Below, piece after piece: positions 1-42,151 of a stretch of 42,151 nucleotides of DNA. The position numbers were made by a program, and so were the translations under genes. How positions within the stretch are numbered: position 1 is the first letter of the stretch; each line of letters starts with the position of its first letter. Below the pieces are notes generated by a model that was given only the letters and a program-made list of their open reading frames with translations, searched no databases and had not been told where the DNA came from. The stretch comes from Anaerocolumna sp. (GTDB lineage Bacteria; Bacillota; Clostridia; Lachnospirales; Lachnospiraceae): positions 1 through 42,151 of the forward strand of contig JAQZAX010000002.1 of assembly GCA_029239455.1 (NCBI GenBank), read 5' to 3'.

Positions 1-24
1 TAAGAGGCTTGTAAGAGATATAGT

Positions 25-106
25 GTTTGAGGGTAAGGCAGCCAAATGAATATAGATACAGCGGTATTCATCGAACAACAAAAACTTGGCTTTTGACCCT
101 CAAATC
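25..106 (+). repeat. MITE-like dispersed element, copy 1
   Basis: The right end is a clear terminal inverted repeat, GGCTTTTGACCCTCAAATC at 88-106. A degraded left match, TTTGAGGGT, lies at 26-34. The middle (about 41-87) is almost identical to copy 2 at 30374-30487 and includes a small hairpin, ATGAATA pairing with TATTCAT. Either this copy is internally shortened, or its true left end lies before position 1. It is non-coding and sits just upstream of panE. Confidence 0.7.
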
Positions 107-174
107 ATATCATACAAAATAACAGTACAAATATAGAGAAAATAATCGTAAGTTAAGAAAAATGAGGTATCAAA

Positions 175-1092
175 ATGGAAATTAAATCTGTATCTATCAT
201 TGGATTAGGTGCTTTAGGAGTATTATTCGGCAATCACCTAGCCAGTCGAATGCCAAAAGAAAATCTTAGATTTATTGCGGATGAAGAAAGAATTATAAAA
301 TATAAGAAAGATAAAGTATACTGTAATGGTAATTCCTGCGAGTTTAATTTTGTTACACCGGAGGAAATTTTAAAACCTGCAGATTTACTTATATTTGCTG
401 TAAAATATAGTGGATTAAAAGATGCAATTTCTGCTGTTCGTAACCACGTTGGTGAGAATACCATAATAATTTCCGTATTAAATGGAATAACAAGCGAAGC
501 TATTATTGGTGAAACCTATGGCATGAATAAAATTTTATATTGCGTTGCACAAGGCATGGATGCAGTAAAAGAAGGCAATCGATTAACTTATCACAATATG
601 GGTGTATTAGTAATCGGTGATGGTGAACCTGGAATCAAGAGTGAGAATACAATGCGTTTGGAAGATTTTTTTAGTAAGATGGATCTCCCTCACGAAGTTG
701 ATACTAGTATGAAAAAAAGAATTTTTAGCAAATTTATGCTCAATGTAGGTGTGAATCAGACGGTTGCTGTATATGGGAGCAATTACAGTATCATTCACCA
801 GGAAGGAATTGCCAGGGATACTATGATAGCTGCCATGCGAGAAGTTATGTATATTTCAGAAAAAGAAGGTATTAATTTAACGGAAGATGACATCCATTAT
901 TGGCTGGATATATTAAATAAATTGAGCCCAGATGGAAAGCCATCAATGCGCCAGGACATAGAAGCAAAACGTCACAGTGAGGTTGACTTATTTTCCGGAA
1001 CAGTAATAGAATTTGGCAAGAAACATGGTATACCTACCCCAGTAAACCAAATGCTTTATGATAAGATCAAAGAAATAGAAAATACATATTAA
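175..1092 (+). CDS. panE: 2-dehydropantoate 2-reductase (ketopantoate reductase)
   Basis: This is a 305-residue ketopantoate reductase of the PanE/ApbA family. Family members reduce 2-dehydropantoate to pantoate with NADPH in the cytoplasm, a step of pantothenate and CoA synthesis. The N-terminus carries the Rossmann motif GLGALG (residues 10-15). The C-terminal domain has the lysine segment SKFMLN (Lys186 is the likely catalytic lysine), and HSEVDLFSG near the end matches the family's E-x-D-x-x-x-G motif. Length is normal. The start is supported by GAGG eight bases upstream of the ATG. The gene stands alone: a dispersed repeat lies before it and a rho-independent terminator after it. Other pantothenate genes are not in the window, so a related 2-oxoacid reductase activity cannot be excluded. 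Confidence 0.88.
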   Translation: MEIKSVSIIGLGALGVLFGNHLASRMPKENLRFIADEERIIKYKKDKVYCNGNSCEFNFVTPEEILKPADLLIFAVKYSGLKDAISAVRNHVGENTIIISVLNGITSEAIIGETYGMNKILYCVAQGMDAVKEGNRLTYHNMGVLVIGDGEPGIKSENTMRLEDFFSKMDLPHEVDTSMKKRIFSKFMLNVGVNQTVAVYGSNYSIIHQEGIARDTMIAAMREVMYISEKEGINLTEDDIHYWLDILNKLSPDGKPSMRQDIEAKRHSEVDLFSGTVIEFGKKHGIPTPVNQMLYDKIKEIENTY

Positions 1093-1100
1093 TTCATAAT

Positions 1101-1147
1101 ATACACATTGAATGAACTTATTTAAGTTTTTGAATGTGTATTTTTTT
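1101..1147 (+). terminator. rho-independent terminator of panE
   Basis: ATACACATT at 1101-1109 pairs perfectly with AATGTGTAT at 1133-1141. A second inner stem (AACTTA with TAAGTT) sits in the loop, and seven T follow. The hairpin lies 9 bp after the panE stop. It covers the first in-frame ATG upstream of the next gene, so that ATG is unlikely to be a start. Confidence 0.85.
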
Positions 1148-1247
1148 GCCTATCATAGTTGATTACCTAAAATTATATGAAACATTGCATATAGACAAGG
1201 TTTTCATTCATAAAATGATTATGAAACAAAGAAGGAACTGGGCTGCT

Positions 1248-2411
1248 ATGAAAATAAAGAAAAAAACACAGATTATTATTAGCTGTAGTGATTATGAAAA
1301 CAATTATGACCAAATTGCCGCTATTGGGAAGCTAAAATATAAGCTTCCCATGATTGATTCCTATGTTCTGGAAGTAGATGAAGAAAGCCTGCAGTATTTG
1401 CAAAATGAACCGGAGCTTTGGAGTTATGAGTTCGATACTCATATCACAGCTCAAATGAATCGTGTTTCAGAAATCATTGATTTGAAATGGGCACATGACA
1501 GAAATATCTATGGTGAGAATATTGGCGTTGCCGTAGTAGATACAGGAATATGTCTCCATAAAGATTTTACCGATGGAACCAATCGCATACGCGGTTTCTA
1601 TGACTTAATACACGGAAGAACTGAACCTTATGACGATAATGGCCATGGTAGTCATGTTGCTGGTATTATCGGCGGCAATGGTTGTCTATCATACGGGAAA
1701 TATATTGGAGTTGCACCAAAGTGTAATCTGATTTCCATAAAAGTTTTGGATCAGAAAGGTGATGGTAACATATCGGATGTACTTGCAGGTCTTCAGTGGT
1801 TAATTGATAACAAAGAAAAATATAATATACGGGTTGTTAATATATCTGTTGGAACTACAACGAAGGAAAACGTGGATGAGAACTCTTTGCTGGTAAAAGG
1901 CGTAAATGCTGTGTGGGATGCCGGAATCATTGTAGTTGTTGCAGCCGGCAACAATGGTCCTGGGCCAATGTCCATCTCTACACCAGGAATAAGTAGAAAA
2001 GTAATTACGGTTGGTTCTTCTGATGATCGAATCTCTGTTGAATTATTTGGTAATAAAACCACGGATTATTCCGGTAGGGGTCCAACAGCCTCTTGTATAA
2101 GAAAGCCAGATATTGTTGCACCAGGTTCTAACATAATTTCCTGCGGTACCATGAAGAATTACCAGCGTTATCGGTATAATCTCATTAATAACCCCAGGTC
2201 TGATAATTTCAAAATAATGTATACCGTAAAAAGCGGCACCTCCATGGCGACTCCCATCGTTTCCGGCGCCATAGCTTTACTACTATCCAAATATCCCAGA
2301 ATGAATAACCGGGACGTGAAATTAAAATTGCGCGAAAGTGCTGTAAATTTAGGGCATCCATGGTCAAAACAGGGCTGGGGATTGTTAAACATTCCGCGAT
2401 TATTATCCTAA
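1248..2411 (+). CDS. S8 family serine peptidase (subtilase), no signal peptide
   Basis: This is a subtilisin-family serine protease of 387 residues from the chosen start. The catalytic triad is visible: Asp98 in AVVDTGI, His133 in NGHGSHVAG, Ser332 in SGTSMATP. The oxyanion asparagine is Asn235 in AAGNNGPGP. About 90 residues precede the catalytic domain. They contain no signal peptide, so an intracellular AprX-like enzyme is the best reading. The open frame extends upstream to 1134, but that stretch begins inside the panE terminator. The ATG at 1248 has GAAGGA about 11 bases upstream and is preferred; an ATG at 1221 or 1215 is possible. A bidirectional terminator follows. The substrate is unknown. 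Confidence 0.85.
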   Translation: MKIKKKTQIIISCSDYENNYDQIAAIGKLKYKLPMIDSYVLEVDEESLQYLQNEPELWSYEFDTHITAQMNRVSEIIDLKWAHDRNIYGENIGVAVVDTGICLHKDFTDGTNRIRGFYDLIHGRTEPYDDNGHGSHVAGIIGGNGCLSYGKYIGVAPKCNLISIKVLDQKGDGNISDVLAGLQWLIDNKEKYNIRVVNISVGTTTKENVDENSLLVKGVNAVWDAGIIVVVAAGNNGPGPMSISTPGISRKVITVGSSDDRISVELFGNKTTDYSGRGPTASCIRKPDIVAPGSNIISCGTMKNYQRYRYNLINNPRSDNFKIMYTVKSGTSMATPIVSGAIALLLSKYPRMNNRDVKLKLRESAVNLGHPWSKQGWGLLNIPRLLS

Positions 2412-2440
2412 GCAAAAAGATCCTGCTGATTTATTGCAAA

Positions 2441-2470
2441 AAGAGGGTGCAGTTGAAACTGTGCCCTCTT
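2441..2470. terminator. bidirectional terminator between subtilase and isochorismatase-like gene
   Basis: AAGAGGGTGCAGT pairs with ACTGTGCCCTCTT across a short loop, with two wobble or mismatched pairs. The A run on its left gives a T run on the - strand, so it suits the convergent - strand gene best, while the + strand has only a weak T tract. Confidence 0.65.
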
Positions 2471-2489
2471 CATTTTGTTCGGATATTCC

Positions 2490-3035
2490 TTATTTAATTA
2501 GTTTTGATATTTGTTTAAAGGTATCGTTACCAGATCTTCTTGTTAATTCAAATAAAAGAGATTCATAAGTAGTCAATACCACGCCTTCCCTGGCTGCTCT
2601 TTGTAACGCAATTTTCTTATCGTTCTTTCTTCTGGAACTAATACAGTCTTCCACTATGATAACCTGATAGCCCGCCCCAATACAGTCAATTGCCGTCTGT
2701 AATACACAAACATGGGCTTCAATTCCACATATTATAATGTTCTTCTTATTATATTCCCTTATTTTTGCTGATATAATTTCATCATCCAGGCAACTAAAAG
2801 TAGACTTATCAAAGTAAGTAAAATTATCAGAGTACACATCTTGAAGTTGCTTTACGGTCATACCAATACCTTTTGTGTATTGCTGTGTAACAATTGATGG
2901 GATTTTTAATACTTCTAACCCTCTAAGAAATATTTCGGTACTTTGAATCAAATCATTTTCCTTATGCATAACAGGAACCAGTTTTTCTTGGTAGTCAATT
3001 ATTAATGCTATGGTCTCTTCTTGTAAGATTCTCAT
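2490..3035 (-). CDS. isochorismatase-family cysteine hydrolase
   Basis: This is a 181-residue hydrolase of the isochorismatase/nicotinamidase superfamily. The three catalytic residues of the fold are recognisable: Asp14 in IDYQEKL, Lys77 in FDKSTFSC and Cys110 in GIEAHVCV. These enzymes cleave amides or vinyl ethers through a cysteine nucleophile, but the substrate cannot be read from the sequence. Short forms of this type are often annotated YcaC-like. The open frame runs upstream to 3149. The ATG at 3035 is chosen because AAGGAGGA lies 7-14 bases before it and because a good promoter (TTGACT, 17 bp, TAAAAT) lies at 3140-3168, inside the longer frame. It is monocistronic and convergent with the subtilase. 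Confidence 0.85.
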   Translation of the reverse strand: MRILQEETIALIIDYQEKLVPVMHKENDLIQSTEIFLRGLEVLKIPSIVTQQYTKGIGMTVKQLQDVYSDNFTYFDKSTFSCLDDEIISAKIREYNKKNIIICGIEAHVCVLQTAIDCIGAGYQVIIVEDCISSRRKNDKKIALQRAAREGVVLTTYESLLFELTRRSGNDTFKQISKLIK

Positions 3036-3139
3036 TTTCCTATCCTCCTTGTTATAAACACAAATATATGTACTTGAAATAGCTAATACTATTTGTCCTT
3101 GGAGCAAATGTCGCATTATGTCACTCAAAATATATAAAT

Positions 3140-3168
3140 ATTTTAGCAATTACAAGGAAATCAGTCAA
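3140..3168 (-). promoter_or_regulatory. sigma-A-type promoter of the isochorismatase-like gene
   Basis: On the - strand, TTGACT (3168-3163) is followed after exactly 17 bp by TAAAAT (3145-3140), with TG one base before the -10. It lies about 105 bp upstream of the chosen start. Confidence 0.6.
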
Positions 3169-3215
3169 GCATTACAACATATGATACAATGTAAAAACAT
3201 TTAGGAGGCTCTTAC

Positions 3216-3431
3216 ATGAGTGATTTAGCAGCAACACATTGTGGCAATGGTGGTATTTTTGATGGAGGAAATAGCTGTCTTTTAATTATCCTTTTACTCT
3301 GCTGTTGTGGCGGTGGTAATGGATTATTTGGCGGCGGATTCGGTGGCGGATGCGGTAGCGGATGCGGTGACAGCGGATGTAACAGTATTATCTGGATCAT
3401 TTTAATCCTTTGCTTATGCGGCGGTTTCTAA
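3216..3431 (+). CDS. small Gly/Cys-rich two-helix protein
   Basis: This 71-residue protein has 10 cysteines and is very rich in glycine. The layout is a short polar N-terminus, a hydrophobic run LLIILLLCCC (about 22-31), a Gly/Cys loop of about 25 residues, and a second hydrophobic run IIWIILILCLC near the C-terminus. The start has a strong AGGAGG about 7 bases upstream. A perfect terminator follows. Similar tiny Gly/Cys-rich proteins occur in clostridial genomes, sometimes labelled chorion class high-cysteine proteins. No function is established, and a spore or membrane location is only a guess. The upstream sequence GATACAATG resembles a sporulation-type -10, but no convincing -35 was found. 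Confidence 0.75.
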   Translation: MSDLAATHCGNGGIFDGGNSCLLIILLLCCCGGGNGLFGGGFGGGCGSGCGDSGCNSIIWIILILCLCGGF

Positions 3432-3473
3432 GAATTAAAAAAATTACCTAGGCCTACACTTAAGATGTTATAT

Positions 3474-3503
3474 AAAAAAGCTGCTTCTATAGCAGCTTTT
3501 TTA
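3474..3503. terminator. bidirectional terminator
   Basis: AAAAAGCTGCT pairs perfectly with AGCAGCTTTTT around a short TCTAT-type loop. T runs are present on both strands, so it serves both the Gly/Cys-rich gene (+) and the small convergent gene at 3510-3743 (-). Confidence 0.85.
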
Positions 3504-3509
3504 TCGTTC

Positions 3510-3743
3510 TCATCCTTTCGAATTATTTCTGTCATATCTTTGACTGGTCCTGCTTTTTCTCACTTTCTCTACGCACTCATCATCAATCTCATAAATTGTA
3601 TTATCATCTATTATAAGGCTCCCACTTCCATTTTCATCTCTTTCCGATTGAGCCGACGGACTATTGGAACCACCTTCCATTCTATTAATTCTCCCTGAAC
3701 CAGCGGTAGTATAATATTTAAACATGTCATTATAATTTTGCAT
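3510..3743 (-). CDS. small hypothetical protein, 77 aa
   Basis: No family is recognised with confidence. The 77-residue product is hydrophilic. It has a Tyr/Asn-rich N-terminus, a Ser/Gly-rich middle (SGSLIIDDN) and a segment TIYEIDDECVEKVRKSR, which looks like the conserved part. It is accepted as a gene because AGGAGGA sits at ideal distance before the ATG and because it ends 7 bp before a strong bidirectional terminator. The overlapping + strand frame lacks a ribosome-binding site. One cysteine, no membrane segment and no signal peptide. Confidence 0.65.
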   Translation of the reverse strand: MQNYNDMFKYYTTAGSGRINRMEGGSNSPSAQSERDENGSGSLIIDDNTIYEIDDECVEKVRKSRTSQRYDRNNSKG

Positions 3744-3836
3744 AACTTCCTCCTATTGATTCCTGATTTTGTGTTTGATCAGAACTGCTAATCATTACAA
3801 TATATGAATTTTTTTATTGAATGTACGTAATAAGTG

Positions 3837-3865
3837 TTGAATAGCTTAGACTTTTCTTATATACT
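3837..3865 (+). promoter_or_regulatory. promoter of aroC
   Basis: TTGAAT (3837-3842), a 17-bp spacer, then TATACT (3860-3865). It lies 26 bp upstream of the aroC start codon. Confidence 0.6.
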
Positions 3866-3891
3866 GTTTGTAAAAGAAAGAGGGTGATTAC

Positions 3892-4995
3892 GTGTCAGGT
3901 TCTATTTATGGGAACTTATTTAAAATATCGACCTGGGGTGAATCCCATGGTAAAGGAATTGGTGTAGTTGTAGATGGCTGCCCTGCAGGCTTAATCCTTA
4001 CAGAGGATATGATTCAGTCTTATTTGGACCGCAGACGACCGGGACAAACGAAATTTGCGACTCAGAGGAATGAAAGTGATAGCGTAGAAATTCTATCCGG
4101 CACCTTCCTGCAAAAAACTACCGGAACACCAATCTCAATGGTTGTTATGAATACCAATCAACGTTCTGGGGATTATAACGACATTGCCAGTTATTACAGA
4201 CCGGGACATGCCGATTATACTTTTAATCAAAAGTATGGTTTTCGTGACTACCGCGGAGGAGGTCGTTCTTCCGGCCGGGAAACAATTGGACGTGTTGCTG
4301 CCGGGGCGGTCGCTAAAGCTATTCTAAGCCAATTAGGAATTGAAGTATGTGCATACACTAAATCAATCGGTGATATTAAAATTGATTATAAAGAATGTAA
4401 TAAGGATAATATATTAATTAGCCCACTTGCCATGCCAGACTTAAATGCGTCTGTGAAAGCAGAAGCTTTTTTAGAGGATAAAATGAAAGAAATGGACTCC
4501 GCAGGTGGTGTGATTGAATGTATCATTTCTGGAATGCCAGCAGGAGTTGGTGAACCTGTATTTGAGAAATTGGATGCCAATCTTGGAAAGGCTATTCTAT
4601 CGATTGGTGCTGTAAAGGGCATTGAATTTGGTTCTGGTTTTAATGCCCCGCTCCTTTCGGGCTCTGAGAATAATGACAGTTTTAGGTATAATGATGGCAA
4701 AGTTATAAAGCTAACTAATAATGCCGGGGGAATACTAGGTGGAATCAGTGATGGTTCAGAAATTATCTTCCGTGCAGCCATTAAACCAACACCATCCATA
4801 GCAAAAGCACAAAAAACCATTAATTTATCGGGTGAAAATATTGATATCAGTGTAAAGGGCAGACATGATCCAATTATAGTACCACGGGCAGTTGTTGTAG
4901 TGGAATCCATGGCAGCGATTACTTTGGTTGATATGCTGTTTATGAGTATGACTTCAAATATGAGAAGTATAGTTAATTTTTTTAATATGCGGTAA
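3892..4995 (+). CDS. aroC: chorismate synthase
   Basis: This 367-residue protein is chorismate synthase, the last common enzyme of aromatic amino-acid synthesis. It converts 5-enolpyruvylshikimate 3-phosphate to chorismate using reduced FMN. Family signatures are all present: STWGESHG near the N-terminus, RRRPGQ, the FRDYRGGGRSSGRET block, and a C-terminal GRHDPIIVPRAVVVVE segment. The start is a GTG with GAGGGTG upstream, and the N-terminus MSGSIYGNLFKISTWGESHG fits the family exactly. It has its own promoter at 3837-3865 and a terminator at 5041-5088, so it is monocistronic and not linked to other shikimate genes here. Confidence 0.96.
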   Translation: MSGSIYGNLFKISTWGESHGKGIGVVVDGCPAGLILTEDMIQSYLDRRRPGQTKFATQRNESDSVEILSGTFLQKTTGTPISMVVMNTNQRSGDYNDIASYYRPGHADYTFNQKYGFRDYRGGGRSSGRETIGRVAAGAVAKAILSQLGIEVCAYTKSIGDIKIDYKECNKDNILISPLAMPDLNASVKAEAFLEDKMKEMDSAGGVIECIISGMPAGVGEPVFEKLDANLGKAILSIGAVKGIEFGSGFNAPLLSGSENNDSFRYNDGKVIKLTNNAGGILGGISDGSEIIFRAAIKPTPSIAKAQKTINLSGENIDISVKGRHDPIIVPRAVVVVESMAAITLVDMLFMSMTSNMRSIVNFFNMR

Positions 4996-5040
4996 TAAAT
5001 ATAAAATAATAATGATGATACAATAATAATATTCTAAATT

Positions 5041-5088
5041 AAAAAACCACAAAGACATCTATCTAATTAACTGTCTTTGTGGCTTTTA
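5041..5088. terminator. bidirectional terminator between aroC and the hydroxyacid dehydrogenase
   Basis: CCACAAAGACA (5047-5057) pairs perfectly with TGTCTTTGTGG (5072-5082), with six A before and TTTT after. Confidence 0.85.
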
Positions 5089-5105
5089 TATTTATTAACA
5101 TCGAA

Positions 5106-6062
5106 TTATTTTACAACATTACGTTCTTCACCATTTAACCAGGATTTAATATTTAAATAAACTTCATTAACGCATCTGGTTCTAGCTTCCACAGTTGCCC
5201 ATCCTATATGAGGTGTTATGATAAGCTTAGTACTATCCTGAATGCGAAGTAAAGGATTTTCAGGTAACATAGGTTCTACACTTAGTACATCAAGACCAGC
5301 ACCTGCTATCTCTCCTGATTCTAGCGCAACTGCCAAATCTGCCTCATTAATAATAGGTCCCCTTCCCAGATTAATTAATACAGCAGAGTTCTTCATTCTC
5401 TTAAGTGCAGCTGCATTTATCAGATTCTCTGTCAAAGGATTGAGTGGTGCATGGATCGATATAATATCTGAAGTCCCAAGTAAAGTATCAAAATCTACCT
5501 GTTCATAGTTTTGATTGGAATTCTTGCCGGAAGCTGAATAGTATATTACCTTACATCCAAAAGCCTTGGCTATCTCTGCTACTCCTCTTCCTATCTCCCC
5601 CAATCCAATAATACCCCATGTTTTACCATCTAACTCATTAAACTTATTATCAAAGAAACTGAAAATATCAAATCTGGTGTACTCCCCAGATTTTACAAAC
5701 TGGTCATAATATGTCAGTTTTTCATATACATAGAATAATAGCGCAAATGTATGTTGTACTACAGACTTAGTGGAATATCCTTTTACATTGGCTACTACAA
5801 TATTACGTTCATTGGTATACTTTATATCTACATTATTGGTGCCGGTTGCACTTAAGCAGATTAGTTTCAGATTTTTCGCATTCTTTAAGAGGTCTTCATT
5901 CATTGCTATTTTATTTGCAAGAATAACATCCGCATCTTCGATTCGTTTGGCGTTTTCTTCCGATACTGATTTATTGTAAATAAGGACTTCACCAAACTCA
6001 TTAAATATAGATAAGTCAACATCATTTCCTAAAGTATCCGCTTCCATAATTACAATCTTCAT
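5106..6062 (-). CDS. D-isomer-specific 2-hydroxyacid dehydrogenase
   Basis: This 318-residue NAD(P)-dependent dehydrogenase belongs to the D-2-hydroxyacid family (glycerate, phosphoglycerate or D-lactate dehydrogenases). Visible elements are the dinucleotide motif GLGEIG (153-158), catalytic Arg234 in NLGRGPIINE, Glu263 in DVLSVEP and His285 in ITPHIGWAT. The usual acidic residue after the second strand is replaced by Tyr-Ser (VIYYSASGK). The family is often glycerate dehydrogenase/hydroxypyruvate reductase-like, but the substrate is not assignable. It lies 77 bp downstream of the trpS remnant on the same strand, with a hairpin between, and ends at a bidirectional terminator. Its own ribosome-binding site (GGAAA) is weak. 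Confidence 0.85.
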   Translation of the reverse strand: MKIVIMEADTLGNDVDLSIFNEFGEVLIYNKSVSEENAKRIEDADVILANKIAMNEDLLKNAKNLKLICLSATGTNNVDIKYTNERNIVVANVKGYSTKSVVQHTFALLFYVYEKLTYYDQFVKSGEYTRFDIFSFFDNKFNELDGKTWGIIGLGEIGRGVAEIAKAFGCKVIYYSASGKNSNQNYEQVDFDTLLGTSDIISIHAPLNPLTENLINAAALKRMKNSAVLINLGRGPIINEADLAVALESGEIAGAGLDVLSVEPMLPENPLLRIQDSTKLIITPHIGWATVEARTRCVNEVYLNIKSWLNGEERNVVK

Positions 6063-6073
6063 TATTAAGTTTC

Positions 6074-6107
6074 CAAGATATTGTATTCATTCTAACTCAA
6101 TATCTTG
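6074..6107 (-). other. hairpin between trpS remnant and hydroxyacid dehydrogenase
   Basis: CAAGATATTG pairs perfectly with CAATATCTTG around a 14-nt loop. There is no T run, so it is more likely an mRNA stability or translation-control stem just before the weak ribosome-binding site than a terminator. Confidence 0.4.
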
Positions 6108-6139
6108 TACCCTCCTTCCAATTTCTATAGCATCACTTC

Positions 6140-7055
6140 TTATCTGATATGTTCTGGGAATCCTACTTTCTTTTGAGCCTTACGCAAAGTCTTTGTTGCA
6201 TAATAATTGGCTTTTTCTGCATTTTCCTTGATGATGCTATCAATATATGATTTGTCTTTGGTCAAATTCTTTTACAACTTCATCCGTTGTTAAATTCATT
6301 ACTGAACTATAGATATCTATAAGATTTCGTATACCCGGTTTATCCTCACTATAAATAATCTGGTTATCCGAATCCGTAACTGCCCTCTTAAACTTGCGAA
6401 TAATTGAATCTGGGTCATCCATCAGGTAAATGCTTGCATTTAGATTCTCGTCTGATTTAGACATCTTCTTATCCGGTTCCTGCAGGCTCATAATCTTAGC
6501 TCCAACTTTACCAATGTATGGTTCCGGAATCGTAAATACGTCACCGTAGATATTATTAAATCGTTCTGCTATATCTCTTGTAATCTCCAAATGTTGTTTC
6601 TGATCGATACCAACCGGTACAACATCTGCCTGGAATAATAGAATATCAGCTGCCATTAAAACAGGATACGTAAATAAACCAGCATTAATATTATCCGCAT
6701 GCTTTGCAGATTTATCTTTAAATTGGGTCATTCTGTTTAATTCGCCCATATAAGTAAAACAGTTTAATATCCAGCTCAGTTCTGCATGGGCGGATACATG
6801 GGATTGATAATAGATACAATTCTTAGCAGGATCCAACCCGGCTGCTATATAGAGAGTAAGTAAAGCACGGGCTCTCTTTCTTAATTCTGCTGGATCTTGC
6901 CTGACTGTAATTGAATGTAGATCAACTACACTATAAAAACACTGATACTCTTCATCTAAAGTAATCCAATTCTTTAACGCACCTAAATAATTACCTATAG
7001 TAAGATTACCTGTTGCCTGCATTCCGCTAAATAATGTCTTTTTCCCATCTATCAT
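6140..7055 (-). pseudogene. trpS: tryptophanyl-tRNA synthetase with internal frameshifting deletion
   Basis: The N-terminal 265 or so residues are a normal class I tryptophanyl-tRNA synthetase: GNYLGA (the HIGH-type motif), [25 protein letters not shown], and KMSKS in [10 protein letters not shown]. The frame then stops early at 6240 after VVKEFD. In another frame the sequence resumes immediately as [20 protein letters not shown]... and ends at 6140, which is the normal C-terminus of the family. Roughly 30 codons that should join these parts are missing. The remaining length (916 nt) requires a deletion of 3n+2 bases, so the frame is broken near 6255-6266. The enzyme is normally essential. 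Either a second trpS exists, the strain carries a real lesion, or the assembly is wrong here. It follows a thioredoxin-like gene by 32 bp, with AAGGAG before the ATG and no T-box leader. Confidence 0.85.
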
Positions 7056-7087
7056 AATAAAAACTCCTTTATTTATGTTCGCTATTA

Positions 7088-7411
7088 TTAAAATACCATT
7101 TCATAATAACGGTTTAGTTTTTCTCTTAATTCTCTAAAATCAAAGTAGCTGCCCTCATGTATTGTTTCTTTCCCATAAACATATACAAAAAACTGTGGAA
7201 CAGAAACTATGTTAAATCTGCTGGAAACTTCAGGGTGCTGTTCTGCATTGATGACCCCTGAATTTATATTAGGATATTCTAGAAGTATTTTATCCACTTT
7301 TTCTCTTATAATCTCACAAGCTCCACACTTTGTCCCTGAAAAGTACATAAGTGCCATGTCGGAATCATGAAGTAAACTTTCCACTTCTTGTATTGTATGA
7401 AGTTCTTTCAT
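7088..7411 (-). CDS. thioredoxin-family protein
   Basis: This is a 107-residue single-domain thioredoxin-fold protein. The redox motif is Cys29-Gly-Ala-Cys32 in TKCGACEII rather than the classical CGPC. The cis-proline region is [12 protein letters not shown]. It is cytoplasmic, with no signal peptide, and probably reduces disulfides or serves as a small redox partner. The start at 7411 has GAGGCG upstream; an in-frame ATG at 7441 preceded by TAGGA is an alternative giving 117 residues. It is the first gene of a - strand unit with trpS and is divergent from luxS. Confidence 0.8.
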
Positions 7412-7484
7412 TATATCGCCTCTTTCACTCTTTCGTATCATAAATCCTACTTTGCAATTAATTCTACCACATTGCTATTATTTA

Positions 7485-7493
7485 TGCTATAAT
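7485..7493 (+). promoter_or_regulatory. extended -10 promoter of luxS
   Basis: TGCTATAAT forms a perfect extended -10 about 74 bp before the luxS start. No good -35 hexamer was found at the normal distance, which is usual for extended -10 promoters. Confidence 0.5.
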
Positions 7494-7566
7494 ATTACTA
7501 CAAATTTTCATAAATAATAAATAAACAAACACAGTATTAATTATATACAATGTAAAGGAGATTCCT

Positions 7567-8046
7567 ATGAAGCAAATTGCAAGTTTTACCATTGATCATA
7601 TGAAGTTACTAAGAGGCGTATATGTCTCAAGAAAAGATACCGTAGGAGCTGAAACCCTGACGACTTTTGATATTCGTATGACTCGTCCTAATTTTGAACC
7701 GGTTATGAATACAGCCGAAATTCACGCCATAGAACATATAGCTGCAACCTATCTTCGAAACCATCCAGACTACGGCAATAAAATTATTTACTTTGGACCT
7801 ATGGGCTGTAGAACCGGCTTCTATCTTATTCTTGCAGGAGATTATGAAGGGGAAGCCATTATTCCATTATTAACAACAATGTTTGAATTCATTCGCGACT
7901 ATGAAGGAGAAGTGCCAGGTGCTACAGCAGAGAATTGCGGTAATTATTTAGATATTAATTTAAATATGGCCAAATTCCTTTCCGATAAATTTCTTAAGGA
8001 AGTCCTTTATGTCATTGACGAATCCAATCTGATTTATCCTAACTAA
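7567..8046 (+). CDS. luxS: S-ribosylhomocysteine lyase
   Basis: LuxS of 159 residues. It splits S-ribosylhomocysteine into homocysteine and the autoinducer-2 precursor DPD, as part of the activated methyl cycle. The metal site is visible as His53-x-x-Glu56-His57 (HAIEH) and Cys124 in AENCGNYLD. The catalytic cysteine is Cys81 in GPMGCRTGFY. Length and N-terminus are typical, and AAGGAG precedes the ATG. It is flanked by its own promoter and a 13-bp perfect terminator stem, so it is monocistronic. The nucleosidase Pfs/MtnN that normally supplies the substrate is not in the window. Confidence 0.97.
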   Translation: MKQIASFTIDHMKLLRGVYVSRKDTVGAETLTTFDIRMTRPNFEPVMNTAEIHAIEHIAATYLRNHPDYGNKIIYFGPMGCRTGFYLILAGDYEGEAIIPLLTTMFEFIRDYEGEVPGATAENCGNYLDINLNMAKFLSDKFLKEVLYVIDESNLIYPN

Positions 8047-8061
8047 GTAAGTATTAATGTT

Positions 8062-8100
8062 AAGAGGGAAAGACCGCTATAAAGTCTTTCCCTCTTATTT
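8062..8100. terminator. bidirectional terminator between luxS and trhP
   Basis: AAGAGGGAAAGAC (8062-8074) pairs perfectly with GTCTTTCCCTCTT (8084-8096), followed by ATTT. It separates two convergent genes. Confidence 0.85.
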
Positions 8101-8108
8101 AGTTCTAA

Positions 8109-9350
8109 CTATTCATTATTTTCTTTTCTTCTTAATAAATCAAAAGGTTCCATTTCGATTCCAAAGTCCACAAAGATTTTCTGCTGTGGATGGGGACAGC
8201 TATCCATTTCATTGCCTTGCTCATCTGTAATACGTTTTATGGTTACAGCAATATTTTGTCCATTTGGCTTCATTGCTTCAATGGTCTCTCCAACTAAGAA
8301 TTTATTTCTTTGCTCTAATTCATAGAGTCCATCATCATTCCTGCCGTTAATCAGGCCTAAATATGTGTATTCTTTAATATATGTGTTATTATCATAGATC
8401 TGGGCATCTTCCTTTGGTTTATCAAAGAAGAAGCCAGTGGTAAACTGACGGTAGGTACATTTTGAGATTTCTTCTCTATACCATGGCAGGTTCTGCTGAT
8501 AAAGTACTGGTGATTCGAAGAAATCATCAATTGCCTTACGATAAGTTCTGGCTACTGAAGCAACATATAATGCGGTTTTCATTCTGCCTTCCACTTTAAA
8601 ACTGTCAATTCCTGCATTAATTAATTCCGGAATATATTCAATCATACATAAATCTTTGGAATTAAAAATATATGTCCCACGTTCATTTTCTTCAATTGGA
8701 AGGTATTCACCAGGGCGAGTGGACTCGGTAATATGATATTTCCAACGGCAGGCATGGGTACAGGCCCCCCTGTTAGCATCTCTTCCGGTAAAATAGTTAC
8801 TTAATAAACATCTGCCGGAGTAAGCAATACACATGGCTCCATGAACAAAAGTTTCAATTTCAAGTTCATCCGGAATATTCTCTCTGATACCTTTAATCTC
8901 ATCTAATGATAATTCCCTGGCTGACACTACTCTTGTTGCACCCATTCTATGCCAAAAACCATAAGTACCGTAGTTAACATTATTTGCTTGGGTACTTACA
9001 TGAATATCGATTTCTGGTACTACTTCTTTAGCTATCTCAAACACTCCAGGATCGGAGATAATTATGGCGTCCGGTTTGATTTCTTTCAATTCATAAAAAT
9101 ATTGTCTCACTCCTGCCATATCTTCATTATGTGCGGTAATATTGGCAGTAACATATACCTTTTTACCATGGGAATGAGCAAAATCAATACCATCTCTCAT
9201 ATCATCAGAACTAAAGTTTTTTGCTTTTGCTCGCAAACCATACATTTCACCACCAATATATACTGCATCTGCGCCATATATTATGGCTGTTTTTAAAACT
9301 TCCAAATTACTTGCAGGTATCAGTAATTCGGGCTTTTTATGTTCTCTCAT
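8109..9350 (-). CDS. trhP: U32 family tRNA uridine-34 hydroxylation protein (TrhP-like)
   Basis: This 413-residue peptidase-U32-family protein matches the group now known to act in prephenate-dependent hydroxylation of tRNA U34 to 5-hydroxyuridine (TrhP; B. subtilis YrrN/YrrO). The N-terminus PELLIPASNLEVLKTAI and the EGRMKTALYVASVARTYRKAI block are diagnostic. Four cysteines (174, 181, 197, 201) in GAMCIAYSGRCLLSNYF and RGACTHACRWKY fit the iron-sulfur site. It lies 80 bp downstream of trmR, whose product would methylate the ho5U formed here. B. subtilis has two adjacent TrhP genes and this window has one, of the YrrO length. Substrate identity is inferred from family and context, and the older label protease is less likely. 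Confidence 0.85.
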   Translation of the reverse strand: MREHKKPELLIPASNLEVLKTAIIYGADAVYIGGEMYGLRAKAKNFSSDDMRDGIDFAHSHGKKVYVTANITAHNEDMAGVRQYFYELKEIKPDAIIISDPGVFEIAKEVVPEIDIHVSTQANNVNYGTYGFWHRMGATRVVSARELSLDEIKGIRENIPDELEIETFVHGAMCIAYSGRCLLSNYFTGRDANRGACTHACRWKYHITESTRPGEYLPIEENERGTYIFNSKDLCMIEYIPELINAGIDSFKVEGRMKTALYVASVARTYRKAIDDFFESPVLYQQNLPWYREEISKCTYRQFTTGFFFDKPKEDAQIYDNNTYIKEYTYLGLINGRNDDGLYELEQRNKFLVGETIEAMKPNGQNIAVTIKRITDEQGNEMDSCPHPQQKIFVDFGIEMEPFDLLRRKENNE

Positions 9351-9430
9351 GATTAACCATGCCTTTCTCTTACTATGTTGCTAAATATAACATTATCTAT
9401 ATTAAGCCTGATCTTATACTAACTAATTGG

Positions 9431-10084
9431 CTATTGAATTCTCGTACTTACTGTTACACCATCACCTATAGAAATTACTGCAGTTTCTAACTCTTCCATA
9501 TGTGTGATGGTATATAAATATTCTCTCATTCTAGAGTGAATGGTACGGTCTCTGCGTGTTATCCCATATCGTGACTTTGCAACTGCTCCATCTTGTAATA
9601 CATTATCCGTAATTAATAATCCTCCGGCGGTTAATAATTTCATAATCTCCGGTAAAAAAATCATATATTGAGCTTTTGCAGCATCCATAAAAATAAAATC
9701 ATAGGAATTTCCCTGAGAGGCTAATTGTTTCAATATATTTAAAGCATCACCCTCAAGTAATGTGATTTTATTACCTTTTGGAGCATTTGCAATATTTATT
9801 CTTGCCTTTTCTAATCTCATTTCAACTTTTTCAATGGTTGTTATACTGCAGTTTTCAGGCATATATTCACTCATATATAATGCTGAAAATCCAACGGCTG
9901 CACCTACTTCTAATATCTTAGTTGGCTGCTTCATGGCTAAAAGCAATCGGATCAGAGTTTGTGTTTCTTTTCGAATAATTGGAACACTCTCCGATAATGC
10001 TGTTTTTTCCAGCGCATTTAAATAAGCGGGTAATTCTTTTTCTAGTGAATTAATATATGCAGTTATTCTTTCATCTACTATCAT
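9431..10084 (-). CDS. trmR: tRNA 5-hydroxyuridine O-methyltransferase (TrmR/YrrM type)
   Basis: This is a 217-residue class I, metal-dependent O-methyltransferase (methyltransferase family 3). The SAM motif is ILEVGAAVGFSALY (57-70). Metal-binding acids are Asp133 in FIFMDAAKAQY and Asp160-Asn161 in LLITDNVL. Its position between an MltG-like gene and trhP is the same as B. subtilis yrrM. That gene encodes TrmR, which makes 5-methoxyuridine at tRNA position 34. The sequence alone would also allow a catechol O-methyltransferase-like enzyme, and the context decides. AAGGAAG precedes the ATG. A GC-rich hairpin lies between this gene and the upstream MltG-like gene. Confidence 0.83.
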   Translation of the reverse strand: MIVDERITAYINSLEKELPAYLNALEKTALSESVPIIRKETQTLIRLLLAMKQPTKILEVGAAVGFSALYMSEYMPENCSITTIEKVEMRLEKARINIANAPKGNKITLLEGDALNILKQLASQGNSYDFIFMDAAKAQYMIFLPEIMKLLTAGGLLITDNVLQDGAVAKSRYGITRRDRTIHSRMREYLYTITHMEELETAVISIGDGVTVSTRIQ

Positions 10085-10122
10085 TCTATATGCTTCCTTC
10101 TATTAGCTGTATTATGAATAAG

Positions 10123-10156
10123 GGCGAACCAAAAGCGCAAATTGCCACGGTTCGCC
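10123..10156 (-). terminator. hairpin between MltG-like gene and trmR
   Basis: GGCGAACC (10123-10130) pairs perfectly with GGTTCGCC (10149-10156), with a further partial GCGCAAATTGC stem in the loop. The - strand continuation is only modestly T-rich, so it may attenuate rather than end transcription. Confidence 0.45.
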
Positions 10157-10182
10157 TCATATCTATTCATTCATTGCCATTA

Positions 10183-10593
10183 CTATTCTTCCGTTTGATC
10201 TGTTTCTCCCGCAGTCGGTACTGTTATGATTGAAAATATTTGATCATAGGTCATAGAAGTATTTATCGTATACGTACCAGGCATAATAACATGCTTCTTA
10301 AGCTTTGCTTTTACATAGAAAGAATACTTATTTTCTATAATTCTATTTAATTCTAGTTTACTTGCCACATTCATTGTAGATTCTCCGGATTTAATCTGAA
10401 TCTCAATATCTCTGCCTGGTTCAGCTTCCATTGTAGTTTGCCCAAATACGGAATATGCAAAATGGTAAGCACTTTGGCTTGCTTCAACTATGATAAATAT
10501 TACAACCATATAAAATACAATATTTAGCAATACACGTACAAAAAAACTTGTTACTTTTAATGCGGATTGCGAAGTTGTTTGCTTAGAAGTCAT
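10183..10593 (-). CDS. short MltG-like membrane protein without catalytic domain
   Basis: This 136-residue protein has one membrane helix near the N-terminus (about 18-40, VRVLLNIVFYMVVIFIIVEA). A short external domain follows, resembling the LysM-like first domain of endolytic transglycosylase MltG/YceG: IQIKSGESTMNVASKLELNRIIENKYSFYVKAKL...PGTYTINTSMTYDQIFSII. The catalytic YceG domain that follows in full-length MltG (about 200 residues with an essential Glu) is absent. The frame ends naturally with an acidic tail, GETDQTEE. AAGGAG precedes the start. The position, downstream of ruvX/DUF1292 and upstream of trmR, is that of mltG in B. subtilis (yrrL). It could bind glycan or partner proteins without cleaving; that is inference. 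Confidence 0.72.
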   Translation of the reverse strand: MTSKQTTSQSALKVTSFFVRVLLNIVFYMVVIFIIVEASQSAYHFAYSVFGQTTMEAEPGRDIEIQIKSGESTMNVASKLELNRIIENKYSFYVKAKLKKHVIMPGTYTINTSMTYDQIFSIITVPTAGETDQTEE

Positions 10594-10696
10594 ATTAATT
10601 ATCTCCTTTATACTTACTGTTCCTGCCCAATAGATACAATCATAATTATAACACTAATAATGGAAAGCAGAAATTTATTCTTAGGGAAATATTATC

Positions 10697-12367
10697 TTAT
10701 ACTTCCATAATAATTGGTAATATCATTGGATTACGTTTGGTTTTTTTCCATAGGAAATCTCCGAGGGAATCCTTGATTTCATTTTTCATTTTGCCCCAGT
10801 CTGAAGTATTCTTGGAGAGGCATTTATCCAATGCATTTACTACTACTTCTCTTGCTTCATCCATGAGATTTTCGGATTCTCTTACATATACAAATCCTCT
10901 GGATACAATGTCTGGTCCGGATAATACCTGGTTTGAATATTTTTCCAAAGTTACTACGACAATTAACAGACCATTCTCCGCTAAATGCTGTCTGTCTCTA
11001 AGGACGATATTACCAACATCTCCAACGCCAAGACCATCTACAAAGATACCTTGTGCAGGTACCTTTCCTACAACTTTACCCTTTTCCCCGGATACTTCTA
11101 ATACATCACCGGATGAAAGCATAAATATATTCTCTTTCGGTATGTTCATGGATTGAGCAATCTCCGCATGTTTCATTCGATGCTTGTATTCTCCATGAAC
11201 TGGAATTGCATATTGAGGTTTCGTTAATGCATACATTAACTTAATCTCTTCCTGGCAGGCATGACCAGATACATGGGTATCCTGGAAGATTACTTTTGCG
11301 CCCTTCATTGATAGCTCATTAATTACTTTTGATACTGCTTTCTCATTGCCAGGAATAGGCGTTGAACTAAAAATTACGGTATCACCAGGTTTTATAGTAA
11401 TCTTTTTATGAATGGAAGCTGCCATTCTTGATAATGCCGCCATGGATTCTCCCTGGCTGCCAGTAGTTATTAAAACAAGTTGTTCATCGGGATAATTCTT
11501 AATTTGCTCAATTTCTATCAGCGTATTATCTGGCATATTAATATATCCAAGCTCCGAAGCGGTTGCTACTATGTTGACCATGCTTCTGCCTTCTACAACA
11601 ACTTTTCTTCCATATTTAGCAGCAGAATTAATGATTTGCTGTACTCTGTCTACATTAGAAGCAAAGGTTGCAACAATAATGCGGTTTTTTAAATTTTCTG
11701 CAAAAATATTATCAAATACTTTTCCTACTGTCCTTTCAGACATAGTATATCCAGGTCTTTCAGCATTTGTGCTATCACACATTAAAGCCAATACACCTTT
11801 TTTCCCTAATTCGCCAAAACGTTGTAAATCAATAGTATTCCCAAATACCGGTGTGTAATCAACTTTAAAATCTCCGGTGTGAATTATTGTTCCAGCAGGA
11901 GTAAAAATAGCTAACGCTGAAGCATCTGATATACTATGGTTTGTACGAATAAACTCTATACGGAAACAACCAAGATTAATAGATTGTCCATACTTAATTA
12001 CTTTTCTCTTAGTAGTTTTTAAAAGATTATGTTCTTTCAATTTATTTTCTAAGATACCAATTGTTAATTTAGTGGCATAAATCGGTACATTCACGTCTCT
12101 TAGTACATATGGTAATGCACCTATGTGATCTTCGTGACCGTGGGTGATAACAAAACCCTTAACTTTACTAATGTTATCTTTAAGATAGGTAACATCTGGT
12201 ATTACCAGGTCAATTCCCAGCATATCATCATCTGGAAATGATAAACCGCAATCAACTACAATAATGCTATCCTCGTATTCAATAGCAGTAATATTCATTC
12301 CTATCTGTTCTAATCCTCCAAGGGGTATAATTTTAACGCCCTTTACTTCTGTAATATTTTCTTTCAA
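10697..12367 (-). CDS. rnj: ribonuclease J
   Basis: This 556-residue metallo-beta-lactamase/beta-CASP nuclease matches RNase J, which has 5'-3' exonuclease and endonuclease activity in mRNA decay and rRNA maturation. The metal motif is HGHEDH (76-81), the N-terminus VKIIPLGGLEQIGMN is diagnostic, and VHGEYKHRMKHAEIAQ and the C-terminal RNase J domain (VSRGFVYVRES) are present. The start is a TTG with GGAGG nine bases upstream; no better start exists nearby. It follows the Fur-family gene and precedes the MltG-like gene on the same strand with gaps of about 100 bp. Whether it is RNase J1 or J2 is not decidable here. Confidence 0.93.
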   Translation of the reverse strand: MKENITEVKGVKIIPLGGLEQIGMNITAIEYEDSIIVVDCGLSFPDDDMLGIDLVIPDVTYLKDNISKVKGFVITHGHEDHIGALPYVLRDVNVPIYATKLTIGILENKLKEHNLLKTTKRKVIKYGQSINLGCFRIEFIRTNHSISDASALAIFTPAGTIIHTGDFKVDYTPVFGNTIDLQRFGELGKKGVLALMCDSTNAERPGYTMSERTVGKVFDNIFAENLKNRIIVATFASNVDRVQQIINSAAKYGRKVVVEGRSMVNIVATASELGYINMPDNTLIEIEQIKNYPDEQLVLITTGSQGESMAALSRMAASIHKKITIKPGDTVIFSSTPIPGNEKAVSKVINELSMKGAKVIFQDTHVSGHACQEEIKLMYALTKPQYAIPVHGEYKHRMKHAEIAQSMNIPKENIFMLSSGDVLEVSGEKGKVVGKVPAQGIFVDGLGVGDVGNIVLRDRQHLAENGLLIVVVTLEKYSNQVLSGPDIVSRGFVYVRESENLMDEAREVVVNALDKCLSKNTSDWGKMKNEIKDSLGDFLWKKTKRNPMILPIIMEV

Positions 12368-12459
12368 AAGATTGCACCTCCAATGGTTAGTTTATGTATT
12401 ATTGTCCATTATATTTAAAGTGCACTCCATATTTTATTAGCTCTTGATTTCAATTGATT

Positions 12460-12930
12460 TTACTTTTTCATTTTATCTGGTCTATTTTGGCAGTCCTTAC
12501 AATATCCATACAGTTTTACCTCGTGATCTACCACCTCAAAATCCATAACTTCATTAATTCTTTGTTCTAAAGTTTCAAGCAGATCATCTTGTACAGTAAA
12601 CACATTGCCACAACTCAGGCATATTAAATGATGGTGATGATGTTGCACGCTATTTTCACGACCAAGTTGACCTATCTCGTAGCGTACATAACCATCGCCT
12701 AAATTCAGCTTATCTATAAGGTTTAACTCTGATAATAATTGAATTGTTCTATAAACAGTCGCAAGTCCTATATCAGGATTCTGTTTTTTAACACATTCAT
12801 ATATTTCCTCAGCAGTTAAATGCTTATCCGGTCTATCTTCCAGCGCTTCTAGAATTAAGATTCTCTGCGTGGTCACCTTAAGCCCATTCTGCTTTAATAA
12901 TGTTTTGAAGCGTTCGTTCTTGTTAGGCAT
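12460..12930 (-). CDS. Fur-family metal or peroxide regulator
   Basis: This is a 156-residue Fur-superfamily repressor. It has an N-terminal winged helix (FKTLLKQNGLKVTTQRILILEAL, then GLATVYRTIQLLSEL) and a C-terminal dimerisation domain. The regulatory metal site lies in the histidine run VQHHHHHLIC. Two CxxC pairs, CLSCGN and CKDCQ, would form the structural zinc site. Fur, PerR and Zur cannot be told apart safely by eye. The frame runs up to 13008, but the ATG at 12930 has GAAGGTGATAAGG upstream and gives the family length. AT-rich half-palindromes (ATTATAATAA...AATTATT) lie just upstream near 12993-13015 and could be an autoregulatory operator, though they are weak. Confidence 0.88.
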   Translation of the reverse strand: MPNKNERFKTLLKQNGLKVTTQRILILEALEDRPDKHLTAEEIYECVKKQNPDIGLATVYRTIQLLSELNLIDKLNLGDGYVRYEIGQLGRENSVQHHHHHLICLSCGNVFTVQDDLLETLEQRINEVMDFEVVDHEVKLYGYCKDCQNRPDKMKK

Positions 12931-13113
12931 AACCTTATCACCTTCCCGATTATACAAATAAAGCTGTAAATCATTGAAATCTACATAATCTAATAGAATA
13001 ATTCGCACTTATTATAATCCATGTAAATTTATTTATTTTACTTATTTTTTATCACAAATTTTATCTTAGTATATATTCTAAAATTTCAATCATATGATTT
13101 CTTTATTAAAATG

Positions 13114-13392
13114 TTATTCTCTGTCTAACTCAATATCATCTAATAATTCTTCAAATATCTTCCCGATTAATTCCAATTCTGTATCATCATCTACTACATC
13201 GTATACGGCAGCTTCCTCATTTTCCTTTGACACATCTTTTAAAATGTAAGCATTGCCTTCTTCATCCTCTTCATCTGCATCTGTAACAAGCAGATAAGTA
13301 TTCCCATTTAATTTTGTCTGCTCAAGCACCAGAAATTCTACTTCTTCATTATCATCACTTATAAAAATTATCTTATTTTGCTTTTGTTCCAT
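13114..13392 (-). CDS. DUF1292 protein (YrzB family)
   Basis: This small acidic protein of 92 residues belongs to DUF1292: KIIFISDDNEEVEFLVLEQTKLNGNTYLLVTD followed by a highly acidic middle and C-terminus. Its function is unknown in the family. It sits 11 bp downstream of ruvX, in the conserved ireB-ruvX-DUF1292 block of Firmicutes (yrzL-yrrK-yrzB in B. subtilis), and is clearly co-transcribed with it. Confidence 0.88.
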   Translation of the reverse strand: MEQKQNKIIFISDDNEEVEFLVLEQTKLNGNTYLLVTDADEEDEEGNAYILKDVSKENEEAAVYDVVDDDTELELIGKIFEELLDDIELDRE

Positions 13393-13403
13393 TAATCGTC
13401 TCC

Positions 13404-13850
13404 CTATATATCGTTACTATGTTCCTTTTGCATGCTTCTAAAATCCAGGTATCCCTGTAAGATTAAAACTGCAGCCACCTTATCAACTACCTGGCCTCTA
13501 TCTTGATTCTTAACATTGCCTAAAGTAAGTGCCTGATGAGCAGCTACTGTTGTCAGTCGTTCATCCCAAAGTATGACTTCAAGACCAGTTCGTTTCTTTA
13601 ATATCTCGGCAAATTCTTCCGACTTTTTCGCACGTTCGCCGATTGTATTATTCATATTCTTAGGATATCCTAAAATAATAAGTTCAACCTGATACTCTTT
13701 GATAAGTTCTTCAATTCTAGCTAATGTTTGTCGTAATTTAGTTTCATGTTTTCTTCGTATTGTTTCAATTCCCTGTGCAGTTATAAGTAATGCATCGCTA
13801 ATAGCTACTCCAACAGTCACAGAGCCATAATCTAACCCCATTATTCTCAT
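13404..13850 (-). CDS. ruvX: Holliday junction resolvase-like protein RuvX/YqgF
   Basis: This is a 148-residue RNase H-fold protein of the YqgF/RuvX family. Landmarks are [19 protein letters not shown] (first catalytic Asp7), the [22 protein letters not shown] loop, the [11 protein letters not shown] motif with the second acid, and the final Asp in [16 protein letters not shown]. The family is linked to Holliday junction resolution and to pre-16S rRNA 5'-end maturation. It is in an operon with ireB upstream (27 bp) and the DUF1292 gene downstream (11 bp). Confidence 0.94.
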
Positions 13851-13877
13851 TTAACTTTTTTCTCCAGTCGGTACCAT

Positions 13878-14138
13878 TTAAACCAAATTATGATTAATAT
13901 AGTCAGTTAATAATTCTTCTAAGATTTCATCTCTCTCAACTTTCATAATTAGGCTTCTAGCACCCTTATGGTTTGTTATATAAGTAGGATCTCCAGACAT
14001 AATATATCCAATAATTTGATTTACCGGATTATATCCTTTTTCAGTCATAGCAGTAAAAACAGAGCCAATGATATCCTTTACCGCCATCTCATTCTCCTTC
14101 TGCACCTTAAAATATTGAGTATTATTAATTTCTTTCAT
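13878..14138 (-). CDS. ireB: IreB family regulatory phosphoprotein
   Basis: This 86-residue protein belongs to the IreB/YrzL (DUF965) family. The conserved core [21 protein letters not shown] is present, followed by [18 protein letters not shown]. In Enterococcus, IreB is phosphorylated by the PASTA kinase IreK and adjusts cephalosporin resistance. Two N-terminal threonine or serine residues are typical targets; here the N-terminus has a Thr in [15 protein letters not shown] precedes the ATG. It begins the ireB-ruvX-DUF1292 operon. Confidence 0.92.
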
Positions 14139-14240
14139 ATATTAATCACGTCCTTTTAATGGATATATCTTTCATAATTCAATTAACGAATCAATTAAAT
14201 TTCACTTATTACTCTATATTAATATAAATTAGCATAAATT

Positions 14241-15590
14241 TCAATCCATTATTTCGCAGAAAAGGATTTCTTTATTTAAATCAGCAGTAATTTTTACTTT
14301 CATTATCTTATTACTTAAATCAATATCCGATTGTACCGCAATCTTTAGATATCTTTCATTATGTCCTATCTGATAAGTTTGCCCATCAATCGTAATACTT
14401 TCTTCTATTAAAACATTCTCTACGTTACCGATATATAGGGTTTTATACTCCTGTGCCATTTCTTTTTCTAAAGAGATTAATGTATTACTTCTAGCGGTTT
14501 TAACTTCATCTTTTACCTGGTTTGGCATATTTTCAGCTTTTGTGCCTTTTCTAACAGAATACTTAAAAATATGCATCTGCGAAAAGGAAACTTTTCTTAA
14601 AAATCCATAGGTTTCATTAAATTCCTCTTCTGTCTCACCAGGAAAGCCTACGATAACATCCGTAGTAATTGCTGGATTTACAAAATATTTCCTAAGTAAT
14701 TCGCACTTTTCATAATATTCTTTTGTTGTATATCTTCGATTCATACGTTCTAGAGTTGCATCACATCCACTTTGAAGCGATAAATGAAAATGCGGGCAGA
14801 ATTTTGTATTACCGGATAAAGTCTTAACAAATTCTTCTGTAATTATTCTTGGCTCTAAAGATCCTAATCGAATTCTCTCTAATCCACCTATCTGGCTTAA
14901 TCTGACTATTATCTGAAGCAATGCCGGTTTCCCTTCATTTTCTGCTCTTTCAATACCATAGGAGGATAAGTGTATTCCAGTTAGCACTATTTCTTTATAA
15001 CCATTGTGAACAAGCTGTTCAACTTCAGTTACTATAGAAGCTTCCTCTCTACTTCTTACTCTTCCACGCATATAAGGGATAATGCAGTAAGAGCAAAATT
15101 GATTACAGCCATCCTGAATTTTAATATAGGCTCTTGTTTTCTCTGAAACAGAATCAATAGAAAGCATTTCAAATTCATTTTCCTGGCTCATATCAACAAC
15201 TGCCGATATAGCCGTCTCTTTACCATCCCTGTGTTCTTCTAATATCTGTATAATTTCATTTTTTCTATTATTACCTATTACAATATCAATAGCCTCATCC
15301 TGTTCCAATGCTTCTTTTGCAGCCTGAACGTAGCATCCTACCGCAACAACAGTAGCATTTTTATTCATTTTTCTAGCCTTATGAAGCATTTGACGAGATT
15401 TTCTATCCGCTATATTAGTAACAGTGCAAGTATTTATCACATAGACATCTGCATGACTATTAAAATCAACCACTTGAAATCCTGCATCTTCAAAAAGTTT
15501 TTGCATCGCTTCCGTTTCATAAGAATTTACTTTACAGCCTAATGTTAAAAATGCAACGGATCTAGAATTACTTACTCTATTTTGACTCAT
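14241..15590 (-). CDS. mtaB: tRNA t6A37 methylthiotransferase MtaB
   Basis: This is a 449-residue radical-SAM methylthiotransferase. The order is an UPF0004 domain (TLGCKVNSYETEAM with the first cluster Cys, NTCTV, VGCYVQ), a radical SAM motif CNQFCSYCIIPYMRGRVRSR, then a C-terminal TRAM-like domain. The CKVN signature and overall form fit MtaB, which converts N6-threonylcarbamoyladenosine at tRNA position 37 to its 2-methylthio form (B. subtilis YqeV), rather than MiaB or RimO. In B. subtilis it follows rsmE directly. Here iscS, thiI and a divergent HPr-like gene lie between. It therefore needs its own promoter, for which only a weak TACAAT-type -10 near 15633 was seen. Confidence 0.93.
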   Translation of the reverse strand: MSQNRVSNSRSVAFLTLGCKVNSYETEAMQKLFEDAGFQVVDFNSHADVYVINTCTVTNIADRKSRQMLHKARKMNKNATVVAVGCYVQAAKEALEQDEAIDIVIGNNRKNEIIQILEEHRDGKETAISAVVDMSQENEFEMLSIDSVSEKTRAYIKIQDGCNQFCSYCIIPYMRGRVRSREEASIVTEVEQLVHNGYKEIVLTGIHLSSYGIERAENEGKPALLQIIVRLSQIGGLERIRLGSLEPRIITEEFVKTLSGNTKFCPHFHLSLQSGCDATLERMNRRYTTKEYYEKCELLRKYFVNPAITTDVIVGFPGETEEEFNETYGFLRKVSFSQMHIFKYSVRKGTKAENMPNQVKDEVKTARSNTLISLEKEMAQEYKTLYIGNVENVLIEESITIDGQTYQIGHNERYLKIAVQSDIDLSNKIMKVKITADLNKEILFCEIMD

Positions 15591-15701
15591 TTTATTCCTT
15601 TCTACTGTTGTAGTTTATAACTTTGTGTTTTATTGTATCATTATCAAGCTGAATTTCCTTTATCATAGCTTTTTCTCTATTTTTTTTATCTACTTTGTAT
15701 A

Positions 15702-15730
15702 TTGACTTTTAATATCCTAAATTGTAGTAT
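15702..15730 (+). promoter_or_regulatory. promoter of HPr-like gene
   Basis: TTGACT (15702-15707), a 17-bp spacer and TAGTAT (15725-15730), 63 bp upstream of the start codon. Confidence 0.6.
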
Positions 15731-15793
15731 ATACTTGTAGCAAGGTTAAGAATATATAAGTTCTTAATCAAATAATCATAAGGAGGAGTTATA

Positions 15794-16024
15794 ATGAAAA
15801 CTGTAAAAATATCTCTCAATTCAATTGATAAGGTTAAATCTTTTGTGAATGACATTACAAAATTTGATTCAGATTTTGACTTAGTTTCAGGCCGATATGT
15901 TATTGATGCAAAATCTATTATGGGTATCTTCAGTCTGGATTTATCAAAACCAATAGATTTAAATATCCACAATGAAGATAGCATTGATTCAATCATTGAA
16001 TTACTAAAACCTTATATCGTATAA
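15794..16024 (+). CDS. HPr-like protein lacking the active-site histidine
   Basis: This 76-residue protein aligns end to end with HPr, the phosphocarrier of the sugar phosphotransferase system. The best-preserved block is DAKSIMGIFSLDL, which contains Ser41, equivalent to regulatory Ser46 of Bacillus HPr. The preceding KFDSDFDLVSG also fits. The catalytic His15 loop (GLHARP in HPr) is replaced by NSIDKVKS and is shortened, so EI-dependent phosphotransfer looks impossible. It may be a regulatory decoy, analogous to Crh (which keeps the serine but not the histidine). The start has AAGGAGGAG at ideal spacing. It has its own promoter and terminator and interrupts the thiI-mtaB order on the opposite strand. 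Confidence 0.8.
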   Translation: MKTVKISLNSIDKVKSFVNDITKFDSDFDLVSGRYVIDAKSIMGIFSLDLSKPIDLNIHNEDSIDSIIELLKPYIV

Positions 16025-16050
16025 TTTTTTGGTGACGATACAGTTAAGGG

Positions 16051-16080
16051 GAGGATACCATATGAAGTATCCTCTTTTTT
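16051..16080 (+). terminator. terminator of the HPr-like gene
   Basis: GAGGATAC (16051-16058) pairs with GTATCCTC (16067-16074), followed by six T. Confidence 0.85.
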
Positions 16081-16112
16081 GTACCCTCTTTTTCGTACCC
16101 TTCAATCAAAAT

Positions 16113-17288
16113 TTATTGAATAAATAATGTTTCTTTTGTTTCTAATGCAGTGTTCACTAATTCGTCTATTTTCTCCTGCAATGCTTTTTCAGAATTACGA
16201 ATCACTTTAAGACTTGGTTTTGTAACCGGATGTTTCGCAACAAATATGGTACAGCAGTCTTCAAATGGAAGTATTGAGGTTTCATAAGTATTGATTTTTT
16301 CAGCAATATTTACAATATCTTGTTTATCAAAAGCTATGAGAGGGCGATAGACCGGCAATTTACACACTTCATTGGTTGCAGCAAGACTGTGAAGTGTCTG
16401 GCTTGCAACCTGACCAATGCTTTCACCAGTAACTAAACCAAGACATCCAGTATCTGTAGCAATTTGCTCTGCAATTTTCATCATATATCTTCTCATAATG
16501 ATAGTTAATTCTTCATGAGGACATTTCTCATAAATATAAAGTTGTACTTCAGTAAAATTAATTACATGGAGTCTGATTGGACCAGTATATCTTGATACTA
16601 ATTTTGCCAGGTCGGTAACTTTTTGTTTTGCTCTTTCACTGGTATAAGGAGGTGCATGAAAATAGACTGCATCAATTGTTACGCCCCTCTTTGATATCAT
16701 ATATCCGGCTACAGGGCTGTCAATTCCACCGGATAAAAGTAATAAAGCTTTGCCTGCAGTTCCAACCGGCATTCCACCCGGTCCTTCTATTATTTCTGAA
16801 TACACGTAAGATTTATTTCTTACTTCAACCATAATCTTAACTTCCGGACGATGTACATCAACCTTTAACTCTGGAAAACGTTTTAATAGATAGGCACCCA
16901 TTTCAATGCAAATCTCAGGTGAAGTAATGGGATAGTTTTTATTTCCGCGCTTTGCCTCCATTTTAAAGGTAAAGTTTCTATCAGGGTATTTCACTTGAAC
17001 AAAATCTCCTACTGCTTCCTGCAGTGGTTCCCAGTCTGTCGTATCCAATATCATAACCGGACAAATCTGTACAATTCCAAATACGCGCTTAAGTGCTTCT
17101 ACCGTTTCTTCGAAATCATATCCATCCGGACACTCAATATAGATTCTTCCTTGCTCTTTTGTAACTATATATTCACCCATATTCCTTAATACATTTTTAA
17201 TTTGGTCTCTTAAAGCATTCTCAAATATATATCTGTTCTTACCCTTTATTCCTATCTCTGCGTACTTTATCAAAAAAGCTTTATACAT
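16113..17288 (-). CDS. thiI: tRNA uracil 4-sulfurtransferase ThiI
   Basis: This 391-residue protein is ThiI, which adenylates U8 of tRNA and replaces the oxygen with sulfur to give 4-thiouridine. It has an N-terminal ferredoxin-like region plus THUMP domain (to about 165), then a PP-loop ATP-binding motif SGGIDSPVAGYM and the family segment HAPPYTSERAKQKV. It lacks the C-terminal rhodanese domain of the E. coli enzyme, as is usual in Gram-positives, so sulfur must come directly from the adjacent cysteine desulfurase. That gene lies 31 bp upstream on the same strand, the typical nifZ-thiI arrangement. Confidence 0.95.
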   Translation of the reverse strand: MYKAFLIKYAEIGIKGKNRYIFENALRDQIKNVLRNMGEYIVTKEQGRIYIECPDGYDFEETVEALKRVFGIVQICPVMILDTTDWEPLQEAVGDFVQVKYPDRNFTFKMEAKRGNKNYPITSPEICIEMGAYLLKRFPELKVDVHRPEVKIMVEVRNKSYVYSEIIEGPGGMPVGTAGKALLLLSGGIDSPVAGYMISKRGVTIDAVYFHAPPYTSERAKQKVTDLAKLVSRYTGPIRLHVINFTEVQLYIYEKCPHEELTIIMRRYMMKIAEQIATDTGCLGLVTGESIGQVASQTLHSLAATNEVCKLPVYRPLIAFDKQDIVNIAEKINTYETSILPFEDCCTIFVAKHPVTKPSLKVIRNSEKALQEKIDELVNTALETKETLFIQ

Positions 17289-17319
17289 GTTATTTCCTTT
17301 CTTTTAGGCGGATTAATAC

Positions 17320-18480
17320 TTAGTGTCTTTGATACCTTCTTAGTATCGGCACTAGTTCATTTAGCACATTTATAGTAAATTCTATTTCTTCCTGCGTCGT
17401 TTCAACAGAAAAACTAAAACGTAAGGTAGAATCTAAAAGCTCCTTCTTAACACCGATTGCCTTTAAAGTTCCACTAAGCTGCGGATGATTGGAAGCGCAG
17501 GCAGAACCAGAAGATACATATACGTGCCTTTCTTCTAAAGCATGCAGTAATACTTCACTACGAATTCCTTCAAAACTTACACTTACAATATGGGGTGCCG
17601 TAAGTCTTGTATCACTACTGGTAGCATTTACTGTGATCCCCTCTATCTTAGAGACTTCACTTATCAGCATTTCTTTTAAGGAATACAAATGGGAAATCTT
17701 CGCTTCATGATCTTTATAAATCAATTTTACAGCCTGTCCAAGTCCGGCAATTCCCGGAACATTTTCAGTGCCTGAACGCATACCCTTCTGCTGTTCTCCG
17801 CCGAATATGATTGGTTTGATTTTAACTTTATCCCTGACATATAATACACCAACACCTTTCGGACCATGGATTTTGTGTCCACTGATAGAAAGCAAATCAA
17901 TGCCTTCCCTTTTGGGATATATTGTATATTTACCATAGGCCTGTATAGCATCTACATGGAATAGAATATTCGGCTTTTTTTCTTTGATTCCCTTTGATAT
18001 TTCTGCAATATTCTGAACAGAGCCTATCTCATTATTTACATACATAATCGATACAAGAATTGTGTCATCACAGACGGCATTCAATAGTTCCTCCTGTATC
18101 ACCTTTCCTTCATTATCTACCGGTACATAAGTAACACGAAAGCCATTCTCTTCAAGAAATAGTAAAGGATTATGTACGGAAGGATGTTCAATTCTTGTAG
18201 TTATGATATGATTTCCACTTCGTTTATTGGCAAATGCTGTTCCAATCAGAGCCATATTATTTGATTCCGTTCCACCGGAAGTAAATATTATTTCTTTCGG
18301 ATCTGCTTTTAAACTTTTAGATATAATTTCTTTTGCATCCTTAATATATCGTTCCGCCTGCACCCCTTTACTATGTAAAGAAGATGGATTACCATAATCA
18401 CTTACTAAAACCTCTGTCATTATATTTTTCACTGAATCAAATGCTCTTGTAGTCGCAGCATTATCTAAATATGCTTCCAT
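17320..18480 (-). CDS. iscS: cysteine desulfurase paired with ThiI
   Basis: This 386-residue PLP enzyme of the NifS/IscS class takes sulfur from cysteine. The N-terminus MEAYLDNAATTRAF, the PLP lysine in SISGHKIHGPKGVG, the RSGTENVPGIAGLGQA block and the active cysteine in SSGSACASNHPQ are clear. Direct linkage to thiI (31 bp) suggests it is the dedicated sulfur donor for 4-thiouridine, functionally like B. subtilis NifZ; the symbol iscS is a class label. AGGAGAT lies before the ATG. It follows rsmE by 36 bp and so may be co-transcribed with the prmA-rsmE end of the heat-shock cluster. Confidence 0.93.
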   Translation of the reverse strand: MEAYLDNAATTRAFDSVKNIMTEVLVSDYGNPSSLHSKGVQAERYIKDAKEIISKSLKADPKEIIFTSGGTESNNMALIGTAFANKRSGNHIITTRIEHPSVHNPLLFLEENGFRVTYVPVDNEGKVIQEELLNAVCDDTILVSIMYVNNEIGSVQNIAEISKGIKEKKPNILFHVDAIQAYGKYTIYPKREGIDLLSISGHKIHGPKGVGVLYVRDKVKIKPIIFGGEQQKGMRSGTENVPGIAGLGQAVKLIYKDHEAKISHLYSLKEMLISEVSKIEGITVNATSSDTRLTAPHIVSVSFEGIRSEVLLHALEERHVYVSSGSACASNHPQLSGTLKAIGVKKELLDSTLRFSFSVETTQEEIEFTINVLNELVPILRRYQRH

Positions 18481-18516
18481 TCTATCTCCTGTCTAATACA
18501 TGGCTGACCTCAGTTT

Positions 18517-19257
18517 CTAGTGCTCTATCTGTAGCATGATTGCCGCAAGAACTGCCAGTCCTGCTGTTTCTGTGCGCAATATTCTTCTTCCCAAAGTAAT
18601 TGGCCTAATTTCTGCTTCTAAGGCAAGTTTAATTTCACTTTCCTCAAATCCGCCTTCCGGTCCAATAAAAATTCCAACTGACTGCCCTCTGTTTATATTT
18701 CTTATTATTTCTCTTGTAACTTCTATATTTTCAGCATTTTCGTATGGTATAACCCTGCAATCCAGGGTTTTTGAATAAGCTAATGCCTCTTTCCATGTTT
18801 TCGTTTCTGTAACCATTGGTATTATACCACGGTTTGATTGTTTCCCAGCACTGGTAGCTATACTTTGCCAGCGTTCCACTTTTTTTAGTTCCTTTTTCTT
18901 ATCTTCTATTTTTACAACGGTTCTATGTGTCATTACCGGAATTATCTCATATACCCCAAGTTCAACGGCTTTCTGAATAATAAACTCCATCTTGTCCTTC
19001 TTTGGGACTCCTTGAAACAGGTATAGTTTGCTTTCTAATTCAGTATCCGTATTATGGGCTTCTTTTATATTTGTTATAATTTGTGAATCTGATTCGCACT
19101 CTATTATACAATAGAAGTCTTTTCCTTGTCCATTACAAATTATTAATTCATCGCCGGGTCTCATTCTCAAAACATTCTTAATGTGGTTCACATCTGTCCC
19201 GGTTATTATTATCTTATCATTATTGATATTACTTTCTTCCACATAAAATCGATGCAT
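18517..19257 (-). CDS. rsmE: 16S rRNA m3U1498 methyltransferase RsmE
   Basis: This 246-residue SPOUT-class methyltransferase modifies the N3 of U1498 in 16S rRNA. The N-terminal PUA-like part has MHRFYVEE and HIKNVLRMRPGDEL. The C-terminal SPOUT knot shows IGPEGGFEESEI and LGRRILRTETAGLAVLA, both family signatures. It follows prmA on the same strand as in B. subtilis (yqeT-yqeU), but a strong hairpin lies in the 111-bp gap. Confidence 0.95.
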   Translation of the reverse strand: MHRFYVEESNINNDKIIITGTDVNHIKNVLRMRPGDELIICNGQGKDFYCIIECESDSQIITNIKEAHNTDTELESKLYLFQGVPKKDKMEFIIQKAVELGVYEIIPVMTHRTVVKIEDKKKELKKVERWQSIATSAGKQSNRGIIPMVTETKTWKEALAYSKTLDCRVIPYENAENIEVTREIIRNINRGQSVGIFIGPEGGFEESEIKLALEAEIRPITLGRRILRTETAGLAVLAAIMLQIEH

Positions 19258-19287
19258 AAACCTACCATACCCTTCATCATAATAACA

Positions 19288-19342
19288 ACATCTGCTAAAC
19301 CAAGTGTTGCCTTTTCATTGCGACACTTGGCTTAACAGATGT
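19288..19342 (-). other. long hairpin between prmA and rsmE
   Basis: ACATCTG-CTAAACCAAGTGT (19288-19307) pairs with ACACTTGGCTTAACAGATGT (19323-19342), with only about two mismatches in 20 bp. On the - strand the distal side is followed by TGTTATTATG rather than a true T run. It may be a partial terminator or a processing or stabiliser stem that sets the prmA to rsmE ratio. Confidence 0.55.
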
Positions 19343-19368
19343 TTTACAATTTCAATCCGTCAAGTAAT

Positions 19369-20331
19369 TTAGTTCTGTGATTTCTTAGCGACAATTGATA
19401 CCCAGTCGCCCATTTCATTTATTTCTAGAATTGTAAAATTATTTTTAAGTATTGCTTCCTTTACCTGGTCTCTCTTGGTATTAATAATACCGGAGCTGAT
19501 AAATATTCCATCTGGTTTTAAATGTTTTCCTATCTCACCGGATAAGGGAATAATGATATCTGCAAGTATATTAGCAACTATAACATCATAACACTCCATA
19601 CCAATTTGCTGCTGCAAAATGGGGTCTGTTATGATATCACCACAAAGTATTTTTATTTCATCAGAAGGGATATGATTAACACCCGCATTTTCATATGCCG
19701 CATCTACCGCTATAGGATCTATATCTGTACTCATAATTGTGGTGGCTCCAAGCTTTGAAGCAACAATGGAGAGTATTCCGCTTCCGCATCCTACATCCAG
19801 TACTTTATCGTCCTGCTTCATATGTTTCTTTAGTCCAAGAATACATAGCTTAGTTGTTTCATGAGCCCCTGTACCAAAGGAGGTTCCAGGATCAATTTCA
19901 ATTACTAAATCATTATCATTAACTTCTGATAATACTTCCCAGGTTGGTTTAATCACTATGGTTTCATCAACGCGAAATGGTTTGAAGAATTCTTTCCAGT
20001 TATTAATCCAATCTGCGTCCTGAGTTTCAGAAATCTCAATATGTCCGCTGCCAATGTCAATGAATTCGGATAGTTGATTCAGACCTTCCTCTATCTTAGC
20101 TAAAGTTTCCTGGATATTTGCCTCTTCTTCAATATAAAAACTTATTTTAGCTGTCTTATCTTCTAAATCAAGCTCTGGCAATATATCTATGAACATTGCT
20201 TTCTTTTCTTGTTCCGTAATTGGAATATTGTCAACGATTTCAATGCCTTCAATTCCTAATTCAATTAACATATCACTTATCAAATCCACAGCCTCAGCTA
20301 AGGTTAATAAAGTAAGTTTTGTCCACTTCAT
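19369..20331 (-). CDS. prmA: ribosomal protein L11 methyltransferase
   Basis: PrmA of 320 residues trimethylates ribosomal protein L11. An N-terminal substrate-binding domain precedes the family motif DPGTSFGTGAHETTKLC, the SAM motif VLDVGCGSGILSI, and a NPPY-like VIVANILADII. Its position straight after dnaJ (54 bp) is the normal Firmicutes arrangement, so it is probably the last heat-shock operon gene before the downstream hairpin. Confidence 0.95.
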   Translation of the reverse strand: MKWTKLTLLTLAEAVDLISDMLIELGIEGIEIVDNIPITEQEKKAMFIDILPELDLEDKTAKISFYIEEEANIQETLAKIEEGLNQLSEFIDIGSGHIEISETQDADWINNWKEFFKPFRVDETIVIKPTWEVLSEVNDNDLVIEIDPGTSFGTGAHETTKLCILGLKKHMKQDDKVLDVGCGSGILSIVASKLGATTIMSTDIDPIAVDAAYENAGVNHIPSDEIKILCGDIITDPILQQQIGMECYDVIVANILADIIIPLSGEIGKHLKPDGIFISSGIINTKRDQVKEAILKNNFTILEINEMGDWVSIVAKKSQN

Positions 20332-20385
20332 TCTTGTTTCCAGTATATCACATGAATTTTGCGATATTTCCCTTCCTCTTGTAAA

Positions 20386-21531
20386 TTACTTTCCAAAGAA
20401 TTTCTTTTTCCCTTTTTCTTTTTCATTCTCTGTTTCAGGATCTTTTCTATCATTCATTGCATTATCAAATTTTATTAGCAGGTCTCTTTGTTCATTGCTT
20501 AACTTAGTTGGAACCTGAACTACTAAGGTTACATAATGATCGCCTCTGACTTGTTTGTTACGTAATGTTGGTACCCCTTTTCCTCTTAATCGTACTTTGG
20601 TATCTGTCTGGGTACCCGGCTTTACATTATATAAAACATCACCATCAACCGTACTGATTCTTACATCGCCACCAAGTGCAGCCTGGGCGAAGGAAATTGG
20701 TGCCGTAGAATAGATATCATAATCCTGTCTTTGGAAGATTGGATGCCTGCTTACTGTTACTTCAACCAGCAAATCACCTCTTTCACCGCCATTCATGCCA
20801 GGTTCACCTTTTTCACGAATTCGAATACTTTGTCCGTTATCAATTCCTGCTGGTATAGATACTTCAATTTTCTTCTTTCTGGTTACATAGCCTGAACCAT
20901 AACAATCGGTACATTTTTCTTTCACAATCTTACCGGTACCTTTACAGTCTGGACAGGTCTGAACATTTCTAACCATACCAAATAAAGACTGTTGCGTATA
21001 TACCACCTGACCTTTACCACCACACTTACTGCAGGTTTCAGCATGAGTTCCAGACTTTGCACCAGTACCATGACAAGTATTACACTCTTCTTTCAGATTT
21101 AATTCCAGTTCTTTCTCAACACCGGTAATTGACTCTTCAAAAGTTATCCTTATACCGGTACGAATATTAGGTCCTTTCATTGGACCATTGCTTGCTCTTC
21201 TTGACCTTCCGCCACCGAATAAGTCGCCAAATATATCACCAAATATATCTGACATATCTCCCATGTTATTAAAATCAAAACCGCCGGCGGAACCAGCACC
21301 GCCTTCAAAAGCAGAATGTCCAAATTGATCATACTGTCTTCTTTTATCTGCGTCACTTAAGATCGCATACGCCTCGGAAGCCTCTTTAAATTTTGCTTCC
21401 GCAGTCTTATCATCGGGGTTTGCATCTGGATGATATTTTTTCGCTAATTTTCTGTAAGCTTTTTTGATTTCATCATCCGTTGCAGTCTTAGAAATTCCCA
21501 AGACCTCATAATAATCTCTTTTATCTGCCAT
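20386..21531 (-). CDS. dnaJ: chaperone DnaJ
   Basis: This is a 381-residue type I J-protein. The J domain has HPD at 34-36. A Gly/Phe region follows (about 75-110). The zinc domain has four CxxCxGxG repeats ([32 protein letters not shown]), and then comes the substrate-binding C-terminal domain. It stimulates DnaK ATPase and delivers unfolded clients. AAGGAGGAT precedes the start. The gap to dnaK is 233 bp and contains a perfect palindrome, so dnaJ may be partly uncoupled from hrcA-grpE-dnaK. Confidence 0.98.
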
Positions 21532-21634
21532 GATTTTCCTATCCTCCTTGCGAATTCGCCTGACTTATCGTAGTCAGAAAAATTCCCATCCTAAACTTTA
21601 TAAAAACTGCTATAATTATATTCTAATATTCACA

Positions 21635-21660
21635 AATAGGCAGTCATATGACTGCCTATT
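21635..21660 (-). terminator. 26-bp perfect palindrome between dnaK and dnaJ
   Basis: AATAGGCAGTCAT is followed at once by its exact reverse complement. In RNA it would form a hairpin with a minimal loop. The - strand continuation is TTGTGAATATT, only weakly T-rich, so it may act as a partial terminator or RNA processing stem that lowers dnaJ relative to dnaK. A second small stem (CTGACT with AGTCAG) lies at 21562-21579. Confidence 0.55.
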
Positions 21661-21764
21661 GTTTTATGTTACAGATAAACCATAACTGCTATTTAAATTA
21701 CAACATAAATTGACAATCAAATCATATTGTAATAAATCATTTAAAATTCGTCAAGCAAAAAGTA

Positions 21765-23624
<1,860 letters not shown>

Positions 23625-23672
23625 TTATTCCTCCTAATAATATTCAATGCTTTGTAATAGTAACAATTGTTA

Positions 23673-24359
23673 TTAATTCACTACTTTAACCATACTGTGT
23701 CTTACCACTGTGCTTTTATAAGTGTAGCCTTTTTGGAATACTTCAGCTACTATGTTCTCGCCAAGTTCAGAATCCTCTGCATGCATGACTGCATTATGGT
23801 AATTCGGATCAAAGGTTTGACCTGCAGCTTCGATTTGCTGTAGTCCGGCTTCCTCTAAGGAAGTTACTAATTGTTTATAAATTTTTTCAATACCCTGGGC
23901 GAATGCACCTTCTTTTTCTTCCTCTGTTAAGGTTCCTAGACCTCTCTCAAAGTTATCAATAACAGGTAAAACTTTTTCAATAATGCTTTTAGCACCTATT
24001 TCAAACATCTGAGTTTTTTCCTTTTCAGAACGCTTACGAAAATTATCAAATTCTGCCATGTTTCGAATCAGTCGATCATTTAATTCTTCAATTTTTAAAT
24101 CCTTAGCATCTTTCTTATCTTTCTTTTCTTTCTTTTTAAAAAAAGACTTCCCGGATTTTCCTTCTTCGCCAGTGGCAGGCTCATTATCTTCCATTACATC
24201 GTCATCTTCATTCACAGTTTCATTCTCACTGTTTGTATCGTCATACGCTTCGATATCTTCAGATTCTGCCTTAATTTCTGCTGATTGTAAATCTTTATCT
24301 AAATCTGATATATCTTCTACAGATGCATCCTCTTTCAATACATCATTTATATCTTCCAC
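23673..24359 (-). CDS. grpE: nucleotide exchange factor GrpE
   Basis: GrpE of 228 residues promotes ADP release from DnaK. The first 75 residues or so are very acidic and low in complexity and are probably disordered. A Lys-rich stretch and a long coiled coil follow (LNDRLIRNMAEFDNFRKRSEKE), then the beta domain ending in TYKSTVVRHSMVKV. The start is a GTG with AGGCGG about 9 bases upstream, 23 bp after the hrcA stop. Length is at the long end for the family because of the acidic N-terminus. Confidence 0.96.
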   Translation of the reverse strand: MEDINDVLKEDASVEDISDLDKDLQSAEIKAESEDIEAYDDTNSENETVNEDDDVMEDNEPATGEEGKSGKSFFKKKEKKDKKDAKDLKIEELNDRLIRNMAEFDNFRKRSEKEKTQMFEIGAKSIIEKVLPVIDNFERGLGTLTEEEKEGAFAQGIEKIYKQLVTSLEEAGLQQIEAAGQTFDPNYHNAVMHAEDSELGENIVAEVFQKGYTYKSTVVRHSMVKVVN

Positions 24360-24382
24360 TGTGGATACCGCCTTTCCTTTTG

Positions 24383-25420
24383 TTAAGTTTTTTTCTTAAA
24401 TATATCATCCAGCTGCACCATCAGTGTGTGCAGTGTCCCGACTACTTTATCATAGTCCATTCTCTTAGGTCCGATGATACCAATCTTACCATATACGCCT
24501 TCTTCCAATTCATAGGTTGCAGTTACAACTGCACAATCCTTCATCGCTTCAACCGGTGTCTCACTGCCTATATAAACCTGTATACCACAATTATCTCTGT
24601 CGCTATTCTTAGGTATTGCAGTAATTAATTCTGTCAGTTGATTTTTTTCTTCAAAGGTACCAAGCAGCTCTGTTACTTTTTCCATACCACTCAGTTCTGG
24701 ATACTTAAGCATATTTGTTGTACCACTGGTAAAAATCTCAACTTCATCTTCTTCACTTATCGCTTGGGCGATTGCATCTAAGATATCACTTACAAGATTT
24801 GTATACTTGCCGGCTTGTTCCTTAATCTGTTGGATGATTGCCAAGTTAATCTCTGCTAAATCAAGGCCCTGGAGAAATGTATTAAATACGATATTAAGCT
24901 TTAGAATAATTTCTTTATCTAAGCTTTCTACGGTTTCAATAAATTTATTCTTAACAATATTTCCCTCAATTACTATGATAGCCAGAAGTTGATTCTCATC
25001 AACTTCAGTAAGTTGTATAAACTTAACTTTTTTACTACGATGTTGAGGTTTTGAAACCAGTGTTGCATAATTCGTATTATTCGCCAATAATTTCGCTATC
25101 TGCTTTAACAATGTATCGACCTTATCAGCTTTCTCTATCAGCAGTTCTCTCATATCTTCTATTTCCTGGGTCTTATCATTTAACATAGTATCTACATATA
25201 AACGATACCCCTTATCAGAAGGAATACGCCCTGCAGAGGTGTGTGGCTGAATAATATATCCTAATTCTTCCAAATCAGCCATTTCATTTCTAATTGTTGC
25301 GGAGCTTAGGTTTAAATCGGAATACTTGGAAATGGTTCTTGATCCTACCGGTTCACCTGTTTCAAGATAGTTTCGAATAATTGCTTGCAAAATCTTAAGT
25401 TTTCTATCATCCAATTCCAT
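24383..25420 (-). CDS. hrcA: heat-inducible repressor HrcA
   Basis: HrcA of 345 residues represses class I heat-shock genes by binding CIRCE, with GroEL as its folding sensor. The N-terminal winged helix (LDDRKLKILQAIIRNYLETGEPVGSRTIS) and the HTSAGRIPSDKGYRLYVD motif are diagnostic. The frame extends upstream to 25453, but that is close to the operator. The ATG at 25420 with GTGGGGTGA upstream gives the normal family N-terminus and length. It is first in hrcA-grpE-dnaK and is autoregulated through the perfect CIRCE 27 bp upstream. Confidence 0.97.
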   Translation of the reverse strand: MELDDRKLKILQAIIRNYLETGEPVGSRTISKYSDLNLSSATIRNEMADLEELGYIIQPHTSAGRIPSDKGYRLYVDTMLNDKTQEIEDMRELLIEKADKVDTLLKQIAKLLANNTNYATLVSKPQHRSKKVKFIQLTEVDENQLLAIIVIEGNIVKNKFIETVESLDKEIILKLNIVFNTFLQGLDLAEINLAIIQQIKEQAGKYTNLVSDILDAIAQAISEEDEVEIFTSGTTNMLKYPELSGMEKVTELLGTFEEKNQLTELITAIPKNSDRDNCGIQVYIGSETPVEAMKDCAVVTATYELEEGVYGKIGIIGPKRMDYDKVVGTLHTLMVQLDDIFKKKT

Positions 25421-25446
25421 CCCGTCACCCCACAATTTTTTGATTA

Positions 25447-25473
25447 TTAGCACTCACTTGACTAGAGTGCTAA
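25447..25473. promoter_or_regulatory. CIRCE operator (HrcA binding site)
   Basis: TTAGCACTC (25447-25455), nine bases, then GAGTGCTAA (25465-25473): a perfect match to the CIRCE consensus. It lies between the promoter and the hrcA start. It is the only copy seen in the window. Confidence 0.98.
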
Positions 25474-25486
25474 CATCTTTATACTA

Positions 25487-25515
25487 AAAATATCACTATC
25501 ATTTTGTTTTGTCAA
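25487..25515 (-). promoter_or_regulatory. promoter of the hrcA-grpE-dnaK operon
   Basis: On the - strand, a perfect TTGACA (25515-25510), a 17-bp spacer and TATTTT (25492-25487). The CIRCE palindrome begins 14 bp downstream of the -10, so the repressor would cover the start of transcription. Confidence 0.75.
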
Positions 25516-25527
25516 GTATTATTTTAC

Positions 25528-25691
25528 ATTTTTTCAACTTAGTAAGATTCATTTTATCAACTTAGTATATTACGTTTTATTACCTATAATTTTCTATTTT
25601 ATCAACTTACAATTTAACTTTATAGTAAATTACATTTTTATATTTTTTCGACTTACAATTTATTTTTACGGCTGACAATTTTACATTTTAT
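25528..25691. repeat. degenerate AT-rich repeats between hrcA promoter and hemW
   Basis: Four imperfect copies of ATTTTWTCRACTTA start at 25528, 25551, 25596 and 25642 (spacing 23, 45 and 46), followed by variable T-rich sequence such as ACAATTTA. No coding potential is seen. Confidence 0.6.
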
Positions 25692-26951
25692 TTAACTCCT
25701 TACAAACTCATCAATAAGGAACCTTGCCATAACTATATTGCTTACATCTACGCCTTTATCCGTAAGATATAATCGCCCCTCCTTATTTTTCAACAATCCT
25801 TCACGTACCGACTGATTTATCACATTACCATAAACTGTTTCAATGGATTTATGAAAAGTTTCTTTAAATTCGTCTTTGCTAATTCCTTCCTTCATTCTAA
25901 GACCTAAAAACATAAATTCTTCCATCTGCTGACTGCTTACAAGTCTATCTACATCCCGTCTGATTTTATGATAATCATGGGACAGTTCCATATATTCCTT
26001 TATATCCGTAGCATTATGAAATCTGGCATTATGAAGTAAGGAGGAAGCTCCTAGACCAATTCCTAAATAATCTTTCCTTTTCCAATAGGATACATTATGC
26101 TTACACTCAAAACCCGTTTTTGAATAATTGGAGATTTCATAGCGATAAAACCCTTTGCTCTCCAAAAAATCCTTGGTTGCTGCATATATTTCCCGGTCCA
26201 TAACTTCATCCTGATCTTCTTCCCCATATCGCTCATAAAAAGGAGTTCCTTCTTCTATTATCAGGCTATAAGCAGAAATATGTTCTGGATTAAGTTCTAC
26301 CACCTTATTCAGCGTTTTCATCCAAAGCTCCATGTTTTGACCAGGAAGTGCAGACATTAAATCTATATTAATATTTTCAAAACCTAATTCTCTTGCCAAC
26401 TTATAGTTTTCTTCAAACTCTTCAAAGTTATGAATTCTGCCTAGAAGTTTTAATTCACTGTTATCAGCAGATTGAAGCCCTATACTTATTCGATTAATTC
26501 CCACTTCCTTGTATAATTCCAGTTTTTCTTTTGTCACAGTGCCTGGATTCATTTCAATAGTAATCTCAGCTCTATCCTCTGCCCTTAAACTTATATTATT
26601 TCCAGCCTGCTTGTCCGTTTTCCAAAACAGCTTTTTAAATAATCCTTTTTTTTCATCTATAGTATCATTGATACCGTAGACGGTAAAAACCTCCCTGACA
26701 GCTTCTAGAATCTCTTTCATATATTTACCATCAATGGAAGACGGAGTCCCACCACCGATAAAAATCGTCTTAACAAGGTACTCCGATGCCAAATCCTTAT
26801 AACTTCTAATTTCCGCCAAAATTGCCTTAACATAGTCGATTTTCACCTTATCATCAGCTGCCATAGACAAAAAATCACAATAGTCACATTTACTTACACA
26901 AAACGGAATGTGAATATACAAACCTAAATCTCTCTTCTCAAACGTCCCCAT
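25692..26951 (-). CDS. hemW: HemW-like radical SAM protein (heme chaperone type)
   Basis: This 419-residue radical SAM protein matches HemW, formerly misnamed coproporphyrinogen III oxidase. The cluster cysteines are Cys18, Cys22 and Cys25 in HIPFCVSKCDYCDF. The GGGTPSS motif, NPGTVTKEKLELYKEVGINRISIGLQSAD and a C-terminal HemN-type domain follow. An insert of roughly 25 residues (DEKKGLFKKLFWKTDKQ) lies before the EMNPGT strand and is longer than in B. subtilis. It sits in the conserved lepA-hemW-hrcA order, but a 675-bp repeat-rich gap separates it from lepA. Confidence 0.92.
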   Translation of the reverse strand: MGTFEKRDLGLYIHIPFCVSKCDYCDFLSMAADDKVKIDYVKAILAEIRSYKDLASEYLVKTIFIGGGTPSSIDGKYMKEILEAVREVFTVYGINDTIDEKKGLFKKLFWKTDKQAGNNISLRAEDRAEITIEMNPGTVTKEKLELYKEVGINRISIGLQSADNSELKLLGRIHNFEEFEENYKLARELGFENINIDLMSALPGQNMELWMKTLNKVVELNPEHISAYSLIIEEGTPFYERYGEEDQDEVMDREIYAATKDFLESKGFYRYEISNYSKTGFECKHNVSYWKRKDYLGIGLGASSLLHNARFHNATDIKEYMELSHDYHKIRRDVDRLVSSQQMEEFMFLGLRMKEGISKDEFKETFHKSIETVYGNVINQSVREGLLKNKEGRLYLTDKGVDVSNIVMARFLIDEFVRS

Positions 26952-26996
26952 AAAATACCTTCACTTTCTATCAAAATTAATCTGCAAATTACTTAC

Positions 26997-27320
26997 GCTG
27001 TTACATTTCATTCACCATAGCATAAAATACATAGGCTGTTACATTTCATTCACCGTAGTATAAATCACATAGACTGTTTCACTTCATTCGCCATAGTGTA
27101 AATAACATAGGCTGTTTCATTTCATTCGCCATAATGTAAATTACATAGACTATTCATTTCATTCGCCGTAGTATAAATTACATAGACTGTTTCATTTCAA
27201 TAGCCGTAGTGTAAATTACATAGACTGTTTCACTTCATTCGCCATAGTGTAAATTAAATAGGCTGTTTCACTTCATTCGCCACAGTGTAAAATACATAGG
27301 CTGTTTCATTTCATTCTTCG
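26997..27320 (+). repeat. 38-bp tandem repeat array, about 8.5 copies
   Basis: Unit starts are 26997, 27035, 27073, 27111, 27149, 27186, 27224, 27262 and 27300 (last one partial). All units are 38 bp except the fifth, which is 37. The core is GCTGTTTCATTTCATTCGCC, and the second half (ATAGTGTAAATTACATAG) is also conserved, with A/G, C/T and a few other substitutions between copies. There are no unique spacers, so it is a minisatellite and not a CRISPR array. Confidence 0.95.
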
Positions 27321-27333
27321 AAAACAAAAATTA

Positions 27334-27505
27334 ACATAAGAGTATGCGGATAAATAGAAAAATAGAGTTTTTCGTTTGCGGTGACATTTTGTTATATATG
27401 TACGCGCAGAAACGACAATTTATTGTCGTAGCTGAGCGTACATATATAACAAAATGTAGAAGCAACTGAAAAACTCCTTTTATATATATCCGCATACTCT
27501 TATGT
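27334..27505. repeat. 172-nt nested long hairpin
   Basis: Four perfectly paired blocks stack around one centre: a 19-bp outer stem (27334-27352 with 27487-27505), 9 bp (27365-27373 with 27468-27476, GAGTTTTTC), 22 bp (27384-27405 with 27436-27457, a block starting ACATTTTGTTATATATG), and 8 bp at the tip (ACGACAAT with ATTGTCGT, 27412-27429). Short, roughly size-matched bulges separate them. The outer right arm runs into the first inverted repeat unit. Confidence 0.95.
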
Positions 27506-27616
27506 TTCAATATATACCATTGAATGAAATGAAACAGCCTATGTTTCAATACACACCATTGAATGAAATGAAACAGCCTATGTTTCAATACACCCATTGA
27601 ATGAAATGAAACAGCC
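27501..27616 (-). repeat. three inverted copies of the 38-bp unit
   Basis: Units lie at 27501-27539, 27540-27578 and 27579-27616. Read on the - strand each begins GGCTGTTTCATTTCATTC, identical to the core of the left array, then has a diverged second half (AATGGTGTGTATTGAAACAT). A partial fourth copy runs towards the lepA stop. Confidence 0.92.
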
Positions 27617-27626
27617 TATATTTCAA

Positions 27627-29435
27627 TTAATTATCGTCTAATTTAAGAACACTCATAAACGCCTTTTGCGGTATCTCAACATTACCTACCTGACGCATAC
27701 GTTTTTTACCTTCTTTTTGCTTTTCAAGAAGCTTTCTCTTTCTGGAGATATCGCCACCATAGCATTTGGCAAGTACATCTTTTCGCATAGCTTTTACTGT
27801 TTCTCTCGCAATAACCTTACTTCCGATTGCCGCCTGAATAGGAATCTCAAACAGCTGTCTTGGTATCTCATCTTTTAACTTCTCACACATTCTTCTACCA
27901 CGTTCGTAAGCGGTTTCCCCATGGACAATAAAAGATAATGCGTCAACTTCTTCTTTATTAATAAGAATATCAAGTTTCACAAGTTCTGACTGCTTATATC
28001 CTTTTAATTCATAATCAAAGGATGCATATCCTTTCGATCTGGACTTTAAGGCATCAAAGAAATCATAAATAATTTCATTTAACGGAAGTTCATATTTTAA
28101 CAAAGCTCGGGTAGCTTCCATATACTCCATTCCAAGATATACACCTCTGCGTTCCTGGCATAACGTCATAATAGAACCAACGAACTCAGTTGTAACCATG
28201 ATTTCTGCACTAACTATCGGTTCTTCCATGAATAGTATCTCACTTGGGTCCGGTAAATTGGACGGGTTGGTAATATCAAGAACCTGTCCATCTGTCTTGT
28301 GTACTTTATAAATAACACCAGGTGCTGTTGTTACGATATCCAAATTATATTCTCGTTCCAGTCTCTCCTGAATGATTTCAAGATGCAAAAGTCCTAAAAA
28401 CCCACAACGGAACCCAAAGCCTAGTGCTATGGAAGTTTCTGCTTCAAATTGTAAGGATGCATCATTTAACTGTAGTTTTTCCAGAGCATCCCTTAAATCA
28501 GGGTATTTTGCCCCATCTGCAGGATACATACCGCAGTAAACCATCGGATTAACCTTTTTATATCCTGGCAAAGCTTCTTTACATGGATTTTTAGCATTGG
28601 TAATCGTATCACCTACACGGGTATCTTTCACATTCTTAAGACTGGCTGTAATATATCCAACCATTCCAGACGTTAATTCATCACATGGAATATATTGACC
28701 AGGACCAAAAGTTCCGATTTCAACCACTTCAGCAGTTGCACCGGTTGCCATCATTTTAATCTCTGTTCCTCTGGAAACACTACCTTCCATAACACGGCAA
28801 AACACGATAACTCCTTTGTAGGAATCATATTTTGAATCAAATATTAAAGCTTTTAATGGATCATTTATATTTCCCTTTGGAGGAGATATTTTATGAACAA
28901 TCTGCTCTAGGACATCTTCAATGTTTAAACCTATTTTTGCAGAAATTAATGGAGCTTCCGACGCATCTAATCCAATCACATCTTCTATTTCTGCTTTTAC
29001 TCTCTCAGGCTCTGCACTAGGTAAGTCAATCTTATTAATAACCGGAAGGATATCAAGATCATGATCTAGTGCTAAATATACATTAGCCAAGGTTTGGGCT
29101 TCAATACCCTGGGCGGCGTCTACAACAAGAATTGCACCTTCACAGGCTGCAAGGCTTCTGGATACCTCATAATTAAAGTCTACATGTCCTGGTGTATCAA
29201 TCAGGTTAAAGATGTATTCTTGACCATCTTTTGCCTTATACACGGTACGAACTGTCTGGGCTTTTATAGTGATGCCACGTTCACGCTCTAATTCCATATT
29301 ATCTAGAACCTGAGCCTGCATCTCCCTGGTAGTTAAAAGACCGGTTTTCTCAATGATACGGTCAGCTAAGGTTGATTTGCCGTGATCTATATGCGCTATA
29401 ATACAAAAATTACGTATTTTATTCTGGTCAGTCAT
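27627..29435 (-). CDS. lepA: elongation factor 4 (LepA)
   Basis: LepA/EF4 of 602 residues is a translational GTPase acting in ribosome biogenesis or back-translocation under stress. GTPase motifs are [17 protein letters not shown] and NKIDLPSA. The C-terminal LepA-specific part (SYDYEL-type [17 protein letters not shown] and [21 protein letters not shown]) is complete. The frame extends to 29474, but AGGAGGA stands before the ATG at 29435, which gives the family N-terminus [20 protein letters not shown] good promoter lies at 29500-29528. It is followed by the inverted-repeat locus instead of directly by hemW. Confidence 0.98.
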
Positions 29436-29499
29436 TGGTTCCTCCTGTAAAAGCATTATCGCCTTAAGCGGCATATGCTAATGAGTTATTATCTGTTGT

Positions 29500-29528
29500 A
29501 TTATAGCATAGACAAGTCTATGTTACAA
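29500..29528 (-). promoter_or_regulatory. promoter of lepA
   Basis: On the - strand, TTGTAA (29528-29523), a 17-bp spacer ending in TGC, and a perfect TATAAT (29505-29500). It lies about 65 bp upstream of the chosen start, so lepA is not read only from spoIIP. Confidence 0.7.
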
Positions 29529-29714
29529 GAAGAAGCAAGGAAGAAAACTAACAATAAATAGCAAATATTTCATTTTAAATTTAAAATTAAAAGCAATTTT
29601 TTTGTCTAATTAGTTCGATTTTTGTAACATGGCATATTTTTTTTCATATTATATTATGAAGCATCAACATTTTCATTTGTTGAGACTTTTAAAGTAACAT
29701 AAGGAGGTTTATGT

Positions 29715-30188
29715 ATGAAGCAATGTCTGTCAGTATGTGAAGCCATTAAAATAGCTGAATTCACGGGTCAGGTAGTAAGGATTACTCTACGAAGCGGAAC
29801 TGAATTTACCGGTATTGTTGAAAAGGTATGTCCTACTGCTTTTCGATTATGGATTCGGCCGGAAGAAGAAACAAATGGTGATGTGGTAAAAGCTTGGATA
29901 GCAACTCATGCCGTGGAATCCGTTGCGTTTGATGAGGAAAATATATTCCATGACAGGTTCTGCAGACTAAATAATTGCGGAAGTATTCAAGGGATAAGGG
30001 AAGCTTTAAATGCTGCCCTGCTTACAGAACAAGTTGTAATGGTTGGATTGTTCTGTCACAAAGAGCCAGTCGTTTTAGTTGGAACTATAATTAAAGTATG
30101 TCCTTGCACCTTCTGTATAGATTTAATTGGTTGCCCGGATAAGAGGGAAGAACGAATAGAAAACGTAGAATATGTTAAATTTTCATAG
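29715..30188 (+). CDS. two-repeat Sm-like small protein, function unknown
   Basis: No named family is recognised. The 157-residue protein is an internal duplication: residues about 8-72 and 93-156 align with each other. Shared landmarks are EAI/EAL, then TGQVVRITL against TEQVVMVGL, then KVCPTAFRLWI against KVCPCTFCIDL, then HAVESVAF against ENVEYVKF. Each half has the strand pattern of an Sm/LSm-like barrel (V-x-I-x-L-x-x-G...G-x-V-x-K-V...F-x-L). Ten cysteines are present, including CPCTFC. AAGGAGG stands seven bases before the ATG, and a strong terminator follows. It is divergent from lepA. An RNA-binding role is a guess from fold only. Confidence 0.75.
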   Translation: MKQCLSVCEAIKIAEFTGQVVRITLRSGTEFTGIVEKVCPTAFRLWIRPEEETNGDVVKAWIATHAVESVAFDEENIFHDRFCRLNNCGSIQGIREALNAALLTEQVVMVGLFCHKEPVVLVGTIIKVCPCTFCIDLIGCPDKREERIENVEYVKFS

Positions 30189-30286
30189 ACACACCCAGGG
30201 ATTTTCCTAAGTTTGCTATTGATACTAAAAATGAATCATAGGAAAGACGACATATGAAATTTCATTGTGTACAAAGAATAAATTAT

Positions 30287-30350
30287 AAAAATATAGACAG
30301 CGCAGATGTATTACCATAATTTATAATTCCACTGCTCTGTCTATATTTTT
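30287..30350 (+). terminator. terminator of the Sm-like gene
   Basis: AAAAATATAGACAG (30287-30300) pairs perfectly with CTGTCTATATTTTT (30337-30350), with an added GCAG/CTGC pairing inside a long loop. Confidence 0.8.
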
Positions 30351-30373
30351 ATTATATTGTTACATAGGTATAG

Positions 30374-30487
30374 GATTTTAGGGTCAAAAGCCTAAAAATT
30401 TATAAATGATGAGTAGTGCTGTAAGTCAGCCAAATGAATATATATACAGCGGTATTCATCGAACAACAAAAACTTAGCCCTCAAATC
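30374..30487 (+). repeat. MITE-like dispersed element, copy 2 (complete, 114 bp)
   Basis: It begins GATTTTAGGGTCAAAAGCC and ends CCCTCAAATC, forming terminal inverted repeats; the right one is internally shortened compared with copy 1. A 7-bp direct repeat GGTATAG flanks it exactly (30367-30373 and 30488-30494) and looks like a target-site duplication. The internal part matches copies 1 and 3. No open reading frame is present. Confidence 0.8.
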
Positions 30488-30503
30488 GGTATAGTAAATA
30501 AAC

Positions 30504-31766
30504 TTACGATTCTCCTGATAAAACATCATATAAGATATCCGCTAATAAATCCATTGCGTTCATAGCTTCTTCCAACGTATTATAATCGGTTCCTGTTTCA
30601 ACGAGAACAGATTTAGGTCTTACGTGCAAATTATAACGATAAGCTTTTAAATAATTTTTTACCAATAATCCAGGATATTTTTCACGTCCCTTTAATTGTA
30701 GCTGAAGGCTAAAGGCTAGATTATCCTGCAAATATGGATTGTTAAGATATGTAATGTCTTCTCCTTTCGAATTTGTACTTAATCCGTTAAAGAACATTAA
30801 TTGCGCCGTTTGCTTACCATTTACATTAATTACTCTTTTACTTTTTGCGCCATCTCTATGTAAGTCTATCACAACCTCTATGGTTGGATTTTCTTTTAAT
30901 ATTTTATCTATTCCCGGTTCTGCATTATTATAGGCTAAGTTTCTGTCTAAATGACCATTTATCATATCATATTGTGTTGAGTCATGAATTACATTATATC
31001 CATATTGCTCCGTAAGTATCTTTGCAAGGTAGGCTCCAACTCCCACAACTGTATCCTCTTCTACACCTGGCCGGCTATCACTAAAGGCTTCCTGAGAATG
31101 GGTATGGTAGATAAGAATTTGCGGGTTTTCTTTCTTCTGCTTCATGGTCATGTCTTTCTCGAGCATTTCTTTTGCATTAAACAATGTATCATCTACCTTA
31201 GTAGATTTATCAACGATATAAAAATTATTATATAAAAATGACCGGTCCAAAAGTTGATCAACTGTAAAAAGCTCTCCCTTTAGTGTCCCCATTGCTTCTT
31301 TTACATCAATCTCTGGACTTGTACTATCATTATATCCATCCCCCTGCTCTTTATAAATTTCTCCGTGTATGATATCAATTGGCATGATGCTGCCCAAATT
31401 CGTACTTCCGCCTTGGCTTACTAATATCATGGTATCCTCATTCTCTTCGATCATTTTATCCTCTTCTATGTCGGCTATGTATCGGTTGATTGGAAATATT
31501 CTTGCCGCTAAATTAAGGATACTTTGGGAAGTACTATTATTTTGGTCATTAACATAATCTAAAATAGGAAGGTTAGACTGCATCATATAATTAAATGTGT
31601 TGGATATGGCACTCTCTTTTGATTCTTGTTTCGTCTCCGATTTTATATCTGATTCCATACCGAAGATCCTTACACATTGTACCAATATATAAATACTTAA
31701 AAATAGTATGATACTCCACACTGTTATATGAAACAATCTAACTGTCTTGTATTTGTATTTCTTCAT
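30504..31766 (-). CDS. spoIIP: stage II sporulation protein P
   Basis: SpoIIP of 420 residues is the cell-wall amidase/endopeptidase of the SpoIIDMP engulfment machine in sporulating cells. One N-terminal membrane helix (about 12-32) anchors a long extracytoplasmic region. The amidase domain starts near 215 with QILIYHTHSQEAF (His221, His223), has DLHRDG (His303), and ends with VLVETGTDYNTLEEA. Length is typical. It lies 138 bp after gpr, the conserved gpr-spoIIP pair. In Bacillus it is under sigma-E; no clear sporulation promoter was found by eye. MITE-like copy 2 starts 16 bp after its stop. Confidence 0.95.
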   Translation of the reverse strand: MKKYKYKTVRLFHITVWSIILFLSIYILVQCVRIFGMESDIKSETKQESKESAISNTFNYMMQSNLPILDYVNDQNNSTSQSILNLAARIFPINRYIADIEEDKMIEENEDTMILVSQGGSTNLGSIMPIDIIHGEIYKEQGDGYNDSTSPEIDVKEAMGTLKGELFTVDQLLDRSFLYNNFYIVDKSTKVDDTLFNAKEMLEKDMTMKQKKENPQILIYHTHSQEAFSDSRPGVEEDTVVGVGAYLAKILTEQYGYNVIHDSTQYDMINGHLDRNLAYNNAEPGIDKILKENPTIEVVIDLHRDGAKSKRVINVNGKQTAQLMFFNGLSTNSKGEDITYLNNPYLQDNLAFSLQLQLKGREKYPGLLVKNYLKAYRYNLHVRPKSVLVETGTDYNTLEEAMNAMDLLADILYDVLSGES

Positions 31767-31904
31767 GTAAACACCTACGCCTTTCTGTTAAAAAGTTATC
31801 TCAATTTGCATTAAGTAAACTTTCACATACATTATCATATGCAAAATTATGCTTTATGATAACTTGGCAGACACGATTTACAAAAAAAATTTAGACATGC
31901 ATTC

Positions 31905-32867
31905 CTATGCAAAACATTTATTAAGAGCTTCTGAAACGGTATAGCTGATTCTTTTAATGGATTCATCAATATTCTTAGGGGTTACAAACATATTTCCAAT
32001 AGTTTCTTCATTCACTTCATGAATAAACTGATCTACTTGTTTTTCATCAAACCCTTGCTTAGCCATAAAGCGTTCCAAAGTATCATTAACAATCGTAGCT
32101 GCATCAACAACAGTAGGAATACCCAGTGCTATTACATCTACTCCAAGACTTTCTTTGTTTAGTGCTTTGCGATTATTGCCGACTCCAGAACCAGGGCTTA
32201 TTCCGGTATCCGTAATCTGAACCGTAGTGTTTAAACGGTGAACACTTCTGGCAGCTAAGGCATCAATTACAATAACTAGTTTTGGCATGGTTTCATGAAT
32301 GATTCCTCGTAATACTTCACTTGCCTCCATCCCCGTTTGTCCCATGACTCCCGGTGAGATGGCGCTCATATTACCCATATGATGTCTCTCCTGAAACTCG
32401 CTTCCAAATTCACGAATTAAATGTCTCGTAACAAATAAATTATCTACAACCTGCGGTCCTAGTGCATCCGGAGTTACCTCTCTATTACCTAAACCCGCAA
32501 TTAAAACTTCTTTACCCTTGGTATCTCCTGCTAATTCCTTAATATATTTTGCAATTTCAGATGTTATTGGTTCATGATAACTTTCGTCGGATTCTTTTAA
32601 TTTCGGTGCTTCTATGGTAATATAGGTACCCATTGGTTTTCCCATGGCATCAGCACCTCTTTGATCTTTAATTACTACGGTAGATACCCTGATATCTTTA
32701 TCCTTATCATAATCTTCTTTTAGTATAACTCCCTGTATTTCAACATTATCGTCTTCAAAGGTTTCTCTTACTTCTAAGGCTAAGTCAGTTCTTGGCATGC
32801 CAAAAGTCTTATCCTGTTTTTTAAGAGAAGAATCTTCCTGGTTATTTGTATCTTTATTTGCCTTCAT
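31905..32867 (-). CDS. gpr: GPR endopeptidase (germination protease)
   Basis: GPR of 320 residues degrades small acid-soluble spore proteins at germination, after autoprocessing of an N-terminal propeptide. Family segments are RTDLALEVRETF, VLIAGLGNREVTPDALGPQVVDNLFVTRHL, ISPGVMGQTGMEASEVLRG and VDALAARSVHRLNTTVQITDTGISPGSGVGNNR. It is first in gpr-spoIIP and divergent from rpsT. AGGAGAG lies before the ATG. It is direct evidence that the organism makes endospores. Confidence 0.98.
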   Translation of the reverse strand: MKANKDTNNQEDSSLKKQDKTFGMPRTDLALEVRETFEDDNVEIQGVILKEDYDKDKDIRVSTVVIKDQRGADAMGKPMGTYITIEAPKLKESDESYHEPITSEIAKYIKELAGDTKGKEVLIAGLGNREVTPDALGPQVVDNLFVTRHLIREFGSEFQERHHMGNMSAISPGVMGQTGMEASEVLRGIIHETMPKLVIVIDALAARSVHRLNTTVQITDTGISPGSGVGNNRKALNKESLGVDVIALGIPTVVDAATIVNDTLERFMAKQGFDEKQVDQFIHEVNEETIGNMFVTPKNIDESIKRISYTVSEALNKCFA

Positions 32868-32934
32868 AGGTTTCTCTCCTCGCTAATATTCTTAACATCA
32901 TTTATATTTTCTTCATAATTTTTTAAAATATGTA

Positions 32935-32963
32935 TTGACAGAACAAATGCTATATACTACTAT
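32935..32963 (+). promoter_or_regulatory. promoter of rpsT
   Basis: Perfect TTGACA (32935-32940), a 17-bp spacer and TACTAT (32958-32963), about 90 bp before the start codon. Confidence 0.7.
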
Positions 32964-33051
32964 ATAATAGTATGTTTACATTAGAACGTCCGTGTCCGGA
33001 TTTAATGAAAACAAATAATTCAAATTATAAAAATTTTTGGAGGTGACTAAT

Positions 33052-33315
33052 TTGGCTAACATTAAATCTGCTGAGAAAAGAATCTTAGTTAATCAGACTA
33101 AGGCATTAAGAAATAAAGCAATCAAATCAAAAGTTAAGACTGTTATAAAGAAAGTTGAAGCTGCTGTGGCTGCCGGCAACAAAGAACTTGCTAATACAGC
33201 TCTTCTCACTGCTATTTCTGAAATTGATAAAGCAACTTCAAAAGGAGTTTATCATAAGAATACTTCTTCTAGAAAAGTTTCTCGTTTAAGCAAAGCTGTT
33301 AATTCAATTGCTTAA
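33052..33315 (+). CDS. rpsT: 30S ribosomal protein S20
   Basis: S20 of 87 residues is a primary 16S rRNA-binding protein: very basic, with helical repeats, and an N-terminus ANIKSAEKRILVNQ typical of the family. The open frame starts at 33037, but the codon there overlaps the ribosome-binding site. GGAGG at 33039-33043 is ideally placed for the TTG at 33052, which gives the exact family N-terminus. A TTG start is also used by E. coli rpsT, where it takes part in autoregulation. It is monocistronic with its own promoter and terminator. Confidence 0.97.
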   Translation: MANIKSAEKRILVNQTKALRNKAIKSKVKTVIKKVEAAVAAGNKELANTALLTAISEIDKATSKGVYHKNTSSRKVSRLSKAVNSIA

Positions 33316-33357
33316 TTGACATAGTGCATTCAAGAGCCTAACCCCCTCAAGAATGAT

Positions 33358-33391
33358 AAAAAAACTTACTGCATTGGCAGTAAGTTTTTTT
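33358..33391. terminator. bidirectional terminator between rpsT and comFB
   Basis: AAAAAAACTTACTGC pairs perfectly with GCAGTAAGTTTTTTT around ATTG. Confidence 0.92.
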
Positions 33392-33399
33392 ATTTTCAC

Positions 33400-33672
33400 T
33401 TATATATCTTCATGTTTTGGATGAGCCTTTACTAATTTCGCTGACTTAGCTAATGCAATTAATATCTCACGTTCTTCTTCATTTGATAATTCAGCTAATC
33501 GAGCATATAGTTCCCCCTCTTTCGTTACCACATACTTGGCAGGAAGTTGATTTAATGTCAATGCAATAATATCGTTGCGGCATTTATCACATTTGCAGCA
33601 ATCTAATGTTTCCCAGACATCTTCTAACTTTTGAACCACCAGAAATTCCATAACATTATGGTATCCACTCAT
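33400..33672 (-). CDS. comFB: ComFB family protein
   Basis: This 90-residue protein matches the late competence protein ComFB family: MEFLVVQKLEDVWE, four cysteines in DCCKCDKCRNDIIALTLNQLPAKYVVT, then LYARLAEL. Its role is poorly known. In Bacillus it lies between the comF helicase and phosphoribosyltransferase genes, and in cyanobacteria a homologue binds cyclic di-nucleotides. Here it stands apart from comFA/FC, downstream of a tRNA-Ser gene. AGAGGGG precedes the ATG. Confidence 0.85.
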   Translation of the reverse strand: MSGYHNVMEFLVVQKLEDVWETLDCCKCDKCRNDIIALTLNQLPAKYVVTKEGELYARLAELSNEEEREILIALAKSAKLVKAHPKHEDI

Positions 33673-33826
33673 ATTTTATTTTCCCCTCTTCTTTCTGATT
33701 ATCAATGTATCATTTGTAATAACTTCCTTATTTTCGTATCTGTCTTACCATATTGAAATCGGATATTCACAACACCCACAGCTTATTAATACTTAGCGGT
33801 TGTTTCTATCCGAAAAATAAAGATAA

Positions 33827-33914
33827 CGGAGAAGGTGGGATTCGAACCCACGTGCCCATTTCTGGACAACCCGATTTCGAGTCGGGGCCGTTATAACCGC
33901 TTCGATACTTCTCC
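33827..33914 (-). tRNA. tRNA-Ser (anticodon CGA)
   Basis: An 88-nt cloverleaf on the - strand. The acceptor stem is GGAGAAG (33914-33908) with CTTCTCC, followed by discriminator G. The anticodon arm is CCCGA-CTCGAAA-TCGGG with anticodon CGA (33879-33877), reading UCG. A long variable arm is typical of serine tRNA, and the T loop is GGTTCGAATCC. CCA is not encoded. Only 4 nt separate its 5' end from the holA stop codon. Confidence 0.97.
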
Positions 33915-33918
33915 AAAT

Positions 33919-34902
33919 TTACTTGTTTATACCACTATACTTAACAATTAAAAGTTCTACACCAATCTTATCTATGAGTCTTCCCGTTTTAATCGCTTCT
34001 TCCATATCAGCACAACTATCAAGTGCATCCTTTAGTGTACTCATGGTAAAATTTCTGGCCTGATTGACATATTTACTTATGGTAAATGGCATAAGCCCGG
34101 TTTTCTCGGCGATTACCGAGTTATTATATCCTAACCCGACTAAGTCTTTTATCTGGGCAAGAATATTAAATTGTCTGGATATTAAAAACAGGATTGACAT
34201 GGGTTTTTCTTTCAGTGCCAATAAATCATAATAAAGATCAAGCGCTCTTCCTTGCTGCTTGCTTCCAATGGCATCTATCATAAGGAATATCTTACCGGTA
34301 ATCTGTGTCGTACATACCATATCAATGTCTTCGATAGATATAATTTCACGATTCCAAACATAGCAAATAAGCTTTTCTATCTCATTCAAAAGATTGTCCA
34401 TATCGGTGCCAACTTTACTAAGCAGATACAAAACTGTTTCTCCCGTTATCTTTTTATTGTCCTTATCAAGTAAAGAAGCAATCCAAAGTTTAAGATTCGT
34501 TTCGTCCATGGCATTCATCTCAGATATGGTTCCCGCATTCTTAACTGCCTTATATAAACGATTTCTTTTGTCTACTTCATCTTCAACAAATACCATATGG
34601 GTAGTTGCAGGAATGGAGGGGATATAATCGCTTAGACTATTCTGACTTTTAAATAACCCGCTATTTTCAATTAAGATAAGTCTTCGCTCATGAAAGAATG
34701 GCAATGTATCCGCAGCTGCCATTACTTTTGTAAGATCAACTGACTTTCCTTCAAAATAAGAATAATTCATTTCATCGCTTCCACCTAAAATAGCCTCTTT
34801 TAACTTCCCCTTATATAATTTCTTAAGGTAGTTTTCAGTACCATAAAGGAGATAAACCGGTTTAAATTGATTCTGTCTGATATGCTCTTTAATATTCTTC
34901 AT
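33919..34902 (-). CDS. holA: DNA polymerase III subunit delta
   Basis: This 327-residue protein is the clamp-loader delta subunit, which opens the sliding clamp during replication. The N-terminus PVYLLYGTENYLKKLYKGKL, the LPFFHERRLILIEN segment and the C-terminal LKEKPMSILFLISRQFNILAQIKDL region match HolA. It normally precedes rpsT in Firmicutes. Here a tRNA-Ser gene follows its stop by 4 nt with no terminator between, so the tRNA is probably excised from the holA transcript. Confidence 0.93.
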   Translation of the reverse strand: MKNIKEHIRQNQFKPVYLLYGTENYLKKLYKGKLKEAILGGSDEMNYSYFEGKSVDLTKVMAAADTLPFFHERRLILIENSGLFKSQNSLSDYIPSIPATTHMVFVEDEVDKRNRLYKAVKNAGTISEMNAMDETNLKLWIASLLDKDNKKITGETVLYLLSKVGTDMDNLLNEIEKLICYVWNREIISIEDIDMVCTTQITGKIFLMIDAIGSKQQGRALDLYYDLLALKEKPMSILFLISRQFNILAQIKDLVGLGYNNSVIAEKTGLMPFTISKYVNQARNFTMSTLKDALDSCADMEEAIKTGRLIDKIGVELLIVKYSGINK

Positions 34903-35040
34903 TTTACATTCTCCACACTTACTCCAAAATTAATTGTACTAAGAATTAATAAAATACGCAAGCATAAATATTATATATTGTAAATCTCGGATTTTGTTAC
35001 ACGAAACACCTGGCGGTACTGAAGGCTGAATAGTAACAAA

Positions 35041-36831
35041 TTATTCGAATTGGGATTCATAAAGCCTATAATAAAAACCTTGCTTTTTAATTAAATCTTT
35101 GTGATTTCCCTGCTCTACTATATTGCCATTATCAACCACCAATATCAAATCTGCATTCCTTATGGTAGATAACCGATGGGCAATTACAAAACAAGTTTTT
35201 CCATGCATTAAATTTCTCATGGCTTTTTGAATTTGTATCTCTGTTCTCGTATCAACATTAGAGGTCGCTTCATCTAAGATCAGCATTTTTGCTTCCATTA
35301 GCATTGCCCTGGCAATGGTTAGTAACTGTTTCTGCCCTTTGGATATATTAACACCCTCTTCATTTAGTACCGTATGATAACCTTCCGGTAATCGCATAAT
35401 ATAAGAGTGTATTCTGGCAGCTTTTGCAGCTTCAATTACCTCTTCCATTGTAGCATTTTCTTTACCATACGCAATATTCTCATAGATTGTTCCATGAAAA
35501 ACCCAGGTATCCTGTAACACCATAGCATAGGCCTTGCGAAGGCTCTTACGGGTTAGTTCATTTATATTATGACCATCCACCGTTATAATTCCATCCAGCA
35601 CATCATAAAAACGCATGAGTAAGTTAATAATTGTAGTTTTACCTGCACCTGTTGGTCCAACGATTGCTATTAGCCCCCCTGCCTTTGCCATAAGATTAAG
35701 TTTCTGGATAATTATTTTGTCCTTCGAATAGCCAAAAGATACCTCTTTAATTTCAACATTGCCTTCTACCTCTGTAAGGTCAGTTGCATCAGGTATATCT
35801 GCCTTCTCCGCAGTTTCATCCAGTATACGAAACACTCTCTCTGCTGCTGCAGCTGCTGACTGAAGTTCACTGACAATGTTAGCTGCTTCGTTAATAGGCC
35901 CCGAGAATTTTCTTGAATATAGCACAAATGATGAAATATTGCCTAACGTCATCTTCCCAAACAAATATAATAAAGCGCCAAATACCGTAACTAAAGATAA
36001 AGATAAGTTATTAATAAAATTAACCGTTGGACCAACAATACTACTGTAGTAGTCTGCATTATAATAAGCTTCTATTGCCTCATCATTAATTATCCTGAAT
36101 TTGTCCATTACAGTGTTTTCTCTGGCATAAGCTTTAATTGTCTTTTGAGCTGTAACCATTTCTTCTACAAAACTATTCATTCTTCCAAGTTTTTCTGAAC
36201 GTTTACGAAACAATGGCCTAACTTTGGATGTCATATACTTTGTATATAGGATAGATAAAGGTATTGTTACCAGAGTAACCATAACTAAAATTGGTGATAT
36301 TATAACCATCATAATAAATGCGCCGATAACTGTTATGATACTGGAACAGATTTGTACTACATCTGTAGATAGCGAATTTCCAATAACATCAATATCATAA
36401 GAGAATCTGCTGATAAGATCCCCTGACTGATGGGTATCAAAATATCCTATCGGTAACTCAACTAATTTGATAAATAAATCTTCTCTAAGCCTTTTAGATA
36501 CTTTTTGACTGATATGCATCATTAAGACCGATAAATTATAAGTAAGTACTGAAGATAATAAATAGAATACTATCATCCAACCTGTATAATAAAATACTGT
36601 TTTAAAATTTACAGCACCTACACCCGGTTCTATTGCATCAATTGCATATCCGGAAAGCATAGGTCCCACTAAGGCTAATAGATTACTTGTAATGGCCAGT
36701 AGCACGGCTAAAAGTAATAACCATTTATTATAAAAAAGATATTTACTAAGCCGTAATATTACTGATTTTGTATCTTTTGGCTTCTCCAAAACACCCTTTG
36801 GCAATTTATTATTACTACTTGGCTGCTGCAT
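35041..36831 (-). CDS. ABC exporter half-transporter, canonical NBD (second of pair)
   Basis: This 596-residue type IV exporter half fuses six membrane helices (about 30-330) to an ATPase domain. The Walker A motif is GPTGAGKTT, Walker B is MLILDEATSNVD with the catalytic Glu, and the H-loop is FVIAHRLST. The ABC signature is altered to ISKGQKQLL instead of LSGGQ. This pattern, paired with the upstream gene's degenerate Walker B, is that of heterodimeric multidrug exporters (BmrCD, LmrCD, TM287/288). A GGGAGGGAG ribosome site precedes it, 78 bp after the first gene. The substrate is unknown; lipid or drug export is possible. Confidence 0.92.
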   Translation of the reverse strand: MQQPSSNNKLPKGVLEKPKDTKSVILRLSKYLFYNKWLLLLAVLLAITSNLLALVGPMLSGYAIDAIEPGVGAVNFKTVFYYTGWMIVFYLLSSVLTYNLSVLMMHISQKVSKRLREDLFIKLVELPIGYFDTHQSGDLISRFSYDIDVIGNSLSTDVVQICSSIITVIGAFIMMVIISPILVMVTLVTIPLSILYTKYMTSKVRPLFRKRSEKLGRMNSFVEEMVTAQKTIKAYARENTVMDKFRIINDEAIEAYYNADYYSSIVGPTVNFINNLSLSLVTVFGALLYLFGKMTLGNISSFVLYSRKFSGPINEAANIVSELQSAAAAAERVFRILDETAEKADIPDATDLTEVEGNVEIKEVSFGYSKDKIIIQKLNLMAKAGGLIAIVGPTGAGKTTIINLLMRFYDVLDGIITVDGHNINELTRKSLRKAYAMVLQDTWVFHGTIYENIAYGKENATMEEVIEAAKAARIHSYIMRLPEGYHTVLNEEGVNISKGQKQLLTIARAMLMEAKMLILDEATSNVDTRTEIQIQKAMRNLMHGKTCFVIAHRLSTIRNADLILVVDNGNIVEQGNHKDLIKKQGFYYRLYESQFE

Positions 36832-36909
36832 AAAATTATCTCCCTCCCTCGCGTCATTAACGACTCCGGCTTAGAATTATGCCTTGATAGAACGTAAATT
36901 TACGAGTAA

Positions 36910-38678
36910 CTATGATTCGTCTCCCATCTGTGACTGATAAATTTCCTCATAAATCTCGCAGGTTTGCAACAATTCCTCATGATTACCATAGCCAATTAAT
37001 TGTCCTTCATCTAAAACCAAAATATGGTCCATATTCATAATTGAACTGATTCTTTGTGCTATCACAATTTTAGTTGTTTCTTTAAAATGATCTCTCATCG
37101 CTTTCCTTAAATTAGAATCAGTTCTATAATCCAATGCGCTTGATGAATCATCAAGAATCAAAATCTCTGGATTTCCAGCAAGAGCCCTGGAGATAAGCAA
37201 TCTCTGTTTTTGACCTCCGCTTAAATTAAGCCCCTTTGTTGCAATAGGATATTCATATCCCGTGTCCTCGCCGTCGCCAAATCCCAGCTGCATGATAAAA
37301 TCGTAGGCCTGTGCATCTTTTGCCCCATCTTCTATTTGCTCTATTGATAAACCTCGGCTTAGGTCAATGTTTTCTTTTACTGTATCTGCAAAAATTGAAT
37401 CATTTTGAAAAACAACACCGAACCTGCTTCTTAATTCTTGTAAGGGATATGTCTTTATATTTCTTCCGTTGATAAATATAGCTCCTTTTTCAACATCATA
37501 ATAGCGCATAAGGAGGTTAACTAATGTAGTTTTTCCAGCACCCGTAGATCCTATAATCCCTAAAGCTTCCCCTTTTTTTAGTACAAAAGAAATATTTATG
37601 ATACTAGCCAAGTCATCATCAAGTTTTACTCCGCTCTTTTCACGCTTGTTATATGTAAAAGAAACATTATCAAATACTATATGGTAATCTATATTACTTT
37701 TCTCATCTGAATTTGTAATCTCTTCAATTTTTAAATCTTCCTCTTCGTTTAGCACTTCACTAATTCTCTTAGAGGATGCGCCAGCTTTTGATAAAATGGT
37801 AAATACTTTTGTAATACCTAATACTGCATTTAATATCATTGTAAAATAAGATAGAAATGCAACTATCTTACCGGTTTCAGATACACCGTCATTTACACGG
37901 TAAGCACCAACAATTACTACCAAAGTCAAACCAAGATTTAAGAGTAAGTTCATTGCAGGTTTTATGACCGCCATGGTAATTCCTGCTTTTAACTCTCTTG
38001 CAACCACTGCCTTATTATTCTCTGCAAATCTATCCTTTTCATAGTCCGTCTTAGACAAAGCTTTTATGACTCGAATACCACTAATATTCTCTCTTACCGT
38101 TCTAACCATGCGGTCAGTAGCTTCCTGTCCTGCTGAATATAATGGGATACCTTTCTTGGTAACAATATATACAACCATACCTAGCAAAGGCAGTGTTCCT
38201 GCAAGTATTAAGGTTAACACAGGATCAAGCGTAGCTGTTATTAAAATCCCCCCGATAATTATGATGGGCGCACGCACTCCCATACGCTGCATCATGCCTA
38301 TCATTTGATGAACATTATAGGTGTCGGAAGTCATTCTTGATACAAGAGAAGGAATCGAAAAAAAATCCACCTGTGCTCCTGAGAGTTGCTGGATTTTTTC
38401 AAATAAATCATTTCTTATATGTTTCACCGCATCACCGGCTACCCTAGCCGCCATTCGGTTTGCTATAATATTACCAATTCTTGCTCCAAATAGAGAAAGA
38501 GCATTCCAAGTCCCCAGTATAGAATATTAGATACTTTACCAAGTGGTATCACATCATCAATGATATATGCCAATACCCACGGCAAACCCAGATCCATTAG
38601 GGTCCCCATAACTTTAATCAGAAATCCTACTAGCATTCTTGTGCTATAAGGTTTTAAATACTTTAGTATAGTCTTCAT
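36910..38678 (-). pseudogene. ABC exporter half-transporter, degenerate NBD (first of pair), frameshifted
   Basis: Two adjacent frames form one exporter half. The first (38678-38463) starts MKTILKYLKPYSTRMLVGFL and covers the first membrane helix. The second resumes in another frame as ALSLFGARIGNIIANRMAARV and runs to 36910. Adding one base at 38501-38504 (ATGC to ATGGC) gives a continuous 589-residue protein with the expected sequence. The ATPase domain has Walker A GSTGAGKTT, a proper LSGGQKQR signature, Walker B ILILDDSSSALD (Asp in place of the catalytic Glu) and Gln in place of the H-loop His (VIAQRIS). These are the marks of the non-hydrolysing site in heterodimeric exporters. The frameshift may be real or a sequence error. 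Confidence 0.85.
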
Positions 38679-38721
38679 AGCATTCCCCTTATGCTGTACC
38701 TATTCTAGTTAAATACAAGAA

Positions 38722-38772
38722 AGAGTCTGGCTTGCCAGACTCTAGCGCTGACGCGCTGTCACATCTGTGACA
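38722..38772. other. cluster of perfect GC-rich hairpins downstream of xpt
   Basis: Three hairpins stand in a row: AGAGTCTGGC with GCCAGACTCT (38722-38743), AGCGC with GCGCT (38744-38757), TGTCACA with TGTGACA (38757-38772). Together with 38773-38815 they form a locally GC-rich block unlike its surroundings. The first could terminate on the - strand (T-rich TTTCTT follows). Confidence 0.65.
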
Positions 38773-38812
38773 AATTTCCTTAGCACGTCATGCGCATCCT
38801 GCCTGGAGGGCT

Positions 38813-38859
38813 TTTTTATGTCATAGGTAAGTTGGTCGAACTTTCCTATGACATAAAAA
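38813..38859. terminator. bidirectional terminator downstream of xpt
   Basis: TTTTTATGTCATAGG (38813-38827) pairs with CCTATGACATAAAAA (38845-38859), extended by AAGT/ACTT inside. T runs on both strands, 27 bp from the xpt stop. Confidence 0.88.
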
Positions 38860-38886
38860 CGATACTTTCTTATTGGTTTTAATAGT

Positions 38887-39465
38887 TTAGTCGCGAAATA
38901 TAATACTTCCGTCTTCCCCATTCATGCTTTCAATAATCGCTAAAGATTCTAATCTTACCCCCATGGAACGAATCATATCTCCACCATTTTGAAAGCCTTT
39001 CTCTATTACTATGCCGGTACCTTCTACCGTAGCACCTGCACTACGTACTAATTCAACCAACCCAGCTAAAGCACAGCCATTTGCCAGGAAATCATCAATA
39101 ATTAATACCTTATCTTCTTTGCTTAAAAATTTTTTAGATACTATAACGTCATAAGTCTTTCTATGAGTAAATGATTCAATCTTTGTAGAATATACTTCAC
39201 CTTCAATATTAATACTTTGTGCTTTCTTAGCAAAAACAACCGGTACTTTAAAATATTGAGCTGCGATACAGGCAATTCCTATACCGGATGCTTCAATCGT
39301 TAATATCTTATTGATCTCACAATCAGAAAAAATTCTTTTAAATTCTTTTCCTATCTCATTAAATAAATCCATATCCATTTGATGATTTAGGAAACTATCC
39401 ACCTTGAGTACATTTCCATTTTTCACCATTCCGTCTTTTCGAATTCTTTCCTGCAGTAATTTCAT
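38887..39465 (-). CDS. xpt: xanthine phosphoribosyltransferase
   Basis: This 192-residue protein is xanthine phosphoribosyltransferase, a purine-salvage enzyme that joins xanthine and PRPP to give XMP. It has the N-terminus [24 protein letters not shown], and the PRPP-binding loop [17 protein letters not shown], all typical. AAGGTG precedes the ATG. The upstream region carries degenerate repeats. I looked for a purine riboswitch, common upstream of xpt in Bacillus, and did not find one. It is monocistronic with a strong terminator. Confidence 0.94.
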
Positions 39466-39554
39466 TTTAACACCTTTCCTCTAGTAATTATATGTAGTAA
39501 CTATAACTATGTTTTTCCTTAGATTATACATGAATTTAAATTATTTTACAATGA

Positions 39555-39653
39555 AATTATGGTTCAATCCTCGAATTTTGTAATTTAAGTTATGGTTCAA
39601 TCTTAGGAATTCATTATACAAAATTATGAATAAATCTCGGAATTTCATTATAA
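39555..39653. repeat. three degenerate 32-34-bp repeats upstream of xpt
   Basis: Imperfect tandem copies start at 39555, 39587 and 39621, sharing AARTTATGRWTMAATC followed by a GAATTT-type half. They fill much of the 208-bp gap between xpt and the upstream membrane protein, where the xpt promoter should be. Confidence 0.6.
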
Positions 39654-39673
39654 CCAACTAATAATAATCAAAA

Positions 39674-40222
39674 TCAATAGATTGAAACTGCAGTAAATTC
39701 GTTTTTCGTTTTATTCAGAGTGATTAGGAAATATATATTTATAATTAGAGATGCCAGTAATCCTATGGCTGAAAGCCCAGGAGCAAAATAAACAACCAAA
39801 TAGTAAATAACTAAGACAAAAGCATAACTCTTCCATGCGGTATACAACTTTTCCGTCCCAGCCCTACATTGAGTTTTAACTTCCATTTCCATTATACCTT
39901 TCACAATCAACTGACTACATGATAAGGATAGAATAATAATAAGTAATCCAAGAAGAAAACCGCCAATAATATGTTCCCTTAACAGCTTGGAAGCAATGCC
40001 TGTCAAGTTGGCAATAAAATCAAGCACATAATAGACAAACAATATTTTGGCTAAGGGAGCAGCTTTATCAAAAAGTGTACTATGCTGTGAAAGTTCTCTA
40101 ATTCCTTTTAGCAAAAACCAAAAGCCTATAAAATTTGGTATTAAATTAATTATAATATCGTTATTAAGCGGAAGATAAAAATTCAAAATTATAAATAAAA
40201 ACCCCATAAATATATGCTTCAT
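39674..40222 (-). CDS. membrane protein of unknown function
   Basis: This 182-residue protein is very hydrophobic and has about five membrane helices. The N-terminal segment FLFIILNFYLPLNNDIIINLIPNFIGFWFLLKGIRELSQ resembles a family of small Firmicutes membrane proteins with an N-terminal IPDFIGY-like motif whose function is unknown. A short charged stretch (KTQCRAGTEKLYTAWK) separates helices 3 and 4. The ribosome-binding site is weak (GGGTG). It lies 90 bp after the NYN-domain gene, with a hairpin between. Confidence 0.7.
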   Translation of the reverse strand: MKHIFMGFLFIILNFYLPLNNDIIINLIPNFIGFWFLLKGIRELSQHSTLFDKAAPLAKILFVYYVLDFIANLTGIASKLLREHIIGGFLLGLLIIILSLSCSQLIVKGIMEMEVKTQCRAGTEKLYTAWKSYAFVLVIYYLVVYFAPGLSAIGLLASLIINIYFLITLNKTKNEFTAVSIY

Positions 40223-40239
40223 ATTTTACACCCATTGCA

Positions 40240-40261
40240 TATCGCAGGTAGGCCTGCGATA
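40240..40261 (-). other. perfect hairpin between NYN gene and membrane protein
   Basis: TATCGCAGG pairs with CCTGCGATA around a four-base loop. No T run follows on either strand, so attenuation or RNA stability is more likely than termination. Confidence 0.55.
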
Positions 40262-40267
40262 CTGCCT

Positions 40268-40327
40268 CTTTCTTATTCTTATTTCTTATTCTTATTTCTT
40301 ATTTCTTATTTCTTATTTCTTATTTCT
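40268..40327. repeat. heptanucleotide microsatellite at the 3' end of the NYN gene
   Basis: About five to six direct copies of TTATTTC with interspersed hexamer TTATTC variants, spanning the intergenic region and the stop codon of the NYN gene (the last codons AAT-AAG-AAA-TAA are part of the repeat). Confidence 0.85.
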
Positions 40328-41230
40328 TTTATAATTCCTTTTTCTTCTTTTTCTTGTAGCTAGGGGTTTTTCTACGATTTGCTGCTCCCCATCAGGTTTT
40401 AGTGATACCCACATGGAAGTTCCCTCTTTCCCTTTGGCTTTTATCTCTAAAAAGTCAAACTTTCTTAGAAACTTTGACAACTTTGTATCCCCATAATTTC
40501 TTACATCAAAATCAGGATACCGCTTTACCAGACGGCTTCCCAATTCACCCATATTCATGCTTTGATCTTCTGCATCAATTTCATTCATCATTTTAATAAT
40601 TGCAGATTTAATAACATTAATATCGGTCATGTTTTTTACTATTTCCAAAGTATCCGCGTTTTGAGTTACTTTCTCATCTTTTTCTACAGCTGTAGTTTCC
40701 GCATCAATTTCTTTCTCCTGTGGATCTTTTACTACTGTTTCAGAAATTAATGGAAGTTTACGTACTTCTTCCATTTCCATGGTCTTCTTCTCTGTTTCAG
40801 CCAAAACATCCAAATATTTAAATTGATTACAAGCTGCAATAAATGGTTTTGGTGTTTTTTTCTCACCCATCCCAACAACCAGCATTCCGGATTCCCTGAG
40901 TCTTGAAGAAAGCTTAGTGAAGTCGCTATCACTGGATACAATGCAAAATCCCTCTACATTTCCAGAATACAAAATATCCATGGCATCAATAATCATAGCC
41001 GAATCCGTCGCATTTTTCCCTACGGTATAACTATATTGCTGTACTGGTGTGACAGAATTTTCTAACAATACATCTTTCCAGGAGTTAGAAGTAGACTTTG
41101 TCCAATCACCATAGATTCTTTTGTATGTTGCCACGCCATAATTGGATATTTCGTCAAGGATATACTTAATATATTTTGCAGATACATTATCTGCATCAAT
41201 TAAAACGGCAAATCTCTTTTCTTCTACCAT
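40313..41230 (-). CDS. NYN domain plus OST-HTH (LOTUS) protein
   Basis: This 305-residue protein starts with a NYN/LabA-type PIN-like nuclease domain (about 5-145). The acidic residues are preserved: Asp12 and Asp14 in LIDADNVS, Asp76 in ATDSAMIIDAMD, and Asp101 and Asp103 in VSSDSDF. A charged linker of about 50 residues follows, then an OST-HTH/LOTUS domain (about 195-277: NVIKSAIIKMMNEI...GSRLVKRYPDFDVRNYGDTKLSKFLRKFDFLEIK), and a very basic tail, RKRRKRNYKRNKK. The combination suggests an RNA-binding endoribonuclease; the target is unknown. AAGGTG precedes the ATG. The stop codon lies inside a microsatellite. Confidence 0.88.
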   Translation of the reverse strand: MVEEKRFAVLIDADNVSAKYIKYILDEISNYGVATYKRIYGDWTKSTSNSWKDVLLENSVTPVQQYSYTVGKNATDSAMIIDAMDILYSGNVEGFCIVSSDSDFTKLSSRLRESGMLVVGMGEKKTPKPFIAACNQFKYLDVLAETEKKTMEMEEVRKLPLISETVVKDPQEKEIDAETTAVEKDEKVTQNADTLEIVKNMTDINVIKSAIIKMMNEIDAEDQSMNMGELGSRLVKRYPDFDVRNYGDTKLSKFLRKFDFLEIKAKGKEGTSMWVSLKPDGEQQIVEKPLATRKRRKRNYKRNKK

Positions 41231-41336
41231 ATAATCACCTTATTTATTCTGTTAAATATTATCTCTTAAATTATACTTACATTTAAGAAATAGTATTTGC
41301 CTAGTTAATAGTTTGTATTTACATTAAAAAATATTA

Positions 41337-41513
41337 CTATTTATTTTTGTTAATTCTTCGAAAACGGGAAACCATCTTATTCCAGTCATCACTTAGATTG
41401 ACGCCCAATAGAACAGGTAAAATCAGAAGATTCACAATGTAAATGAACAAAGAAAATTTGATACGTTTCTTATTACAAGTATTCCTTGTTAAAAGGTAAT
41501 TGTCTGATTTCAT
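41337..41513 (-). CDS. small single-helix membrane protein, 58 aa
   Basis: No family is recognised. The start at 41513 has AGGAGGA at ideal spacing, giving 58 residues with a polar N-terminus, one hydrophobic helix (FSLFIYIVNLLILPVLLGV) and a basic tail. The open frame continues to 41546, but that would overlap the upstream MogA-like gene by 20 bases. It begins 13 bp after the stop of that gene and so is probably co-transcribed with it. Confidence 0.65.
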   Translation of the reverse strand: MKSDNYLLTRNTCNKKRIKFSLFIYIVNLLILPVLLGVNLSDDWNKMVSRFRRINKNK

Positions 41514-41526
41514 AAGTTCCTCCTGA

Positions 41527-42018
41527 TTATTTTCTTGCACATTCACTTGCCGTTCCTTTTAATATTTTTAGTCCATGATCTAATTCAGAAATAATATATG
41601 TGAGCGCTTCTTCTACGGCTTTTGGACTTCCCGGCAAATTCACAATTAATGTGTTATTTCTAATAACAGAAACTCCTCGGCTTAACATAGCCCTCTTAGT
41701 TATTGTAAGAGAGTACCCACGAATTGCCTCAGCTATTCCAGGAACTTGTCTTTCTCCTACCAAAAGCGTGGCTTCCGGAGTATTATCTCTTTTGGAAAAG
41801 CCTGTCCCTCCCGTAGTTAGTATCAGGTCTACTTTATCTTCATCGCATAAAGTAATCATCTCCTGCTTTAGCATACCCGGATCATCCGGCAAAACCTTAT
41901 AAAAAACCACTTCATAACCATATTCCTTCACAATTTTTTCAATGGTCGGACCACTTTTATCTTCTCTTTCTCCTGCGTATCCTTTATCACTTAATGTAAT
42001 AATACCAACTCTGCTCAT
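41527..42018 (-). CDS. MogA/MoaB family molybdopterin-binding protein
   Basis: This is a 163-residue protein of the MoaB/MogA fold, which adenylates molybdopterin in molybdenum cofactor synthesis. Visible motifs are GIITLSDKGYAGEREDKSGP, LILTTGGTGFSKRDNTPEAT and LIVNLPGSPKAVEEAL, the molybdopterin-binding loops. MogA and MoaB cannot be separated by eye. GAGGATT precedes the ATG. No other cofactor genes are nearby. It is the first gene of a likely pair with the 58-residue membrane protein. Confidence 0.9.
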   Translation of the reverse strand: MSRVGIITLSDKGYAGEREDKSGPTIEKIVKEYGYEVVFYKVLPDDPGMLKQEMITLCDEDKVDLILTTGGTGFSKRDNTPEATLLVGERQVPGIAEAIRGYSLTITKRAMLSRGVSVIRNNTLIVNLPGSPKAVEEALTYIISELDHGLKILKGTASECARK

Positions 42019-42102
42019 TCCATTAATCCTCTTTCTTACGATTGTTAAATAGGTAATTGCTTGACTCCAAAGTTTTCGCTATTCTTATGTTTCCAATTAA
42101 AT

Positions 42103-42151
42103 GATTTGAGGATCAAAAGCCTCAAACTTTATAAATGATGAATAATGCTGT
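42103..42151 (+). repeat. MITE-like dispersed element, copy 3 (cut by window end)
   Basis: It begins GATTTGAGGATCAAAAGCC, the reverse complement (one mismatch) of the right end of copy 1, and continues as copy 2 does (TATAAATGATGA, then an AATGCTGT end matching AGTGCTGT). The window stops inside it. Confidence 0.78.

Follow-up and report, generated by a model that had tools for sequence, protein, structure and literature searches.

A gene for a putative twin Sm-like barrel protein in Anaerocolumna, with candidate sigma-K-type promoter elements

The window analysed here is a stretch of 42,151 nucleotides from Anaerocolumna sp. (contig JAQZAX010000002.1; genome G000). On its forward strand, an open reading frame running from the ATG at 29715 to a stop codon ending at 30188 encodes a protein of 157 amino acids. 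A ribosome binding site, AAGGAGG (29701 to 29707, read from the sequence, same strand), lies 7 nt 5' of the ATG, and the longer sequence AAGGAGGT at this site is also present in G003 and G002, the two other genomes in which the gene was found as a single frame. The gene is flanked by lepA (TIGR01393) and by a convergent spoIIP (TIGR02867), which is followed by gpr (TIGR01441); the latter two indicate that sporulation genes are present in this genome. The G002 gene likewise has spoIIP on one side and lepA on the other. A homologue with 87% identity was found in the Anaerocolumna sp. record L004, and G000 and G003 are listed in one genus. Comparison with the G003 gene gave a dN of about 0.075 and a dS of 1.08, and comparison with G002 gave a dN of 0.39 and a dS of 2.4, the latter being near saturation. 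The reading frame is thus a real gene under strong purifying selection.

The initial annotation, made from the window alone, had described a stand-alone gene with an excellent ribosome site and a strong terminator. The first two descriptions agree with our results. As to the third, a long stem-loop is present at 30286 to 30351 (forward strand; coordinates read from the sequence), about 100 nt past the stop codon, and it is a probable terminator; the 185 nt stretch that contains it (30186-30370) had a minimum free energy of -39 and a z of -3.27, with 1 of 200 shuffles as good. A terminator scanner allowing loops of 3-8 nt, however, found none for this gene. Because the stem is located between the convergent window gene and spoIIP, it may be a terminator shared by both.

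The protein consists of two related halves, residues 1-77 (29715 to 29945) and residues 88-157 (29976 to 30185). When both halves of the window protein were aligned with each other, a score of 51 was obtained, against a shuffle mean of 24 and with 1 of 2000 shuffles as good; the corresponding score in G002 was 52 (2 of 2000 shuffles). Comparisons across proteins gave 37 for the N-half of the window protein with the C-half of the G002 protein (26 of 2000) and 56 for the reciprocal pair, G002 N-half with window C-half (none of 2000). Where the halves are encoded separately, in G685 and G337, the pairs scored 68 and 57, respectively, and neither score was reached in 2000 shuffles. A profile comparison with hhalign, built on four N and four C halves, agreed with these results: N against C scored 34.5, whereas the C profile when reversed gave 17.1 and the best of 200 column shuffles 20.1. 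The internal duplication, which had been proposed from the window protein by itself, is therefore real. In the alignment of all ten domains, A14, T17, Q19, V21, L25, G33 and V70 were invariant. The KVCP-x-x-F core on which the two halves had originally been aligned does hold in the window protein, but it is not a motif of the family, because the core reads LCPTAC and VSNDTF in G002, LWSTAC and VCSRTF in G337, and LWDTSF and VDDDDF in G685.

The N-half was modelled by itself (79 residues, no alignment) with AlphaFold2. The best model had a pLDDT of 81.1 and a pTM of 0.67; the remaining four were poor (pLDDT 55.8 to 40.3). The best model had a helix at residues 7-17, strands at 20-25, 30-38, 42-47 and 58-63, a turn at 64-66 and a last strand at 67-72, which matches the Sm-like pattern, in which a helix precedes a barrel of five strands, the last of them preceded by a short turn. 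When this model was searched against the PDB with Foldseek, the best 50 matches listed were all Hfq, with a best E of 8.5e-4 and TMq values of 0.59-0.65; no more than three matches reached an E of 0.001. VIA-align, which is a second look at the Foldseek list, gave Z values of 8.8-10.5 for the best 50 listed, led by a small designed barrel at 10.5 and YaeO at 9.7, after which nearly all were Hfq. In a viral library the best named matches of the model were small phage proteins, either uncharacterised or annotated as RNA-binding (best E 7e-4). A prediction of the whole protein from two sequences reached a pLDDT of only 33.4 and was kept out of the fold search, and no significant match was obtained when the sequences were compared with those of solved structures (best E 0.28, 0.33, 0.2, 0.59 and 1.2). 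The model of the N-half strongly suggests an Sm/SH3-type small barrel, Hfq being the commonest match but not clearly separated from the others, and, taken overall, Sm-type barrels are strongly suggested. The Sm-like fold previously assigned to the protein is thus backed by a predicted small barrel in the N-half, while in the C-half it rests on homology to the N-half and on a relative from G685 that exceeds the cut-off of the RimP C-terminal domain.

Homologues were searched for in several partly overlapping genome samples, the query genome being among them, and matches were accepted in five genomes (G000, G003, G002, G337 and G685); the family is rare. The fused form was found in G000, G003 and G002, all of the same genus (3 of its 15 genomes, several of which are incomplete), and a two-gene form in G337, from another genus of the family, and in G685, from another family of the class. 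The gene was carried by 3 of 61 genomes in the sample of relatives, and by 3 of 397 in the family sample at E < 0.001 (G000, G002 and G337), where 31 further genomes (32 rows) and another 8 genomes, all with E > 0.001, were set aside. Two of 61 relatives of G337 matched. In the class sample 7 of 391 genomes passed an E of 0.01 and two were accepted (G000 and G685); the match in G478, which also passed 0.001, was Veg, those in G797 (also below 0.001) and G535 were judged to be chance, as they were frames opposite longer open reading frames, and those in G448 and G743 were left unread. G685 was itself the only match in its family (1 of 2) and order (1 of 58), as was G000 in the phylum sample (1 of 299). 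An origin from phages or plasmids was considered and discarded: the window protein had no match in either, nor was there a match in viral contigs, and the first gene of the G685 pair had one weak match in each of the former (E 0.4 and 0.9, respectively).

The two-gene form had not been noticed in the initial annotation, and neither had the promoter elements and acidic charge described below. In G337 the two halves correspond to two open reading frames in one frame with a TAG between them, the second being preceded by the ribosome-site-like sequence GGAAAGGGTGG. In G685 the two genes, A and B, are read in different frames and separated by 20 nt; the second has its own AAGGAGG, and a terminator-like hairpin (read by eye) follows the unit. 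Past this hairpin, at L057:4379-4726, there is a gene for a RicR-like repressor, its score of 62.7 bits being under the cut-off of 175. By parsimony over the five genomes, the two-gene state is probably the older one, so that the window gene would have arisen in its genus by fusion of two paralogous genes for single barrels; the two frames of G337 may nevertheless be a secondary split of a fused gene. Since the A and B barrels are encoded either in one gene or side by side in each of the five genomes, we infer that they act together in one complex.

Neither the Pfam nor the NCBIfam cut-offs were passed by the window protein, so that by these cut-offs it belongs to no characterised family, in agreement with the unknown function given in the initial annotation. 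Its Pfam rows, all below cut-off, were SM-ATX (0.0071), DUF6982 (0.009) and YolD (0.058), and the N-half scored 11.7 bits with LSM (PF01423; cut-off 23.4) and 18.6 with SM-ATX (PF14438; cut-off 29.8). Rows from PHROGs (best E 0.025) and the NCBIfam rows FecI, RimP and CBO2463 were weak or far below cut-off and were set aside, and nothing relevant was found within the literature searches made. When the profile of the domain family was compared with those of three named families, the nearest was Veg (PF06257, Biofilm formation stimulator VEG), with a score of 33.3, a probability of 86%, 9.2 for the reversed profile and none of 200 shuffles as good (maximum 16.7). This is about as strong as the match between the N-half and the C-half, and the domain profile had retrieved a true Veg, that of G478. 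Veg, a family whose role is read here from its Pfam name, and for which sequence comparison found a solved structure (3fb9), consists of one domain of comparable size and shares a common core. The protein could be a small regulatory adaptor that acts by contacting other proteins, perhaps in a Veg-like way, a reading that we consider possible if rather doubtful. The match spans just 38 columns, no PF06257 row (cut-off 25 bits) was obtained up to an E of 10 with any of the ten domains, and G002 carries a separate, ordinary Veg in addition to its twin-barrel protein. PF06257 had no match in G000. Furthermore, Veg proteins are single-domain and mostly basic, 14 of 15 matched Veg stretches having a pI of 8.1-10.0 and one of 6.1, whereas all five homologues of the twin-barrel family are net negative, with a pI of 4.2-5.3.

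The comparison with the RimP C-terminal domain gave 21.3 (none of 200 shuffles as good), whereas the C-half by itself was a weak match to RimP (probability 1.0%). Gene B of G685 exceeded the cut-off of this domain (PF17384; 27.6 against 26.3 bits), rows up to an E of 10 were obtained for 2 of the 10 domains, and none for the window protein. The family differs from RimP in that it has no RimP N-terminal domain, and the window genome has a RimP-type match of its own (G000:C44). The C-terminal domain of RimP is described as an Sm fold and RimP as monomeric (PMC9032327), so that the fold by itself does not imply a ring.

Such a ring was nonetheless considered, one in which A and B barrels would alternate as an Hfq-like RNA-binding assembly regulating RNA in bacteria that lack Hfq. 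The structural matches of the N-half described above point in this direction, and so does the HA[VI]xSV segment, invariant in the five N domains, where Hfq has KHAISTV (correspondence by eye). Likewise, a match to Hfq (PF17209) was found in none of 25 genomes of the window's family (G000-G024), several of which are incomplete, compared with 7 of the 16 other genomes of the order that were searched. The sequence comparisons argued the other way. The score with the Hfq profile was 15.3, hardly above chance, with 13.9 for the reversed profile and 5 of 200 shuffles as good, the N-half by itself gave a probability of 2.9%, and up to an E of 10 neither the window protein nor the domains gave a PF17209 row (cut-off 27 bits); the profile had no match in G000. 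The Sm2 motif of Hfq is [YF]KHA, and YKHA was present in 7 of 7 Hfq stretches compared here; in the twin-barrel family the HA is kept, but the lysine is replaced by T or I and the aromatic residue by A. Moreover, the seven Hfq stretches were all basic (pI 8.3-9.6; these values and those of Veg are from matched stretches and not whole proteins). The acidic pI of the family, unlike that of Hfq and most Veg, argues against RNA binding. The family, in which the two barrels share a chain or have a gene each, is also far too rare to replace Hfq, and we regard an Hfq-like ring as unlikely.

The ten cysteines of the window protein (residues 4, 8, 39, 83, 88, 114, 129, 131, 134 and 140), several of them in the sequence CPCTFC, had been taken as a sign of metal binding or redox control. 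The count is correct, and C4, C114 and C134 are found in four of the five homologues. None of the ten, however, is conserved in all five; C8 and C131 occur in the window protein only, there is no conserved CxxC pair, and CPCTFC becomes CPLTFC, SNDTFC, CSRTFC or DDDDFK in relatives. The three fused proteins have 10, 8 and 8 cysteines and the G337 pair 6 and 6, but there are only 0 and 1 in that of G685. That the protein binds metal or acts in thiol redox chemistry is consequently highly improbable, and this part of the initial annotation was not sustained.

Upstream of the gene, elements of the sigma-K type were recognised on the forward strand, with TAACA as the -35 (29625-29629), a 15-nt spacer and CATATTATAT as the -10 (29645-29654). 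The same elements with a 15-nt spacer, the letters of which differ, are present in G003 and G002, and with a 14-nt spacer upstream of the G685 operon; counted back from the start codon, the first promoter base was at 90, 85, 71 and 63 nt in the window, G003, G002 and G685, respectively. The sigma-K pattern (-35 AC, a gap of 14-16 nt and a CATA-type -10) was thus found in four loci and not in G337, where only TTACA, separated by 12 nt from a poor -10, was seen (by eye). B. subtilis sigma-K promoters are described as having a -35 of 5 nt and a -10 of 10 nt that are separated by 14-16 nt (PMC517825). The sigma-E and sigma-K promoters of C. difficile have the -10 in common, for which CATATTAT is named as a canonical mother-cell sequence, and differ in a -35 of ATA or AC (PMC3789822). 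TAACA has the AC and, by eye, no ATA at the sigma-E distance. The exact site occurred once in the window, both strands and gaps of 14-16 nt being considered; when the intergenic region (240 nt) was dinucleotide-shuffled 20000 times, it did not appear. The loose motif AC-N15-17-CATANNNTA appeared in 361 of 20000 such shuffles, and AC-CATANNNTA was found in the window seven times with a gap of 16 and six times with a gap of 17 (about 2.3 expected for each); being so common, it is weak evidence by itself.

The same bases can also be read as a sigma-70-type promoter, GTAACA-N17-TATTAT (29624-29652, forward strand), which scores 9 of 12. A sigma-A-like GTAACA-N16/17-TATTAT is present in all four of these loci, so the gene may be expressed vegetatively; the region contains 8 such sigma-A-like sites, compared with 5.9 expected. 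The CA kept ahead of TATTAT favours sigma-K without proving it. Sigma-K control of the window gene is suggested by these upstream sequences.

The reading that we prefer, with a probability of about 0.35, is that of a late mother-cell twin-barrel protein, probably a structural or scaffolding unit at the spore surface (coat or exosporium). Two paralogous single-barrel genes would have been fused into one chain of two Sm-like barrels, with A and B working jointly in one complex; under the sigma-K-type elements the protein would be produced in the mother cell during late sporulation, and the barrels might then pack edge to edge at the spore surface, as Sm proteins do. The timing is proposed from the sigma-K character of the upstream elements, and the structural role because of this timing, the acidic charge and the lack of a conserved cysteine site; the coat role itself we infer from timing, charge and elimination. 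Rarity, the G337 locus without the promoter and the overlapping sigma-A reading count against this explanation, and the last of these led us to lower our estimate from 0.40. With five genomes known, the protein would be no general coat component. A Bacillus spore coat protein of the CotB type, a sigma-K-dependent protein with two tandem small-barrel-like repeats, may offer an analogy; literature searches on this likeness found nothing.

The most familiar Sm-like barrels of bacteria, those of Hfq and RimP, are both linked to RNA. If our reading were correct, an acidic, paired Sm-like protein with an apparently late sporulation promoter would represent a different, developmental use of the fold, and the two-gene and one-gene forms would provide a compact test case for the fusion of paired Sm-type proteins. 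A broader proposal, which we judge distinctly unlikely, is that of an Hfq-independent Sm-like assembly specific to sporulation, a hetero-oligomer in which two types of barrel would alternate and which would have become a single chain in one genus; where Hfq is lacking, it would form the lattice unit of a spore surface or act as an RNA matchmaker in the mother cell.

Other features were observed in the window. Between hemW and lepA a 38-bp unit is repeated in tandem about 8.7 times (26986-27316), and at 27501-27627 there are 3.3 copies of a 39-bp unit that is related to it in the opposite orientation; the two arrays flank a 66-nt near-palindrome (27354-27487, 80% complementary). On the reverse strand, at 6240-7055, an open reading frame of 271 amino acids ends in two stops. 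We presume it to be Tryptophanyl-tRNA synthetase-like, and it would be short for that enzyme; its length could reflect a frameshift or an assembly error.
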